The translations under genes were made by a program, and so were the position numbers. From Emcibacter nanhaiensis (GTDB lineage Bacteria; Pseudomonadota; Alphaproteobacteria; Sphingomonadales; Emcibacteraceae): a stretch of DNA of 64,000 bases. The first letter of the stretch is position 1; each line of letters opens with the position of its first letter. Where the stretch lies: assembly GCF_006385175.1 (NCBI RefSeq), contig NZ_VFIY01000010.1:1-64000 (forward strand), in the 5' to 3' direction. Below are positions 1-64,000 of the stretch, piece after piece. The notes below the pieces were generated by a model, which saw only the letters and a list, made by a program, of their open reading frames with translations, was not told where the DNA came from and ran no database searches.

Positions 1-3000
1 GTCACCGACATATCCTGGTCCACCAGCAGGGTGCCGACCACGTCGCCGTCGCCGTTGCTGAAGGTATAGACATCATAGTCCTGGCCGTCGATATTTTCCG
101 TGCCGATGACATCGGTCACGGCCAGGATGGCGCTCGCGGCAAAGGTCAGGCTGTCGGAACCATCGCCCATCACCACCAGCCGGTCGTCACTGTCAGTCAT
201 GTCGATCAGGTCCATGATGTCGAGGGTCAGCGCGTTGGCGCCGCCGTCGGTCGCCAGGTCGACCGTTTCCAGGCCGCTGAGGTTATTGTTGTTGATTGCC
301 GTGAGGTCGAGGTCGCTGCCGTCCAGCCGCAGGCTGTCCGCCCCGCCGCCGCCCTCGAGGCGGAAGAAATCAGTTGTATCGATAATGAAAGTATCATCGC
401 CGTAGCCGCCGTACAGCACATCGCCGCCGCCGTCGGAGGTGAGGGTATCGTCACCGAGGCCACCGACCAGGCTGTCGCCGGCGCCGGCGCCGCCGTCGGC
501 AACCAAGGCATCGTCCCCGACGGTCCCTTCAATGACATCGCCGGTGTTGTCGCCGCCATAGATCACATAGGAGGCGCCGGCCGAAAGTCCTCCCGTATCT
601 TCATAAAGGGCGCCAACAACCAGATCATCATAGCCATCACCATTGACGTCCCCGGCGGACGAAACAGAATAGCCGGCTTTGTCTCCCACTTCAGCACCAA
701 CCGCAAAATAACCTTTGCTGCCGTCCGCGGCTTCCATCGCCGTCAAGTCAATATTGACCAGCGAGGCAGCCCCGTAAACTACATAATAGGCGCCGGAGGC
801 ACCGCCGCCACTGTCTTCGCCGTAAGCCCCGATCAGGATATCATCGTAACCATCGCCATTGAGGTCACCGGCGGAAGAAACTGAATAGCCGCTGAAGTCA
901 TTGGCCTCACCGCCGTAAATCATAATACCGTGACCGCCAATCCCCAGTTCAACCTGTTGCAGGTCGAAATTGGTCAGTCCGGCACCGCCAAAAAGAACAT
1001 AGGTGGCACCGGCCGCAGACCCTCCGGTGTCTTCTCCATAGCTGCCGACAATAAAATCGTCATAACCGTCACCGTTGACATCCCCGGCAGCGGCAAGTGC
1101 GCGGCCTGCTTCATCGCTGGCGTCATTACCGTAGATTGCAATCCCATCGGCTCCGCCGCCACTTTCGATGTCTGCCAGATTGATATCGGACAGACCGCTG
1201 CCGCCATAAATCAGGTAGGTTGCCCCTGCTTCGCCTCCCCCCGTGTCTTCACCGCGCGCCCCGATGAGAAAATCGTCATAGCCGTCATTATTCACATCAC
1301 CGGCCGCAGAGACCGTGTAGCCGCTGAAATCGTCCAGTTCGGCACCGTAGATGACAAACCCCTGGGATCCGTCGCCACCTTCGATATCCGCCAGGCTGAG
1401 ATTCACGAGCCCGGTACCGCCATAGACAAGGTAGGACGCCCCGGCGTCGGTATCGGTCGTGTCCTCACCATAGGCACCGATAACAAAATCATCGAACCCG
1501 TCCCCGTTGATGTCACCGGCCGAGGAAATCGCCAGCCCGCTGTAATCGCCAGCCTGCGCGCCGGTGACGATAATGCCATTGCTGCCGTCCCCGCTCTCGA
1601 TATCCGACAAGTCGATATTCACCAGGCTGTTGCCGCCGTAAATCACATAGGAGGCCCCGGCATCTGCTCCGCCCGTGCTTTCCCCCTGGGCGCCGATCAA
1701 TATATCGTCATAGCCGTCCCCGTTGATATCACCGCCGCTCGAGACAATACTGCCGCTCAGGTCCGAAGCAGCGGATCCGAAAATAGCGATACCTGACGAC
1801 GGGTCCCCGGCCTCGATATCCGCAAGGCTGAAGGAAGACAGGTCCGTGCCGCCGTATATAAGATAGGTCGCGCCGGAGCTTGCCCCGCCGGTTGTTTCCT
1901 CGGATGCCCCGATCAGGAAATCGTCAAGGCCGTCACCGTTGACATCACCGGCCGAGGACACCCAGATCCCGCTCTGGTCGCCGCCCTCTGCCCCCCAGAC
2001 CGTAATACCGGCAACACTGCCTGCCTCGATAGTCGACAGGGCAAGCTTACCATCCACCGGTTCGTCGACAACATTGATCGTCACTGACAGCGTATCGGTG
2101 CTTAATCCGTCACTGACCTGTACTTCGATGTTGTAAGAGGGCGTCACATCGTAATCAAGGGTCTGGCCCGCAGCCAGGGTTACTTCACCTGTCACTGCAT
2201 CGATTTCAAACGTGCCCGAGGCATCGTCCGTCAGGCTGTATACCAGGCTGGCGGAATCATCGCCATCGGTCGCAGTCGCGGTATAAATGACATCCGTTTC
2301 CGAATAGCCCTCCCCGGCAAGGGTCGTCGTCCCGCTGGTCAGGACCGGGGGAAACTCATTGATGTCGGTCACGCTGATGGTGACATCTTTCTCGACCGTA
2401 TTTGTACCGTCAGCCACGGACACCGTAATCTGGTGGGAAGTGGAATTTTCATAATCCAGGGACTGACCGGCCGCAAGCGAGACAACCCCGCTTACCGCAT
2501 CGATCTCGAAAAGTCCCGAAGCATCATCGGTCAGGCTGAATGTCAGCGTCGCCCCCGCATCGGGATCTGTCGCCTGGGCGGTATATATTACAACTGAATC
2601 TGCGATATCCTCGCTCACCGTGGCGCCGGCCCCTGAGGTGAAACCTGGGGCCTCGTTTTCATCCCCCACCGTGACCGTCACATCCTGCTCGACCGTATGC
2701 GTACCGTCAGTCACGGACACTGTAATCTGATAGGACGCCGTATCTTCATAATCCAGCGACTGCCCCGCCGCCAGCGTAACCTCGCCACTGGCCGCATCAA
2801 TCTCGAACTTCCCGGCTGCGTCATCGGTCAGGCTGTATGTCAGTGATGCCCCGGCGTCCGCATCTGTCGCCTGTGCTGTGTACACCACGACATCTTCTGC
2901 GATATTTTCTGCCGCCACCGTACTGGCAGACGAGGTAAACTGCGGTGCCTCATCAATATCCTCCACCGTAATGGTGATGTTTTTTTCAACAATAGCGATG

Positions 3001-4550
3001 CCGTCGCTGACCGATATCGTAATCTGGTGGGAGGTAGCGGTTTCATAGTCCAGGGACTGTCCAGCCGCCAGGGTGACTTCGCCACTTACCGGATCGACCT
3101 CAAACAGGCCGGACGCATCGTCGGTCAGTCCGAAGGTAAGGTCGTTGCCATTAAAATCGGAAGCGGTTGCCGTATAAATCACATCATCCGTACCGACAGT
3201 TTCTGCGATGACAGCACCGTCCCCCGAATTGATTTCCGGCGCGGTATTCAGGACGGTGACGACGATATAGGCAATATCCTGCTGGGTGCCATTGCTTGCA
3301 GTATATTCAATTCTTATCTCGCCAACCAGATCAGGCGGCGTGTTGATCATAATTTCTCCGCTCGCAGCATCAAAGGAAAGCTGCACCCCGATCGGTGTAT
3401 CAGCCGCCAGCGCCACAGCCGTCATCTCCAGGCCGGCGTCGGATATGTCGTTGGCAAGAATATCAGCCGCCTGCAGAACAGTTTCTCTTCCGGCGTCAAC
3501 CTGATAAAAATCGGGAACCGCCGTCATGACACCATCCACAACGGTGAGCCCGTCGCCTTCCTCCGCCAAGGCATCCACCAGCTGTCCAACGGCGGTTTCG
3601 TCATACGCTGCTGACAAATCGGCGACGGATACCTCCCCCGCCGACAGGCCGAACAGGCTTTCCGGCAGAATATAGGTTGCAACAATGGCTGCCGCCTGGT
3701 TTTCACCGGAAGAAACCCCCGGCGTTGTCGCCAATTCGTCCAGGACCTGTGCGATTGCCCCAGCCGCCGCCTGGGTCACCGGAGCAGAAAGATTATCCGC
3801 CGCGTCAAGCGCATCTATGATATTTTCAATAACCAGGGCATCGGACAGGTCTGCAGTAGCGTCCTCAAGCAGGGTTGCCACAATCTGCTCCGTAACCGCG
3901 GCCTGCAGCCCATTGTCGTCATTGTTCACCCCTGCCCCTTCCATCAGGGCAGTAATATTCAGAACCAGAGCAATGACCGTCTGCCCCGCATGCAGCACAA
4001 ACGCTGCATCGGGATCGCCACCGGCTTCGGCGGCGACGGGATCGTAGCTTGGAATATCCACGGTATCGGCAAGACCGAAAGCGGTCCTGACGACAGTTTC
4101 CTCGACTCCCCCGACAAGCAGTGTGGTCAGCGGCGATATGACCGTGGATCCCGCCGGAGCGGTCAGGACCAGCCCGTCATAGGAAACCCCGGTACTGGTA
4201 TCAACGCCACCAATCGACGTGAGGGTTCCCGTAGCGCCAGATTCCACTTCCAACTGAAAAGCACCTGAACTATCTGAAGTGACACTGACTTCACCGTCAT
4301 CGAGAATATTATTGTCGTCTTCATCAAGGAAAACTGTGGCGCCTTCGATATACCCATCCACGACAAGTCCACTGACCTGCTGGACCGTATTCTGGGGCGG
4401 CGCGACAGCAAAACCTTCAAACTCGCTGCAGGAAGCAAGCAGGAACGGCACAGCAACGGAGCCGGCGCTCCCCGCTATTCGGCGCTTCCCGGCGGTAAGG
4501 CGGGCTGCTGAATGACGTCCGGTCACGGGCTTTCCCGTTTCAGATCTCAC
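1..4550 (-). CDS. Giant cadherin/FG-GAP repeat surface protein (3' end missing)
   Basis: An uninterrupted minus-strand frame runs from a GTG at 4550 to the left edge, about 1516 codons, so the C-terminus is outside the window. The GTG follows an AGGGGG ribosome site, and an in-frame TAG lies five codons upstream, so the start cannot be earlier. Residues 1-41 have basic residues, a hydrophobic stretch and a lipobox-like LASC (Cys41). After that come an acidic 'VVDGYIEGATVFLD' type segment, an Ig/cadherin-like part, four cadherin-like repeats (about residues 435-830), seven FG-GAP/integrin-alpha-like repeats each with a D-x-N-x-D-G calcium loop (about 835-1330), then RTX-like GGxGDD motifs (about 1335-1395). 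The likely role is a calcium-stabilised surface adhesin; the ligand cannot be told. The domain reading is strong, the function is inferred, and the anchoring or export route is uncertain. Confidence 0.85.
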   Translation of the reverse strand, partial: MRSETGKPVTGRHSAARLTAGKRRIAGSAGSVAVPFLLASCSEFEGFAVAPPQNTVQQVSGLVVDGYIEGATVFLDEDDNNILDDGEVSVTSDSSGAFQLEVESGATGTLTSIGGVDTSTGVSYDGLVLTAPAGSTVISPLTTLLVGGVEETVVRTAFGLADTVDIPSYDPVAAEAGGDPDAAFVLHAGQTVIALVLNITALMEGAGVNNDDNGLQAAVTEQIVATLLEDATADLSDALVIENIIDALDAADNLSAPVTQAAAGAIAQVLDELATTPGVSSGENQAAAIVATYILPESLFGLSAGEVSVADLSAAYDETAVGQLVDALAEEGDGLTVVDGVMTAVPDFYQVDAGRETVLQAADILANDISDAGLEMTAVALAADTPIGVQLSFDAASGEIMINTPPDLVGEIRIEYTASNGTQQDIAYIVVTVLNTAPEINSGDGAVIAETVGTDDVIYTATASDFNGNDLTFGLTDDASGLFEVDPVSGEVTLAAGQSLDYETATSHQITISVSDGIAIVEKNITITVEDIDEAPQFTSSASTVAAENIAEDVVVYTAQATDADAGASLTYSLTDDAAGKFEIDAASGEVTLAAGQSLDYEDTASYQITVSVTDGTHTVEQDVTVTVGDENEAPGFTSGAGATVSEDIADSVVIYTAQATDPDAGATLTFSLTDDASGLFEIDAVSGVVSLAAGQSLDYENSTSHQITVSVADGTNTVEKDVTISVTDINEFPPVLTSGTTTLAGEGYSETDVIYTATATDGDDSASLVYSLTDDASGTFEIDAVTGEVTLAAGQTLDYDVTPSYNIEVQVSDGLSTDTLSVTINVVDEPVDGKLALSTIEAGSVAGITVWGAEGGDQSGIWVSSAGDVNGDGLDDFLIGASEETTGGASSGATYLIYGGTDLSSFSLADIEAGDPSSGIAIFGSAASDLSGSIVSSGGDINGDGYDDILIGAQGESTGGADAGASYVIYGGNSLVNIDLSDIESGDGSNGIIVTGAQAGDYSGLAISSAGDINGDGFDDFVIGAYGEDTTDTDAGASYLVYGGTGLVNLSLADIEGGDGSQGFVIYGAELDDFSGYTVSAAGDVNNDGYDDFLIGARGEDTGGGEAGATYLIYGGSGLSDINLADIESGGGADGIAIYGNDASDEAGRALAAAGDVNGDGYDDFIVGSYGEDTGGSAAGATYVLFGGAGLTNFDLQQVELGIGGHGIMIYGGEANDFSGYSVSSAGDLNGDGYDDILIGAYGEDSGGGASGAYYVVYGAASLVNIDLTAMEAADGSKGYFAVGAEVGDKAGYSVSSAGDVNGDGYDDLVVGALYEDTGGLSAGASYVIYGGDNTGDVIEGTVGDDALVADGGAGAGDSLVGGLGDDTLTSDGGGDVLYGGYGDDTFIIDTTDFFRLEGGGGADSLRLDGSDLDLTAINNNNLSGLETVDLATDGGANALTLDIMDLIDMTDSDDRLVVMGDGSDSLTFAASAILAVTDVIGTENIDGQDYDVYTFSNGDGDVVGTLLVDQDMSV
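565..2045 (-). repeat. Seven tandem FG-GAP (integrin-alpha-like) coding repeats
   Basis: Seven units of about 210 bp each carry SSAGD(V/I/L)N.DG.DD(F/I/L)..GA, then an acidic/glycine linker and Y(L/V)(I/V)YGG. The D-x-N-x-D-G loop is the calcium-binding signature of FG-GAP blades. Seven blades is the number that closes an integrin-type beta-propeller, so this section may fold as one propeller. Confidence 0.85.
2060..3245 (-). repeat. Four tandem cadherin-like coding repeats
   Basis: Four units of roughly 300 bp encode domains of about 97 residues with recurring landmarks: YTA.A.D near the start, SLTDDASG.FEID, a LAAGQ(S/T)LDYE block, and a closing (I/V)TV.D.(N/D)E. The two middle units are the most alike, which suggests recent duplication or gene conversion. 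Domains of this type bind calcium between modules and make the protein stiff. Confidence 0.85.
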
Positions 4551-4776
4551 CTTGACAACCCCCTACTCTGCCTGGACCAAAACAAATTCTTCTTCTGTAC
4601 CTGTTCACCAGTTCAAGTACCTTTTTCTTTCCCCTGTTAAAACACCCAAACTATACACCTGTTATCGTTAACATAATCCTATAGTTTCATATACTTGGCT
4701 CGCCTGTGCCCGGAAACGGCCTGAAACAGGTCGGTTCTCCATGTTTTACCCCTCTCTAGCGACTATCTCCCTGTTA

Positions 4777-4971
4777 TTATTTGAAAATATCCTCCGCCGC
4801 CGAGCGTGCGCCGTGCTTGCTGGAAATTTCTGCTTCCGTGCGGGTAATTTCCGCTTTCAGCAGATCAATCCTCTCCCTGAGATATTCGATGGAATGGATA
4901 GCAAGGTCTTCCCGACAGACATCTTCCAGACTTGAGCCCTTTAACAGTTCAAATTCTTCATCATCCATCAC
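4777..4971 (-). CDS. DUF1192 family small protein
   Basis: A 64-residue acidic protein beginning MMDDEEFELLKGSSL and containing a helical, coiled-coil-prone middle (IEYLRERIDLLKAEITRTEAEI). Size and pattern match the DUF1192 family, which is common in Alphaproteobacteria and has no established function. It is divergent from the quinone oxidoreductase gene, an arrangement often seen in this class. There are no membrane segments or signal peptide, so a cytoplasmic location is likely. Either of the first two Met codons could be the start. Confidence 0.8.
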   Translation of the reverse strand: MMDDEEFELLKGSSLEDVCREDLAIHSIEYLRERIDLLKAEITRTEAEISSKHGARSAAEDIFK

Positions 4972-5064
4972 ATCTATTCCTCACTGGCCTCTTGATTTTT
5001 TCCGCAGATCTTTCATTTTGAACAGTATAACCACGTTTACAGCAACATTGAATCAGGAATTCCC

Positions 5065-6066
5065 ATGTCCGTGCCCCTCCCCGAAAATATGCAGGTTATA
5101 GAAATCGCCGAAGCCGACGGGACGCCTGTCCTGAAACCAGCCGAGCGGCCCTTGCCGGCGCCGAAAGAGGGAGAAGTCCTGATCCGGGTCGCTGCCGCAG
5201 GGGTCAACCGCCCCGACATCATGCAACGCAAGGGACTTTACCCGCCACCGCCCGGCGCCTCCGACATTCCCGGCCTGGAAGTGGCCGGCATGATCGTCGC
5301 TGTCGGTAAAAATGTGGAACGCTGGAAAATCGGCGACGAGGTTTGCGCCCTGGTCACCGGCGGCGGCTATGCCGGCTATTGCGCCGCCCCCGCGGGCACC
5401 TGCCTGCCGGTGCCGGACGGCCTCGGCATGGCCCAAGCTGCGGCGCTGCCGGAAACCTTTTTTACCGTATGGTCCAATGTATTTGACCGCGGCGCCCTCA
5501 ATGAAGGCGAAACCTTCATGGTGCATGGCGGCACCTCCGGCATTGGCACCACCGCGATCCAGCTGGCCAAGGCTTTTGGCGCCACGGTGATTGCCACCTG
5601 TGGTTCCGATGAAAAATGTACCGTCGCCCGCGACCTTGGGGCCGACCTGGCGATCAATTACAAAAGCCAGGACTTTGTCGAGGAAGTGAAAGGCTTTACC
5701 GGCGGCCGCGGTGTGGACGTCCTGCTCGATATGGTGGCGGGCGATTATGTAGACCGGAACCTGAAAGTCATGGCCGAGGATGGTCGCCTGGTAATGATTG
5801 CGGTCCAGAAAGGCCCCAGGGTGGAGGTCAATGTCTTGCCGATCATGCTGAAACGCCTGACCTTTACCGGCTCTACTCTGCGCGCCCGGGAAGTGGCCTT
5901 TAAACAGATGATTGCGGAAAAGCTGGAAGCCAACGTCTGGCCACTGTTGTCAGAAGGCAAAGTCAAACCACTGATGGGCCGCAGTTTTGCCCTTGATGAG
6001 GCCGACGGGGCCCATGCCTGGCTGGAAAGCGGGGAAAACGCCGGGAAGATTGTCCTGACCGTCTGA
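5065..6066 (+). CDS. NAD(P)H-dependent quinone oxidoreductase (zinc-free MDR family)
   Basis: The 333-residue protein has the full length of the PIG3/QOR branch of the medium-chain dehydrogenase/reductase superfamily. The N-terminal catalytic domain has the GVNRPDIMQRKG.YPPPPG signature; the Rossmann domain has HGGTSGIGTTAIQLAKA at about residues 154-170. The structural and catalytic zinc cysteines of alcohol dehydrogenases are absent. It probably reduces quinones or conjugated carbonyls with NADPH in the cytoplasm, which limits semiquinone stress; the substrate is not defined. It is transcribed alone and away from the DUF1192 gene. Confidence 0.9.
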   Translation: MSVPLPENMQVIEIAEADGTPVLKPAERPLPAPKEGEVLIRVAAAGVNRPDIMQRKGLYPPPPGASDIPGLEVAGMIVAVGKNVERWKIGDEVCALVTGGGYAGYCAAPAGTCLPVPDGLGMAQAAALPETFFTVWSNVFDRGALNEGETFMVHGGTSGIGTTAIQLAKAFGATVIATCGSDEKCTVARDLGADLAINYKSQDFVEEVKGFTGGRGVDVLLDMVAGDYVDRNLKVMAEDGRLVMIAVQKGPRVEVNVLPIMLKRLTFTGSTLRAREVAFKQMIAEKLEANVWPLLSEGKVKPLMGRSFALDEADGAHAWLESGENAGKIVLTV

Positions 6067-6082
6067 AATGGTACCCCTATCA

Positions 6083-6110
6083 TAAAAGAAGAGCGCCTGT
6101 TAAGGCGCTC
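6083..6110 (-). terminator. Hairpin terminator, minus orientation
   Basis: GAGCGCCT (6091-6098) pairs with AGGCGCTC (6103-6110) across a GTTA loop. Read on the minus strand the stem is followed by TTCTTTTAT, so it fits termination of transcripts coming from the chemoreceptor gene. In the plus direction the U-run is missing, although the hairpin could still protect the 3' end of the oxidoreductase mRNA. Confidence 0.6.
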
Positions 6111-6230
6111 CTCCCAGTCTCTACCCCTTGTTTAAAACTGCTCCGGACCAGGTTTGTTATTGTTATTCCCCGGATCTGCCGGAAGCGGAGGCTTTTTGTT
6201 ATTTTTTTCTCCGGAATTCTTTTCGATAAA

Positions 6231-6268
6231 TATATGCGTATCTTACCGGTCAGCAAAATACGCATATA
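6231..6268. repeat. 11-bp perfect inverted repeat after the chemoreceptor gene
   Basis: TATATGCGTAT (6231-6241) and ATACGCATATA (6258-6268) are perfect inverted copies with a 16-nt spacer that itself contains ACCGGT. It lies about 20 bp past the stop of the minus-strand chemoreceptor gene, in a 223-bp stretch with no convincing gene. It may be a protein-binding site or an RNA stem; there is no T-run directly after it in either direction. Confidence 0.6.
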
Positions 6269-6289
6269 CTGTTTGAATATCAGCGTGCC

Positions 6290-8557
6290 TTAGGCGGCGC
6301 GGATCTGGCTCAGGAAGTTCTCCAGCTGCTGGCGCAGTTCATTGGACTGTGCAGACAGGCGCTGGGCAGACGTCAGTACGGCGCCGGCAGCTTCACCCGT
6401 GCTCTTCGCACCTTCATTCACCTCGTGAATATTGCTGGTAACTTCCTGGGTACCGGCAGATACCTCGGAAACATTACGGGCAATCTCATGGGTGGAGGCA
6501 TCCTGCTCTTCCACGGCAGAGGCGATGGTGACAGATGTCTCATCGATCTGCTTGATCACATTTTCAATGCCGGTGATGGCAGCCACGGCTTTTTCAGTCG
6601 CAGCCTGCATACCGCCAACCTGGCTGGTGATCTCTTCGGTTGCCGTTGCCGTCTGGCTGGCCAGGTTTTTCACCTCGGACGCCACAACAGCGAACCCTTT
6701 GCCGGCTTCGCCGGCGCGGGCGGCCTCGATGGTGGCGTTCAGGGCCAGCAGGTTGGTCTGGTTGGCAATGTCGTTGATCAGGTTGATCACATCGCCAATC
6801 TTCTGGGCAGCAGACACCAGGCCCTGGATTTCGCCGGTGGCGCGTTCGGTTTCCTGAACAGCGTTACGTGAGTAACTGCTGGACTGGGAGACCTGGCCAC
6901 TGATTTCCTTGACCGAAGCGGACAGCTGCTCTGCAGCACTGGCCACCATCTGGATGTTGGCGCTGGCCTGCTCGGACGCGGCTGTCACAGCCTGGGACTG
7001 ACGGTTGGTTTCTTCGGCAACCGCAGACATGCCCTGGGCAGCCACTTCCATTTCACCGGAAGCGGTGGAAACGCTGTTCACGATTTCCATCACAGAAGCC
7101 TCAAAGTCGTCAGCAAGGGCCAGCATTTCGCGACGGCGCTCTTCGCGGGCCTGTTCTTCACGCTGCTCTTCACGACGACGCTGCTCTTCCTCGGCCTGAC
7201 GCTGGGATTCAGCTTCGGCTTCTTTCTGCTTACGGCGTTCTTCTTCAGCGGTGCGCTGTTCATCCTCGAGACGGATTTTCTCGATCGCCGCATCCTTGAA
7301 GACCTGCAGGGCGCGAGCCATGATGCCGATTTCGTCACCGCGCTCGGTGCCGTGAACCTCGGCGTCAAGATCACCCTCGGCAATGTCGCTCATGACCTCG
7401 CCAAGATCGTTCAGCGGTTTGACCACACGATAAACCACCATCCAGATCGCTGCACCGCCAACCACCATGGTTGTCAGCAGAACAAAGATAGCGAATACCA
7501 TGCTGCCGGTCGCAGCTGAGGAGGTTTCCTCGGCCATAACGGCAGTCATTTCCCCGGCCGCCCTGCTCAGTTCCAGGATCGGAAGCGTTGCATCAGAGGC
7601 CGCATTAACCCACTGATCGGCAGTGACCGGATAGGGCTCCTCGATCTGTGAAGCGGAATAAACGCTCTGACGCAGGGATTCTGCATATTCTTTGAAGAAC
7701 ACATCTTCCACCTTCGTCATCATTTTCGCCATATTGGAGTCGACATAGCTGCGATCCAGGAAGGCATGTGTCTGGTTCCAGGAGGCGTTGATCTGGCCGC
7801 CGTAAACGGAAAGCAGCTGCATGCGCAGGGAGGACAGCGGACGTTCGCTGGCGATGGCAGCGCCAATCACGGCCCATTCCTGGTCAGCATAGTCGCTCAT
7901 GACGAACAGAGCATGTTTAAGCTGCTGCGAAATGGCGAACTTGTTGTTGGAAATGCCGGTTTCCATAACCAGTCCCATCCGCAGATCGGTCAGAGCATCA
8001 ATAAGGTTTGATGTCATTTTATAGAAGTGACGATCAGCTCGGGAGGATTTGCTTTTACCAGTCTCGTCAACATATTCGGCCTTCGGGCGGTCTGCCTTGT
8101 CGGCACCCATCGCTAAATAGGCAGCCTTCTGAGCATTCTGATATTCGGCATATGCCTGTTCGACAGCGCCAATCAGCTCTTTTTTGCCGGCAAATTCATC
8201 GATATCCTGTGCCATCCCGAGCGCGCTTTTGTAGGCAGCATCAGCTTTTTCGCTTTCAGCTTCTGCCTGGGCCCGCTTTGCAGAACTGCCTGCCGTGTCG
8301 CTTCCCAGAACCGTATTGACGATCCCGCGCTCCACAGAGAAATAATGTGCCGCATTCAGCAGATGGTCTGAAGTTTCATTCACCTGAACGATCAGATCCG
8401 CTTCAGACATTTCATCCGCTGCCTGGAACGCAGACATGGCACTGTATGTTAATACAGACAGAACAAGCATCCCCACAATTCCAAACAAAGAATTTCGAAT
8501 GGTAAACCAACTGCCTGTCTTACTGGTTTTTGTATTCAAGATTTCATTATCACTCAT
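6290..8557 (-). CDS. Methyl-accepting chemotaxis protein
   Basis: I chose the Met at 8557 (755 residues); the frame stays open to 8665, but those extra 36 residues lack transducer-like features. Order: a short cytoplasmic tail, TM1 (about 15-40), a helical extracytoplasmic sensor domain that I do not recognise, TM2 (about 352-378), HAMP (about 380-425), an unusually charged E/R/Q/K coiled coil (about 430-480), and the MCP signalling domain. The conserved hairpin tip, with [19 protein letters not shown], is near residue 600. The C-terminus lacks the CheR/CheB-tethering pentapeptide. It senses an unknown signal and passes it to CheA/CheW. No che genes are in the window. Confidence 0.93.
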
Positions 8558-8748
8558 ACTTTTATCCGCCAAGCCGTTATCTAAAATTAAAATCAGAGGG
8601 AGGTACCCAACTATTCTGTTTTGCCTGTGCCCTGAAATCCGGACAGACTTCTCCCTTACAGTCACCTTATAGGGGGGGAACTTTAAAAATATCGTTAACA
8701 GGATAAGTGGGATTTTATTTTTCCCGCCGAGACCAGCACAAAATCAAA

Positions 8749-8772
8749 GGGGAGCAGCCCCTGCCGCTCCCC
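8749..8772 (-). terminator. Terminator of the HerA-like gene
   Basis: GGGGAGC (8749-8755) pairs with GCTCCCC (8766-8772). On the minus strand the stem is followed by the T-rich TTTGATTTTGTG. It sits 30 bp past the stop of the HerA-like gene and before the chemoreceptor promoter, so it should separate the two transcripts. Confidence 0.7.
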
Positions 8773-8802
8773 TGAAAGACATGATTCGCGCTATTTCCCG
8801 CG

Positions 8803-10476
8803 TTACCGTCCCTGGGTCCGCCAGTTCTTGATGGCATCAAAGATGAAGGCCCGGTCGGAAATGTCGTTTTGCCAGTCGCTGGAATATTCGGGATTCGTAC
8901 TTGACGGCCGCTTGTGCTCATCAAGATTGTCGAATTTCACCCGCACCGGTGCGCGCACCCCTTCCCCCACAATCAGGGCCTCCCGGTTCTGCAGCGAGGA
9001 CAGAGCTGCCAGCGACCCCTTGGCCCCTTCGGGCATCACATGCTCAACGAAATTCTGGTCCCGTTCATTGTTCATGCGCATGGCGAAAATGGTCCCGCAC
9101 TGGGACAGGGCGGATTCGGAAACGTCTGCCGGACGCTGGGACACCAGTCCAAGGGACACGCCGTATTTACGGCCTTCCTTGGCGATCCGTTCAATGGCCT
9201 TGCGGGTGGAGGCAAAAACCGTATGATTTTCGGTCGGCACATAGCGGTGCGCTTCTTCACAGACCAGCAGGATTGGTTTGGCGTCCCGGCCCTTACTCCA
9301 GACCGCAAAGTCAAACACCAGGCGGCTGATCATGGATACCACCACATTCACGATCTCCGACGGCACACCTGACAGGTCGATGGTCGATACCGGTTTGCCG
9401 TTCACCGGGAACCGCAGCAGGTTACCGATCACCTCGGCCAGGTTGTCGTTGGCCAGCAGCCCCGAGAACATGAAGCTGAAACGGGCATCGCGGCGCAGCT
9501 CCTCGATCTTGTTCTTGAGGCGCATAAAGGGCTTCAGAGTATCCGGATTTTCCAGCTTGCCCATCTCGTTTTCAAGATATTTGAGCATGAATGACAATTT
9601 ATAGGGAATCGGCGTGTCCACCGTGATCTTTTCCGAACTCAGGGCGTCAGCGGCATCGATTCTGGCGGCCTGCAGGCAGCGGCGCAGGATGTCAATTTCC
9701 ACCTCCCGGTCGGCGGACCTGTTCAGCCCCACATACATTTCCACATGTTCCTCGAAATTCATCATCCAGTAGGGAAGCCGGAGGTTGTTAATATCGAAAT
9801 GCTCGCCGCAATCCCGGAATGCGGCCTCATATTCATTATGAGGGTCCAGCATAAGGATATGGCTGTTGGGCATCCGTTCCACCAGCCGGTGAAGCAGCAG
9901 CGCCACGGTACAGGATTTACCCGTACCGGTACTGCCCAGCACGGCAAAATGCTTGCCGAGCATGGCGTCGGTCATCACGCTGGCCGGCGTGACATGCTGG
10001 GGAAAAACAGTGCCAACGTGAAAATGATTGCTATCGTTGGCGCCAAAGATGGATTCGATATCGTCCAGGGTGGTCTCGTAAACCATCTGCCCCGGGGACG
10101 GAAAATCAGACACGCCCCGGTCAAACAGAACCCCGGACGGCGCATAAGGGGCCTTGACCCCGTGTCCCAGATAATCAAGGTACATGATCACATGCTCGAC
10201 CGGGCCGGTGGAATTTTCCTGACGGACCACTTCCCGCACCGAGGCATAGACAAATCCCTTGATCACCTTGATCTTGACGATGGCCCCGATCTGACCGGGC
10301 GGCAGAGTCGAATCATCCGTTTCCAGGGACCGGTTCAGTGATTTCAGCGCACACAGCGCCACAACGCCGTTACCGCTGACTTCAGTTACAAACCCAATTT
10401 CATGAGACAGTTCAAGGGCTAACTTACTCAGCCGTTCTGTCTGTTTTTCATCCAATAAGCCGTTCATCGTTTTCAC
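8803..10476 (-). CDS. HerA/FtsK-like ATPase (DUF87 family)
   Basis: This 557-residue protein has a beta-rich N-terminal section (HAS-barrel-like, about 1-150) followed by a RecA-fold ATPase. Walker A GSTGTGKS is near residue 182 and Walker B ILLVCEEAH near 400; a later SQRPADVSESALSQC segment matches the sensor/arginine region of HerA. HerA proteins form hexameric DNA translocases, often paired with the nuclease NurA in archaea or with effectors in bacterial defence modules. Neither NurA, Sir2 nor a DUF4297 gene is adjacent, so a housekeeping DNA-translocation role is likelier than defence. The actual substrate is unknown. Confidence 0.85.
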   Translation of the reverse strand: MKTMNGLLDEKQTERLSKLALELSHEIGFVTEVSGNGVVALCALKSLNRSLETDDSTLPPGQIGAIVKIKVIKGFVYASVREVVRQENSTGPVEHVIMYLDYLGHGVKAPYAPSGVLFDRGVSDFPSPGQMVYETTLDDIESIFGANDSNHFHVGTVFPQHVTPASVMTDAMLGKHFAVLGSTGTGKSCTVALLLHRLVERMPNSHILMLDPHNEYEAAFRDCGEHFDINNLRLPYWMMNFEEHVEMYVGLNRSADREVEIDILRRCLQAARIDAADALSSEKITVDTPIPYKLSFMLKYLENEMGKLENPDTLKPFMRLKNKIEELRRDARFSFMFSGLLANDNLAEVIGNLLRFPVNGKPVSTIDLSGVPSEIVNVVVSMISRLVFDFAVWSKGRDAKPILLVCEEAHRYVPTENHTVFASTRKAIERIAKEGRKYGVSLGLVSQRPADVSESALSQCGTIFAMRMNNERDQNFVEHVMPEGAKGSLAALSSLQNREALIVGEGVRAPVRVKFDNLDEHKRPSSTNPEYSSDWQNDISDRAFIFDAIKNWRTQGR

Positions 10477-10614
10477 ATTGTATTTTTGCCTGTTTGTAGT
10501 ATCATAAGGGCATCTCCGTTAACGATAGATAAAGAAACATTAGATTTTGCAGCAGCTTGCTGCCGGTTCGGGATATTTGTCGGTTTTTTTTGCAGAAAAG
10601 CGGGTTTTCTTTAG

Positions 10615-10641
10615 TTGACATTTATACGGATCGCATATAGT
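10615..10641 (+). promoter_or_regulatory. Sigma-70 type promoter of rpmJ
   Basis: A perfect -35 TTGACA (10615-10620) is followed by TATAGT (10636-10641) with a 15-bp spacer; shifting the -10 to TAGTTT gives 17 bp. It lies about 60 bp before the L36 start codon and is the strongest -35 element seen in this part of the window. Confidence 0.6.
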
Positions 10642-10703
10642 TTCCGCCGCAAGTTCAATTGTCGCCTTTGTGCGACCACAGTAAATTTGGGACGGACAAA
10701 GCG

Positions 10704-10829
10704 ATGAAAATTGTAAATTCATTAAAGTCATTAAAAAACCGTCACCGTGATTGCCGTGTGATCCGCCGTCGTGGCCGGGTCTATGTAATCAACAAGACCA
10801 ACCGCCGTTTTAAGGCGCGTCAGGGCTGA
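10704..10829 (+). CDS. rpmJ: 50S ribosomal protein L36
   Basis: A 41-residue, very basic reading frame starts [14 protein letters not shown] and ends FKARQG, which is the L36 signature. It has one cysteine only, so it lacks the C-x2-C ... C-x-H zinc ribbon of canonical L36 and belongs to the zinc-independent (C-minus, YkgO-like) form that is usual in Alphaproteobacteria. It is monocistronic, with its own promoter upstream and a strong terminator 50 bp downstream. A GGGACGG stretch precedes the ATG. The protein is part of the large ribosomal subunit near the peptidyl-transferase region. Confidence 0.93.
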
Positions 10830-10878
10830 GTGACCAAGACTAGAATTCGCTGTTGGCGCAATGCTGACAGTTAATAGG

Positions 10879-10915
10879 AGACCGTGCTTCCCCCCCAAGA
10901 GCACGGTCTTCTTCA
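10879..10915 (+). terminator. Strong terminator after rpmJ
   Basis: AGACCGTGCT (10879-10888) and AGCACGGTCT (10900-10909) form a perfect 10-bp stem around an 11-nt C-rich loop, followed by TCTTCATT. It ends the rpmJ transcript. It also shows that an ATG at 10861, in frame with the next gene, is not the true start of that gene. Confidence 0.85.
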
Positions 10916-10974
10916 TTGTGGGAACCTCTGTTGCCACAATTGACCACGGCCGGAGTCGTCCAGTGCATCATCCC

Positions 10975-11595
10975 GTGAGCGAACGAAAACCAGCCTGTGT
11001 TGTGTTTGACCTCGGCAATGTGCTGGTCAGGTGGCATCCCCGCAATGCCTTTGCGCCCCTGTTCCGGAATGACCCGCGGGACCTCGATCATTTCCTGGAC
11101 AATATCTGCAACATGGACTGGCACAACCGTCTGGACGCCGGCCTCAGCTTTCGCGAGGGAATCACGGAACTGTCTGCCCGCTTCCCGGACCACGCAGACA
11201 TGATCGCCGCCTATGACAGTCGCTGGAAGGAAATGTTCAACGGAGAAATCCGTGAGAATGTGGACCTGGTGAGGAAGCTGCATACCGACGGCGTGCCCCT
11301 GTTCGCCCTCACCAACTTCCCCAAAGAGAAATATGACGATTTCCGCCGCGCCTATGGGTTCATGGACAGTTTCCGGGATGTGGTCGTCTCCGGCCACGAA
11401 GGGGTAATCAAGCCGGACATGCAAATCTATCGAATCCTGCTGGAGCGAACCGGTTTCCCGGCCGAGCAAACCCTGTTCATTGATGATCGGAAGGAAAACA
11501 TCCTTGCTGCGGACGCGTTAGGGTTCCAGACCCATCATTTCCAGTCCCCGAAACGGCTCACCGAAGAACTCCTCAACCAGGGGCTGTTGGCTTAG
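10975..11595 (+). CDS. HAD-superfamily phosphatase (YihX-like)
   Basis: About 206 residues from a GTG at 10975. The frame is open back to 10861, but that would overlap the rpmJ terminator. Motif I is DLGNVLVRWHP near the N-terminus (VVFDLGN gives the nucleophile Asp), motif II is LTNFP, motif III includes a Lys in GVIKPD, and motif IV is FIDDRKEN. This is HAD subfamily IA variant 3, the group of YihX, which dephosphorylates glucose-1-phosphate. The substrate here is unproven. The weak ribosome site leaves the start uncertain. The end overlaps the convergent pyruvate kinase gene by 4 bp. Confidence 0.85.
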   Translation: MSERKPACVVFDLGNVLVRWHPRNAFAPLFRNDPRDLDHFLDNICNMDWHNRLDAGLSFREGITELSARFPDHADMIAAYDSRWKEMFNGEIRENVDLVRKLHTDGVPLFALTNFPKEKYDDFRRAYGFMDSFRDVVVSGHEGVIKPDMQIYRILLERTGFPAEQTLFIDDRKENILAADALGFQTHHFQSPKRLTEELLNQGLLA

Positions 11596-13025
11596 CTTTC
11601 CTGGTGGTCCGCCTGCACGCGGGCAATCCTGAGGACATTGGTTTTGCCCGGTGTGCCGAAGGGCATCCCGGCCATGATCACAATATAATCATTCTCCCGG
11701 GCAAAGCCGTATTCCAGGCACATGTCGCAAGCCTTGTCGATCATATCCTGAAAATTGACCGCATCCGCCGTATGGACGCAGTTCAGTCCCCAGAACAGGG
11801 TCAGCCGGCGGGCCGTCTCCAGATTGGGGGTTAACACCAGCATGGGAGTCACCGGCCGTTCACGCGACGCCCGCCGCGCGGTGGAGCCGGAACCGGTGTA
11901 GGTGACAATGGTTTTGGCCTTGATGGTCAGAGCCACCTGGCTGGCGGCCGCACTCAGCGCATCGGCCGAAGTGGATTCCAGCTTGGTTTCTTCCTGCCTG
12001 AGGGCACGGCGGTAGCTGGGTTCGCTTTCCGTGCGGGTGGCGATCCGGTCCATGGTGCTGACCGCCTCCAGCGGATACGACCCGGCAGCAGACTCGGCAG
12101 ACAGCATGATGGCGTCCGCCCCGTCAAACACGGCGTTGGCCACGTCTGACACTTCGGCGCGTGTCGGGACCGGGCTGTTGATCATGCTTTCCAGCATCTG
12201 GGTCGCCACTACCACGCTCTTGCCGGCCCGGCGGGCATGGCGGATAATCTTCTTCTGCTTCGGCGGCACTTCCTCCATGGGCAGTTCCACGCCCATGTCG
12301 CCACGGGCCACCATCACTGCGTCAGACTGGGCAATGATTTCATCAAGAGCATACAGGGCGGAGGGTTTTTCCAGTTTGGACAGGATCGCCGCCCGGTCGC
12401 CAATAATCTCGCGGGCTTCCCGGACATCCTCCGGCCGCTGTACGAAAGACAGGGCCACCCAGTCAACACCGAGGTCGAGGACGAAACCCAGATCCCTGCG
12501 GTCCTTTTCCGTGAGCGCCGCCAGCGGCAGGATCGCATTGGGCACATTGACCCCCTTGCGATTGGATAACGGGCCGCCGACCACCACAGTGGTTTCAATG
12601 ACCTCGGGCGAGACCTTGTCAATCATCAACCTGATCTTGCCGTCGTCGAGCAACAGGTGAGTGCCCGGCTGCACCGCCTCGAAAATTTCCAGATGGGGAA
12701 GTTCAACCCGCGCCGCGCTTCCGGGCGCCTTGTCCATATCCAGGGTGAATTTTTGCCCCTCCTGCAGGGTAACCTTGTCATTCTCAAAAGCACCGATGCG
12801 GAGTTTGGGGCCCTGCAGGTCGGCGAGGATACCGATCGGCCGGCCGGTCTGCTGCTCCACCTCGCGAATCATGCCGTGCAGCGCCGCCACATCCTTGTGG
12901 GCGCCGTGGCTCATATTGAGCCGGAAGACGTCCGCCCCCGCATCCGATAACTTGCGGATCATGTCGACGGTATTGCTGGAGGGACCAAGGGTGGCAATGA
13001 TTCTGGTACAGCGCTGGCGGTGCAT
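11592..13025 (-). CDS. pyk: Pyruvate kinase
   Basis: The 477-residue product from the ATG at 13025 (AAGGA seven bases upstream) begins MHRQRCTRIIATLGPSS, the standard N-terminus. It contains the active-site motif SKLEKPSALYALDEIIAQSDAVMVARGDLG-like region (here ARGDMGVELP) and the MLESMI and TRAEVSDVANAV segments of the barrel. The C-terminal effector domain is complete. It catalyses phosphoenolpyruvate + ADP to pyruvate + ATP in glycolysis. It is a single gene, divergent from the N-formylglutamate amidohydrolase gene. Longer upstream in-frame sequence (to 13121) has no pyruvate kinase features. Confidence 0.97.
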   Translation of the reverse strand: MHRQRCTRIIATLGPSSNTVDMIRKLSDAGADVFRLNMSHGAHKDVAALHGMIREVEQQTGRPIGILADLQGPKLRIGAFENDKVTLQEGQKFTLDMDKAPGSAARVELPHLEIFEAVQPGTHLLLDDGKIRLMIDKVSPEVIETTVVVGGPLSNRKGVNVPNAILPLAALTEKDRRDLGFVLDLGVDWVALSFVQRPEDVREAREIIGDRAAILSKLEKPSALYALDEIIAQSDAVMVARGDMGVELPMEEVPPKQKKIIRHARRAGKSVVVATQMLESMINSPVPTRAEVSDVANAVFDGADAIMLSAESAAGSYPLEAVSTMDRIATRTESEPSYRRALRQEETKLESTSADALSAAASQVALTIKAKTIVTYTGSGSTARRASRERPVTPMLVLTPNLETARRLTLFWGLNCVHTADAVNFQDMIDKACDMCLEYGFARENDYIVIMAGMPFGTPGKTNVLRIARVQADHQES

Positions 13026-13247
13026 GAAGTTATCCTTGAGACTGGATGAAAAGCCGTTGTCCCCTATTAATAACATACTGAACCAACAAGGTGAATCTTT
13101 TATGATACTGCAGTTAACCATTTTGCTGTTAATTCATAATTTTACTGTTCTTATAACCCCCTTAGATGCTGGCTCCACTCCCTTACTTGACTTTACCGGA
13201 CGGCTGCATACCTTAGTCACAAGGGTAATCCGGAAAACGAAAGAGAC

Positions 13248-14045
13248 ATGCAGCAGACATCCCGCAAACACGCCACCGCCGCGGAACAGACCGAGGCCTA
13301 TGAAATCCTCAATCCCGAGGGAAAAGCCAATATTGTGCTGATCTGCGAGCATGCCAGCAACTTCATACCGGAGGAATTCGACAACCTCGGCCTGAGCGGG
13401 CCGGACCTGCAGCGCCATATCGCCTGGGATATCGGCATGGCGGAAATTACCCGCCAGATGTCTGAGGCGCTGGATGCGCCGGCCATCCTGGCGCGCTTTT
13501 CCCGGCTGTTGATCGATCCCAACCGGGAACCGGATCATGCCACCCTGATCCCGGACGTCAGCGACAAAACCGTGATCCCCGGCAACCGGAACCTGGACCA
13601 GGCTGCAACCCGGGACCGTCTGGATCGATTTTACCATCCCTTCCACGACCGGGCCGAACAGCTGGTAAGGCACAAGGCCCGCGGCGGACATGTGCCGCTG
13701 GTGTGCGGCATGCACAGCTTCACCCCGGTGATGAACGGCGCCCCCCGTCCCTGGCACGCGGGCATGCTGTGGAACCGGGATCCGCGCCTGGCCCGGGAAC
13801 TGATCGACCGGCTGCAGCACAAGCACGGGCTGATGGTCGGCGACAACAAACCCTATTCCGGCCGCGACCTGTTCCATACCATGAACCGGCATGGCGCCGA
13901 TCACGGCTACCCCCAGGTCACGATCGAGGTCCGGCAAAATGAAATTAACACGGCTGCCGGCCAGCAGAAATGGGCCCGGCTGCTGGGGAAAGAGCTTGCA
14001 GAACTCGCCCAGGACAGAAGCCTGACTGTGATCAAGAAATTCTAA
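13248..14045 (+). CDS. N-formylglutamate amidohydrolase family protein
   Basis: The 265-residue protein has the FGase signature ICEHASNFIP near residue 30, SRLLIDPNR in the middle and VTIEVRQNE near the end. The family is zinc-dependent and includes N-formylglutamate deformylase (HutG, last step of one histidine breakdown route) and broader N-acyl amino-acid amidases. No other hut genes are nearby, so the exact substrate is open. A DUF1244 gene follows after 14 bp, probably in the same transcript. Confidence 0.88.
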   Translation: MQQTSRKHATAAEQTEAYEILNPEGKANIVLICEHASNFIPEEFDNLGLSGPDLQRHIAWDIGMAEITRQMSEALDAPAILARFSRLLIDPNREPDHATLIPDVSDKTVIPGNRNLDQAATRDRLDRFYHPFHDRAEQLVRHKARGGHVPLVCGMHSFTPVMNGAPRPWHAGMLWNRDPRLARELIDRLQHKHGLMVGDNKPYSGRDLFHTMNRHGADHGYPQVTIEVRQNEINTAAGQQKWARLLGKELAELAQDRSLTVIKKF

Positions 14046-14059
14046 CAACAGGAATTACT

Positions 14060-14365
14060 ATGGACGAACAGACCCGCATCGAAATAGAAGCCGCCGCCTT
14101 TCGCCGGCTGCTGTCCCACCTCTCCAAACGCACTGACGCCCAGAATATCGACCTGATGGGGCTCGCCGGTTTCTGCCGCAACTGCCTGGCCAACTGGTAT
14201 CAGGACGCCGCCGGAGAGCGCGGCATCGAACTGGACAAGGCCGAAGTCCGCGAAATCATCTACGGCATGCCCTATAAGGAATGGGCGGCAAAATACCAGA
14301 CGGAAGCCACCCCGGAACAGATGCAGAAAATGGAGGAAAGCCTCAGGAAAAACGAGGAACTGTGA
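14060..14365 (+). CDS. DUF1244 family protein
   Basis: 101 residues from the ATG at 14060, which follows an AGGA ribosome site. The NIDLMGLAGFCRNCLANWY segment, with two cysteines spaced C-x2-C, and the YGMPY.EWK-like end (YGMPYKEWAAKYQ) identify DUF1244, a family found in proteobacteria with known folds but no assigned reaction. It is cytoplasmic and mostly helical. The frame extends 5' into the amidohydrolase gene, but that part is the shadow of the upstream coding sequence. Confidence 0.85.
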   Translation: MDEQTRIEIEAAAFRRLLSHLSKRTDAQNIDLMGLAGFCRNCLANWYQDAAGERGIELDKAEVREIIYGMPYKEWAAKYQTEATPEQMQKMEESLRKNEEL

Positions 14366-14439
14366 GGCCTGTCCCCGCCATTCTGAATTAGTTTGAATTT
14401 CCGGTTGCGCTGCCCCGGGCAGCCGGATAATGTGCGTCT

Positions 14440-14469
14440 TCAAATTTCAAATCGGGCTCAAATTTCAAA
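14440..14469 (+). repeat. Direct repeat pair in front of gapR
   Basis: TCAAATTTCAAA occurs at 14440-14451 and again at 14458-14469, an 18-bp period, ending 15 bp before the gapR ATG. A GC-rich hairpin (GCTGCCC/GGGCAGC, near 14409-14423) lies just upstream. The A/T-rich copies flank the ribosome binding region and could be an autoregulatory site. Confidence 0.65.
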
Positions 14470-14484
14470 GCAGGAGCAATATTC

Positions 14485-14736
14485 ATGACAGAAGCAGGTG
14501 GCATCGCTGCAGAGGCCTTACGGTCCTATATTGAACGCATCGAACGTCTGGAAGAAGAAAAAGCCAATCTGGCGGCAGACATCAAGGATGTCTATTCCGA
14601 AGCCAAAGCCACAGGTTTTGATGTGAAAATCATGCGCCAGATCATCCGCCTGCGTAAAATGGAAGAACATGACCGCCAGGAAATGGAAGCCCTGCTGGAT
14701 ACCTATGCCCATGCCTTGGGCATGATCCGGGGATAA
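14485..14736 (+). CDS. gapR: GapR-type nucleoid-associated protein (DUF2312)
   Basis: 83 residues, with the DUF2312/UPF0335 pattern: [34 protein letters not shown] and [10 protein letters not shown]. GapR in Caulobacter is an essential DNA-binding protein that encircles overtwisted, AT-rich DNA ahead of replication and transcription machinery and stimulates gyrase. Length and motif order match well. An AGGAG ribosome site precedes the ATG and a clean terminator follows. The name rests on family membership, which is typical of one copy per alphaproteobacterial genome. Confidence 0.9.
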
Positions 14737-14758
14737 GCGGGACAGTCCGGAAACGATC

Positions 14759-14787
14759 AAAGGGCGGCACGGCCGCCCTTTTTATTT
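14759..14787 (+). terminator. Terminator of gapR
   Basis: AAAGGGCGGC (14759-14768) and GCCGCCCTTT (14772-14781) form a perfect 10-bp stem with a 3-nt loop, followed by TTATTT. This is a textbook intrinsic terminator, and it can also work for the opposite strand. Confidence 0.9.
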
Positions 14788-14806
14788 GCCAAACCTGTTG
14801 TCAGTC

Positions 14807-15037
14807 CTATTTGTCCATATTCATGGCTTCGACGATTTTCTTCGTGCGGGCATCCGCCTTGGCGCTATGAATGACAAAAATGGCGTGGCCGACCGCAATC
14901 CCCCACAATATCCAGCCGCCCAGCAGCAGGAAAACAAATCCCACAATCCAGATCACCAGGTTGATGATTGCCTGGAAAATCTTGCCATAGACAAACAAGG
15001 CAACGGGCGGCAAAAAGAAAGCCAGCAAATAAATCAT
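14807..15037 (-). CDS. YqaE/Pmp3 family small membrane protein
   Basis: 76 residues with two hydrophobic helices (about 2-22 and 25-50) separated by a short GKIFQ turn, starting MIYLLAFFLPPVALF. The double-helix layout and FLPP motif fit the Pmp3/YqaE (UPF0057) family of stress-related plasma-membrane proteolipids; the C-terminal soluble tail is longer than usual. Function in bacteria is poorly known. It is transcribed towards gapR and shares its terminator region. Confidence 0.7.
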   Translation of the reverse strand: MIYLLAFFLPPVALFVYGKIFQAIINLVIWIVGFVFLLLGGWILWGIAVGHAIFVIHSAKADARTKKIVEAMNMDK

Positions 15038-15093
15038 TCCTCAAACCCTTAATATTGACAGGACTTAATATATTGCGGCTGAGCGGGAGGAAT

Positions 15094-16575
15094 TCAAGAA
15101 TTATCTGGAGCAGCGTCCTGGTCGCCATCCTTGTCCGTGGCGGCATCAAGACCCAGTTCGGAAATTTTCCGGTATAGCGTGGAACGTCCGATGCCGAGGC
15201 GGCGGGCAATCTCGGACATCTTGTTGTCATACATCCGAATGGCCAGGGTGATCATGTCGTTTTCCACTTCGGCCATGGGGCGGATATCGCCTTTGTCATC
15301 AAGAACGGCGACTGGCGAGATCGAATACCCCCCGGCCTCCCCCCCAGAGGTGACAGACAAGGCACTGCCCTCAAAATTTTCCGGATGATTATGCAGGGTT
15401 GCCAGAATCTGGGGGAAATCTTCCGGCGTAATATTTTCCCCCTCGGACAGGATTACGGCCCTGAAGATGGCATTTTCAAGCTGGCGCACGTTTCCGGGCC
15501 AGCTGTAGCTGTTGAGCAGATTCAGGGCGTCTTCACTGAGCGGCCTGCGGACACGGCCCTCGGCGGCGCTGATTTTGTCAACGAAATGCAGGGCCAGTTT
15601 CTCGATATCCCCGGCCCGCTCCCTGAGCGGCGGCAGGGTGATCGGAAACACATTCAGGCGGTAATAAAGGTCTTCCCGGAAATGACCGGTTTCCACCAGG
15701 TCCTTCAGCTTCTTGTTGGTGGCGGAAATCAGCCGCACATCCACCGTGACCGATTCCCGGCTGCCGATGGGGTCAACTTCACCTTCCTGCAGCACCCGCA
15801 AGAGCTTGACCTGCAGATCAAGCGGCAGTTCTCCGATCTCGTCGAGGAAAATGGTGCCGCCGTCGGCTTCGACAAATTTACCTTCATGCCGTTCCGTGGC
15901 GCCGGTGAAGGATCCCTTTTCATGGCCAAACAGGATGGATTCCACCAGGTTGGCCGGGATTGCACCGCAGTTGACCACCACAAAGGGTTTGCCGGCGCGG
16001 TCACTGGAGCCCTGAATGGAGCGGGCGAAAACTTCCTTACCAACCCCGCTTTCCCCTTCAAGCAGGATCGGCACATTGGCCCGGGCGCCTTTTTTGGCCA
16101 GTTCAATGGCCTGGCGGATTGCCGGGCTGTCCCCCATCAGGTCCTGGAAATTCATGATGCCGTCCCACTTGCGGGTCAGGCGTGACACCTCGCCGGACAG
16201 CTGGTTCAGCTTGAGGGCGTTTTCAATGGAGACCTTGAGCCGGTCCACACCGGCGGGTTTGGCAATGAAATCGATGGCCCCGGCCCGCATGGCATTCACC
16301 GCAGAGTCCAGGCTACTGTGCGCGGTCAGGACAATGACCGGTACAATCAGGTTTTCCTCGGATAATTTTTCCAGAACTTCAATCCCGCTGATATCGCCGA
16401 GCACCAGGTCCAGCAGCACCAGGTCCACCTGGATAGGTTGCACACCGCACAACATATCGAGTGCTTCCCGACCGCTGCTGGCCATGACCGTATTGTAACC
16501 GGCCTTTTCCAGGGCGATCTGGAGCATCTTGCGTTGAGTTTCCTCATCTTCGACGATCAGGATCAGTTTTCTCAT
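15094..16575 (-). CDS. Sigma-54-dependent response regulator
   Basis: 493 residues. The receiver domain (1-120) has phospho-acceptor Asp56. The AAA+ domain has Walker A GESGVGKE (174-181), the sigma-54 contact loop GSFTGA (221-226), which is Ser where most have Ala in GAFTGA, and Walker B IFLDEIGEL (about 243-251). The C-terminal Fis-type helix-turn-helix is IARRLGIGRSTLYRKISELG. It should open sigma-54 promoters when phosphorylated. No histidine kinase is adjacent, so the input is unknown. Palindromic sites lie just upstream of its start and may be its own operators. Confidence 0.93.
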   Translation of the reverse strand: MRKLILIVEDEETQRKMLQIALEKAGYNTVMASSGREALDMLCGVQPIQVDLVLLDLVLGDISGIEVLEKLSEENLIVPVIVLTAHSSLDSAVNAMRAGAIDFIAKPAGVDRLKVSIENALKLNQLSGEVSRLTRKWDGIMNFQDLMGDSPAIRQAIELAKKGARANVPILLEGESGVGKEVFARSIQGSSDRAGKPFVVVNCGAIPANLVESILFGHEKGSFTGATERHEGKFVEADGGTIFLDEIGELPLDLQVKLLRVLQEGEVDPIGSRESVTVDVRLISATNKKLKDLVETGHFREDLYYRLNVFPITLPPLRERAGDIEKLALHFVDKISAAEGRVRRPLSEDALNLLNSYSWPGNVRQLENAIFRAVILSEGENITPEDFPQILATLHNHPENFEGSALSVTSGGEAGGYSISPVAVLDDKGDIRPMAEVENDMITLAIRMYDNKMSEIARRLGIGRSTLYRKISELGLDAATDKDGDQDAAPDNS

Positions 16576-16618
16576 ATCGACATTCTGCTTTGTTTATAGT
16601 TATTTTTCTTTCCCTAAT

Positions 16619-16721
16619 GTCCCAATACGGGACAAAAGTTAAAAAAACCGAAAAATCCCCGAGATTGTCCCAATTTGGGATGATTTTTGGCCATTTTTAC
16701 GGCATGTTGTCAAAATTGGAC
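16619..16721. promoter_or_regulatory. Palindromic site cluster between the response regulator and pepF
   Basis: GTCCCAATACGGGAC (16619-16633) and GTCCCAATTTGGGAT (16667-16681) share the GTCCCAAT...GGGA frame, 48 bp centre to centre. A weaker third copy, GTCAAAATTGGAC (16709-16721), follows. They occupy the divergent region between the sigma-54 regulator (start 16575) and pepF (start 16801). Fis-type activator domains bind dyads of this size, so autoregulation is plausible. I see no convincing -24/-12 promoter. Confidence 0.6.
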
Positions 16722-16800
16722 GCCGGCCGGCCCTTGGCGTCCCCGGCAAATCCCCTATATGAAAAGATATTCCCATCGTTCAAATCAGGACACATCAGAC

Positions 16801-18594
16801 ATGACCAAACAGGACCTGGACATCACCAAACTTCCCCACTGGGACCTTACCGACCTTTATCCCGCGCTCGACTGTAAGGAACTGGAACAGGATTTCACCC
16901 ACCTGATGAAGCAGGCCGAAGAATTTGCCGGAAGCTACAAAGGCAAATTATCCAGCCTGTCCGCAGAAGAAATGTTCGAGGCCCTGACGGCCTATGAAGC
17001 GATGGAAACCAGAATGGGCCGCATCTACAGCTACGCCGGTCTGCTCTATGCCGGGGACATGACCGACGGCAAGATCGCCCAGTTTTACCAGACCGCCCAT
17101 GAAAAGCTCAACAACATCGTCAGCAAGGTGCTGTTCTTCACCCTGGAACTGAACAAGATCGACGACAAGGTGATCGACGGCTGGCTGGACAGTTCAGCGG
17201 AGCTGCGGCGTTATGCCTCCTGGTTTGACGGGGTCAGGCTTTATCGTCCCTACCAGCTGGAAGACAAGCTCGAAGAACTGTTGCATGAGAAATCGGTGGC
17301 CGGGCGCGCCGCCTGGAACCGGCTGTTCGACGAGACCATGGCCGGGCTTAAATTCAGCTTCCGGGACCCGGACAACGGCGAGGTCCGGGAACTGGGCACC
17401 GAAGAATGCCTCGACCTGCTGAGCAACAAGGACGGAGCGATGCGCAAGGCCGCCGCCGAAGCCCTGGACGAGACCTTCGACAAGAACATCCGCCTGTTTA
17501 CCCTGGTCACCAACACCCTGGCCAAGGAGAAGGAAATCGAGGACCGCTGGCGCCGCTATGAAAACCCCACCACCGCCCGGCACCTGTCCAACCGGGTCGA
17601 GCAGGAAGTGGTCGACGCCCTGGTTGGCGCGGTCAAGGACGCCTACCCCCGGCTGTCGCACCGCTATTACAAGCTCAAGGCCCGGTGGTTCGGGGTGGAC
17701 AAGCTAAACTGGTGGGACCGCAATGCGCCGCTGCCGGAAACCGACGATAAACTCTATCAGTGGGATGACGCCACCGCGACGGTGCTCTCAGCCTACCGCC
17801 GCTTCTCCCCCAAACTGGCGGAGGTCGGCCAGAAGTTCTTCGACAATAACTGGATCGACGCCCCGGTCCGTCCCGGCAAGTCACCGGGCGCCTTCGCCCA
17901 CCCGACCGTCACCGACGCCCACCCCTACCTGCTGCTCAATTATCTGGGCAAAAGCCGCGATGTCATGACCCTGGCCCACGAGCTCGGCCACGGCGTGCAC
18001 CAGGTGCTGGCGGCCGGACAAGGCGAACTGCTGTCCTCCACGCCGCTGACGCTGGCTGAAACCGCCAGCGTGTTTGGCGAAATGCTGACCTTCCAGTCCA
18101 TGCTCGATGCGGAAAAGGACGAGGCGCGCAAGAAGCTGCTGATCGCCGGCAAAGTGGAAGATATGCTCAATACCGTAGTGCGCCAGATCGCCTTCTATGA
18201 TTTCGAGGTCCGGGTCCATAACGCCCGCAAGGACAGCGAACTGAGCAGCGAGGACCTGAGCAAAATCTGGATGGACGTACAGACCGAAAGCCTCGGCGAC
18301 GCCTTCATCTTTGATGACAAATACCGGCACTTCTGGTGCTATATCCCCCATTTCATCCATAGCCCCTTCTATGTCTATGCCTATGCCTTTGGCGACTGCC
18401 TGGTCAACTCGCTTTATGCCACCTACCTCAAGGCCCCCGAAGGGTTCGAGGCCAAATATCTAGGCATGCTGGCCGCCGGCGGCAGCCTGCATCACCGGGA
18501 CCTCCTGAAACCCTTCGGACTGGATGCTTCCGACCCGGCTTTCTGGAATACCGGACTCGACATGATCGCCGGCTATATCGACCAGCTGGAGTGA
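16801..18594 (+). CDS. pepF: Oligoendopeptidase F (M3 family metallopeptidase)
   Basis: 597 residues from the ATG at 16801; the frame is open upstream to 16687, but that part is not family-like. The zinc motif HELGHGVH is at residues 393-400, followed by the ETASVFGEML helix with the third zinc ligand Glu. PepF/M3B enzymes cut short peptides in the cytoplasm and help recycle peptides. Length is normal for the family. It appears to be monocistronic; a weak TGGTTT/AAACCA stem follows the stop. Confidence 0.95.
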   Translation: MTKQDLDITKLPHWDLTDLYPALDCKELEQDFTHLMKQAEEFAGSYKGKLSSLSAEEMFEALTAYEAMETRMGRIYSYAGLLYAGDMTDGKIAQFYQTAHEKLNNIVSKVLFFTLELNKIDDKVIDGWLDSSAELRRYASWFDGVRLYRPYQLEDKLEELLHEKSVAGRAAWNRLFDETMAGLKFSFRDPDNGEVRELGTEECLDLLSNKDGAMRKAAAEALDETFDKNIRLFTLVTNTLAKEKEIEDRWRRYENPTTARHLSNRVEQEVVDALVGAVKDAYPRLSHRYYKLKARWFGVDKLNWWDRNAPLPETDDKLYQWDDATATVLSAYRRFSPKLAEVGQKFFDNNWIDAPVRPGKSPGAFAHPTVTDAHPYLLLNYLGKSRDVMTLAHELGHGVHQVLAAGQGELLSSTPLTLAETASVFGEMLTFQSMLDAEKDEARKKLLIAGKVEDMLNTVVRQIAFYDFEVRVHNARKDSELSSEDLSKIWMDVQTESLGDAFIFDDKYRHFWCYIPHFIHSPFYVYAYAFGDCLVNSLYATYLKAPEGFEAKYLGMLAAGGSLHHRDLLKPFGLDASDPAFWNTGLDMIAGYIDQLE

Positions 18595-18866
18595 TTGGTT
18601 TCACCCTAAACCATTAGTATCGCAGACAAACATCCCGTTTATTTGCGTTGCACAATAATTTATTTTGTCTACACTTTCCCTGAGGGCATCTGTGACAGCT
18701 GTGCATTTTTCATGATAGACTTCGCTCTGTCACCGGCACAAGTGTGCCCTGGAATACCGTTTCACATGAGGGAACATTTTCGTGCGATGGTGTGATTTGC
18801 ATCAAAGCACATAAAGACAAAGATAAAATACAATCAAGTAAAAGAAACTAATGGGAAAATGTCGGT
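18595..18866. other. 272-bp intergenic region upstream of the transhydrogenase operon
   Basis: No gene is seen. It contains a dyad GGCACAAGTGTGCC (18735-18748; two 6-bp arms around AG), then an A-rich stretch with TTGCAT and GATAAAAT that may hold the pntAA promoter. The dyad could be an operator or a short stem. Nothing matches a riboswitch that I can recognise. Confidence 0.4.
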
Positions 18867-20024
18867 ATGAAATTAGCAATTCCAAAAGAACGGCGGGCGC
18901 ATGAAAAGCGTGTCGCCGCGACCCCCGACACGGTCAAAAAGCTGATCCAGCTTGGTTTTGAGGTGTCGGTGGAAAAAGGAGCCGGGCTGCAAAGCAGCAT
19001 CACGGATGCCGAATATGAAGCGGCCGGGGCCACCATCGCCGCCGATGCCGCCGCCGCCTACAAAGGGGCAGAGATTATATTCAAAGTGCAGCGGCCGCTG
19101 CATGCAGCCGAAGGCGACCTTGATGAAATCGCCCTGGTCGAACCGGGCGCCAGGCTGATCGCCAGCCTCGCCCCCTATGCGGATACCGCCATGCTGGACA
19201 TCTATGCCAAGGGCAGGATCGAGGCCTATGCCATGGAGCTGATGCCGCGCATTACCCGGGCCCAGAGCATGGACATCCTGTCGTCCCAGTCCAACCTGGC
19301 CGGCTACCGGGCCGTCATTGACGGCGCCTATGAATATGGCCGCGCCTTCCCGATGATGATGACCGCCGCAGGCACGGTTGCCCCGGCCAAGGTCATGGTC
19401 ATGGGCGCAGGCGTCGCCGGTCTGCAGGCCATCGCCACCGCCAAACGGCTCGGCGCCATTGTTTCCGCCACCGATGTGCGCCTGGCCGCCAAGGAACAGG
19501 TGGAAAGCCTCGGCGGTAAATTCGTCATGGTCGATGACGAGGAAGCCAAGCAGGCGGAAACCGCCGGCGGCTACGCCAGGGAAATGAGCGACGAGTATAA
19601 GGCCAAGCAGGCCAAGCTGATCGCCGACACCATCACCAAGCAGGACCTGGTCATCACCACGGCGCTGATCCCGGGCCGCGCCGCGCCGGTACTGGTCACC
19701 GATGAAATGGTGGAAAGCATGAAGCCGGGCAGCGTGATCGTTGACCTGGCGGTGGAACAGGGCGGCAATGTGACGCTCAGCAAGCTCGGCGAGATCGTCG
19801 AACACAAAGGCGTCAAGATCGTCGGCCACCACAATATGCCGAGCCGCCTCGCCGCCGACGCCAGCGCCCTGTTCGCCAAGAACCTGCTCAACTTCATCAC
19901 CCCCCATGTGGACGGAGAGAGCAAGGCGCTGAATATCAATTACGAGGATGAAACCGTGAGCGGCATTCTGCTGACCCGCGACGGTTCAATCATTCATCCC
20001 AACTTCATTTCAGGAGGGAACTAA
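18867..20024 (+). CDS. pntAA: NAD(P) transhydrogenase alpha subunit, NAD-binding part
   Basis: 385 residues, beginning MKLAIPKERRAHEKRVAATPDTV, typical of domain I of proton-translocating transhydrogenase and related to alanine dehydrogenase. The Rossmann motif VMGAGVAGLQAIATAKRLGA is near residue 175. The alpha subunit is split in Alphaproteobacteria such as Rhodospirillum: this gene carries domain I and the next gene the membrane part. It binds NAD(H) on the cytoplasmic side and transfers hydride to NADP in PntB, making NADPH with the proton motive force. Confidence 0.97.
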   Translation: MKLAIPKERRAHEKRVAATPDTVKKLIQLGFEVSVEKGAGLQSSITDAEYEAAGATIAADAAAAYKGAEIIFKVQRPLHAAEGDLDEIALVEPGARLIASLAPYADTAMLDIYAKGRIEAYAMELMPRITRAQSMDILSSQSNLAGYRAVIDGAYEYGRAFPMMMTAAGTVAPAKVMVMGAGVAGLQAIATAKRLGAIVSATDVRLAAKEQVESLGGKFVMVDDEEAKQAETAGGYAREMSDEYKAKQAKLIADTITKQDLVITTALIPGRAAPVLVTDEMVESMKPGSVIVDLAVEQGGNVTLSKLGEIVEHKGVKIVGHHNMPSRLAADASALFAKNLLNFITPHVDGESKALNINYEDETVSGILLTRDGSIIHPNFISGGN

Positions 20025-20025
20025 G

Positions 20026-20382
20026 ATGGAAAAACTGCAGCAAATGGCCGATGTGGCCACCGGGGCGGCCCACGCCAGCCCGTTCCTGTCCCAGCTTTCC
20101 CTGTTCGTGCTGGCTATCTTTGTCGGCTATTATGTGGTCTGGAGCGTAACCCCGGCCCTGCATACCCCGCTGATGGCTGTGACCAACGCCATTTCCTCCG
20201 TGATTATTGTCGGCGCCCTGATCGCCGGCGGACCGGAAGGCATGAGCCTGGCCAAGGTGCTGGGCATCATCGCCATCGCCTTGGCCGCGGTGAATATCTT
20301 CGGCGGCTTTGCGGTCACCCAGCGCATGCTCGCCATGTACAAGAAAAAAGACAAGCCCGCCGCCGGCGGCGATAAAGCGTAA
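20026..20382 (+). CDS. pntAB: NAD(P) transhydrogenase alpha subunit, membrane part
   Basis: 118 residues with three hydrophobic helices (about 24-44, 55-72, 80-102), corresponding to the C-terminal domain II segment of the alpha subunit. The gene begins one base after the pntAA stop, so translation is likely coupled. A lysine-rich tail follows the last helix. Together with the helices of PntB it forms the proton channel in the inner membrane. Confidence 0.95.
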   Translation: MEKLQQMADVATGAAHASPFLSQLSLFVLAIFVGYYVVWSVTPALHTPLMAVTNAISSVIIVGALIAGGPEGMSLAKVLGIIAIALAAVNIFGGFAVTQRMLAMYKKKDKPAAGGDKA

Positions 20383-20396
20383 GGGAGGGTCTGAGT

Positions 20397-21815
20397 ATGT
20401 CTGAACAAATGATTGCGGACCTGACCGCGCTCGCCTATCTGGTGGCCGGTGTCCTGTTTATCCTGTCGCTGCGCGGCCTCAGCTCCCCGGAAAGCAGCCG
20501 GCGCGGCAACACCTTCGGCATGATCGGCATGACCATTGCCGTCATCACCACCATCCTCAACCCGGAGATCGTCTCCTACACCTGGATCATCATCGCCCTG
20601 CTGGTGGGCGGCGGGATCGGCCTGGTCATCGCCCGGCGCATCCCCATGACCGCCATGCCGCAGCTGGTGGCGGCGTTCCACAGTCTGGTCGGCCTCGCCG
20701 CCGTGCTGGTGGCCGGGGCGGCCTTTCTGGAACCGCGGGCTTACGGCATTACCGACGCCTTCGGCGATATCTATGTGGCGAGCCGTATTGAAATGGCGCT
20801 TGGCGCGGCGATCGGCGCCATCACCTTCTCCGGCTCGGTGATCGCCTTTGCCAAACTCAACGGCAACATGTCCGGCAAGCCGATCCTGCTGCCGGCCCGG
20901 CACCTGATCAACGGCCTGCTGGCGCTCGGCATCATCGGGCTGATCGTTGCCTTCTGCCTCAGCGAAGGCGCGGCTTCCGGCGGCGGCATGCTGATGTGGT
21001 ACATCATGGCCGCCAGTTTTGTGATCGGTTTCCTGATCATCATCCCGATCGGCGGCGCCGACATGCCGGTGGTGGTCAGCATGCTGAACAGCTATTCCGG
21101 CTGGGCCGCGGCCGGCATCGGCTTTACCCTCGGCAATAACGCCCTGATCGTCACCGGCGCCCTGGTGGGCTCCTCCGGCGCGATCCTCAGCTACATCATG
21201 TGTGCGGCCATGAACCGCTCCTTCATCAGCGTGATCCTGGGCGGCTTCGGCGGCGAGGATGCCGCGGCAGCAGGCGGTGAAGTGGAGGAACGCCCGGTCA
21301 AGCAGGGTTCCGCCGAAGATGCCGCCTTCATCATGAAAAACGCCGGCTCCGTCATCATCGTGCCGGGATACGGCATGGCGGTGGCCAAGGCCCAGCATGC
21401 GCTCCGGGAAATGGCCGACCTGCTGAAGGAAGAAGGCGTCAAGGTCAGCTACGCCATCCATCCGGTGGCGGGCCGCATGCCGGGGCATATGAACGTGCTG
21501 CTGGCCGAGGCCGACGTGCCCTATGACGAAGTGTTCGAGCTCGAGGATATCAACAGCCAGTTCAGCCAGACCGACGTGGCCTTTGTCATCGGCGCCAATG
21601 ACGTCACCAACCCGGCCGCCAAGACCGACAAGTCGAGCCCGATTTACGGCATGCCGGTGCTGGATGTGGAAAATGCCGGCACGGTGCTATTCGTCAAGCG
21701 CGGCATGGCCGCCGGTTACGCCGGGGTGCAGAACGAGCTGTTCTTCCGTGACAACACCATGATGCTGTTTGCCGACGCCAAGAAAATGGTCGAGGATATC
21801 GTCAAGGCCATGTAA
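20397..21815 (+). CDS. pntB: NAD(P) transhydrogenase beta subunit
   Basis: 472 residues: an N-terminal set of about eight to nine membrane helices (domain II) followed by the NADP-binding domain III, with IIVPGYGMAVAKAQH and the later GANDVTNPAAKTDKSSPIYG segment. All are hallmark PntB motifs. It starts 14 bp after pntAB behind GGGAGGG. A strong terminator follows. With malic enzyme, this operon is one of two NADPH sources visible in the window. Confidence 0.97.
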   Translation: MSEQMIADLTALAYLVAGVLFILSLRGLSSPESSRRGNTFGMIGMTIAVITTILNPEIVSYTWIIIALLVGGGIGLVIARRIPMTAMPQLVAAFHSLVGLAAVLVAGAAFLEPRAYGITDAFGDIYVASRIEMALGAAIGAITFSGSVIAFAKLNGNMSGKPILLPARHLINGLLALGIIGLIVAFCLSEGAASGGGMLMWYIMAASFVIGFLIIIPIGGADMPVVVSMLNSYSGWAAAGIGFTLGNNALIVTGALVGSSGAILSYIMCAAMNRSFISVILGGFGGEDAAAAGGEVEERPVKQGSAEDAAFIMKNAGSVIIVPGYGMAVAKAQHALREMADLLKEEGVKVSYAIHPVAGRMPGHMNVLLAEADVPYDEVFELEDINSQFSQTDVAFVIGANDVTNPAAKTDKSSPIYGMPVLDVENAGTVLFVKRGMAAGYAGVQNELFFRDNTMMLFADAKKMVEDIVKAM

Positions 21816-21843
21816 TCCGGGCCATGTAGGCCGGAAAATAACC

Positions 21844-22797
21844 TTACGCAACCCGGGACGGTGCCTCTGTCCCGGTTTTTTTTGGTCCGGGTTTTTCTTT
21901 GCCCCCAGGCACCGCCATTGCCTTCAGTCTCGCGGACAGCCGATCGCCCAGAAAATCATACAGCGCACGGATGCGGGCATTATGCTGAATGTCCGCATGA
22001 GTTACCAACCAAACGTCCAGCATCAATGGCTCGGCGTCTTTCAGATCAATTTCCACCAGATCAGGATATTTCTCCCAGGCGGGATTAGACAGAAAACCAA
22101 TACCGATCCCCCGATTGATGGCTTCGTAATTGGCCAACATGCTGTTGCTGGTAAGGACCAGGTTGAGAGGCTGAAACATGCGATAGATTTTCCAGACCTC
22201 GGGATGGTGCATGAGCGATTCTTGTAGACCGATCCCCAGATGATCCTTGATATCCGCCAGCCGTTCCGGCTTTCCATATTTTGCGATATAAGCGGGGTGA
22301 GCAGCCAGAAAATTGGCCAAAGCACCGATCTTGCGGGCAATCAGGTCCGGCTGCCGCGGATAGCCGAGCCGGACGGCAACATCCGCTTCCCGGCGCAACA
22401 GGTCCCGGGGCGCCATGTCGATGTTGAGATCGACGGAAATGCCCGGATAGGTATCTCGAAACTCGGTCATCAGTTCCGGCATCCAGTATGTACCGATAAA
22501 TTCCGTGGTGGTCAGGCGCACGGTGCCTTCCAGGCGCTTGTTCTGTCCGGTCACCGCCTTTTCCACATCCAGGGCCCTTTCTTCCATCTGTTCCACCAGG
22601 GTGATGATTTTCTCCCCGGCTTCGGTCAGCACCAGCCCTTTCGGCAGGCGCTGGAACAGCTGGCTGTCCAGGCTTTCTTCCAGCGCCACCAGTTTGCGGC
22701 TCAGGGTCGGCTGGCTCATATTCAGGCGCCGGGAGGCGGCGGACAGGCTGCCGCTGTCGGCAATCACTTTGAAAATCTTCAGCGCATTCCAGTCCAT
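21844..22797 (-). CDS. LysR family transcriptional regulator
   Basis: 317 residues from the ATG at 22797, which has GGAGG upstream; an ATG four codons earlier overlaps that ribosome site and is less likely. The N-terminal winged helix-turn-helix (FKVIADSGSLSAASRRLNMSQPTLSRKL) and a co-inducer domain with TTEFIGTYWMPELM are typical. The effector is unknown. It is divergent from a secreted TPR protein gene, and a perfect T-N11-A type dyad lies between them, so that gene is the most obvious target besides itself. Confidence 0.93.
   Translation of the reverse strand: MDWNALKIFKVIADSGSLSAASRRLNMSQPTLSRKLVALEESLDSQLFQRLPKGLVLTEAGEKIITLVEQMEERALDVEKAVTGQNKRLEGTVRLTTTEFIGTYWMPELMTEFRDTYPGISVDLNIDMAPRDLLRREADVAVRLGYPRQPDLIARKIGALANFLAAHPAYIAKYGKPERLADIKDHLGIGLQESLMHHPEVWKIYRMFQPLNLVLTSNSMLANYEAINRGIGIGFLSNPAWEKYPDLVEIDLKDAEPLMLDVWLVTHADIQHNARIRALYDFLGDRLSARLKAMAVPGGKEKPGPKKTGTEAPSRVA
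21853..21883 (+). terminator. Terminator of the pnt operon
   Basis: CCGGGAC (21853-21859) and GTCCCGG (21869-21875) are followed by eight T residues. It lies within the 3' end of the convergent LysR gene. Confidence 0.9.
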
Positions 22798-22810
22798 CCT
22801 CACCTCCATT

Positions 22811-22859
22811 CATATTTGAATAGGTATTATTACTATATAGCAAATTGCTATTCAATATG
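22811..22859. promoter_or_regulatory. LysR-box and larger inverted repeat in the divergent promoter
   Basis: TAGCAAATTGCTA (22838-22850) is a perfect dyad with the T-N11-A form of LysR sites. It overlaps a larger inverted repeat, CATATTTGAATAG (22811-22823) against CTATTCAATATG (22848-22859), which is perfect except for one extra T. Both lie between the LysR start (22797) and the TPR gene start (22900). Confidence 0.65.
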
Positions 22860-22899
22860 TTTATGGATTATGGTGCAGCTAAGAATAGGAGATTTTGCA

Positions 22900-23385
22900 A
22901 TGACTACCGGATTTACACGACATACACTGGCTGCCCTGGTCCTGGCCGGCGCCTTTTCACTGGCCTCTCTCGCCCCGGCACAGGCCGCGGACCTTTCCGC
23001 CGCCTCCCTGCTGATGCACGGCGGCAAGGGCGAACTGCACGAACTGGCGGAAAAAAACATGGCCGCCGGCAAATATAAAAAGGCCCTCAAGTACCTCAAG
23101 AAGGCATCCAAAAAACCCATGGACGGCGAAATGCGCAGCCGGATCTACTCCGATATCTGCGCCGTACAGGCCTTGAATAACGAACTGGAACAAGCCCTGG
23201 CGAGCTGTGACAAATCCCTCAAATATGATGACAGCAACTGGAAGGCCATGAACAACAAGGGCGTTGCCCTGACGGCCCTGAACAAGAAGGAAACAGCCCA
23301 CAAGCTGTTCACGAAAGCTCTTGAAATGAGCAACAAGAATGAGATTATCCTGGCCAACCGGACCGAAGCCGCCAGCAACATGTAA
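22900..23385 (+). CDS. Secreted TPR-repeat protein
   Basis: 161 residues from the ATG at 22900, behind an AGGAG site. A Sec signal peptide is clear: basic start, hydrophobic core LAALVLAGAFSLASLA, and an A-Q-A cleavage site near residue 29. The mature part holds tandem tetratricopeptide helices (GKYKKALKYLKKASKK; NNELEQALASCDKSLKYD; WKAMNNKGVALTALNKKETA). Such proteins scaffold periplasmic complexes; the partner is unknown. The mature protein is lysine-rich. A terminator follows. Confidence 0.8.
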   Translation: MTTGFTRHTLAALVLAGAFSLASLAPAQAADLSAASLLMHGGKGELHELAEKNMAAGKYKKALKYLKKASKKPMDGEMRSRIYSDICAVQALNNELEQALASCDKSLKYDDSNWKAMNNKGVALTALNKKETAHKLFTKALEMSNKNEIILANRTEAASNM

Positions 23386-23475
23386 TGCGAGGCTGATATC
23401 TTCCCAGGCTCAGGAAGCCCGATCAGGGGAAATCCGCAACCATCCTGGTTTCCCCTGTTATACCCACAGACTGTG

Positions 23476-23512
23476 ACCCGGCCCTTTCCCAGAAGGCGCC
23501 GGGTTTTATTTT
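23476..23512 (+). terminator. Terminator of the TPR gene
   Basis: ACCCGGC (23476-23482) pairs with GCCGGGT (23498-23504) and is followed by TTTATTTTAT. The T-run reaches the end of the convergent histidine kinase gene. Confidence 0.8.
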
Positions 23513-25391
23513 ATCCGCGGTTGGCGGCGGATCTTGCCACGTCGAGGAAATAGCTTTCGGTAAACATGGAGCCCTGCGTCTGCCGGACGACACGACGTGC
23601 CGGGAAAGTAACACTGACCGTCGTGCCAAGCCCCCATTCACTCTCGATCCCGATTTTGCCTTCATGGAGTTCGGCAAAAGCCCGCACCAGGGACAAGCCG
23701 AGACCTGTGCCCTGGTGCTCCTTGGCATAACTGTTGTCCACCTGCTGGAAGGGATTAAGCACCTCTTCAAGCTCTTCCTCATCGATTCCTATACCGTTAT
23801 CGGATACAGACAACACACAACGGCCCTTTTCATCCAGCCGGGCAGAAATGACAACCTCGCCGCCGGCTGGTGTAAATTTGACAGAATTTGACAGAAGATT
23901 AACCAGGATCTGAATGATCATCCTGTCGTCCGCAATCAAGTGCGGCATGGTTTCCGGAATATGCTGATGTATCGTGATATTTTTCTTTCTTGCCTGAGGG
24001 GCAATCAGTTTGCTGGCATGTTCCGCCGTTTCAATCAGATCGACACTCTTTTCATCCAGTTCCATATGCCCGGCCTCAACCTTGGCCAGATCAAGGATAT
24101 CATTAATAATATTGAGCAGATGATGGCCGCTGTCCCTGATATCCCCTGCATATTCCTTCATTTTTTCTTCCCGGTTCATGCCGATGAAATCACTGGTGAG
24201 TATTTCGGAAAAACCGATGATCGCATTAAGCGGCGTGCGGAGTTCATGACTCATATTGGCCAGGAATTCAGACTTGGCCCGGTTGGCGGATTCCGCTGTT
24301 TTTTTCGCCCGGGCCAACTCTTCCAGAAGCTGGTTTTTCTCGATCTGATAATCCACAACCCGCTTCAGGCTCCGGCTCAACTTGCCAAGGGAATCGTCGG
24401 TGGCAGGGGGGATTTCCACATCGGTATTGCCCCGTACAATCATGTTCAATGCGTGGGAAACCTGCCTGATCCTCTCAAGCACCCCGACACGCAGGAGATA
24501 ATTGCCGAGAATCCAGACGGCCGCCGCGCCCAAAATGGCGAAAAGGATACTGTAGGTCCGGATGGTATTTTCCTGGAGCCGGACCAGTTCTTCATCGACA
24601 TATACCCTCAGGTGTAACTGGTCGTTATAGGGTTCCCCGGCAATATTGAGCGACAGATCCAGCGGCCTGATATATTCGGCGAGCTTTTCGCGCTGGTCCG
24701 CATCATAGAACAGATCCTGGAAGATAGTTTGTCCCTGGTCATTGAGGATATGGAGATCCCCTTTAATGATTTTCGCAAGTCCGGAAAATACGATCAGGGG
24801 TGTGGTTACAATCACCAGCCTGGTTCCGTTCTCCTGCGGCTGATGGTACAGGTGATAAGGCACCCCCTTATCGGATCTGCCATAGAAATCCTTAGAGACG
24901 ACAGGATCAAGGCTCTCAACTATCTCCTGGAGTCTGCCCTGTGCTATTTGTGCCGAGACGAAATCGTTCAGGTCCCATGCGCCGATCACTTCATTCGAGC
25001 GATCATAAATTCTCAGCGTCGCCATATTGTGATGTTGGGCGTCATCCTCGAATACAGCCATTCGTTCCGCCAGATTTTTTTCGACACCTGTCCTGTCCTG
25101 CAACTGGTCTGTGGTCAGGTCGAAGAAACCCGACCTTGAGAGAAATTCAAGGAAATTCCGGAGTTTTTCCTCACTATGATCGTGAAGTCGGTCCCTGACC
25201 ATAACCCGCAAGAGATATTCCGTGCTCTCCTGCGACCTGCCCGAAATGAAATCTGTATAGTTCTTGATGGAATAAAAATGAGAAAACAGAAACATCATCG
25301 CCATCATCAGCATCAGGATGAAGAATACTGTCCTGACCTTCAAACGCCGGAAAAACCGGCCAATTCCCTGCGATAGCTCGTGGTTGTCCAT
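23511..25391 (-). CDS. Membrane sensor histidine kinase
   Basis: 626 residues from the ATG at 25391 (a TTG nine codons upstream is possible). TM1 is at about 20-42; an unrecognised periplasmic sensor domain of about 240 residues follows; TM2 is at about 285-310; then HAMP-like sequence and a coiled coil. HisKA contains SHELRTP with phospho-acceptor His382; the ATPase domain has N-box [10 protein letters not shown]1 DNGIGID and G2 GTGLGLSL. There is no receiver domain and no response-regulator gene beside it, so its partner must be elsewhere. Confidence 0.92.
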
Positions 25392-25558
25392 ACTCACTTT
25401 CCAAATTGGACCCCCCAACTACAAATACGCTGCAACATGCACTGATCCCAAACACCGGTAGTACAGTCACATTAGTTAGGCTATAATCATATATGGATGA
25501 ATTGATAACAAGACGTTAACAAAATGCTAATCGCCCAAGAAAGACGACATCGGTTCCC

Positions 25559-25579
25559 TGTCTTCACCGATTGAAGACA
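25559..25579. repeat. 8-bp stem between the zincin-like and kinase genes
   Basis: TGTCTTCA (25559-25566) and TGAAGACA (25572-25579) are perfect inverted copies around CCGAT. No T-run follows in either direction. It could be an operator or a 3' stem of the upstream minus-strand transcript. Confidence 0.45.
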
Positions 25580-25612
25580 ATGCGGGGAGCGAACCGGTCT
25601 TTTCAGAAGTTG

Positions 25613-26230
25613 CTAGACGGCAAAAGATATTTCAGAGCGGATCCCTGACACCACCAACGTGTCGGCTGTCTGGTAGGCGGACACTTCAGGAACGGGTTGC
25701 TGGGCGGTAACTTGACCGCGCCCTCCCTGCGGCCCCAGCGCAGCCTGGCTTTCTTCTACCTTCTGGGCGCTCCGCTCCGCCTGGGCCTTGTTTTTGGCGG
25801 CCCGGGCCTGGGCCGCAACCTTGCGATCCTGGGCGGAAGGTTCCGCCGGCGCCAGCGCGGCGGAAACAATCTGGTCCATTTTTTCGACCGTCGCTTCCGG
25901 GTCGCCTTCGACCGGCGCCGCATTGATAGGGACTTCGCCGCTGACGGCGTAGCGCTTGCCGTCGGGGCCGGTCTGATATTCAAAGGAGGCGGAACCGGCA
26001 TATCGTCCGCCGGCGGCTTTATGGGCCTGTTCATGAGCCCGGATTTCCCGGTCTACCTTCCTGAGCTCTTCGACCTTGGCTTTCTCTTCCTCGCTCAGGG
26101 CCTGCTGATCAATAGCGTTGGAGGTTGCGGAAGGCTTGTCCGAAGGTTCGGCTGCAACAGCATGAGCGCCGTCACCGGCGTGCGGCGCGTGATAGATTGC
26201 TGTCTGGACTGGTGATACCGAACCGATCAT
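25613..26230 (-). CDS. Putative metalloprotease, CJM1_0395/SprA-like family
   Basis: 205 residues. The core has HEQAH at 66-70, a match to the HExxH zincin motif, within [19 protein letters not shown], then [20 protein letters not shown]. This matches the family annotated as putative metalloprotease CJM1_0395 (SprA-related). There is no obvious signal peptide or membrane helix, and both ends are Ala/Gln-rich and low in complexity. Proteolytic activity has not been shown for the family as far as I know. It is on the same strand as the histidine kinase but 220 bp away. Confidence 0.75.
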
Positions 26231-26317
26231 GTCTATCCTGTTGTCAAACTCTCAGACTGGGCAGGGTAGCACGGAATGCTCAATAAATAATTAACAATAT
26301 GTAAACAACGGCCCGGG

Positions 26318-26911
26318 TCATTCCCCCGGGGGCGGCATATCTTCAGGCGGCGGCGGAGGCATGTCATCACCGAAAGGCGCCGGACCACCGGGGCCGCCGG
26401 GACCACCCGGTCCACCGGGTCCGTCAGGACCGCCCGGTCCATGGCTCCAGTCAGGATGAGCCTGCCGCCATTTTTCCAAATTGCGGCGGGCTTGTTCCAG
26501 AACGGATTTTCTTTGTTCAGGGGACATCTGTAGCAGCCCATTGATCAGGCTTTCCTGGAAGCGGCTGATCTGCTTGAGTTGCAGTTCACTTTCCCTGTGC
26601 AGCAGTTCGTCCAGCTTTTCCTGATCAATTTGGTCTGATGCAAGAAGTTCCATGATTTGCCGGTTGATGCCGGCAATTTCACCCATTGTGTCCCTGAACT
26701 CTTCTCTCTGTCCCCTGAAAAACGCCCGACGCTGATCCGGCGGCAGATATCTGGTCAGGGACGCCAGGCTGGACTTGATGTGCGGCCTTCTCTCCATCCG
26801 GTCAAAGTCCCTGCCCTCGCGGGAGAAAATAAACCCCGCCAAAAAGGCGTTCACAATAATGGATGCAAACAAAAGGATATGGACCCATTTGTTACTCAAA
26901 ATCTTCTTCAT
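26318..26911 (-). CDS. Periplasmic metal-sensor-like protein (CnrX/ZraP type) with Gly-Pro tail
   Basis: 197 residues. A short cytoplasmic start and one membrane anchor (about 10-28, WVHILLFASIIVNAFLAGF) lead to a helical periplasmic domain with YLPPDQRRAFF.....R and LLQMSPEQRKSVL, the LTxxQ-like helical hairpin style of the CnrX/ZraP/CpxP group. Residues about 155-197 are a proline/glycine repeat (GGP/GPG) ending PPPGE, collagen-like in composition. The start codon overlaps the stop of the membrane-protein gene by one base (TGATG). It is probably the sensor that controls the anti-sigma factor; the ligand is unknown. Confidence 0.75.
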   Translation of the reverse strand: MKKILSNKWVHILLFASIIVNAFLAGFIFSREGRDFDRMERRPHIKSSLASLTRYLPPDQRRAFFRGQREEFRDTMGEIAGINRQIMELLASDQIDQEKLDELLHRESELQLKQISRFQESLINGLLQMSPEQRKSVLEQARRNLEKWRQAHPDWSHGPGGPDGPGGPGGPGGPGGPAPFGDDMPPPPPEDMPPPGE

Positions 26912-27237
26912 CAGCTGTTATCCTCCTGCTCGAGAAACTCATTACTCAGCAGCAAATAATCATTCACGGCCAGGTCATAGGCGACCAGGTCAATGCTATT
27001 GTCAGACGGCGTTCCAAAATAGATGCCCGCGGCACAGGCCAGGGCCAGACCAGCCATGCGTGGCACCAGATACTGCCAGAACTCCAGATCACGGATCGCC
27101 CGGAAAAGGGAGACAGGCGCCTGTTCTACTTCATGGGGCACACGCATCAGCCTGTCGACCAGATCCCTTGACAGGTCCGGGTCGGTGTGACGACCGTAAA
27201 GGTCGAGATATTTGTTCAGGTCTTTTTCATCCATCAT
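26911..27237 (-). CDS. Small single-helix membrane protein, likely anti-sigma factor
   Basis: 108 residues: an acidic, helical N-terminus (about 1-55), one membrane helix (about 60-80, LVPRMAGLALACAAGIYFG) and a short acidic tail. I do not recognise a named family. The gene overlaps the sigma factor gene by 4 bp (ATGA) and the sensor-like gene by 1 bp. Sigma factor, short one-helix inner-membrane protein and periplasmic sensor is the same order of parts as CnrH-CnrY-CnrX, so an anti-sigma role is inferred from context and topology alone. Confidence 0.6.
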   Translation of the reverse strand: MMDEKDLNKYLDLYGRHTDPDLSRDLVDRLMRVPHEVEQAPVSLFRAIRDLEFWQYLVPRMAGLALACAAGIYFGTPSDNSIDLVAYDLAVNDYLLLSNEFLEQEDNS

Positions 27238-27833
27238 CCTGTCTCCTCGAGGAGATCACCCTTCTCCTTCGACAAAATCTCCGCCAGTTTCCGGCGCCCC
27301 CTGACCAGCAACGCCTCCAGGGCGTTCACGGAAACTTCCAGTATTTCTGCGGCTTCCTTGTTGGACTTTCCCTGGAGATAGCAGAGGATCACCGCCGACC
27401 TCTGCCGCTCCGGCAGTTTATCCAGCGCCTCGGCCACCCGCTCGGCACGCTGTTTTTCTTCCAGCAGGCCGTCTGCCGCCTGCTCGTCGCCTTCCACTTC
27501 TGTGGCCTCGGACAGATCGACGGAGGGGCGACGCTTTCGTTTCACATCCAGGCACAGGTTCATCACGACGCGGTAAAACCAGGTGGTGAACCTGGTCTTG
27601 CGGGACGGGTCCCAGTTCGCGGCGTGCTTCCAGACCCGCACGAACGCCTCCTGCATCACGTCCTCCGCCTCATGGGGGTTGCCCAGAAGCCGGGTGGCAA
27701 AGGCAAGGTTCATCCGCAAATGACGGTCCATCAATATTTTATAGGCCGTACGATCCCCGTCACCGACCCGCAGGATCAGTGCCTCGTCCGTTATCCCCGA
27801 CTGTTGTCGTTCATTGTCTTTCGTCGCGACCAT
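27234..27833 (-). CDS. ECF-type RNA polymerase sigma factor
   Basis: 199 residues. Region 2 is clear (RLLGNPHEAEDVMQEAFVRVWKH; FTTWFYRVVMNLCLDVKR), as is region 4 (LDKLPERQRSAVILCYLQGKSNKEAAEILEVS). The linker between them is acidic. It recognises promoters for an extracytoplasmic response. It is the first gene of a tightly overlapping three-gene operon; the next genes encode the presumed anti-sigma factor and metal-sensor-like protein. I could not identify its own promoter with confidence. Confidence 0.93.
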   Translation of the reverse strand: MVATKDNERQQSGITDEALILRVGDGDRTAYKILMDRHLRMNLAFATRLLGNPHEAEDVMQEAFVRVWKHAANWDPSRKTRFTTWFYRVVMNLCLDVKRKRRPSVDLSEATEVEGDEQAADGLLEEKQRAERVAEALDKLPERQRSAVILCYLQGKSNKEAAEILEVSVNALEALLVRGRRKLAEILSKEKGDLLEETG

Positions 27834-27894
27834 ACGGCCTTATACCATTTCAGATCTCACAGGATAATACGCGGCGGATCAAAAAAACCTGCGT

Positions 27895-27927
27895 AAATAA
27901 AAACGCCGACTGAAAAGCCGGCGTTTT
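27895..27927 (-). terminator. Terminator of korAB
   Basis: AAAACGCCG (27900-27908) pairs with CGGCGTTTT (27919-27927). On the minus strand the stem is followed by TTATTTAC. It separates the 2-oxoacid oxidoreductase operon from the sigma factor gene. Confidence 0.85.
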
Positions 27928-27948
27928 CAACTCGATATCTGACGTCGC

Positions 27949-28965
27949 TTATTCCACAATCCAGGTCCGGCCCTTGCGCAGCAGCGCGTTAAGCGACGGT
28001 TTGGGATTTGCCGCCTGGGCCTGGTCGATCTGGGCGTGCACCGCGGTTTCATAGCTTTCCGCCGGATTGCAATAGATCACGCCAACCACCACCGGAATGT
28101 CCGGTCCGTGCAGGTCGACCAGCATGCGGGCCAGGTTGAGGTTGGTCTCGTCATGAACCAGAATGTCGTCTTCAGTAATGCCGTTTTCCCCGATGGTCAC
28201 CACCTCAAGCCCCATGGTCCGGGCATTAAAGACCACACCGCGGTTTTTCTCTTTTCCGAAGATCAGCTTCTCGCCATGCACCGCGTGGAGCTGGCGGTCG
28301 GCCGCCACTTTCTTGTCGGTGAAATGATCGAACGTACCGTCATTGTACACGATACAATTCTGGTAGATTTCGACAAAAGACGCGCCCTTGTGCTCTTTGG
28401 CCCGGGCCAGGATGCCGGGCAGGCTTTTCAGGTCCGTATCCACCGCCCGGGCGATGAAACGGGCTCCGGCGCCCAGCGCAAAATGACAGGGGATCAAGGG
28501 GGAATCCACAGAGCCCATCGGCGTAGATGGGGTATGGGTGCCGACTTTGGAGGTCGGCGAATACTGCCCCTTGGTCAGGCCGTAGATCTCGTTGTTGAAC
28601 AGCAGGATCTGTACATCCACGTTGCGGCGGATCACGTGCATGGTGTGGTTGCCGCCGATGCTGAGCCCGTCACCGTCCCCTGTGATCAGCCAGACATCCA
28701 GCTCCGGATTGGTCAGCTTGACGCCGGTGGCGAAGGCCGGGGCACGGCCGTGAATGGTATGAAAGCCGTAGGTTTCCATATAGTAAGGGAAACGGGAGGA
28801 GCAGCCGATCCCGGAAACAAATACCGTGTTATGTGGGGTCGCGCCGATATTGGCGAGCGCGGTCTGCACGCCCTTGAGAATGGCATAGTCACCGCAGCCC
28901 GGGCACCAGCGCACTTCCTGGTCGGTGGCAAAATCCTTTGCTTTCAGTTTCACCTGTTCCGTCAT
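27949..28965 (-). CDS. korB: 2-oxoacid:ferredoxin oxidoreductase, beta subunit
   Basis: 338 residues. RWCPGCGDYAILKGVQ near the N-terminus and the thiamine diphosphate motif GDGDGLSIGGNHTMHVIRRN ... FNNEIYGLTKGQ are characteristic of the beta subunit. The two-subunit form resembles KorAB, which oxidises 2-oxoglutarate to succinyl-CoA and reduces ferredoxin, but the substrate (2-oxoglutarate, pyruvate or branched oxoacids) is not certain from sequence. The start overlaps the alpha-subunit stop by 4 bp. Confidence 0.92.
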   Translation of the reverse strand: MTEQVKLKAKDFATDQEVRWCPGCGDYAILKGVQTALANIGATPHNTVFVSGIGCSSRFPYYMETYGFHTIHGRAPAFATGVKLTNPELDVWLITGDGDGLSIGGNHTMHVIRRNVDVQILLFNNEIYGLTKGQYSPTSKVGTHTPSTPMGSVDSPLIPCHFALGAGARFIARAVDTDLKSLPGILARAKEHKGASFVEIYQNCIVYNDGTFDHFTDKKVAADRQLHAVHGEKLIFGKEKNRGVVFNARTMGLEVVTIGENGITEDDILVHDETNLNLARMLVDLHGPDIPVVVGVIYCNPAESYETAVHAQIDQAQAANPKPSLNALLRKGRTWIVE

Positions 28966-30836
28966 TTTACTTCTCCCAGGGCTGAATGAATGGCGTCCTC
29001 GATCTCGGCGATCTTGAAGGGCTGGCCAGTGACCTTGGTCAGCGAGGTTGTCTCCAGCAGATACTGGCTTCTGAGCAGGGCATTCATCTGCCCGGCATTC
29101 ATTTCCGCCACAATAACATGGTCATAGGAGTTCAGCAGCTCCTCCAGATTGCGCGGCAACGGCCAGATATTGCGGATATGGATATGGGAAACATCATATC
29201 CTTCCTTGCGGGCCTTGTTCACCGCCTGGTGAATGGCGCCCCGGGTGGAGCCCCAGCCGACCACTGCCAGCTTGCCGCCCTCAACACCGGTGGTCACATC
29301 CTGTTCGGGGATGTCGTTGGCGATATTGGCGATTTTGTCGCGCCTGACATCGGTCATCTTCTGGTGGTTTTCCGGATCATAGGAAATATGGCCGCTGTCG
29401 TAACTCTTCTCGATGCCGCCGATGCGGTGCATCAGGCCTTCCGTCCCCGGCTTGGCCCAGACGCGGGCCAGGGTTTCCGGATCGCGCAGGAAGGGATGGA
29501 AGCCTTCCTTTTCGGTATGGAACTTGACCGGGAACGGCTCCAGCTTGTCCACATCCGGGATCTTCCAGGGTTCCGCCGCATTGGCGATATAGCCGTCGGA
29601 CAGGACCATCACCGGAGTCATATATTTGGTGGCGAGGCGAACCGCTTCGACCCCCACATCGAAACAGTCAGCAGAACTGGACGTGGAAATCACCACCAGC
29701 GGCGCATCGCCATTGCGGCCCCAGACCGCCTGGAACAGGTCGGACTGTTCGGTCTTGGTCGGCATGCCGGTGGACGGACCGGCGCGCTGGATATCGACGA
29801 TCACCAGCGGCAGTTCGGTACTGATGGCAAGACCAATGGCTTCGGTCTTGAGCGCGATCCCGGGACCGGAACTTGACGTCATACCAAGGCCGCCGGCAAA
29901 GGACGCGCCAATGGCGCCGCAGACGGCGGCAATTTCATCTTCGGCCTGGAAGGTGATGACGCCAAAATCCTTGAGCCCGGACAGGGTGTGCAGCAGCGGC
30001 GAGGCCGGAGTAATCGGATAGGAGCCCAGCACCAGTTGCAGGTCGGCCAGCTGGGAGCCGGCCAGCAAGCCCCAGGACAGGGCCTGGTTGCCGTTGACGG
30101 TGCGATATTCACCCGGCTCCTCATGATACTTGCCGATATGAAACTGGCGGATATTGCCGGAAATCTCGACGGTTTCGCCATAGGCATGGCCGGCATTGAG
30201 CGCGGCGATGTTGGCCTCGGCAATTTCAGGTTTCCTGGCAAATTTGTCATTGAGCCAGTCGATGATCGGCTGACGCTTGCGCCCGAACATCCACAGCACC
30301 AGACCAAGAGTCCACATATTCTTACAGCGTAGCGCATCCTTGTTGCCGAGACCGAACTCCTTGACCGCCTCCAGCGTCATTTTGCTGATATCGATCTTCT
30401 CGATCCGGTAGGTGGCCAGCGACCCGTCTTCCAGGGGATTGCTGTCGTAGCCGGCCTTGCTCAGGTTTTTCGCATTAAAGGCGGATTCATCGACCAGGAT
30501 CAGGCCGCCGGTTTTCAGGTTGGCGATATTCACTTTCAGGGCGGCCGGGTTCATGGCCACCAGCACGTCGGGGGCATCACCGGCGGTGGACACTTCGACG
30601 GAACCGAAGTTGATCTGGAAGGCGGAAACGCCGAAGGTGGTGCCGACAGGGGCGCGGATTTCGGCCGGGAAATCCGGGAAAGTCGACAGGTCACTGCCTT
30701 CCAGCGCCGTGGCCACCGAAAACTGCGTCCCGGTCAGCTGCATCCCGTCACCGGAATCGCCCGCAAAGCGGACAACGACAGATTCCATTTCTTCCAGGGT
30801 TTCATTCCCAACTGCAGCAGTAGCTTGCCCGTCCAT
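28962..30836 (-). CDS. korA: 2-oxoacid:ferredoxin oxidoreductase, alpha subunit (gamma-alpha fusion)
   Basis: 624 residues from the ATG at 30836, preceded by AAGGA; the frame is open to 30902 without conserved sequence. The first ~200 residues are the gamma domain (VVRFAGDSGDGMQLTGTQF), followed by the alpha (pyrimidine-binding) domain with SYPITPASPLLH, QAEDEIAAV and SSGPGIALKTEA. No ferredoxin-like delta subunit or extra iron-sulfur motif is fused. It works with KorB; the low-potential electrons go to ferredoxin. In aerobic Alphaproteobacteria this enzyme can bypass 2-oxoglutarate dehydrogenase. Confidence 0.93.
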   Translation of the reverse strand: MDGQATAAVGNETLEEMESVVVRFAGDSGDGMQLTGTQFSVATALEGSDLSTFPDFPAEIRAPVGTTFGVSAFQINFGSVEVSTAGDAPDVLVAMNPAALKVNIANLKTGGLILVDESAFNAKNLSKAGYDSNPLEDGSLATYRIEKIDISKMTLEAVKEFGLGNKDALRCKNMWTLGLVLWMFGRKRQPIIDWLNDKFARKPEIAEANIAALNAGHAYGETVEISGNIRQFHIGKYHEEPGEYRTVNGNQALSWGLLAGSQLADLQLVLGSYPITPASPLLHTLSGLKDFGVITFQAEDEIAAVCGAIGASFAGGLGMTSSSGPGIALKTEAIGLAISTELPLVIVDIQRAGPSTGMPTKTEQSDLFQAVWGRNGDAPLVVISTSSSADCFDVGVEAVRLATKYMTPVMVLSDGYIANAAEPWKIPDVDKLEPFPVKFHTEKEGFHPFLRDPETLARVWAKPGTEGLMHRIGGIEKSYDSGHISYDPENHQKMTDVRRDKIANIANDIPEQDVTTGVEGGKLAVVGWGSTRGAIHQAVNKARKEGYDVSHIHIRNIWPLPRNLEELLNSYDHVIVAEMNAGQMNALLRSQYLLETTSLTKVTGQPFKIAEIEDAIHSALGEVK

Positions 30837-31136
30837 CTTGATATCCTTGTTCTTCTGTTTCCCGATCGGGGAAATGAAAATTGTTCCCTGATATATGGGC
30901 AAACGGCCCGGAAAGCAACATGACAGACATCAATGCAGTCCGGTATTTTTACTCACACTGGTCATTAAAGCAGAAAATTTATTTTTTCAAGATTTAATGT
31001 AAAATATTTTAATAAACACTATTTTTATGTTTTATTTATCCTATCCCTATATTTTATACGGCCAAACGATCGCCGGACATCGGCCGTAAAAAGATTTTGG
31101 CGTTCCATTTTACATCTTTTTATCTAAGATGCCCGC
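30837..31136. other. 300-bp divergent intergenic region, AT-rich
   Basis: No gene is seen between korA (minus) and the MATE exporter (plus). The sequence is strikingly AT-rich from about 30960 to 31060. A 7-bp inverted repeat, TACGGCC (31057-31063) and GGCCGTA (31082-31088), follows, close to the exporter start. Promoters for both genes should lie here, but I cannot pick single -35/-10 pairs with confidence. Confidence 0.4.
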
Positions 31137-32516
31137 ATGAAAAAACTCACACCCGCAAACGATGCCGTTCCCCCTCAGGACCGCGCGCTCTCGCGCGAGA
31201 TGTGGGCCATTGCCGTCCCCTCCATCCTGGCCAACATCTCCATTCCCCTGCTGGGGCTGGCGGACAGCTTCATCATGGGCCACCTCGAGGGACCGGAGTA
31301 TCTCGCAGCCCTGGCGCTGGGCGCCATGATTTTCAGCGTCCTGTATAACGGTTTCAATTTCCTGCGCATGGCGACCACCGGCTTTGCCGCCCAGGCCTAT
31401 GGGCGGGAAGACGCCCGGGAAAGCAGCGTTGTCCTGTTCCGGGCAACCTTCCTGGCCCTGGTGATCGGAGCGCTGCTGATCCTCGCCAGCCCGCTGATTA
31501 CGTCACTCTCTTTCCAGCTCACCGCCGCCGAGGCTCACGTCGAGGATCTGGCGGACAGCTATTTCAATCTGCGTATCTTTGGCGCGCCCTTCGCCCTGTT
31601 CAACTTTGTCGCCGTCGGCTGGCTGCTCGGCATGCACCGGGCGGGCGATGCGCTGCTGGTGCAGATATTCATGAATGTCACCAATATCGCCCTCAATATC
31701 TATCTGGTCTATGGGCTGGGCATGGATGTGGACGGCGTTGGCCTGGGCACCGCCCTGGCCGAATTTCTCGCCGCGTTCCTGTCCGTCTTCCTGATTTACC
31801 GGCAATACCGGCGCTACTTCGGCAGGTCGCCGTTCAGACGCTCTGCCCTGGCCGAAATCCTGAATAGTGACGGCCTGACCCGCCTGCTGAAACTGAACCT
31901 GGATATTTTCATCCGCACCCTGTGCCTGATGGCCGCCATGGCCAGCTTCACCATCCTCGGATCACGATACGGCAGCGCCATCCTCGCCGCCAATGCCATC
32001 CTGATGGAACTGCAGATGCTGACCTCCTACGGCCTTGACGGCTTCGCCCAGGCGGCGGAAATCCTGGTCGGCAAGGCCACCGGCCGCAAGAACCCCAACG
32101 CCCTGCGCCGGGCGGCCCTGGTCTCCGGCAAATTCGCTCTTTATGCCGCCCTCGCCTATGCCCTGCTCTATGCCCTGCTGGGCTCGGGCATCGTCGCCCT
32201 GCTCACGGATCTGGACACCATCCGGCTCGAGGCCCGCCATTATCTGTGGTGGCTGATTTTGCTGCCGCTGTTCTCGGTGTGGAGTTTTCTGTTCGACGGC
32301 ATTTTCATCGGCGCTACCGCCGGCGCCCATATGCGCAACGGCATGATCCTGTCGGTGCTGTTTTACGCCCTGTGCCTGGCAATCACTTTGCCGCTGTGGG
32401 AAAACCACGGCCTGTGGTTCAGCTACACCGCCTTCATGGTGATGCGGGCGCTGACCCTGATCCGGCATTACCCGGACATAGAAAAAGCCGCCTCCAGGGG
32501 CGGCCTTTCCAGCTGA
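31137..32516 (+). CDS. MATE family efflux transporter
   Basis: 459 residues with about twelve membrane helices and two related halves. Features include LGLADSFIMGHLEGPEYLAALALGA in the first helices and FTILGSRYGSAILAANAILMEL in the second half, most like the DinF-type branch. It exports small cationic or toxic compounds using a Na+ or H+ gradient at the inner membrane; the substrate is unknown. No regulator is adjacent. The last codons contain a terminator that serves the convergent arsC gene. Confidence 0.92.
   Translation: MKKLTPANDAVPPQDRALSREMWAIAVPSILANISIPLLGLADSFIMGHLEGPEYLAALALGAMIFSVLYNGFNFLRMATTGFAAQAYGREDARESSVVLFRATFLALVIGALLILASPLITSLSFQLTAAEAHVEDLADSYFNLRIFGAPFALFNFVAVGWLLGMHRAGDALLVQIFMNVTNIALNIYLVYGLGMDVDGVGLGTALAEFLAAFLSVFLIYRQYRRYFGRSPFRRSALAEILNSDGLTRLLKLNLDIFIRTLCLMAAMASFTILGSRYGSAILAANAILMELQMLTSYGLDGFAQAAEILVGKATGRKNPNALRRAALVSGKFALYAALAYALLYALLGSGIVALLTDLDTIRLEARHYLWWLILLPLFSVWSFLFDGIFIGATAGAHMRNGMILSVLFYALCLAITLPLWENHGLWFSYTAFMVMRALTLIRHYPDIEKAASRGGLSS
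32482..32504 (-). terminator. arsC terminator embedded in the MATE coding region
   Basis: On the minus strand GCCGCC and GGCGGC (32487-32492 and 32499-32504) form a stem followed by TTTTTC. It lies 25 bp after the arsC stop and inside the final codons of the convergent exporter gene. Confidence 0.75.
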
Positions 32517-32528
32517 TCTTTTTAGACC

Positions 32529-32879
32529 CTACAGGACGTCCAGCACGGCTTCCGGCGGACGGCCGATTGCCGCCTTGCCGCCCTTGATCACGATGGGACG
32601 CTCGATCAGCTTGGGATGCTTGACCAAGGCGTCCAGCAGCTGGTCTTCGCTCAGGCTGTCGTCATCCAGACCATTGTCCTTATATTCCGCTTCCTTCTTG
32701 CGCATCAAATCGCGGGCTGAAGACATGCCCAGCATCTTCAGAATATCGGCAAGCTGTGCCTTGGTGGGGACATCCTTGAGATACTCCACCACTTCCGGCG
32801 CGATTCCCTTCTCCTCCAGCAGCGCCAGGGTCTGGCGGGACTTGCTGCAACGGGGATTGTGATAGATGGTTACTGTCAT
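32529..32879 (-). CDS. arsC: Arsenate reductase, glutaredoxin-coupled type
   Basis: 116 residues from the ATG at 32879, with AGGAGG upstream; upstream in-frame sequence is not coding-like. MTVTIYHNPRCSKSRQTL has the catalytic Cys11, and the C-terminal half has HPKLIERPIVIKGGKAAIGRPPE with the anion-binding arginines of the ArsC thioredoxin-fold family. Arsenate is reduced to arsenite with glutathione and glutaredoxin. No arsR, arsB or acr3 gene is nearby, so it may be a general housekeeping ArsC homologue. Confidence 0.85.
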   Translation of the reverse strand: MTVTIYHNPRCSKSRQTLALLEEKGIAPEVVEYLKDVPTKAQLADILKMLGMSSARDLMRKKEAEYKDNGLDDDSLSEDQLLDALVKHPKLIERPIVIKGGKAAIGRPPEAVLDVL

Positions 32880-32983
32880 TTTTTCCTCCTGCTGTTTTTC
32901 CTTATATAGCTGAAAGAAAATAAAAATCCACCCCGGCTGACGCAGATCAATGAAATGGCTATTGAGAGTGATTATTATTTTAG

Positions 32984-33012
32984 TTGACAATAATTATTAA
33001 TTACATCATATT
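32984..33012 (+). promoter_or_regulatory. bfd promoter with AT-rich dyad
   Basis: -35 TTGACA (32984-32989), 17-bp spacer, then CATATT (33007-33012). The spacer contains AATAATTATT, a palindromic AT-rich element where an iron regulator such as Fur or Irr could bind. The regulator assignment is inference. Confidence 0.55.
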
Positions 33013-33038
33013 TTCTTCGATGGTTTGGGAGACTCGAG

Positions 33039-33224
33039 ATGTATATCTGCATTTGTAACGCTCTGAAAGAATCCACCGTGCGCCAGGCCGCCAGGAACTG
33101 CGCACCGGATACCCACATTTCCGACTTCTATGAAAGCATGGGAGTGGAGGTTCAGTGCGGTCAGTGTACGTGCAAGGCTTTGGACGTTCTCGAAGAGGAA
33201 GCCCGCCCCTGCCAGGTGGCCTGA
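33039..33224 (+). CDS. bfd: Bacterioferritin-associated ferredoxin
   Basis: 61 residues with Cys4, Cys6, Cys40 and Cys43, the C-x-C ... C-x2-C set that holds the [2Fe-2S] cluster of Bfd. Bfd docks on bacterioferritin and passes electrons to release stored iron. It precedes bfr by 124 bp on the same strand, which supports the call. A promoter with an AT-rich dyad lies upstream, in line with iron control. Confidence 0.93.
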   Translation: MYICICNALKESTVRQAARNCAPDTHISDFYESMGVEVQCGQCTCKALDVLEEEARPCQVA

Positions 33225-33348
33225 TCACACCGGCCCCGGCTGCTAATGTTTTTCATTATTAGTATAAAAAATCATGTAATATCAATAGATTGACTGAATA
33301 ATCCCGCCACTGTACACTGGCTCCAACCACCATGCGCAGGAGAAAACA

Positions 33349-33828
33349 ATGCAGGGCGACAAAAAAGTCATCGAATATCTCAATAAAATTCTCAAAAACG
33401 AACTCACCGCTATTAATCAGTATTTTCTGCATTCCCGCATGCTCGGCGACTGGGGCCTCAAGGGTCTTGAAGAGCATGAGTATGAAGAATCCATCGACGA
33501 GATGAAACATGCGGATGAGCTGACCAAACGCATCCTGTTCCTGGAAGGTCTGCCCAACCTGCAAAGCCTCAATACGCTGCGAATCGGTGAAAATGTCCGG
33601 GAAATCTTTGAAGGCGACCTGGCCTTGGAAATGGACGCCATGAAGGACCTGCGGGAAGCCATTCCCTATTGCGAATCCGTCAAGGATTACATCAGCCGGG
33701 AATTGCTGGAAGACATCCTGGAATCCGAGGAAGAGCATGTGGACTGGCTGGAAACCAACCTCAGCCTGATGGACAAGGTTGGCGAACAGAACTACCTGCA
33801 GTCCATGATGAAAGACGGCGACGACTGA
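33349..33828 (+). CDS. bfr: Bacterioferritin
   Basis: 159 residues, normal length. Haem-binding Met52 and ferroxidase ligands Glu18, Glu51 and His54 are in place. The second half of the site is in the [13 protein letters not shown] helix (Glu-x2-His). It forms a 24-subunit haem-containing iron store in the cytoplasm. It probably has its own start, in addition to readthrough from bfd. A GGCAGCCC/GGGCTGCC stem (33846-33870) lies just after the stop and overlaps the end of pyrD, without a T-run. Confidence 0.96.
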
Positions 33829-33854
33829 TCCGCCACTGAATTACCGGCAGCCCT

Positions 33855-34925
33855 CTACTTGTGGGCTGCCCCGACCGCCTGTGATATTTCCGAATATCCG
33901 TCTTCATAAAGACAGTCGCGCAATTCCTTCTTGATGGACCGGACCAGCCCCGGCCCGTGATACACCAGCGCGGAATAAAGCTGCACCAATGAAGCGCCGG
34001 CCCTGATTTTCTCATAAGCCTGACGGCCGTTGCTGATACCGCCGACCCCGACCAACGGGACCTTCCCTTCGGTCAGCCGGTACATATCCGCGAGGACGCC
34101 CGTTGAAAAGTCGAACAGGGGCTGACCGCTGAGCCCGCCGCTCTCCTCCCGTTGCGATGACTGCAGTGTATCGCGCAGTCCCACCGTGGTGTTGCTGACG
34201 ATCAGGCCGTCGATATTATGCTTGACGATTATTTCGGCAATATCCCGTTTCTCATTCTCATCCAGGTCAGGCGCGATCTTGACCAGCAACGGCGGCATGA
34301 TCCTGAACCGGCTGGTGGCAGCCTCCCGGGTCTCCAGCAGCCTGGACAGGAGTTCATCCAGGGCCGCCCTGCCCTGCAGCTTCCTGAGGCCGGGCGTATT
34401 GGGAGAAGAGATATTGACGGTAAAATAGTCCGCCAGGCCCAGCAAACGGTCCAGACCGGTCACATAGTCCTGGATCGGATCCTCGCTGTCCTTGTTGGCC
34501 CCGATATTGGCCCCGACAATTCCTCTCTTGTCCAGCTCGCGGCGGCGGGCCAGACGGATGGCATAGGCTTCCAGGCCACGGTTGTTAAACCCCAGACGAT
34601 TGATGACAGCCTGGTCTTCCTCCAACCGGAAGATACGCGGCTTTTCATTTCCCGGCTGCGGCCGCGGGGTTACGGTTCCTGTTTCCACGAAGCCAAAGCC
34701 CTGGGCCAGCATGGCGTCGGCAACTTCCGCATTCTTGTCGAACCCCGCAGCAAGGCCTACAGGATTGGGAAACTCCAATCCCCAGAGCTTGACCCGCAGG
34801 GCGTCATCGTCCTTTTCATGTGATGAGGGGACCAGCCCGGCTTTCAACAGTTTAATGGAAAGGCCATGGGCGGTTTCCGGCGAGAAGGCAAAAAACAAGG
34901 GTTTTGCCAGCGAATATAAATCCAT
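33855..34925 (-). CDS. pyrD: Dihydroorotate dehydrogenase (quinone), class 2
   Basis: 356 residues. The N-terminal membrane-associating helix (YSLAKPLFFAFSPETAHGLSIKLL) marks the quinone-dependent class 2 enzyme. FMN and substrate motifs are present: NPVGLAAGFDKNAE, FNNRGLE, VNISSPNTPGLR and LVGVGGISNG. It oxidises dihydroorotate to orotate in pyrimidine synthesis and passes electrons to ubiquinone. It follows the DUF952 gene after 8 bp, so the two are likely cotranscribed. Confidence 0.96.
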   Translation of the reverse strand: MDLYSLAKPLFFAFSPETAHGLSIKLLKAGLVPSSHEKDDDALRVKLWGLEFPNPVGLAAGFDKNAEVADAMLAQGFGFVETGTVTPRPQPGNEKPRIFRLEEDQAVINRLGFNNRGLEAYAIRLARRRELDKRGIVGANIGANKDSEDPIQDYVTGLDRLLGLADYFTVNISSPNTPGLRKLQGRAALDELLSRLLETREAATSRFRIMPPLLVKIAPDLDENEKRDIAEIIVKHNIDGLIVSNTTVGLRDTLQSSQREESGGLSGQPLFDFSTGVLADMYRLTEGKVPLVGVGGISNGRQAYEKIRAGASLVQLYSALVYHGPGLVRSIKKELRDCLYEDGYSEISQAVGAAHK

Positions 34926-34933
34926 TTATGTCC

Positions 34934-35278
34934 TCAGAGCGGAATGATATGCCTACCGTTTTGTTCCAGTTCCAGGTCGTCGACCCGAACCACGCCCCCC
35001 AGGGGCAGGTCGGCATAATAATGGGGAAATTTTTCATTGTCCCGCGAAATTTCCCATTTCAGGAAACCGGGCACAAGTTTTTGCTGATCCAGGGAAAGCA
35101 GGACCAGGTCTTTGCGGCCGTGAAAGTATTTTTCCAGGGTGCCGGGCACCTGCGCAGCACTTGAAAGATGAATATATCCGCTCGACTGGTCGAGGGAGGA
35201 ACCGGCAAAACTTCCTTGAGAGCGAAAGACGGCCCATTCCTCCCGTGTCATTATTCTATACAGGAAGGACTGTGCCAT
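34934..35278 (-). CDS. DUF952 family protein
   Basis: 114 residues beginning MAQSFLYRIMTREEW, with SSGYIHLSSAAQVPGTLEKYF and a FPHYYADLPL segment, all typical of DUF952, a small family with an ADP-ribosyltransferase-like fold relationship but no shown activity. It often sits next to pyrD in Alphaproteobacteria, as here (8-bp gap). No membrane or signal sequence is seen. Biochemical role unknown. Confidence 0.85.
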   Translation of the reverse strand: MAQSFLYRIMTREEWAVFRSQGSFAGSSLDQSSGYIHLSSAAQVPGTLEKYFHGRKDLVLLSLDQQKLVPGFLKWEISRDNEKFPHYYADLPLGGVVRVDDLELEQNGRHIIPL

Positions 35279-35340
35279 CTTTTCGGAACGATCTTAGCCG
35301 GGCTGCCCGTTTCAACTGCGACGCGCAGAAAATATGAAGG

Positions 35341-35754
35341 TCAATCTTCCGCCAAAGCCGAGTTTCCAAGGGCCTTGACCAATTCAAACGCCTTTTTGCG
35401 TACAGCCGGATCGGATATCTTGTAATAGGCGCGAACAAGCTCCAGAGTTTCCCTGCGGGACATCTGGTCTGCTTCAAAAGTTTGCGCTTCCTTGTCTTTG
35501 CTGCCCTGGCCTGACGCCACATCATCAGGCATGTCATCAAAGAAAAAGGATACAGGTACGTCAAGAATCTGGGAAAGCTGAAAAAGACGGCTGGAACCGA
35601 TGCGGTTCGCGCCACGTTCATATTTCTGGATCTGTTGGAAGGTGAGGCCGAGCGCTTTGCCCAATTTTTCCTGACTCATTCCGAGGAGTGTTCTGCGAAG
35701 TCTTACACGTGAACCTACATGTACATCTACAGGATTAGGAACAGGTTTATTCAT
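35341..35754 (-). CDS. XRE family transcriptional regulator
   Basis: 137 residues from the ATG at 35754 (a TTG four codons upstream would be the only alternative). The N-terminal helix-turn-helix is VRLRRTLLGMSQEKLGKALG plus FQQIQKYERGANRI. After SRLFQLSQILDVPVSFFFDD comes a C-terminal helical part of about 60 residues without a clear domain. This regulator follows lnt in many alphaproteobacterial genomes. Target genes are unknown. It is separated from lnt by about 110 AT-rich bases, so it may have its own promoter. Confidence 0.88.
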   Translation of the reverse strand: MNKPVPNPVDVHVGSRVRLRRTLLGMSQEKLGKALGLTFQQIQKYERGANRIGSSRLFQLSQILDVPVSFFFDDMPDDVASGQGSKDKEAQTFEADQMSRRETLELVRAYYKISDPAVRKKAFELVKALGNSALAED

Positions 35755-35865
35755 ATTTTTTTCCAAATCAAAAGGTTACTCTAACTAGATCCGACCCCAC
35801 GCACTGCAGCTTATTTTTTAGTAACGAATAATATTAAGGTCAAGTATTAACTTATATGCTGCAGT

Positions 35866-37488
35866 TTACAACGAGCTCCAACGTCTGGCTGCAACTGTTC
35901 CGATCATTATAATAATCAGCGTTGCAATTACAAAGATGATATCACCGAAACGCGCATAATAGGTGAGATTCACTAGTTTTTTTGGCAACATCTGGTCGAT
36001 TACACCACGCTTTTGAAGATCAATGCTTTTTATGACGCGCCCATAGGAATCAATCACCGCAGAGATCCCCGTTCCGGCCGACCTTACCACCGGCAGGCCT
36101 TCTTCTATGGCCCTGACCCGGGTTTGCAGAAAATGCTGGTAGGGTCCGGTCATGGTGCCATACCAGGCATCATTGGTAATATTCAGCAGCCAGTCCGGCC
36201 GGTTCTGCGGGTCGACCACCTCACCGGGAAAAATGATTTCGTAGCAGACAAGTACGCCAAAGGGCGGTGTGCCGGGGATATACTGGGTCAACTGCCCCGG
36301 CCCGGGACTGTAGTCAAGCCCGCCGACGGCCCGTTCGAACCCGATCGCCCGCAGCAATACCCTGAAAAATGCCGGAATATATTCCCCGAAAGGCACCAGG
36401 TGCGTTTTGTCATGCAGCGCCCCGATCTGGCCGCTGCTGTCGATGGCGATAAAAGAGTTGTAGATTTTCATCCCGTCCCGGTCCCATTCGCGCCGCGGGA
36501 AGCCGGTCAGCAGCACGCCATCGTCGCCCAGCATGTCGGCGATCAGGTAGCGACGCGACGGCTCCTGGTCGAGGAAGTAAATCACCGCCGTCTCCGGCCA
36601 GATGATATGGGTGATGCCATCCTTGCCCCGGCGGTCGCTCATGGCCAGATAGTCGAGGAAATTATCCGCCCTCTTGTCCCGTGCCCATTTGTCCCGCTGG
36701 TTGATATTGGGCTGGACCAGTCTCAATCCCACATCTTCGACATAGTTTGTTTCCTGCTGTAGCCGCTGCTCGCCAAAGAAAAAGAGCCCCGCAAACACCA
36801 GGACATAAATCCCTGCGGCCAGGAACATCTTTGCCCGATCCCCGGACAATGCGAGAAACACCAGCGGCGCCAGCGCAAACAGCATCGTCACCGGCCCCAG
36901 CCCGTAAATTCCCCAGAGACTGGCGGACTGCAGCATGCTGTCGGAAAACCCCCAGGCATAGCCGGACAGGTTCCAGGGAAAGCCGGTGAAGAAATGTCCC
37001 CGCGCCCATTCGGACAGGTTCCACAGCCCTGCAAAAACCAGAAGCGACGGCAACAGGGCTCGTTTCCTGTCAAACCGGCGCCAGAACAGATTCATCACAA
37101 GTCCGACAAGACCGCTGTAGATCGCCAGCATGCCCGCCAGGCTGCCGACCGCGAAATACCCCATCCAGCCCGGCACATCATCCTGCAGGTAGAAGCTGTT
37201 GGCGATCCAGAGAAAGCCCATGAAAAACTGACCGAACCCGAACCACCAGGCGACGGCAAAAGCCTCACTCTTTTTTTTCTGATCGCGCAGCGCCAGACAG
37301 AGGAAAGGATAGCTGATCCACAGCAGCGGCAGGGCGTAAAAGGGGGCAAATGACAGCGCAGAAAGGAGGCCGGCGGCAAAAGAAAGCAGAACCAGTTGCA
37401 GGGAACTGCGCTGCCTGGTCCACTCTACAATCTTTTCCAGAAGGATATGGCCTGCGGTCTTTGCTGTTTCTGCCTTCTCAATCACCAT
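35866..37488 (-). CDS. lnt: Apolipoprotein N-acyltransferase
   Basis: 540 residues: about six to seven N-terminal membrane helices, then a periplasmic nitrilase domain and a last helix. The catalytic triad is visible as Glu299 (IWPET), Lys361 (DKTHLVPFGEY) and Cys415 (VCYEIIFP). It adds the third acyl chain to lipoproteins in the inner membrane. The start overlaps the end of the corC gene by 11 bp, so the two are translationally linked. Confidence 0.96.
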   Translation of the reverse strand: MVIEKAETAKTAGHILLEKIVEWTRQRSSLQLVLLSFAAGLLSALSFAPFYALPLLWISYPFLCLALRDQKKKSEAFAVAWWFGFGQFFMGFLWIANSFYLQDDVPGWMGYFAVGSLAGMLAIYSGLVGLVMNLFWRRFDRKRALLPSLLVFAGLWNLSEWARGHFFTGFPWNLSGYAWGFSDSMLQSASLWGIYGLGPVTMLFALAPLVFLALSGDRAKMFLAAGIYVLVFAGLFFFGEQRLQQETNYVEDVGLRLVQPNINQRDKWARDKRADNFLDYLAMSDRRGKDGITHIIWPETAVIYFLDQEPSRRYLIADMLGDDGVLLTGFPRREWDRDGMKIYNSFIAIDSSGQIGALHDKTHLVPFGEYIPAFFRVLLRAIGFERAVGGLDYSPGPGQLTQYIPGTPPFGVLVCYEIIFPGEVVDPQNRPDWLLNITNDAWYGTMTGPYQHFLQTRVRAIEEGLPVVRSAGTGISAVIDSYGRVIKSIDLQKRGVIDQMLPKKLVNLTYYARFGDIIFVIATLIIIMIGTVAARRWSSL

Positions 37489-38440
37489 TTCCTGAATCCC
37501 CGCCAGCTGCCTGATTGTTTGGTGGCATAGTTTCAGGCTTTGGCCGATGGATCAAGATGGTTTTTATCCGGCGTTCATCGCCTTCGATAATTTCAAAGCG
37601 AAGACCGTTGTCATGTTCGACAATTTCCCCGACATGGGGAATGCTGCCGGCCAGGGTGAAGACCAGGCCGCCGAGGGTATCCACGTCATCATCCTGCTCG
37701 TCCGGCAGCAGGTCCAGACTGAGCAGGTCCTCAAGCTCCTCAATGGTCAGGCGAGCGTCCGCCCTGAGCCGACCGCCCGGCAGCTCGGAAAGAAGTTCTT
37801 CCGCGACGATGTCATGCTCGTCTTCGATATCGCCGACAATCTGCTCCACCAGGTCCTCAATGGTGACAAGACCGTCGGTGCCGCCATATTCATCCACCAC
37901 CAGCGCCATGTGGATATGGGTGGCCTGCATCTTGACCAAAATATCCATCAGCCGCATGCTGGGCGGGACAAACAGGATTGGCCGGTGCAGGCTTTTCAGC
38001 GGCGGCAACTCACCGTCTTCCGCTTCGCGGGAGGCAAAGGCCTTGAAGACATCCTTGATATGTACCATGGCGATGACTTCATCAAGACTTTCCCGGTAAA
38101 CCGGCAGCCTGGACGTGCTGGCCTGGCGAAAGACCTGCATCAGTTCCTCGAACCCGGTGGAGGCCTCGACGGCAATAATATCCGCCCGCGGCACCATGAT
38201 TTCGTCCACGCGCTTGTCGCCAAAGGCCAGTGTATTTTTGATGATGGAGCGTTCTTCTTCCCTGAGGGAGGAATCTTCCGCCTCAAATTCCTCAATCACC
38301 TCTTCGAGGCTTTCCTTGAGGGAGGCGTCGCCATTTCGGGTGGTTACGAGCTTTTTCAACCAGCTCCAGAAACCACCCTTGTTACTCGAGGACGGTTCGG
38401 CTTCCGCCTTTTCCCCGATCGTGCCGTTTTGTAGGTTCAT
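37478..38440 (-). CDS. corC: CorC/HlyC family CBS-domain protein
   Basis: 320 residues: a variable N-terminus, a pair of CBS domains (IMVPRADIIAVEASTGFEEL; ILVKMQATHIHMALVVDEYGG), and the CorC_HlyC C-terminal FAD-like domain (LRADARLTIEELEDLL). It lacks the DUF21 membrane domain of longer homologues, as E. coli CorC (YbeX) does. YbeX has been linked to Mg2+ handling and ribosome metabolism. Gene order ybeY-corC-lnt is conserved across proteobacteria. Confidence 0.92.
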   Translation of the reverse strand: MNLQNGTIGEKAEAEPSSSNKGGFWSWLKKLVTTRNGDASLKESLEEVIEEFEAEDSSLREEERSIIKNTLAFGDKRVDEIMVPRADIIAVEASTGFEELMQVFRQASTSRLPVYRESLDEVIAMVHIKDVFKAFASREAEDGELPPLKSLHRPILFVPPSMRLMDILVKMQATHIHMALVVDEYGGTDGLVTIEDLVEQIVGDIEDEHDIVAEELLSELPGGRLRADARLTIEELEDLLSLDLLPDEQDDDVDTLGGLVFTLAGSIPHVGEIVEHDNGLRFEIIEGDERRIKTILIHRPKPETMPPNNQAAGGDSGNGD

Positions 38441-38478
38441 TTTCCCGTTCTTTGAGCAAATATCTCAAATTTGTCCAG

Positions 38479-39018
38479 TTAGGTTGACATCTCGCCATAG
38501 GGGTCGTCAATCCCTAAAGTGCCGAGGATCGCCTTTTCCAGCCCTTCCATCTCCTCTGCTTCGGCGTCATTCATATGGTCATATCCCAAAAGATGTAACA
38601 ATCCGTGAACAATCAGATGGCAGAAGTGATTTTCCAGACTTTTGCCGGAAGATATGGCTTCATTTTGCACAGTTTCAAGGGCCAGGATGATATCGCCGAG
38701 CGACACCGGATAGTCGGGCAGGTCCTGACCAGCATGAAACCAGGCGTCCAGCTCCTCGTCAGACAGCGCCGGGAAGGACAGCACATTGGTCGGTTTGTCC
38801 TTGCCGCGGTAGTCCCGGTTCAGGACCCGGATATTTTCGTCGTTGGTCAGCAGAACGCTCAGTTCAAGATGGGGAAAGCGGTTCAACACCACCCCTTCCG
38901 GGCTGTCGGACATGATTTTTTCCAGCACCGTGCGGATCAGGCCTTCTGCCCCCGGCAGCTCTTGGCTCCAGGCCGGCTCTTCCTGATTAATGTCCAGCTG
39001 GATATCGGCTGCGCTCAT
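38479..39018 (-). CDS. ybeY: Endoribonuclease YbeY (rRNA maturation)
   Basis: 179 residues, with the zinc motif HGLLHLLGYDH giving His138, His142 and His148. The conserved RVLNRDYRGKDKPTNVLSFP precedes it. YbeY takes part in 16S rRNA 3'-end maturation and ribosome quality control. The start overlaps the phoH stop by 4 bp. A long N-terminal extension of about 25 residues compared with E. coli is common in Alphaproteobacteria. Confidence 0.95.
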   Translation of the reverse strand: MSAADIQLDINQEEPAWSQELPGAEGLIRTVLEKIMSDSPEGVVLNRFPHLELSVLLTNDENIRVLNRDYRGKDKPTNVLSFPALSDEELDAWFHAGQDLPDYPVSLGDIILALETVQNEAISSGKSLENHFCHLIVHGLLHLLGYDHMNDAEAEEMEGLEKAILGTLGIDDPYGEMST

Positions 39019-40022
39019 CGCTTTTTCTTTTGCGCGTCTTTCCGGTCATAGGCATCAACAATCTTGCCCACCAGAGGATGGCGCACCACATCGGCAGCGG
39101 TGAAATTGACAAAGGCGATATCCTGTATCCGCGGCAGGATGTCCAGCGCATCGGCCAGGCCGGAACGGGAACCGTCCGGCAGATCCACCTGCGAGGGGTC
39201 ACCACAAACCACCATGCGGCAATTTTCCCCAAAGCGGGTCAGGAACATCTTCATCTGCATGGGGGTGGTATTCTGGGCTTCATCCAGGATGACGAAAGCA
39301 TTGGACAGGGTGCGGCCGCGCATAAACGCCAGCGGCGCGATCTCGATGTCGCCGCGTTCGATCCGCCGTTCGGTCTGCTCCCGGGAAATCATCTGGCCCA
39401 AGGCATCAAACAGCGGCGTCAGGTAAGGATCGACCTTTTCCCGCATGTCGCCGGGCAGGAAACCCAGTTTTTCCCCGGCTTCCACTGCCGGACGGGACAG
39501 GATAATCTTTTCCACCCGGCCTTCCAGCAGGAAGGATGTGGCCATGGCCACCGCCAGGAAGGTCTTGCCGGTACCGGCCGGGCCGAGGCCGAAAGTCATT
39601 TCCCGGTCACGCAGGGCCTCGATATATTTGGCCTGGTTGGCGCTACGCGGGCTCAGCACCGTCTTGCGGGTGCGGATCACGATCTCGTTTTCGCTTTCGC
39701 GCTTTTTCAGCAGCAGGCTCTCATCGGCCGGGCTTTCGGTAACATAGGCCAGCCGGATCGCCCCGTCCACCTCGGCCATACTCACATCCTGCCCCCGTTC
39801 CAGCTGTTCATAGAGCCTGAGCAGCACGGAGCGGGCCAGGTCAGTAACCTCGATTCCGCCGATGATGGAAATCAGATTGCCGCGGCCGATCAGGGTCACG
39901 CCCAGCTTCTGCTCGATACGGGACAGATGCACGTTATGCTCGCCGCACAGCAGGGCGAGCAGGCGATTGTCCTCGAACTCGAGGATGATTTCTTCACTGA
40001 TGCCGTTATTGTCCCGTGCCAT
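39015..40022 (-). CDS. phoH: PhoH family ATPase
   Basis: 335 residues. An N-terminal KH-like region is followed by the PhoH ATPase with Walker A GPAGTGKT (147-154), the LSRPAVEAGEKLGFLPGD motif and Walker B AFVILDEAQN. PhoH2-type proteins are RNA helicase-like; this YbeZ-type works with YbeY. It lies 5 bp after miaB and overlaps ybeY by 4 bp. Confidence 0.95.
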   Translation of the reverse strand: MARDNNGISEEIILEFEDNRLLALLCGEHNVHLSRIEQKLGVTLIGRGNLISIIGGIEVTDLARSVLLRLYEQLERGQDVSMAEVDGAIRLAYVTESPADESLLLKKRESENEIVIRTRKTVLSPRSANQAKYIEALRDREMTFGLGPAGTGKTFLAVAMATSFLLEGRVEKIILSRPAVEAGEKLGFLPGDMREKVDPYLTPLFDALGQMISREQTERRIERGDIEIAPLAFMRGRTLSNAFVILDEAQNTTPMQMKMFLTRFGENCRMVVCGDPSQVDLPDGSRSGLADALDILPRIQDIAFVNFTAADVVRHPLVGKIVDAYDRKDAQKKKR

Positions 40023-40027
40023 GATCC

Positions 40028-41431
40028 CTACCCCCTGGCGGCGACCGGCGCCGCCTCTTCAATAATCTGGCCCTTCAGGCTGTGGGGCCCGGCGGACAGT
40101 ATTTCCACATCAACGATGCGGCCGAAGTACCGGTCCAGCAGACTGTCGTCGCCCAGGGTCACATGCACCGCCTGCATATAGGGGCTGCGGCCGACCAGCT
40201 GGCCGGCTCCCTTGCCGCGCCGTTCCAGCAGCACCGGCAGGACCTGTCCCACCGTGCCCTCGTTAAAGGCCACCTGCTGGCGGCTCAGTTCCGCCTGCAG
40301 TTCGGCAAGACGGGCTGCCTTGACCTCTTCCGGCACCTGATCTTCCATGGTCGCCGCCGGGGTGCCCGGACGGGCGCTGTATTTGAAGCTGTAAGCCTGG
40401 GCATAACCGATGTCCCGGACCAGTTGCATGGTTTCCTGGAATTCCTCGTCGGTCTCCCCCGGGAAACCAACAATGAAGTCGCCGGAGAGGGCGATTTCCG
40501 GACGCGCCTTGCGCAGGTCCTCGATAATTTTCCGGTAACTGTCCGCTGTATGATGCCGGTTCATGGCCTTGAGAATCCGGTCGGAGCCGGCCTGCACCGG
40601 CAGATGCAGATAGGGCATGCATTGTTCCACCTCGGCATGGACCCGGATCAGCTCCTCGGTCATGTCGGACGGATGGGAGGTGGTGTAGCGGATGCGCTGG
40701 AAGCCCGGGTCCCGGGCCAGTTCCCGGATCAGACGGGCCAGCGACCATTCCTCGCCGTTCTCGCCCACCCCGTGGTAGGCGTTCACATTCTGGCCCAGCA
40801 AGGTCACTTCCACCACGCCGGCTTCGGCCAGCTTGCGGGCGTCGGTCATCACATCCTCGATGTTGCGGGAGAATTCGGCGCCGCGGGTATAGGGCACCAC
40901 GCAATAGGTGCAGAATTTGTCGCAGCCTTCCTGGACAGTCAGGAAGGCAGAGGTTTTCTGCTCCACGTCTTTCTTGCCCAGGCTTTCGAATTTTTCGTCG
41001 ACCGACAGATCGGTGTCCAGGATGCGCGGCTTTTCGCCGACGGCTTTCTGTGAGGTTGCCTGCTTGACCATGTCCGGCAGGCGGTGATAGGTCTGCGGCC
41101 CGAACACCATGTCCACCACGGGGGCCCGCTTCATGATCTGGTCACCTTCGGCCTGGGCCACACAGCCGCCCACCGCCAGCACCATATCCTTGCCGTCGTC
41201 CGCCTTCTTCTCTTTCATGGCGCGCAGGCGGCCGATATCGGAATAGACCTTTTCCGCCGCCTTTTCCCGGATATGGCAGGTGTTGAGTACGACAAGATCC
41301 GCCTCGTCGGGGCTTTCGGTCACCGCATAGCCCTCGTGCGCCATCACGTCCACCATACGTTCCGTATCATAGACATTCATCTGGCAGCCGTAGGTCTTGA
41401 TATAAAATTTCTTTGTATTCGTCTTGTCCAT
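40028..41431 (-). CDS. miaB: tRNA-2-methylthio-N6-isopentenyladenosine synthase
   Basis: 467 residues. The N-terminal UPF0004 cluster cysteines are Cys16, Cys52 and Cys90; the radical-SAM cluster is Cys170, Cys174 and Cys177 ([10 protein letters not shown]). A TRAM domain ends the protein. It methylthiolates i6A37 in tRNAs that read UNN codons. First gene of the tight miaB-phoH-ybeY run. Confidence 0.97.
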
Positions 41432-41526
41432 CTGGAAATACCTGTATCCCCGGCACCTTGGTTCGATTTTGGCCAGAGTGTATCAAAAAGCGCCTTTAAA
41501 TGCGCGCGCAATCTACCATTGTGCTG

Positions 41527-42357
41527 TCAGGAGTCAACTTTTGAAGTGCGGGACAGCTCGTGCCGGCGCCCGCGCAGACAATCCTGCAGTCTCTTTTCCA
41601 CCGTACGGTGGCAATAGGTGGCCAGTTCCTTGCGGGTCTTGAACAGGTTGCGCGATACCGGCTTGTGGAAATGAACCTCCACTTCCACCTTGAGCAGCCG
41701 CAGGAAACTCATCAGATGCGGCGCCAGCTCCATGTCGCCGATCCAGGCGATTTTGAACAGGCTGCTGCGATTGACCGGCATATTGTTGATCCGGCGATAA
41801 ACGATGGTCACCGGCTGCACCATCAGGTCGTCCACATGGCCCTGTTCGTCCACGTGCAGATCCATGACCTTTTCCGTCACCCCGAACAGGGCGCTTTTGA
41901 ACGGCAGGACCCGGGTGCCGTCCCCGGTCGTCCCCTCGGGGAACAAGATCAGGCTGTCCCCTTCCTTCATCCGCTCATGCAGTTCCTGTTTCTGGTTTTT
42001 CGCATCGGAGCGGCGGGAACGGTCAATGAAAATGGTCCGCTGCAGGCCGGCCAGATATCCCAGGACAGGCCAGCCTGCCATTTCCTTCTTGGCAATAAAA
42101 CAGGCGCCCTTGATGACCTTGCCCAGCACCAGGATATCAAGCCAGGAAACATGGTTGGAGACGAACAGGGTCGTCGACCCTTCGTGGGGCTTGCCCTCGG
42201 TAGTGATACGGACATTGAATGCACGACACAGGTTCCCATGCACCCAGTGGGGCCAGATCTTATATCCGGGAAACTTTATCTTTTTAACGAGGATAGTCGG
42301 CGGCAAAAGGACAGTCAGATAAAACAGCGCTTTTACGATCCTGAAATATGTCCGCAT
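41527..42357 (-). CDS. plsC: 1-acyl-glycerol-3-phosphate acyltransferase family protein
   Basis: 276 residues. An N-terminal membrane-associated helix is followed by NHVSWLDI (H-x4-D with His69 and Asp74) and FPEGTT, the catalytic and glycerophosphate-binding blocks of PlsC-type enzymes. It likely acylates lysophosphatidic acid; an OlsA-like role in ornithine-lipid synthesis is a possible alternative because olsB is elsewhere in this window. The gene lies between fur and miaB, the usual place in this class. Confidence 0.9.
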   Translation of the reverse strand: MRTYFRIVKALFYLTVLLPPTILVKKIKFPGYKIWPHWVHGNLCRAFNVRITTEGKPHEGSTTLFVSNHVSWLDILVLGKVIKGACFIAKKEMAGWPVLGYLAGLQRTIFIDRSRRSDAKNQKQELHERMKEGDSLILFPEGTTGDGTRVLPFKSALFGVTEKVMDLHVDEQGHVDDLMVQPVTIVYRRINNMPVNRSSLFKIAWIGDMELAPHLMSFLRLLKVEVEVHFHKPVSRNLFKTRKELATYCHRTVEKRLQDCLRGRRHELSRTSKVDS

Positions 42358-42462
42358 TCAATTCCGTTTAAAATTTTCATCATTGCATAAGATAATGCCC
42401 TGCAGAAGCCTGCAAGGCAGCGTCTATAGCATCAGATGGAGACAATTACCAGTTTTTCAAGC

Positions 42463-42870
42463 CTACTTGATCTTTATGCCATACAGCTCGAGCCGATGGT
42501 CAACCAGCTTGTATCCCAGTTTTTTGGCAATTGCTTCCTGAAGAGCTTCGATCTCTTTTTCGTTGAACTCGACAACTTCACCGGTTTCGATATCGATCAG
42601 GTGATCATGATGTACATCAGGCACCGGCTCGTAGCGCGACCGGCCGTCGCGAAAGTCATGGCGCTCGAGAATGCCGGCTTCCTCAAACAGGCGCACCGTC
42701 CGGTAAACCGTAGCAATACTGATGTGGGGATCAATATCTACAGAACGGCGGTATACCTCCTCTACATCCGGATGATCTTCAGCCTCAGACAGAACCTGCG
42801 CAATAATCCTGCGCTGGTCGGTCATTCTCATGCCCTTTTCGATACAAAGATTTTCGATTTCTGACGTCAT
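42463..42870 (-). CDS. fur: Fur family metal-responsive regulator
   Basis: 135 residues. The winged helix has IATVYRTVRLFEEAGIL, and the metal segment is HHDHLIDIETGEVVEF (His87, His88, His90). No C-x2-C structural zinc sites are present, the state seen in alphaproteobacterial Fur/Mur. In this class the protein may act as Mur (manganese) or as a classical Fur, and the sequence alone does not decide. The bfd/bfr genes in this window are natural targets for an iron regulator. Confidence 0.9.
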   Translation of the reverse strand: MTSEIENLCIEKGMRMTDQRRIIAQVLSEAEDHPDVEEVYRRSVDIDPHISIATVYRTVRLFEEAGILERHDFRDGRSRYEPVPDVHHDHLIDIETGEVVEFNEKEIEALQEAIAKKLGYKLVDHRLELYGIKIK

Positions 42871-43006
42871 TATATGCCCTGAGTTGTTTAATTATAATAC
42901 GCTAGATATGCGTAAAATATACACATTCTATCATCCGGCACCAGTGTTTTTCAAGTTTGTGTTAACCCTGTTTCAAAATTGACAATGCGGTTGGAGATAT
43001 TGAATA

Positions 43007-43483
43007 TCAGCTAAGTGTACAGGCCATCAGAATGGCGTCGAGCGCCCCTCCATTCTGTCCACTGTAATAGTTTTCCCTGAGGCCGATCTTTTCAAACCCC
43101 TGCCTGGTGTATAGTGCCCGGGCGGCCTTGTTGTCTTCGCGCACCTCCAGAAAAAGTTTTTCTGTTTTGCCGCCGTCGCGCAACATCGCCTTTAGCTGGC
43201 CAAGCAGGCGACCGGCCAGCCCCTGACGTCGATAATCAGGCCTGACCGTGATGGTGAGGATTTCCGCTTCATCCACCACTTGGCGGACGAGGAGGAAACC
43301 GGCCGGATCATCTCCAAGCATGGCGACAAGCCCGAAGACCCCCGGCATCGCGAGAAGAGTGTTGAATTCCTCGATGCTCCAGGCCCTCTCGGGCGTGTGT
43401 TCGAACCCGAGGCCGTGAAGTTCAGCCAGAAGGGAGGCAGTTTCCACACCGCAAACATGGAAGGACAGGTCTTTCCCGGTCAT
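43007..43483 (-). CDS. rimI: Ribosomal-protein-alanine N-acetyltransferase (GNAT)
   Basis: 158 residues with a full GNAT fold: VRPDYRRQGLAGRLLGQL is the acetyl-CoA binding motif A, and EVREDNKAARALYTRQGFEKIGLRENYY is motif B. Its start overlaps the tsaB stop by 4 bp; tsaB-rimI pairing is widespread. RimI acetylates the N-terminus of ribosomal protein S18 in E. coli; the target here is assumed. Confidence 0.9.
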   Translation of the reverse strand: MTGKDLSFHVCGVETASLLAELHGLGFEHTPERAWSIEEFNTLLAMPGVFGLVAMLGDDPAGFLLVRQVVDEAEILTITVRPDYRRQGLAGRLLGQLKAMLRDGGKTEKLFLEVREDNKAARALYTRQGFEKIGLRENYYSGQNGGALDAILMACTLS

Positions 43484-44193
43484 TTGTTTTCCTGGAAAGG
43501 AAGCGGCACGACCTTGGGCATGACCGCATCCGGCGCCCGCAGATACAGCGGAGCGATCCCCCGTTCCTTTTCAAACCGGTCCGGATTCTTTGCCGCCATG
43601 ACAGCCATCACCCGGGCGTCCGGTTGCCCGTTCACCCCCGGCACATGAATATGGCCGCTTTCTTCTTCCGGGATGTTATCCAGCACCAGGTCCACGCCGG
43701 TCCCGATCAGGTTACACTTCCCGGCAGGCAGTTCCTCGCGGATGTTGTCCAGAGGGACTGCCTTCGCTTCCGAGCCGGCACTGATGTCCCCACCCGAAAA
43801 CGTGAACTGCTGGAAATAAACTTCGCCGCGCCGGGCGTCATGGGCCACGCAGAGCGGGCCCTCACTCACGTCGTCGCAGCCGATGACATTGTGGGCGACG
43901 ACTTCCAGGGTGGTAAAGCCCGCCAGCGGAATATCCAGGGCCAGACACAAGCCCTTGGCGGCGGACAATCCGATGCGAACGCCGGTAAAGGTTCCCGGCC
44001 CCCGGGTGCAGGCAATCCCCTGGAGGTCCGATTTCGGCAGGCCGGCGTCCTGCAACACTTCCTCCACCATGGGCAACAGGCGTTCCGCATGGCCGCGCAT
44101 ACGATCTTCATAGCGCCAGGCAACAATATTTCCGTCCACCAGCAGGGCCGCGGAACAGGCCCCCAGGGCGGTATCAATGGCCAGAATATTCAT
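43480..44193 (-). CDS. tsaB: tRNA threonylcarbamoyladenosine synthesis protein TsaB
   Basis: 237 residues, starting MNILAIDTALGACSAALL, the ASKHA-fold first strand, followed by GPGTFTGVRIGLSAAKGLCLAL. TsaB is the partner of TsaD, TsaC and TsaE in making t6A37 in tRNAs that read ANN codons. The family length is about 230 residues. It leads a two-gene unit with rimI; fur follows 136 bp later. Confidence 0.95.
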   Translation of the reverse strand: MNILAIDTALGACSAALLVDGNIVAWRYEDRMRGHAERLLPMVEEVLQDAGLPKSDLQGIACTRGPGTFTGVRIGLSAAKGLCLALDIPLAGFTTLEVVAHNVIGCDDVSEGPLCVAHDARRGEVYFQQFTFSGGDISAGSEAKAVPLDNIREELPAGKCNLIGTGVDLVLDNIPEEESGHIHVPGVNGQPDARVMAVMAAKNPDRFEKERGIAPLYLRAPDAVMPKVVPLPFQENK

Positions 44194-44237
44194 ATAACCG
44201 CCGCCTCGAAGTCGTACCGGAAATGATTACAACGCGC

Positions 44238-44834
44238 TCAGACAATCTTGCAGGCCTGGTCAAACGTCAGCCGCTCCTGACGCGGCGGAAGGCTGTCCTT
44301 GTCGCCATACCCCATGGAACAGAGGAAGTTCACCTTGACATTGCTGCCATCAAAAAAAGCCTTTTCCACCGCTGCCGGATCAAAGCCGGACATGGGACAG
44401 CAGTCAAGCCCCAGCGCTCTGGCCGCAATCATCAAATAGCCGCCCTGCAGGCTGGAATTGCGGAATGCCGTTTCCCGGGTCAGCCCCTCGTTACCGTCAA
44501 ACAGTTTCTCCACACCGGGATAAAGTTTGAAAAGATCCGGCAGGGTTTGCGGGAAATCCAGATCATATCCGACCACAACGGTAAAGGGCGCCGTGAGGAT
44601 TTTGTCCTTGTTGCTGTCAATCGCGCAACCCGCAAGCTTCGCCTTGGCCTCTTCACTCTGCACCATGACAAAACGGGCCGGAGAAGCGTTGAACGCCGTC
44701 GGTCCCCAGCGCAGCAGATCATAAATCGCCCGGATCGTGACGTCTGAAACAGGGCGGTCCTGCCATCCCTTGAAGGAACGGGCCTCGCGAAAAATTACGT
44801 CCAGGTCCCTGTCAGAGAGAATTTGATCTGTCAT
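44238..44834 (-). CDS. Nitroreductase-family malonic semialdehyde reductase (HadB/RutE)
   Basis: 198 residues, with FKGWQDRPVSDVTIRAIYDLLRWGPTAFNASPARFVMV near the start and GGYLMIAARALGLDCCPMSGFD later, both typical of the RutE/HadB branch of FMN nitroreductases. RutE reduces 3-hydroxy/malonic semialdehyde during uracil breakdown, but no other rut genes are here, so a general nitro- or aldehyde-reductase role is also possible. Divergent from the polysaccharide deacetylase gene. Confidence 0.85.
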   Translation of the reverse strand: MTDQILSDRDLDVIFREARSFKGWQDRPVSDVTIRAIYDLLRWGPTAFNASPARFVMVQSEEAKAKLAGCAIDSNKDKILTAPFTVVVGYDLDFPQTLPDLFKLYPGVEKLFDGNEGLTRETAFRNSSLQGGYLMIAARALGLDCCPMSGFDPAAVEKAFFDGSNVKVNFLCSMGYGDKDSLPPRQERLTFDQACKIV

Positions 44835-45063
44835 CGTTATACCCTTTTACGTGTACGGTTTGATTGTCTTGTATAGGAGTAGAATATACAAATCGCCGTC
44901 TGGCTTGGAAACGACTATTTTGACTTTCTTCGCCCTTGCCCCTCTTGGCGCTGCAGCCGTCATCCGGCAACTGTCTGGGGGGAATTCCCTTTTTGTACAA
45001 ACCTGTATATACTCCCCGCTAAAATAACTCAGATAGTGTTTTCAGGCAGTAACCAGGGTTGAC
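44835..45063. promoter_or_regulatory. Divergent promoter region with inverted repeats
   Basis: No gene. It holds TTGTATA (44869-44875) and TATACAA (44885-44891) as a perfect inverted pair with a 9-bp spacer, and a separate palindrome TTTGTACAAA (44992-45001) followed by TGTATATAC. Both share TTGTA/TACAA half-sites, so one regulator could bind both sides of the nitroreductase/deacetylase divergent promoter. Confidence 0.5.
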
Positions 45064-46128
45064 ATGACAGGCGCATCTCTCTTTCGTAAATTGCTGGCTC
45101 CCGTCCTCGTGGGAATTTACATATTTCTTTGCTCCTTCGCCGCGTTGGCAGAGGAAACCGAGGACTCCGCGGTCGTCATCATGTACCACCGCTTTGGCGA
45201 AGACAAATATCCGAGCACCAACATCACTCTCGAGCAGTTCCGGGCCCATATCGAAGAACTGAAACAGGAAAAATATAATGTGGTGCCGCTATCCGAGATT
45301 ATAGAGGCCTTCGAGAACAAGACTCCCCTGCCGACGCGAACGGTCGCCATCACCATAGACGATGCCTATCTCTCCATCTATGAAAACGCCTGGCCGATCC
45401 TCCGCGAAGCAGGTTTCCCCTTCACCCTGTTCACCTCGAGCGAGCCGGTTGACCTGAAGGTGGACGGCTATATGACCTGGGACCAGATCCGGGAAATGAA
45501 CCAGGATCCCCTGGTCAGCATCGGCCATCACGGCCATAGCCACGAGCATCTGTTGCGCATGACGCCCGGACAGGTCAAACAGGACCTGGAAACCGCGTCG
45601 GCGCGTTATAAAGCGGAACTTGGCTATGTCCCCGACATTTTGGCCTACCCGTTCGGCGAATATAGTGCGGAAATCGAAGAACTGGCCCGCTCGCTCGGCC
45701 TGAAAGCCGGGTTCGGCCAGCATTCCGGCACCGCCAGCAGCCGGCTCGACATTTTCGCCCTGCCGCGTTTTGCCTTCAACGAAAAATATGCCACGCTCAG
45801 TAGGTTCCGGCTGATCTCCAATTCCCGGGCATTGCCGGTGCGGGACATCCTTCCCACCGACCCCACTGTAACAACAAACCCGCCCCTGATCGGCTTTACC
45901 GTCGATAAATCCGTCCGGGGACTTTCCGCCATGAGTTGCTTCCCTTCCCATCTGGACAAAGCCGCGGAACTAAAACTGATCGGGGGGAACCGGGTGGAGA
46001 TCCGGTTTGACAAGCCTTTTCCCAAGGGGCGCAGCAGGGTGAACTGCACCATGCCGGGGCCCGGCGGGCGCTGGTACTGGTTCGGCCTGCCCTTCTTTGT
46101 GCCGGGCGGGACCGAACCGGCAAACTGA
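45064..46128 (+). CDS. Secreted polysaccharide deacetylase (NodB family)
   Basis: 354 residues with a signal peptide (LLAPVLVGIYIFLCSFAALA, cleaved near residue 29). The NodB domain has VVIMYHRFG, TIDDAY (catalytic Asp pair), and HGHSHEHL with the H-x3-H metal site, then YPFGEYS. It probably removes acetyl groups from a cell-wall or exopolysaccharide sugar in the periplasm. A C-terminal region of about 90 residues, rich in Gly/Arg at the end, is extra. The substrate is unknown. It converges on nifU. Confidence 0.88.
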   Translation: MTGASLFRKLLAPVLVGIYIFLCSFAALAEETEDSAVVIMYHRFGEDKYPSTNITLEQFRAHIEELKQEKYNVVPLSEIIEAFENKTPLPTRTVAITIDDAYLSIYENAWPILREAGFPFTLFTSSEPVDLKVDGYMTWDQIREMNQDPLVSIGHHGHSHEHLLRMTPGQVKQDLETASARYKAELGYVPDILAYPFGEYSAEIEELARSLGLKAGFGQHSGTASSRLDIFALPRFAFNEKYATLSRFRLISNSRALPVRDILPTDPTVTTNPPLIGFTVDKSVRGLSAMSCFPSHLDKAAELKLIGGNRVEIRFDKPFPKGRSRVNCTMPGPGGRWYWFGLPFFVPGGTEPAN

Positions 46129-46149
46129 GCCTTCGAACTGACCAGGCGG

Positions 46150-46695
46150 TCAGACGGCTTCGACGCTTTCCACTTCGGGAATATAGTGTTTCAGAAGATT
46201 CTGAATGCCGTATTTCAGGGTCGCCGTTGAACTGGGACACCCGGCACAGGCACCCTGCATATGCAGATAGACAATGCCGTCGCTAAACGCATGGAATACA
46301 ATATCGCCGCCGTCCCGTGCGACCGCCGGCCGTACCCGGGTTTCAAGCAGTTCCTTGATCTGAGTGACGATCTCATCGTCTTCCCCGCTGCTCTCGGGCA
46401 CTTCTGCCGCCACTTTTTCCATCACCGGAAGCCCGGCGGTGAAATGCTCCATGATTGTACCGAGGATCACGGGCTTGAGTTCAGCCCAGTCCCGTCCATC
46501 GCTGGTAATGGTGATAAAGTCATAGCCGAAAAATACACCTGCCACACCGTCAACGGCAAACAAGGCCTTTGCCAGTGGTGAACCGGCGGCATCCTCCACA
46601 CGTGTAAAGTTTGCCGTTCCCTGTTCCAGCACGGTCTCGCCCGGCAGGAACTTTAACGTAGCCGGATTCGGCGTCTGCTCTGTCTGAATAAACAT
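46150..46695 (-). CDS. NifU/NFU1-type iron-sulfur scaffold protein
   Basis: 181 residues from the ATG at 46695, with CAGGG upstream. The NFU N-terminal domain (MFIQTEQTPNPATLKFLPG) and the C-terminal NifU domain with CAGCPSS (C-x2-C) are both complete. Dimers hold a [4Fe-4S] cluster and deliver it to target enzymes; MiaB in this window is a plausible client. In many alphaproteobacterial genomes it lies near trpS and usp; here two extra genes separate it. Confidence 0.92.
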   Translation of the reverse strand: MFIQTEQTPNPATLKFLPGETVLEQGTANFTRVEDAAGSPLAKALFAVDGVAGVFFGYDFITITSDGRDWAELKPVILGTIMEHFTAGLPVMEKVAAEVPESSGEDDEIVTQIKELLETRVRPAVARDGGDIVFHAFSDGIVYLHMQGACAGCPSSTATLKYGIQNLLKHYIPEVESVEAV

Positions 46696-46764
46696 TATTA
46701 TACCCTGAGTTTGTTTTCTCTTAAATGGCAAGGGAACGGCCGAAAATCAAGTATCTTTCGGTCT

Positions 46765-46794
46765 TTTGTTAACAAATACTATGCTATATATGTA
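46765..46794 (+). promoter_or_regulatory. Promoter with palindrome upstream of the first solute-binding-like gene
   Basis: TTTGTTAACAAA (46765-46776) is a perfect 12-bp palindrome that overlaps a -35-like TTGTTA (46766-46771). A 17-bp spacer leads to TATGTA (46789-46794) within TATATATGTAT. A CCGAAA/TTTCGG stem (46740-46761) lies just before it. Repressor control of the solute-binding-like gene is plausible. Confidence 0.5.
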
Positions 46795-46825
46795 TCTTGT
46801 CTGATCCGGGATTCGGGACTGAATA

Positions 46826-47530
46826 ATGCGTTTTTGCCGAAACATCATAGTCTTCTTCCTAAGTCTTCCGTTTTCTGTGGTGTGCGCCATGGCGGAAGAG
46901 ACAAACAGTTCGCGCGAGAATATCCGTATCTGCATTCCCCTCGAACTCTATTACGCCGAAGAACTTAAGGCCCTGATCTCACAGTCTTATCAGGACCTGA
47001 ACCTGACAATTGAATGGCATGTCCTGCCGGTTAACCGCTGCGTCATGATGGTCAGCCAGGGCATTCTTGATGCGGACATCGGCAGGAGCCCGGTCGTTAC
47101 GACAAAATACCCCAACCTGGTTTCAGTTCCCGTGCAACTTTTCTCCGCTGACGTAAATCTCTACAGCCTGGCGCCGCCGGACGACCCTGTCCCGGATCCG
47201 CAAACACTGCTTTCGGATCACCGGTATCGTGTTGCCTACCCCTCCCATCTTCTCCATGTCAGGAATATGGCGGCAAGTCACAGCACGCTGGGCGCCGACA
47301 GTGCGGATCAGATGATTGCCCTGCTCCGGAAAGGCCGGGTTGATTACATTTTGATTAGTGCGACAGAGGCCGAAAAGATGGAGAACAACGGAAAAGCCAT
47401 GACCGGCCTTTATCAGATACAAAAGGCCTATATTAGAATCCCCGGCCATCACATTCTGAACCGCAAACACGAAGGCCTTGCCGCGGAACTGGCCAAGGGT
47501 TTCCGTCAAAGGCTGGAAACACCGGACTAA
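46826..47530 (+). CDS. Periplasmic solute-binding-like protein, first of two tandem paralogues
   Basis: 234 residues. A signal peptide (FFLSLPFSVVCAMA) is followed by a fold that resembles the extracellular solute-binding family 3: ICIPLELYYAEELKALI at the N-terminus, GILDADIGRSP, then VAYPSHLL and GRVDYILISATEAEKM in the second lobe. Two cysteines of the mature protein, Cys36 and Cys72, are 36 apart and may form a disulfide. No permease or ATPase gene is near. It may serve as a sensor or ligand-binding partner for another system. Paralogue of the next gene. Confidence 0.75.
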   Translation: MRFCRNIIVFFLSLPFSVVCAMAEETNSSRENIRICIPLELYYAEELKALISQSYQDLNLTIEWHVLPVNRCVMMVSQGILDADIGRSPVVTTKYPNLVSVPVQLFSADVNLYSLAPPDDPVPDPQTLLSDHRYRVAYPSHLLHVRNMAASHSTLGADSADQMIALLRKGRVDYILISATEAEKMENNGKAMTGLYQIQKAYIRIPGHHILNRKHEGLAAELAKGFRQRLETPD

Positions 47531-47533
47531 CCT

Positions 47534-47560
47534 GAATAGTGGATTTACCATACACTATTC
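47534..47560. repeat. 8-bp stem between the tandem paralogues
   Basis: GAATAGTG (47534-47541) and CACTATTC (47553-47560) are perfect inverted copies with an 11-nt loop, four bases after the first stop codon. There is no T-run, so it may act as a processing or stability element between the two genes rather than a full terminator. Confidence 0.5.
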
Positions 47561-47596
47561 ACTCGCATAGATTGTCATATTCTTATATGATGACGT

Positions 47597-48340
47597 ATGA
47601 TAAAAGTTTCGGGTGCTATTTCACTTTACCGCAAAATGGCGTGGATCATCAGTCTTACATTGATCCTGCAGGCTTTTTCAATACGGGCGGTAAATTCTGA
47701 AACTGCTGGGAAACCGTTCGATATCTGCACTCCCCTGGAACTCACGTACAGTGTTGGCCTTCGGGATATCGTTGAAAAATCTTACAGGGAATTCGGCTAT
47801 GATGTCCACTGGCATATCCTGCCGGCCAACAGGTGCATCGCCATGGTGGACAGGGGCATCCTGGATGCCGACCTGGTTCGTACGACATCTGTGATAGAGC
47901 ACTATCAAAACCTGATCCTCATTCCGGTGCGGTTGATAACCATAAAAATCGACCTTTACGGCATAAAACGCCCTGATGTACCGCCACCTGAACCGGAAAT
48001 ACTGCTTGCGGATGAAAACATAGCTGTCGCCTACCCGCGAAACTCCCTGTTGATCGAAAAAATGGTCAAAAATCCGGCCTCCATCGGCACGGATGACGGA
48101 GCCCATATGCTGAAATTGCTCCGGAACGGCAGAGTGCGACTGATACTGCTGCCAAAGGTTGAGCTCAATCGTCTGCAAAAGAAAGGTGTTGATATGAGTG
48201 ACCTGGTCCTGATCAGGGAAAATTACATAGAGTACCCTGGCTTTCACGTCGTCAACAGAAAACACAAAGACCTGGTTGACCGACTGGCCGCTAAATTCCT
48301 GCCCGCAATTGCCGAAGCCAATATCCCCGGAAAACAATAA
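47597..48340 (+). CDS. Periplasmic solute-binding-like protein, second of two tandem paralogues
   Basis: 247 residues: signal sequence (AWIISLTLILQAFSIRA), then the same layout as its neighbour. Matching pairs include ICTPLEL/ICIPLEL, HILPANRC/HVLPVNRC, GILDADL/GILDADI, GRVRLIL/GRVDYIL and a PGFHVVNRKHKDL/PGHHILNRKHEGL end. Cys44 and Cys80 are again 36 apart. It looks like a local duplication that has since diverged. The ligand is unknown and no transporter genes are adjacent. It converges on the usp gene with a 1-bp gap. Confidence 0.75.
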   Translation: MIKVSGAISLYRKMAWIISLTLILQAFSIRAVNSETAGKPFDICTPLELTYSVGLRDIVEKSYREFGYDVHWHILPANRCIAMVDRGILDADLVRTTSVIEHYQNLILIPVRLITIKIDLYGIKRPDVPPPEPEILLADENIAVAYPRNSLLIEKMVKNPASIGTDDGAHMLKLLRNGRVRLILLPKVELNRLQKKGVDMSDLVLIRENYIEYPGFHVVNRKHKDLVDRLAAKFLPAIAEANIPGKQ

Positions 48341-48341
48341 C

Positions 48342-48815
48342 TTAGACGAATTTGTCGATTTCCTCGTCCGTCATGTTGCCGGGCACCACAAGCACCGGCA
48401 TATGACAAACATCCAGCAGTTCCTCGCGAAAAATCCGGATCAGGGGCCCGGGATCCCCGCCGACGTCAGCGCCAAGCACCAGGAGGTGGACGTCCATATC
48501 TTCCCTGATATAGTCAACGATGACATCCTTGGGATCGCCGGAGCGTATAACAAGTTCGGGCGTCATACCGGACAGGACTTCAACGTCCCGGGCAAAACCA
48601 TTCATCATCCCTTCCGCTTCCTGACGCGCCTCTTCTTCCATCAGCTCGCGGACACTGACCCAGTGCTGGAAATCGGCAGGGGGAATAATGTGCAGCATGA
48701 CTACACTGCCGCCCACCTTTGATGCCCGCAAAGCAGCGAGGCGAAGAACTTTCTTGAACTCAGGTGTATCGTCAGCGATCACCAGAAACTTCCATTTGCG
48801 GTCCGTCAGGGCCAT
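48342..48815 (-). CDS. Universal stress protein (UspA domain)
   Basis: 157 residues. KWKFLVIADDTPEFKKVLRLAALRA is the first strand and helix of the Usp fold, and LLVLGADVGGDPG near residue 115 is at the position of the G-2x-G-9x-G(S/T) nucleotide loop, though the final part differs from the ATP-binding consensus. Stress-related and cytoplasmic; the exact role is unknown. It is at the end of the DUF2333-linked group, on the same strand. Confidence 0.85.
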   Translation of the reverse strand: MALTDRKWKFLVIADDTPEFKKVLRLAALRASKVGGSVVMLHIIPPADFQHWVSVRELMEEEARQEAEGMMNGFARDVEVLSGMTPELVIRSGDPKDVIVDYIREDMDVHLLVLGADVGGDPGPLIRIFREELLDVCHMPVLVVPGNMTDEEIDKFV

Positions 48816-48885
48816 TACTTCCGATCCCGGTATGATTAACTTTCGACATATTGTGCCACCCGCAAGGAGGCATTGGCAACAGGAA

Positions 48886-49851
48886 TTATTTCTGCAGGAT
48901 GTTGGTCAGCTCCTTGAGCTGGGTCCGGGCCCGAAGCAGATAGAAGCCCTGAGCGGCCAGATGATTGGGCAGGAACATGGCATCCGGAGAGCAGTTGGAC
49001 ACCACCGTCGGGTCCAGGGCGATAATCGCCAGCAGGCTTTTTTCCATCTCATCCCAGGTGTTTGTAAGTTCGCGATCGGTGATGATCTGGTCAAAATCCT
49101 GACGCAGCCCCTGCAGGATCATATAATAGGCGTAGGCCTGCCCCTTCACATTATAAAAAACGTCATCGGCCTCGATATCAAACATGCAGCCGAACCCCTC
49201 GCGGATATGCCGGTCGATAATGGCCGAAGAGGCCCCGATATCCACGGCAAAACGTTCAAGGGTGACCTGGAGGTTGTCCGTCCGGCGTTCAAATACGGCA
49301 GAGCCGTCCGCCACTTTATTGTTATAGGCGCGGAGTTTTGCCAGCCCGGCCCGGTACTGGGCTTCCGACGAGGAAACCGGGAAAAAGGATATGGAGGGCT
49401 CCCAGATCCACTGATCCCCGGCATACTGCAGGGCGCTGGTGGCATTTTTCAGGTCCGGATCCTCCATGCTGGAACCCCGGGTGCGGCCCAGCTGATCCTT
49501 CAGGTCAAAACTGAAGCGCGCAACCACCGAAATAATCCCCTGCTGATAATGGGCCATATTATCGAGGAGGGCACTGGGATAGAAGAAAGGATCGTTACTG
49601 ATCCATGAGTTCCTGTTGACTTCCCTGTCCACAAGGGCGGCCGCTATGGTGACTGCATGGCTGGAATTCCCCTGGCTCGCATAATTCTCCGGCTTGAATT
49701 CCGGATCATCATTGATTCGGTGGATAAAGACGGCGCCCAGGACAAAATAGAGAATAACCAGCACAATAAGCCCGAGCAGCAGGGTGCGGACCACAGAAAA
49801 ACTCATATGGTCCGCGATCCAGTATCTGAAATCCGTAAACTTCTGCCACAT
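48886..49851 (-). CDS. DUF2333 family membrane-anchored protein
   Basis: 321 residues. One N-terminal membrane helix (about 20-42, VRTLLLGLIVLVILYFVLGAV) is followed by a large periplasmic domain with DREVNRNSWISNDPFFYPSALLDNM and KGQAYAYYMILQGLRQDF, both marks of DUF2333. The function of the family is unknown. It lies between usp and a DUF4136 lipoprotein gene on the same strand, with short spacers, so these envelope proteins may be expressed together. Confidence 0.85.
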   Translation of the reverse strand: MWQKFTDFRYWIADHMSFSVVRTLLLGLIVLVILYFVLGAVFIHRINDDPEFKPENYASQGNSSHAVTIAAALVDREVNRNSWISNDPFFYPSALLDNMAHYQQGIISVVARFSFDLKDQLGRTRGSSMEDPDLKNATSALQYAGDQWIWEPSISFFPVSSSEAQYRAGLAKLRAYNNKVADGSAVFERRTDNLQVTLERFAVDIGASSAIIDRHIREGFGCMFDIEADDVFYNVKGQAYAYYMILQGLRQDFDQIITDRELTNTWDEMEKSLLAIIALDPTVVSNCSPDAMFLPNHLAAQGFYLLRARTQLKELTNILQK

Positions 49852-49877
49852 GGGCCTTTCCCCCGGCTGGTTATGTC

Positions 49878-50537
49878 TTATTTATCTTTGTCCAGGTCAA
49901 TCACGACCTTTTGCGTTGTACCGCTTGCACCCGGGAAATTCTGGAACAGGGCCTGGATCATCAGCGGAACCAGTTCCGTCAGATCGTTACTGCGCCCGAT
50001 CCCTTCGACGCGCCCTTCATAGATATTTTTCGCCCCTTCGAAATTGGGCCGGATATTGACCTTGAGAATGCGGTTGTATTTCACGTAGCTTTGCACTTCC
50101 GGCCGATGGTAAAAACCACCATAGTACCAGGAGCGGCGCGGCCAATAGCCATAGTAGCCATATCCATAGTAGGGGTCGAAGAACGGATCATAATAGGGCC
50201 AGCCCCCCCAGTACCCATACGGGGAATATCCGCCGAAGGAACGGACAAAAACCTTGCCGTTATCGACGCCGTAATCAAGCTCGACAACCAGGTCGGCGGT
50301 GCCGCCATTGGCCGGTTTATATCCCAGCTTGCCGAGTTGGTTGCCCAGCATGTTGGCATAGGTGGCGAACTCCAGGCTTCCCTGCAGGCTGTCATCCATG
50401 GGAACGATAACGATCTTCTCGCCGCTGGGGCGCGGCAGCGAATGGAAGCTGGTCACATTTGAAGTAAATGTCTGACTGCAGGCAGAAAGCATGCCGAGAA
50501 GACAGAGTGCAAATATACCTTTGATCACCTTGCTCAT
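49878..50537 (-). CDS. DUF4136 family lipoprotein
   Basis: 219 residues from the ATG at 50537. A lipoprotein signal (IFALCLLGMLSAC, lipobox LSAC) is followed by a DUF4136 fold: VTSFHSLPRPSGEKIVIVPMD, then NADLVVELDYGV-like sequence (here TADLVVELDYGV), and a central Tyr/Gly/Trp-rich stretch (residues about 105-145) that is low in complexity. The protein should sit in the inner leaflet of the outer membrane or in the inner membrane. Function unknown. Confidence 0.82.
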   Translation of the reverse strand: MSKVIKGIFALCLLGMLSACSQTFTSNVTSFHSLPRPSGEKIVIVPMDDSLQGSLEFATYANMLGNQLGKLGYKPANGGTADLVVELDYGVDNGKVFVRSFGGYSPYGYWGGWPYYDPFFDPYYGYGYYGYWPRRSWYYGGFYHRPEVQSYVKYNRILKVNIRPNFEGAKNIYEGRVEGIGRSNDLTELVPLMIQALFQNFPGASGTTQKVVIDLDKDK

Positions 50538-50592
50538 GAACTTTGCCTTTCTTTCCCGGTCCCACACTATCTGTTTATATAATAAACCGATT

Positions 50593-51639
50593 TTACGGTT
50601 TCAAGAAACCAACAATTTCGTGAATTTCCTGAAGGATCGGTTCGGCGATGGCCGCTGCCTTGTCAGCACCCTCGCGTAACACGCTGTCCACATAGGTTTT
50701 TTCCTCGGTCAGACGCTTCATTTCTTCGGTGATGGGCCCCAGGACATCAACGCTGAGGTCGGCCAGATCCCTTTTGAAGTCGGCAAACCCCTTGCCCGCA
50801 TACTGGCTGCAGACCTCAGCGGAAGACTTGCCCGCCAGCGCACCGAAAATGGTGATCAGATTCTTGGCCTCCGGACGTCCTTCGAGCCCGTCCGGGGTTT
50901 CCGGCAATGGTTCAGCGTCGGTGCGGGCCTTCCTGATTTTCTTGGCGATGGTATCCCGGTCGTCGGTCAGGTTGATGCGCGACATGTCAGAGGGGTCAGA
51001 CTTGCTCATCTTGTTGGTGCCGTCGCGAAGCGACATCACCCTGGTCGCCTCCCCCAGAATCAGCGGCTCCACATCCGGGAAAAACTCCACCCCATAGTCG
51101 CTGTTGAACTTCTGGGCGATATCCCGGGTCAGCTCCAGATGCTGTTTCTGGTCCTCGCCGACCGGCACATGGGTGGCCTTGTACAACAGGATATCCGCCG
51201 CCATCAGGTTGGGATAGACATAGAGGCCGACACTGGCCCGTTCCTTGTTCTTGCCGGCTTTTTCCTTGAACTGGGTCATCCGGTTCAACCAGCCGAGCCG
51301 CGCCACGCAATTGAAGATCCAGGCCAGTTCCGCGTGCTGGCGCACCTGGCTCTGGTTAAAGATGATGGACTGCTTCGGGTCCACGCCGGACGCGATCATG
51401 CCGGCGGCCACCTCACGCGTCGCGTTGCGCAGCACTTCCGGCTCCTGCCACACGGTAATGGCATGCAGATCCACGACGCAGAAAATGCTTTCATAATCCT
51501 GCTGCAGGCCCACCCAGTTGCGAATGGCGCCCAGATAGTTGCCAAGAGTCAGGTTCCCGGACGGCTGTACGCCGGAAAATACGCGCTCTTGAGTGGAGGA
51601 AGACTTGGCATGAGTTGAAGAAGATTTGGTCTCGGTCAT
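50593..51639 (-). CDS. trpS: Tryptophanyl-tRNA synthetase
   Basis: 348 residues from the ATG at 51639, which has AGGA eight bases upstream; an ATG eleven codons earlier has poor spacing. [18 protein letters not shown] contains the HIGH-like class I motif, and [11 protein letters not shown] the KMSKS loop. It charges tRNA-Trp. Next to murJ on the same strand, the usual alphaproteobacterial order. The first ~15 residues are Ser/Thr/Lys-rich and not conserved. Confidence 0.97.
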
Positions 51640-51761
51640 CTTTGTTGTCCTGTTTCGGGTCACTTTGGACATGCCCCTGAGTTAGCGATGCGTGTTGTCA
51701 GGGTTTTATGGACAGATATTGTTACAGGGTCAAGAAGACTTTCCCTCGCCCGCTCACGAGA

Positions 51762-53309
51762 TCAGCTTTTTCGGCGTCGCAGGACCGCCAGGTCCTCCCT
51801 GCGCACCGCGCCGGTCAGGAACGCCAGCAGGATATAGGTCGCGATCCCGGTAACTACCAGAGCAGAAATTCCGGCGATTTTTTCCGCCAACGCCCCGGCG
51901 ATCAGCGGTGATGTCAGCGTGGAGACATACCAGACCACAGCTCCCATCAACAGGCTGCAGATCACATAGCGCACCAGCCGGTTCAAGGCCCGGCTGTCAA
52001 AATGAAAATGGCCGCGCAGCATCAGCCCACGGCAGAGCAGCGCCACATTGACCCAGGCGGAAATGGCCGTCGCCAGGGCCAGGCCCACATGTTTGAACGG
52101 GATCATCAGGGCGATATTGAGCACCACATTGACCACCAGCGCGATCATAGCAAATTTCACCGGGGTCCTGGTGTCCTTGCGCGCGAAATATCCCGGGCTG
52201 AAGACCTTGGCCAGCACATAAGCCGGCAATCCGGCCGCATAGGCGGCCAGCGCCATGGCCGTCTGCACGGTATCTTCCGGGGTAAAGCGGTTGCGTTCCA
52301 GCAGCACATGAATCAGCTCATACGGCACCACGATAAAGGCCACCGCCGCCGGAACCGTAAAGAACAGGCCCATTTCAATGGCGCGATTCTGGCTGTGGAT
52401 CACCTGCTGGCCGTTGCCTGCGGCGATCTCCCGCGACAACATCGGCAACAGCACCGTGCCGAGCGCCACCCCGATCACACCGATCGGCAGCTGGTTGAGC
52501 CGGTCGGCATAAAACAGGAAGGACATGGAGCCGTCCGGCAGGTGCGAGGCCAGGATCATGTCCAGCATCAGGTTCATCTGGATCACCCCGGCGCCCAAAG
52601 CCGCCGGCGCCATAATCTTGAGCAGTTCCCTGACCTTTGGGGTCATATGCGGCCATTTGAGCCGGATGCGGTAACCGGCCCTGCGGCAGGCCACCCACAG
52701 CCAGAAAAGCTGGGTCAGTCCCGCCAGCGATACGGCGACCGCCAGCGCATGGGCCGGGGTATCCAGCATATTGGCAAAAAACACCAGCGCGGCAATCAGG
52801 AAGATGTTCAGGATGATCGGCATCGCCGCCGTTTCCGCGAAACGACCGAGCGAATTCAATATGCCCCCCAGCAGGGACACCAGCGAGATAAACAGGATAA
52901 ACGGAAAGGTAATCCGGGTCAGCAACACCGCAAGGTCGAACTTGACCCGGTCATCGACAAACCCGCCGGCCAGTACATAAATGACCGCCGGGGCGAACAG
53001 TTCCATCAACCCCACCAGCAACAGCAGGACAATCAGCAGGCCGGCAAAGGCCTCCTCGGCAAAGACAATGGCTTCTTCCCGGCCGTCCTGTTCCAGGGTA
53101 GCGGAAAACATGGGCACAAAGGCCGCGCTGAAGGCCCCCTCGGCAAACAGGCGGCGAAAAAAATTGGGTAGTTTGAAGGCGACCACGAAGCAGTCCGCCA
53201 CCATGCCGGCGCCGAGGATGGAGGCCAGCAGGATATCGCGGGCAAATCCGAGAATACGGCTTAAAAAAGTAAAACTGCCGAAAATGGCGGTGGCTTTAAG
53301 AATGGACAT
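51762..53309 (-). CDS. murJ: Lipid II flippase MurJ
   Basis: 515 residues from the ATG at 53309 (an in-frame GTG at 53333 is an alternative). MSILKATAIFGSFTFLSRILGFARDILLA is the canonical N-terminus, split here by nothing unusual, and about fourteen membrane helices follow, with FARKDTRTPVKFA in the second half. It moves lipid II to the outer face of the inner membrane for peptidoglycan synthesis. Upstream is glnD, downstream trpS. Confidence 0.95.
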   Translation of the reverse strand: MSILKATAIFGSFTFLSRILGFARDILLASILGAGMVADCFVVAFKLPNFFRRLFAEGAFSAAFVPMFSATLEQDGREEAIVFAEEAFAGLLIVLLLLVGLMELFAPAVIYVLAGGFVDDRVKFDLAVLLTRITFPFILFISLVSLLGGILNSLGRFAETAAMPIILNIFLIAALVFFANMLDTPAHALAVAVSLAGLTQLFWLWVACRRAGYRIRLKWPHMTPKVRELLKIMAPAALGAGVIQMNLMLDMILASHLPDGSMSFLFYADRLNQLPIGVIGVALGTVLLPMLSREIAAGNGQQVIHSQNRAIEMGLFFTVPAAVAFIVVPYELIHVLLERNRFTPEDTVQTAMALAAYAAGLPAYVLAKVFSPGYFARKDTRTPVKFAMIALVVNVVLNIALMIPFKHVGLALATAISAWVNVALLCRGLMLRGHFHFDSRALNRLVRYVICSLLMGAVVWYVSTLTSPLIAGALAEKIAGISALVVTGIATYILLAFLTGAVRREDLAVLRRRKS

Positions 53310-53348
53310 GTGAGCGAAACATTTCCCTGCCACCCCGGCGCACGGGCC

Positions 53349-56138
53349 TTAGGAGGCTTCCAGAACTTTCTTATCGGTTTTTTTCCGCTCCACTCTGCCC
53401 GAGCTTTTGTCCTCTGACAAGACTTCCAGCAATTTTTTCTCGATCTGGTTCAGTTTCGTCTTGTGGGTAATTTTATGGCCGAACAGATCCTTGAGGAAGA
53501 ACACCGCAATGGCCCGCTCGCCGTAGGTGGCGATATGGGCGCTGCCGATGGTCACCTTCAGGTCCATCAGTGTGCGCGACAGGTCATACAGGAAGCCGAC
53601 ACGGTCCAGCCCGTTCACTTCAATAACGGTGAAGGTGTTGCTGGCGTTATTATCGATCAACACCACCGGTTCCACCGTAAAGACAGCCGTACGTTTGCTG
53701 ACCTTGGCACTGCGGCGCTTCTCCAGGACTTCCCGCGGCAGGATTTTGCCCAGCAGGGTATCGCGGATGTTCTGCTTCAGTTTTTCCTGCTTGGTTTTGT
53801 CGTCAAAGGCGCTCTCGTCACTTTCCTGGATCCAGAAGGTATCCAGCGCCATGCCGTCCTTGGTGGTGAAAATCTTGGCATCCTGAATGGAGGCGCCGCT
53901 CACCGCAATAGCCCCGGTGATCCGGGCAAAAAGGCCCGGATGGTCCGGCGTATAGATGGTCAGTTCGGTGATTTCCCGGAACTCGTCAGACCGGGTGGTA
54001 ATGGTCAGGGTTTCGCCTTTCTCGTCTGCTTCGCGCACGGTTTCGGCAAGGCGCAGCAGATGAGCGTCGTCCAGCGCCAGCCAGAAACTATCATAGAATT
54101 TATCGGTAAATTTTTCGAATTCCGAATCTGACCATTTGGACAGACCTTTCCTGAGATCGGCGATGGTCTCCCTGATGCGGTGCTGGTGGCTGCCTTCGAT
54201 CTGGCCACCGAGAAGATATTCTTCCGAATTATAATAGAGATCCCTGAGCAGTTGCCCCTTCCAGCCATTCCAGATTTTCGGCCCGACCGCCCGGATATCC
54301 ACCACCGTCAGCACCAGCAGCAACCGAAGCCGTTCCGGGCTTTGCACCTGATTGGCGAAATCGGCGATGGTCTTGGGATCATTGAGGTCGCGTTTGAAGG
54401 CGACCATGGTCATCAGCAGGTGCCAGCGCACCAGCCAGGCCACCGTTTCCGTCTCTGCCGCAGAAAGGCCGAAGCGGGGACAAAGCTTGCGCGCCACCTC
54501 TTCGCCCAGCACCGAATGGTCGCCTTTGCGGCCCTTGGCAATATCATGCAGCAGAACCGCCACATAGAGCACACGCCGGGAAATGACCTTGTGAATAATT
54601 TCATTGGCCAGGGGATGGTCCTCGGCCAGGGTCCCCTGCTCCACTTCCGAGAGCAGTTCAATGGCGCGGATGGTATGTTCGTCCACCGTATAGACATGGT
54701 ACATGTCATACTGCATCTGGGCGACCACCCGGCCGAAATCGGGAATGAACCGACCAAAGACACCGGCTTCGTTCATCATCCGCAGGATAGAGCCGGGCCC
54801 CTTGCGATAGGTCAGAATTTCCAGGAACAGATGGTTGGCTACCGGATCGTTGCGCACCTCCCTGTCGATCTTCTTCAGATTCTGACGGATCAGGCGCAGG
54901 GCGCGGGGGTGAATATCCAGGTTATACTTCTGCGCCACATAGAAAATGCGGATCATTTCCACCGGATTGTCGGCAATGGTTTTGGCGCTGGTAATCGAAA
55001 TCCGGCTGCCGTCCACCGGAAAGCCGTCGATCTTCTTTTTCTTGAGCCCGAAGCTCGGCATTTTCAGGCGCGGCTTGCGCTTGTGTTTGGCTTCCAGGTA
55101 GGAGCAGAAAATCCGCGTCAAATCGCCCACATTCTTGGCGGTGAGAAAATAATGCTTCATAAACCGTTCGACCCCGGAGGAGCCGGGCCGGTCGGCATAA
55201 CCAAGCTTTTCCGCCAGGGTTTTCTGCACGTCAAAGGTGATCCGCTCCTCGGGCCGGCCGACCAGATAATGCAGATGGCAGCGCACGGTATAGAAGAAAC
55301 GGGCCGCTTTCTGGAACTGGCGGTATTCCTCTTTGGTGAAAACGCCTTTCTTCACCACTTCCGACACCGAATGGACGCCATAGATGAATTTGGAAATCCA
55401 GTAAAGCGTCTGCAGATCGCGCAGACCGCCCTTGCCGTCCTTCAGGTTGGGTTCCACCACATAGCGGCTGTCCCCCATTTTATGATGACGTTCGTCGCGC
55501 TCAGCCAGTTTCCCCTCGATAAATTCCGGCTCGTGCCCGGCGATGACTTCCTTGTCATAGCGGGTGAGAAACTCGTCAAACAGCTCCTTCTGGCCCCAGA
55601 TATAGCGGGATTCCAGCAGCGAGGTCTGAATGGTGAGGTCACTCTTGGACAGGCGGATACATTCGTTTACGGTGCGGGTGGCATGGCCCACTTTCAGGCC
55701 CATGTCCCACATCAGGTAGAGCATATATTCCACCACCTGCTCGCCCCAGGGTGTCTGCTTGTAAGGCAGTAGGAACAACAGGTCGATATCGGAATAGGGC
55801 GCCATTTCCCCGCGGCCATAGCCGCCGATGGCCACCAGGCACAACTGTTCGGACTTGGTCGGATTAGGCTGAAAGAAAATAAACCCGGTGGCGACATCGT
55901 AGATGAACTTGATAATCTCGTCGGTCAGGTAGCTTTGCGCCCGCACCAGGACCATACCGCTCTCGCCGGCATCGCAACGCCGGTGGATTTCGTCAAATCC
56001 CTGCTGGTAGGTTTTCTTGAGCAGCTCCAGCAGCGGCTTGCGGACGGAGTCGGCAGAATGATCGTCCTTGAACTGGTCGAACGCCTGACGCAGTTTATCC
56101 GGATCGATAATCTTCTTATGGTTTCTTACTTTTCTCAT
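53349..56138 (-). CDS. glnD: Bifunctional uridylyltransferase/uridylyl-removing enzyme
   Basis: 929 residues. Nucleotidyltransferase motif GGYGRGEMAPYSDIDLLFL is near residue 110; the HD hydrolase has LLHDIAKGRKGDHSVLG near 530; two ACT domains follow near the C-terminus (TIYTPDHPGLFARITGAIA and VNGLDRVGFLYDLSRTL). GlnD modifies and demodifies PII proteins according to glutamine level, controlling nitrogen assimilation. It lies 12 bp after mutS and before murJ. Length is normal for Alphaproteobacteria. Confidence 0.97.
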   Translation of the reverse strand: MRKVRNHKKIIDPDKLRQAFDQFKDDHSADSVRKPLLELLKKTYQQGFDEIHRRCDAGESGMVLVRAQSYLTDEIIKFIYDVATGFIFFQPNPTKSEQLCLVAIGGYGRGEMAPYSDIDLLFLLPYKQTPWGEQVVEYMLYLMWDMGLKVGHATRTVNECIRLSKSDLTIQTSLLESRYIWGQKELFDEFLTRYDKEVIAGHEPEFIEGKLAERDERHHKMGDSRYVVEPNLKDGKGGLRDLQTLYWISKFIYGVHSVSEVVKKGVFTKEEYRQFQKAARFFYTVRCHLHYLVGRPEERITFDVQKTLAEKLGYADRPGSSGVERFMKHYFLTAKNVGDLTRIFCSYLEAKHKRKPRLKMPSFGLKKKKIDGFPVDGSRISITSAKTIADNPVEMIRIFYVAQKYNLDIHPRALRLIRQNLKKIDREVRNDPVANHLFLEILTYRKGPGSILRMMNEAGVFGRFIPDFGRVVAQMQYDMYHVYTVDEHTIRAIELLSEVEQGTLAEDHPLANEIIHKVISRRVLYVAVLLHDIAKGRKGDHSVLGEEVARKLCPRFGLSAAETETVAWLVRWHLLMTMVAFKRDLNDPKTIADFANQVQSPERLRLLLVLTVVDIRAVGPKIWNGWKGQLLRDLYYNSEEYLLGGQIEGSHQHRIRETIADLRKGLSKWSDSEFEKFTDKFYDSFWLALDDAHLLRLAETVREADEKGETLTITTRSDEFREITELTIYTPDHPGLFARITGAIAVSGASIQDAKIFTTKDGMALDTFWIQESDESAFDDKTKQEKLKQNIRDTLLGKILPREVLEKRRSAKVSKRTAVFTVEPVVLIDNNASNTFTVIEVNGLDRVGFLYDLSRTLMDLKVTIGSAHIATYGERAIAVFFLKDLFGHKITHKTKLNQIEKKLLEVLSEDKSSGRVERKKTDKKVLEAS

Positions 56139-56150
56139 GCACGCCCTGAC

Positions 56151-58919
56151 TTACTTTTCCGACAATTCCTTGAGCCTGTAGAGAAGCTCCAGTGCTTCCC
56201 TGGGGGCCAGGTCATCGGGATTTATCGTGTCCAGCATATCCTCTACTTCCGAGGATGTCGCCCTGTCTGTTTCCATGGTCGATTGAAAAGCAGAAAAAAG
56301 CGGTAATTCATCCGCCACCAGATCCATGTTCCGGCCCTTGCTGACGCCCTGGCCGCCCTGTTCCAGACTGTCCAGCACCTGCCGGGCCCGCTTGATCACC
56401 ACGGTTGGCAGTCCGGCCAGTTTGGCGACCTGGATACCGTAGGAGCGGTCCGCCGCCCCGGGGCCCACTTCATGGAGGAAGACCACCTCGCCTTCCCACT
56501 CCCTGACCTTCATATAATGTAGGGATAAATTGTCCAGTTTCGAGGCCAGGGCGGTCATTTCATGATAATGGGTGGCGAACAGGCCGCGGCAGCGGTTCAC
56601 CTCATGCAGATGCTCCACCGCGGCCCAGGCGATGGACAGGCCGTCGTAGGTGGCGGTGCCCCGGCCGATCTCGTCCAGGATCACCAGCGAACGCGCGCCG
56701 GACTGGTTGAGGATCGCCGCGGTTTCCACCATTTCCACCATGAAGGTGGACCTGCCCCGGGCCAGGTCATCGCTGGCGCCGACCCGGCTGAACAGGCGGT
56801 CGACCACGCCGATATGGGCGCTACGGGCCGGCACGAACCCGCCCATCTGGGCCATGATGGCGATCAGCGCATTCTGGCGCAGGAAGGTACTCTTACCGGC
56901 CATGTTGGGGCCGGTGATCAGCCACAGCTTGTTTTCGCCGGTGAGGTCACAGTCGTTAGCGACGAAATGGCCCTGCTGTTCCTTCTGCAGGGCGGTCTCG
57001 ACCACCGGATGACGCCCGGCCTCGATATTGAACGTGAGGCTGTCATCCACTTTCGGCCGGACATAGTTGCGCCCGGCAGCGAGCTCCGCGAGAGATGAGG
57101 CCACATCCAGCCGCGCCAGCGAACGGGCCGCCAGGGTGATGGCTTCCCAGTCGGCCAGCACCGTGCCGACCAGTTGTTCGAACAGTTCATGCTCCAGCTC
57201 CAGCGAACGGGCCCCGGCCTGGCCGATCTTGCTGGCGAGCCGGGCCAGTTCCGAACTGTTGAAGCGGACCACATTGGCCAGGGTCTGGCGATGAATGAAT
57301 TCCTCGGACAGCGGCGGCGCCATCATCTTGTCCGCATGGGTCGCCGTGACCTCGATATAATAGCCGAGCACATTATTATGCCGCACCTTGAGGGCGCTGA
57401 TGCCGGTCTTGTCCCGATAGTCGTTTTCCAGCGCCGCAATCATCTGCCGGCTCTGGTCGCGCAACTGGCGGAACTCGTCCAGTTCGGCGTGGAAGCCGGT
57501 GGCGATAAAATTGCCGTCGCGGATGATGGTCGGCAGCTCTTCGGCCAGCGCCCGCGCCAACAGGTCTACCAGTTCCTGGTGAGTGCCCATATGGGCCATG
57601 ATCTCGTCCAGCTCGAGGGGTGCCAAAATCTGTTCCCGGGCCTGCCGCTCACAAACCCGGCGCAGCATATCCTTCAGGTCATCGGCCTGGGCCAGCCCGT
57701 CGCGAATGGCAGCCAGGTCGCGCGGGCCGCCGCGGCCCACCGACAGGCGGGACAGGGCGCGCTCCATGTCCGGGCATTTTTTCAGCACCTCCCGGCACTG
57801 GCGGCGGAAGGCTTCCTCCTCGAGGAAAAAGCTAACCTTGTCGAGCCGGCGGTTGATCAGCTCCGGATCCATCAGCGGCGCGCTGAGCCGGGTCGCCAGC
57901 AGCCGCGCCCCGGCGCCGGTTACCGTGCGGTCGAGGACGCTGAGCAAGCTGCCTTTTTTGTCGCCGCCGAGGGTGATGCTCAGTTCCAGGTTGCGCCGGG
58001 TCGCCCCGTCGATCATCATGGTGGCGTCTTCGCCCACCGGCACCGGGCGGGATAGTTTCGGCGCTTTGCCCTTCTGGGTTTCGCTGACATAGTCCAGCAA
58101 CGCGCCGCAGGCCGCCATTTCCGCCCGACCGAAGCTGCCGAGCCCATCCAGCACGCTGACGCCGAAATAGTTTTTCAGGCGCTTTTCCGCCAGACGGCTG
58201 TCAAAGCCGTCGGTTTCCTGGGGGCTGAGCCGCTCGGCCCATTCCTCCAGCACATGATGGATTTTCTCGTCGGTCAGCAGGGCCGAGGGCAGGATCACTT
58301 CGCCGGGCCTGAGCCGGGCCAGTTCCGCATCCAGGTTGGCGGGATCGATGGCGCTGACGTGGAAATCGCCGGTGGAAATATCGAGCCAGGCCAGGGCGTA
58401 GCTGCCCTGGATCACGCACAGGGCGGCCAGATAATTATGCTGGCGGGCGTCGAGCAGGTTTTCCTCGGTAATGGTACCGGGCGTCACCAGCCGGATCACA
58501 TCCCGTTTCACTACCGCCTTGGCGCCGCGTTTCTTGGCCTCGGCCGGGTCTTCCATCTGCTCGCAGACCGCCACCTTAAAGCCCTTACGGATCAGGCGCG
58601 CAAGATAGCTCTCCGCCGCATGAACCGGCACCCCGCACATGGGGATGTCCTCGTCCTCATGCTTGCCGCGCTTGGTCAGGGTGATGTCCAGCGCTTCCGA
58701 GGCCTGGACCGCATCGTCGAAAAACAGCTCGTAAAAATCCCCCATCCGGTAGAACAGCAGATAGTCGGGATGAGCCGCCTTGATTTCCAGGAACTGCTCC
58801 ATCATCGGCGTGACTTTGGCGGGCTTTGAGTTTTTTTTGCCGGTCTTTTTCCCGGACGCCCCCTTGTCTTTTGTTGAATCCGCTTCTGCAGCCGTCATTT
58901 TATCCATAGTGCTGGTCAT
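56151..58919 (-). CDS. mutS: DNA mismatch repair protein MutS
   Basis: 922 residues. The mismatch-binding motif is [25 protein letters not shown]-like ([15 protein letters not shown], with the Phe-x-Glu wedge); Walker A is GPNMAGKST, followed by [18 protein letters not shown]. MutS recognises mispairs and recruits MutL. A lysine/alanine-rich extension of about 35 residues precedes the conserved start, and other Met codons within it (58907, 58898) could be used. It starts the mutS-glnD-murJ-trpS run. Confidence 0.97.
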
Positions 58920-59212
58920 TCGAGAAAAATGTGAAAAATAATTTTCAAATAGATTTTTGGGTTGTTTTTGTTAAAATATTTCAATATAGCTGTCATAAAG
59001 GTAATTTAAATACCGTTTCATTCTATTCATAAAACGGGTCCATGTTATCCATCGGGCCTGTTTTACATATTGGATCAGGGATGAGACTCTATCGCCTTCA
59101 TTCCGGGAAAGCAATTCCCGCAGGGATACGGGAAACAAAAAAAATCGATCCGGAAAAGCGATAAGACTGACAAAGACTGCTAGAGAAACAAGACTGAAAA
59201 ACGGGTTAAATC
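58920..59212. other. 293-bp divergent region with alternative hairpins before maeB
   Basis: No gene. The mutS side (58930-59020) is AT-rich and should hold its promoter. Nearer maeB are three complementary segments: CGGGAA (59104-59109), TTCCCG (59115-59120) and CGGGAA (59129-59134). The middle one can pair with either neighbour but not both, so two exclusive stems are possible in the maeB leader. An A-run follows. Confidence 0.4.
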
Positions 59213-61501
59213 ATGACGGACAAAAAATCCCAGTTTGGGGACAAGGAAGCCCTGCATTACCATTCCGCAGGACGTCCCGGCAAAATCGAAATCATTGCCA
59301 GCAAATCCATGGCCACCCAGCGCGACTTGTCGCTGGCCTACTCCCCCGGGGTGGCGGCGCCGGTGCGCGCCATTGCCGACAATCCTTCCACCGCCTGGGA
59401 CTATACCGCCAAGGGCAACCTGGTGGCGGTGATCTCCGACGGCTCGGCCATTCTCGGCCTCGGCAACCTGGGACCGCTGGCCTCCAAGCCGGTGATGGAA
59501 GGCAAAGCCGTCCTGTTCAAGCGGTTCGCCGATGTGGACTCCATGGATCTGGAAGTGGACTGCAGGGATGTGGAGGAGTTCATCAATTGCGTGCGCTGTC
59601 TCGGTCCCAGCTTCGGCGGCATCAATCTGGAAGACATCAAGGCGCCGGAATGCTTCATCATCGAGCAGCGCCTGCGCGAGGAAATGGACATACCGGTGTT
59701 CCATGACGACCAGCACGGCACCGCCATCATCTGCGCCGCCGGCATCATCAATGCGCTGGACCTGACCGGGCGCGACATCAGGGAAGCCAAGGTGGTGGTC
59801 AATGGCGCCGGCGCCGCCGCCATCGCCTGTACCGAACTGATCAAGGCCATGGGCGTGCCCCATGACAATGTCATCATGTGCGACAGCAAGGGCGTGATCT
59901 ACCAGGACCGCAAGGAAGGCATGAACCAGTGGAAGTCGGCCCATGCGGTGATGACCGATACCCGGACCCTGGAGGAGGCCCTGAAAGGCGCCGATATTTT
60001 CCTCGGCCTGTCGGTCAAGGGGGCGGTAACGCCGGAAATGGTGGCGAATATGGCTGACAAGCCGATCATTTTCGCCATGGCCAACCCGGACCCGGAAATC
60101 ACGCCGGAGGAAGTGGAGACCGTGCGTTCCGACGCGATTGTCGCCACCGGCCGGTCCGACTACCCGAACCAGGTCAACAATGTGCTCGGCTTCCCCTATA
60201 TTTTCCGCGGCGCCCTGGATGTGCGCGCCACCCGCATCAATGACGAGATGAAAATCGCCGCCGCCCGGGCGATCGCCGAGCTGGCGCGCGAGGACGTGCC
60301 TGACGAAGTGGCTTCCGCCTACAAGGGCGAGCATCCCAAATACGGTCCCAAATATATCATCCCGGCCCCGTTCGACCCGCGCCTGATCAGCTCGATCAGC
60401 CCGGCCGTGGCCCAAGCCGCCATGGATAGTGGCGTGGCCAGCCGGCCGATCATCGACATGGGCGACTATAAAAAGGAACTGGCCGCCCGCCTCAGCCCGA
60501 CCACCGGCACCCTGCAGATGATCTATGATAAACTGGACCAGGATCCAAAGCGGGTGGTCTTTACCGAAGGCGACGAGGAAACGGTATTGCGCGCCGCGCT
60601 CGGCTTTGAACAAAACGGCTTCGGCAAGACCGTGCTGATCGGCCATGAGAACAAAATCCGCGACCTGCTGGAACATATGGGCCACGACCGCAATGACGAG
60701 GTGGAAATTCATCACGCCCGCGCCAGCGACAAGACCCACCGCTATGCGGAATTCCTGTTCCAGAAGCTGCAGCGCCAGGGCTACCTGTTCCGCGACTGCA
60801 TGCGCCTGGTGCAGACCGACCGTAATGTATTCGGCGCCTGCATGCTGGCGCTGGGCGATGCCGACGCCATGATCACCGGTCATGTGCGCCATTATGCCGC
60901 GGCGCTGGACAGTATCGTGAAAGTGATCGACCCGATCCCGGGCCGCAAAGCCATGGGCATCAGCATCATGGTCAAGGGCGACCGCACCATTTTTGTCGCC
61001 GATACCGCCATCAATGAACTGCCCACCGCCGAAGACATGGCCGACACCGCCGAACATGCGGCGGAAATCGTTCGCCACTTCGGCGTCGAGCCCCGGGTGG
61101 CGCTGATGTCCTATACCAATTTCGGCAACCCGGAAGGCGGCATCCTGGCCCAGCATTCCCGTGAGGGGGTGGAAATCCTCGACGGCCGCAATGTGGATTT
61201 CGAATATGAGGGCGAAATGCACCCGGGTGTAGCGCTCAACCCGGAGATCATGGAGAAATATCCCTTCTGCCGCCTGAGCGGCCCGGCCAATGTGCTGATC
61301 ATGCCGGGCATGCATTCGGCCAATATTTCCACCAAGCTGTTCCGGGAAATGGGCGGCGGCACGGTGATCGGCCCGATGCTGGTCGGCCTCAGCCACTCGG
61401 TGCAGATCGTGCCCATGGGCGCCTATGCGTCCGAGATCATCAACATGGCGGCGCTGGCGGCCCATAATGTGAATATGGTGCGGGAGAAAACCGGCAGCTG
61501 A
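59213..61501 (+). CDS. maeB: NADP-dependent malic enzyme with phosphotransacetylase-like domain
   Basis: 762 residues. The malic domain has SLAYSPGVAAP and FHDDQHGTAII; the Rossmann part has VVVNGAGAAAIAC; the C-terminal ~320 residues are a phosphotransacetylase-like domain (RVVFTEGDEETVLRAA). This MaeB form oxidatively decarboxylates malate to pyruvate with NADP; the extra domain is regulatory and binds acetyl-CoA in homologues. It provides pyruvate and NADPH in addition to the transhydrogenase. Transcribed alone; a bidirectional terminator follows. Confidence 0.96.
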   Translation: MTDKKSQFGDKEALHYHSAGRPGKIEIIASKSMATQRDLSLAYSPGVAAPVRAIADNPSTAWDYTAKGNLVAVISDGSAILGLGNLGPLASKPVMEGKAVLFKRFADVDSMDLEVDCRDVEEFINCVRCLGPSFGGINLEDIKAPECFIIEQRLREEMDIPVFHDDQHGTAIICAAGIINALDLTGRDIREAKVVVNGAGAAAIACTELIKAMGVPHDNVIMCDSKGVIYQDRKEGMNQWKSAHAVMTDTRTLEEALKGADIFLGLSVKGAVTPEMVANMADKPIIFAMANPDPEITPEEVETVRSDAIVATGRSDYPNQVNNVLGFPYIFRGALDVRATRINDEMKIAAARAIAELAREDVPDEVASAYKGEHPKYGPKYIIPAPFDPRLISSISPAVAQAAMDSGVASRPIIDMGDYKKELAARLSPTTGTLQMIYDKLDQDPKRVVFTEGDEETVLRAALGFEQNGFGKTVLIGHENKIRDLLEHMGHDRNDEVEIHHARASDKTHRYAEFLFQKLQRQGYLFRDCMRLVQTDRNVFGACMLALGDADAMITGHVRHYAAALDSIVKVIDPIPGRKAMGISIMVKGDRTIFVADTAINELPTAEDMADTAEHAAEIVRHFGVEPRVALMSYTNFGNPEGGILAQHSREGVEILDGRNVDFEYEGEMHPGVALNPEIMEKYPFCRLSGPANVLIMPGMHSANISTKLFREMGGGTVIGPMLVGLSHSVQIVPMGAYASEIINMAALAAHNVNMVREKTGS

Positions 61502-61506
61502 CCTCA

Positions 61507-61543
61507 AATAAAAAGGCCCGCAACAAGTGCGGGCCTTTGATTA
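61507..61543. terminator. Bidirectional terminator between maeB and olsB
   Basis: AAAGGCCCGC (61512-61521) and GCGGGCCTTT (61529-61538) form a perfect 10-bp stem with a 7-nt loop. It has T-rich sequence on both strands: TGATTATT after it on plus, TTATTTGAGG after it on minus. It serves both convergent genes. Confidence 0.85.
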
Positions 61544-61561
61544 TTCTCTCTGCCTTACAGC

Positions 61562-62413
61562 CTAATTATCGAACAGCCCCAGGTAGCGGCGCTGGATGCT
61601 GTCGACCGGCAGCAGGATAAACACGTCGGTGGTGTTGAACTGCTCGTCGATCACCGCACCGTCGCCGATAAAGCAGCCGAGCCGCAGGTAACCCTTGACC
61701 AGCGGCGCCAGAGCGCGGCGAGCCATGCGGTCATCATATTCCTCGGGCGTCATGAAATCCATTTTCTGGTAGCGCGCATCCACCGCCGGCACATTGTAAT
61801 CGTCCGGGGTCTTGTGGCTGTTGTACAGGTAGCTCAGCTGCAGCTTCATCTCTTCCGGGTTGATGCCGGGCAGGCTGGCGCAGCCGAACAGATAGGCAAT
61901 CTTGTGCTTGTCGATATAGCGGGCGATGGCGCGCCACATCAGCTGCATCACATTATTGGTGCGATAGTCCGCATGCACGCAGCTGCGGCCCAGCTCCAGC
62001 AGCTGGCGGTCGCCGATCATTTCCTCGCGGAATTTGTCGGAGAACAGGTTGGAGAGGTCATATTCCTGGGAGGAATAGAAGTCTTCCACATTGTCCACCT
62101 TTTCCTCGCGCAGCAGGCGGTAGGTGGCGATCACAGAGTCCGCGCCTTTCTTGCTGGTGTCAAACGCCAGCAGGTGATCGCAGACATTATCGAAGTCGTC
62201 AAAATCCCGGGACACGGTGCGCATGGCGTCCGTGGGCTGGGCTTTCATCTCGTCGTAAAAGACTTTGTAGCGCAGGGCCTGGGCAGCGGCGACCTCGTCG
62301 TCAGAGCGGGCGAGGCGTACTTCATAGACGCCGGATTTCACAAGAATCGGAGAGTCATCACTCTCGTCCCATCTGAGCTTTTCGGCGTTGGCTTTCATAT
62401 TATCCAGTTTCAT
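61562..62413 (-). CDS. olsB: L-ornithine N-alpha-acyltransferase (OlsB family)
   Basis: 283 residues. An acyltransferase of the GNAT-related OlsB family, with YEVRLARSDDEVAAAQALRYKVFYDE near the start, LLELGRSCVHADYR in the middle and GYLRLGCFIGDGAVID near the end. OlsB attaches a 3-hydroxyacyl chain from acyl carrier protein to ornithine, making lyso-ornithine lipid, a phosphorus-free membrane lipid often induced by phosphate limitation. OlsA is not adjacent; the plsC-like gene in this window could be an OlsA candidate. Start could also be the Met five codons later. Confidence 0.88.
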   Translation of the reverse strand: MKLDNMKANAEKLRWDESDDSPILVKSGVYEVRLARSDDEVAAAQALRYKVFYDEMKAQPTDAMRTVSRDFDDFDNVCDHLLAFDTSKKGADSVIATYRLLREEKVDNVEDFYSSQEYDLSNLFSDKFREEMIGDRQLLELGRSCVHADYRTNNVMQLMWRAIARYIDKHKIAYLFGCASLPGINPEEMKLQLSYLYNSHKTPDDYNVPAVDARYQKMDFMTPEEYDDRMARRALAPLVKGYLRLGCFIGDGAVIDEQFNTTDVFILLPVDSIQRRYLGLFDN

Positions 62414-62572
62414 AACCCTGATACATAACCCCCGGAGGGGTCAATTTCGTGACAGCAATGTAAAAGTTTTTTTGCAAAAACCCAAGTTTTTAACATTATC
62501 TGTTCCATTTTCCGCCTAACTCTCTACATATAAAAGGGAAATTAAGCGTAACCAATCGGTCAAATCCGATCT

Positions 62573-63124
62573 ATGGCACAACAGTATATGGTCAATATGT
62601 CCACAACATGTCCGGCCTGCGGCGCCCGAATGACCAGAAACAGCCAGACCGGCGCGTCTCTGTGCGCCTTCTGCGGCTATGAACATCTGCCCGCCACAGC
62701 ACCCGTTTGCACACCCTCTCCCTACGACAGGAGAAGCGCAGATAAAAGTATATTACAGTTACATCGTTACTGCACCGGAACCAATATTGGGATTGAAAGC
62801 GCCTTTACAAGCCCCGCCGGGGAAAAAAGCTATTCCCCCGAAGACCGGGATCTGGACGGGATTGCCAGCCTTTATGTGCCGCTGTTTGCCGAAGACCTGA
62901 ATGTGTATTTTCGCGAACGCTACCTGAGCCTCAAGCCAGGCGGCATGCTGATGATCCTGTGCCCGGTGAAAAGCCGCCTCAAGGCCCCCGCCCCGCTGCC
63001 CGGCCAGAAACATGTGTTCGGCCGGCGCTCGCTGTTCTACCTGCTGGAGCGGCACGGCTTCAAATTGCACTGGAAGGACCGCTTCCGCCGCGACCCGCTG
63101 TGCCTGGTGGCGAAAAAGATGTGA
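62573..63124 (+). CDS. Zinc-ribbon protein with methyltransferase-like C-terminal part
   Basis: 183 residues. Residues 13-34 hold C-x2-C and C-x2-C (Cys13, Cys16, Cys31, Cys34), a zinc ribbon. After a non-conserved middle, YFRERYLSLKPGGMLMILCPVKSRL and HVFGRRSLFYLLERHGFKLHWKDRF look like the late strands of a class I SAM-dependent methyltransferase. The SAM-binding motif I is not visible, so the enzyme seems incomplete. It may be a regulatory derivative. Function unknown. Transcribed away from olsB. Confidence 0.6.
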   Translation: MAQQYMVNMSTTCPACGARMTRNSQTGASLCAFCGYEHLPATAPVCTPSPYDRRSADKSILQLHRYCTGTNIGIESAFTSPAGEKSYSPEDRDLDGIASLYVPLFAEDLNVYFRERYLSLKPGGMLMILCPVKSRLKAPAPLPGQKHVFGRRSLFYLLERHGFKLHWKDRFRRDPLCLVAKKM

Positions 63125-63126
63125 GG

Positions 63127-64000
63127 TCAGCTTTTGACCCGGAGGTCTTCGGACACGGAGCCCAGCTTGCGCATCCAGAGCAGAAGCACTATCCCGGGTA
63201 AAGCAGCGACAGTTGTAAAAATGAAGAAACTACTCGGACCCAGCCCCTCATATAAATATCCAGAAGGCATAGACAGGAATGAAGACCCGACATTCGAGAA
63301 AGATGAAAGCAGTGCATACTGCGTCGCCGTGTAAGCCAGATTACAGAGCCCCGACATATAAGCGATAAGCAGTGTTCCTCCCACTCCGGTGGAAAAATTC
63401 TCGAAACCAATTGTGAAGGCCAGAAGTGGTACGTTATGTCCTACTTCCGCCAACACAGCAAAACTGAGGTTGGAAACCATCATGATCAGGGTTGCAATGA
63501 AGAGTCCGCGATAAGTTCCTGCAACTTTCATCAGAATACCGCCAGCGAAAACCCCCGCGATTGTTGCAAAGAAGCCAACGGTCTTATTGGCAAACGCGAT
63601 TTCTCCATTAGTAAATGCCAAGTCGGCGATAATCTTGGAGGTCATCGAAGAGGCCATGCCATCACCAACCTTCAAGAGGAGCACGAACAACAATATTAAA
63701 TACCACCCATGTCTGCTCAGGAATTCCTTGAACGGAACAACCACACTGAGATAGAGGTTCTCAGCAAATATTTTCCACACAGAAGGGGACTTTTCTGTGA
63801 TATCCAGCCACTTGGAAATATTCTTTTCTTCTTCATGCACTAGCTCCTCGCCTTTGAGCTCCGGTTCCCCAAGGAAAATTGCAGCTGCTGTCCCGAACAA
63901 CACCAGTGAACTCATGGCATAATAAGCAACATGCCAACTATATTGTTCAGCAAAGTAGAGCGCCCCCAAACCTGCAATCAGGTTCCCAACACGGTAGCCA
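63127..64000 (-). CDS. AmpG-like muropeptide MFS permease (5' end missing)
   Basis: The frame is open through the right edge, so about 291 C-terminal residues are seen and the N-terminus lies outside. The first visible residues GYRVGNLIAGLGALYFAE and later SKIIADLAFTNGEIAFANKTVGF, FENFSTGVGGTLLIAYMSGLCN and PSGYLYEGLGPSSFF match the AmpG family of the major facilitator superfamily. It imports anhydro-muropeptides from the periplasm for cell-wall recycling and can induce beta-lactamase. It begins downstream of the zinc-ribbon gene; convergent, with a 2-bp gap. Confidence 0.85.
   Translation of the reverse strand, partial: GYRVGNLIAGLGALYFAEQYSWHVAYYAMSSLVLFGTAAAIFLGEPELKGEELVHEEEKNISKWLDITEKSPSVWKIFAENLYLSVVVPFKEFLSRHGWYLILLFVLLLKVGDGMASSMTSKIIADLAFTNGEIAFANKTVGFFATIAGVFAGGILMKVAGTYRGLFIATLIMMVSNLSFAVLAEVGHNVPLLAFTIGFENFSTGVGGTLLIAYMSGLCNLAYTATQYALLSSFSNVGSSFLSMPSGYLYEGLGPSSFFIFTTVAALPGIVLLLWMRKLGSVSEDLRVKS

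Follow-up and report, generated by a model that had tools for sequence, protein, structure and literature searches.

The window (the whole 64,000-nucleotide stretch of Emcibacter nanhaiensis DNA that was analysed) contains two adjacent genes for solute-binding-protein-like (SBP-like) products, set between a nifU and a uspA gene. The features of the locus are:

46150..46695, minus strand: NifU/Nfu-type Fe-S scaffold; flanking gene, outside the system
46696..48341, no strand assigned: stretch between nifU and uspA holding the pair, from the nifU-locus comparison
46826..47530, plus strand: SBP-like gene 1; 234 aa; putative exported two-lobe binding protein; C36/C72
47531..47596, plus strand: intergenic stretch; two predicted hairpins; possible terminator or operator
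47597..48340, plus strand: SBP-like gene 2; 247 aa; tandem paralogue of gene 1; C44/C80
48342..48815, minus strand: universal stress protein; flanking gene, outside the system

The two ORFs are separated by 66 bp and their products share 35% identity, with gaps confined to near both ends of the alignment; at a phmmer E-value of about 3e-52 for protein 1 against protein 2, their likeness is not due to chance. The sequence-only reading had described them as adjacent paralogues of the same layout, and this description holds, as do all four signatures that it named: IC.PLEL, H.LP.NRC, GILDAD and PG.H..NRKH recur in proteins 1 and 2 as ICIPLEL and ICTPLEL, HVLPVNRC and HILPANRC, GILDAD in each, and PGHHILNRKH and PGFHVVNRKH, respectively. 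Both products are probably exported, as judged solely by a hydropathy window: the N-terminal 12-residue mean is 2.52 in protein 1 (clear) and 1.97 in protein 2 (weaker), and 69 of the 75 rows of the family alignment have a stretch of at least 2.0 within the first 70 residues. In the intergenic stretch, the first hairpin corresponds to the inverted repeat 47533-47544/47550-47561, while the second extends to the start of gene 2, and the region covering them (47520-47610) has a folding z of -3.0. The first inverted repeat recurs in 7 of 254 loci, all 7 being copies of the same stretch, and in none of the fetched loci outside it. A sigma-70-like match at 47572-47601 is a consensus match only, and an RNA element is not supported, as nothing in 46600-48500 reaches the gathering threshold of an Rfam model.

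Neither protein matches any Pfam family at E up to 10, and hence neither belongs to SBP_bac_3 (PF00497) by a match of its own. The lone NCBIfam match for the two is to an aldo-keto reductase (protein 1, E 0.073), and the search of the PDB by sequence, run with protein 1, again returned an aldo-keto reductase (E 1.6); both are insignificant and this identity was rejected. Thus, the profile search that had been proposed as a test capable of refuting a binding-protein identity yielded no significant enzyme family in Pfam or NCBIfam. Genome searches matched protein 1 in 14 of the 385 genomes from its class and protein 2 in 2 of 60 from near relatives, each count including E. nanhaiensis itself. 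The family link emerges at the level of the 29 aligned members (both twins included), 15 of which have an SBP_bac_3 match with E no higher than 1 (5e-14 for the best), and a profile built from all 29 recovers amino-acid-binding proteins from the PDB, the best being 4zv1 at 5.4e-22. Apart from its twin, the other 27 members are only 14-25% identical to protein 1. DNA-pattern searches found no close relatives in viral contigs and none in genome contigs with the pair alignment, as the family is too divergent for DNA-level seeds, and tblastn with protein 1 found none in plasmids. As judged from the family profile and the structural models, the twins are divergent relatives of the SBP_bac_3 amino-acid-binding lineage.

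AlphaFold models of proteins 1 and 2 (mean pLDDT 90.4 and 92.1) both show a two-lobe, type II-like periplasmic binding protein fold, so that the second proposed refutation, by structure prediction, likewise went in favour of the original assignment. With an E-value limit of 0.001, Foldseek retrieved 937 PDB chains for protein 1 and 860 for protein 2 (the latter with E 7.4e-12), and the best 50 rows for each are nearly all binding proteins or sensor domains of the same fold; GloR (protein 1) and two LysR regulators, CbnR and RipR (protein 2), are the exceptions. With VIA-align, run on protein 1, GluR0 (1ii5) and the sensor domain of a histidine kinase (3h7m) share first place at Z 17.6, with rmsd 3.7 and 3.6, respectively, across 200 residues; GlnBP entries follow at Z 17.1-17.2, and rows within 1 Z are tied. 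In the profile alignment to 4zv1, which is distant and uncertain, the arginine of 'TITEER', which we take to be the usual ligand-carboxylate-binding residue (R77 of LAO), corresponds to K94 in protein 1 and a histidine in protein 2, and this column is an arginine in 12 of the 75 family rows. Other positions are better conserved in the same rows (R71 in 68, D82 in 68 and R87 in 51), which suggests a reshaped ligand site with its arginines moved.

C36/C72 of protein 1 and C44/C80 of protein 2 are the sole cysteines beyond residue 25, and their separation of exactly 36 residues in each twin, noticed already in the earlier reading, is a consequence of paralogy, since the cysteine stretch aligns gap-free. 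A third copy in the same genome again has a spacing of 36, and six other pair-bearing members have spacings of 44-50. The two columns were also compared over 75 different ORFs of 190-340 aa, drawn from 159 matching ORFs after leaving out duplicates and ORFs outside this length range, fused proteins among them: both cysteines are present in nine, the first alone in one, the second alone in none and neither in 65 (Fisher's test, 8e-11, uncorrected for relatedness). The nine with both are scattered over several parts of the tree, with spacings from 36 to 50. This co-occurrence supports the shared disulfide that had been suggested for the twins; going by the secondary structure of the AlphaFold models, the predicted bond would join strand 1 with the helix that follows strand 2.

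The five scanned neighbours of the pair (NifU-type Fe-S scaffold, universal stress protein, polysaccharide deacetylase, DUF2333 and DUF4136) include no transporter, kinase or receptor, consistent with the earlier remark that no permease, ATPase, kinase or receptor lies next door. The genome encodes four family proteins (five matches, two of them within one ORF): besides the twins, there is the third copy, at C18:32784, which shares their cysteines, and a less closely related protein at C18:118901, which scores 24.4 against SBP_bac_3 (cut-off 26.4). Of the genes up to two places away from either of these, none was flagged as a kinase, GGDEF, chemoreceptor or ABC gene. Co-occurrence with kinases and transporters, the check that had been proposed, was followed in 40 long loci of relatives (20 + 20 fetched, a subset of all matches; neighbours within 400 bases). 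Adjacent genes on the same strand encode a histidine kinase in two, a chemoreceptor in one, an ABC ATPase-like protein in one and, most commonly, a LysR regulator in 13, all from one family of the same order (f5); one further LysR gene lies on the opposite strand, and the remaining 22 loci have none of these genes. Pfam confirms both kinases, the chemoreceptor and five of the LysR genes. This neighbour, a cytoplasmic regulator, is no proof of sensing by the SBP. Transporter-like genes occur near a few relatives: in G099 (locus L069) and G225 (L075) the family gene stands behind similar upstream transporter-like genes, for which the Pfam scan of G099, the source of these domains, gives BPD_transp_1 twice and NMT1, and in G098 one family gene precedes the ABC ATPase-like gene. 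By this gene order, transport may be the role of some relatives. On the other side of the family gene in L069 is an amidohydrolase gene, and our guess is that L069 and L075 represent a setting of pyrimidine or hydantoin breakdown, possibly.

A different architecture is seen in three genomes of the same bacterial family as the window (G023, G011 and G004), where ORFs of about 800 residues (in loci L037, L038 and L043), scanned as examples, combine two SBP_bac_3 stretches with HisKA and HATPase_c in a BvgS-like layout. These three genomes do possess permeases that match TIGR01726, a family of 3-TM permeases from importers of polar amino acids.

That the twins lack a transporter, as the sequence-only reading had it, is borne out across the whole genome for the transporter class in question, to the extent that profile searches can show. 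The assembly (3.96 Mb, 98.74% complete) has no match to TIGR01726 and three to PF00528, whereas the same searches found these models in 12 of 14 and 14 of 14 control genomes, respectively. Above cut-off, NCBIfam identifies one ModB and one PstC, with ModC, ModA and PstB alongside; the third PF00528 permease is presumably PstA, given its position between PstC and PstB. The three binding-protein-dependent permeases detected in the assembly belong to ModABC and PstCAB, and, within the sensitivity of these profiles, no cognate permease lies beside the pair or elsewhere in the genome. TIGR01726 is likewise absent from all five tested genomes of the same family or order with tandem family genes (G001, G448, G464, G479 and G454) and present in all five tested from other orders of the class. 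Across the 396 genomes of the order, PF00497 is found in 108 and TIGR01726 in 52 (37 above cut-off); in family f5, only one (G458) of the 28 genomes with PF00497, by hand count, also has TIGR01726. Absence in such searches is no proof, since divergent members can escape: the genome-wide search of E. nanhaiensis with PF00497 gave no match, yet direct hmmscan of the C18:118901 protein gives E 2.7e-5.

These data bear directly on the possibility that the twins serve uptake through a non-canonical permease in trans, either a secondary transporter or an ABC system that the profiles do not recognise. Such proteins primarily serve uptake (PMC11113362), the relatives in G099, G225 and G098 have the transporter-like neighbours described above, and the missed C18:118901 protein and the slight incompleteness of the assembly leave the genome search imperfect. 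Against this, the genome has no TIGR01726 permease and its PF00528 permeases are solely those of the molybdate and phosphate systems, while the repetition of the TIGR01726 gap in every tested tandem-bearing genome points to a general absence and not to a single overlooked gene. We regard uptake as unlikely.

With no fitting importer found, the simplest use for the twins is to present a ligand to a receptor. The reading that we favour, with a likelihood somewhat short of even, is that they are ligand sensors acting on a receptor encoded elsewhere. In the mechanism that we infer, they would be exported, disulfide-bearing, two-lobe SBP_bac_3-like proteins that no longer serve an ABC importer; each would close on a small periplasmic ligand, probably acidic or amino-acid-like, and the closed form would dock on the periplasmic domain of the distant receptor, most likely a histidine kinase, with the two copies perhaps differing in ligand. 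Activation of kinases, chemoreceptors and cyclic-di-GMP enzymes by SBPs is known (PMC11113362). The same paper has two implications for genes lying apart: chemoreceptor and SBP genes are adjacent in just three of 11 couples, whereas 10 of 11 characterised SBP-activated kinases have a genomically associated SBP gene, which would make a kinase encoded at a distance an unusual case. That paper also found that an SBP and a kinase encoded side by side do not necessarily interact (PMC11113362). Candidate receptors in the genome comprise 37 HisKA matches (36 above cut-off) and 12 GGDEF matches, and six of the 30 kinase loci read (L213, L217, L220, L221, L234 and L237) have a large loop, 100 residues or longer, between hydropathy-predicted membrane spans. 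That one of these is the 'distant system' that had been envisaged for the pair is a guess. In favour of sensing are the sensor-type structures GluR0 and 3h7m at the head of the structural list (tied with GlnBP entries), the kinase or chemoreceptor genes beside a few relatives, the SBP-kinase fusions of the same family and the near absence of TIGR01726 from f5 genomes with PF00497. It speaks against sensing that no receptor gene was flagged near any of the four family genes of this genome.

Within the window itself, a histidine kinase on the minus strand (24069-24278), some 23 kb from the pair, has a loop of about 154 residues between membrane spans predicted from hydropathy.

The lack of flagged partners beside the pair, the third copy and the fourth relative, along with the setting of the pair among housekeeping genes, would suit an accessory function in the periplasm that involves neither transport nor signalling, for instance scavenging, buffering or the regulation of an envelope enzyme. 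The SBP-like domain of MltF is a precedent for such a role, and one of the 29 members shows a weak match to MltF in NCBIfam (best E 0.013). We hold this account to be improbable: receptor genes adjoin some relatives, and the SBP-kinase fusions of the same family favour sensing. It is highly doubtful that the twins are enzymes derived from the binding-protein fold in the manner of cyclohexadienyl dehydratase, for although ancestral and modern dehydratases are among the matches of the family profile (5t0w, 5jos and 6wup) and the usual ligand-carboxylate arginine is not kept, plain binding proteins outscore them with that profile and neither protein has a significant enzyme match in Pfam or NCBIfam, nor protein 1 in the PDB.

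Returning to the sensor reading, a broader version of it is possible, though we put it well below even likelihood: those parts of the order that are without polar-amino-acid importers may have kept binding proteins, and repeatedly duplicated them, as free-standing periplasmic sensors with a reshaped site, in some cases an extra disulfide and elsewhere ties to GcvA-type LysR regulators. If true, this would constitute a transporter-free sensing family that current profiles often miss.

The history of the locus was approached through the nifU neighbourhoods of 80 named records, whose titles are nearly all alphaproteobacterial; by E-value, the best nifU match among them is from an Emcibacter MAG (68% identity). 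These loci show a conserved block, complete in L087 and partial in the others, whose genes we take to be murJ, trpS, DUF4136, DUF2333, uspA, nifU, deacetylase, nitroreductase-like, tsaB, rimI, fur and plsC; the names of NifU, DUF2333, DUF4136, the deacetylase and the universal stress protein come from domain scans. None of the 80 nifU loci from other genomes, some of them short records, contains a family gene at E up to 0.01; uspA and nifU were both found in 72, where the gap between them has a median of 177 bases but in a few cases reaches 2.7 kb, and two ORF calls overlap. Given the absence of family genes from these loci, the pair appears to have been inserted in this lineage, with tandem duplication at the same time or afterwards. 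In the tree, the twins are sisters (support 100), for which reason we rejected, for the window, an old co-functional pair common to it and its relatives; the C18:32784 copy comes next (support 92). Of the 36 genomes represented in the tree, 10 have family genes in tandem (fetched loci only; hand count). The partners are sisters in five (the window, G357, G479, G454 and G032), the G098 copies form one clade, G448 and G464 share one pair, and the partners in G001 and G099 are non-sister. It is a quick tree in which long branches meet and 24 of 72 inner branches are open, which makes the deep order unsure. The case for a recent foreign origin by composition was likewise unconvincing, with GC3 at 62.1 and 56.5 for the twins, 61.0 for nifU, 65.2 for uspA and 69.3-76.7 for five other genes.

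Among known systems, the SBP_bac_3 proteins of polar-amino-acid ABC importers (GlnBP, LAO and ArgBP) are like the twins in fold, length and profile-level homology, whereas the twins have no Pfam match of their own, a K or H in the arginine column and no detected cognate permease. SBP-type kinase sensor domains and the GluR0 core are as close structurally (1ii5 and 3h7m have the top Z, tied with GlnBP; BvgS VFT2 has 15.5), and fused versions exist in the same bacterial family, but the twins are free-standing, with no membrane or kinase part. The proposed principle, a binding protein employed in signaling, is that of NspS-MbaA, a free periplasmic polyamine sensor and its c-di-GMP receptor, with the difference that NspS has a known receptor, MbaA, and the twins have candidate receptors only. 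NspS is related to the polyamine-binding protein PotD. The orphan TctC/Bug expansions of Bordetella and Rhodoplanes similarly involve far more binding proteins than transporters, and sensing has been suggested for them (PMC5994714); however, they are a different family (TTT) and Bordetella retains up to four representatives of the membrane components (PMC5994714), whereas the E. nanhaiensis genome is without any detected cognate permease and has only four family members.

Binding proteins outside transporter operons are already known (PMC9602780; PMC5994714), and among the matches listed in the literature on transporter-less binding proteins there was nothing on the twins' family. The present case departs from these in its family, a divergent SBP_bac_3 relative that Pfam misses in the twins, in the genome-wide lack of the cognate permease class and in repeated tandem duplication. 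The usual inference 'binding protein, therefore importer' appears to fail at the whole-genome level in this organism, since none of the four proteins could be paired with a matching importer. A sensing role, if true, would widen the set of proteins feeding bacterial receptors, and a genome with few ABC permeases would offer a clean background for finding the ligand and receptor.

Two further associations were observed in the relatives' loci. In 13 of the 20 long loci from f5 (L193-L212), a LysR gene lies directly upstream, on the same strand, of a stand-alone binding-protein gene (e.g. L199, 5060-6702); all five scanned are GcvA-type, and in eight of the 13 the two ORFs, called from the most upstream start, overlap by 22-45 bases. 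A 250-aa ORF precedes the LysR gene in 11 of the 13, and the one scanned is a PAPS reductase, CysH. In G001, from the same bacterial family as the window, a gene for a PEP-CTERM sorting-domain protein is located just downstream of the adjacent pair of family genes (L063, 5713-6420).
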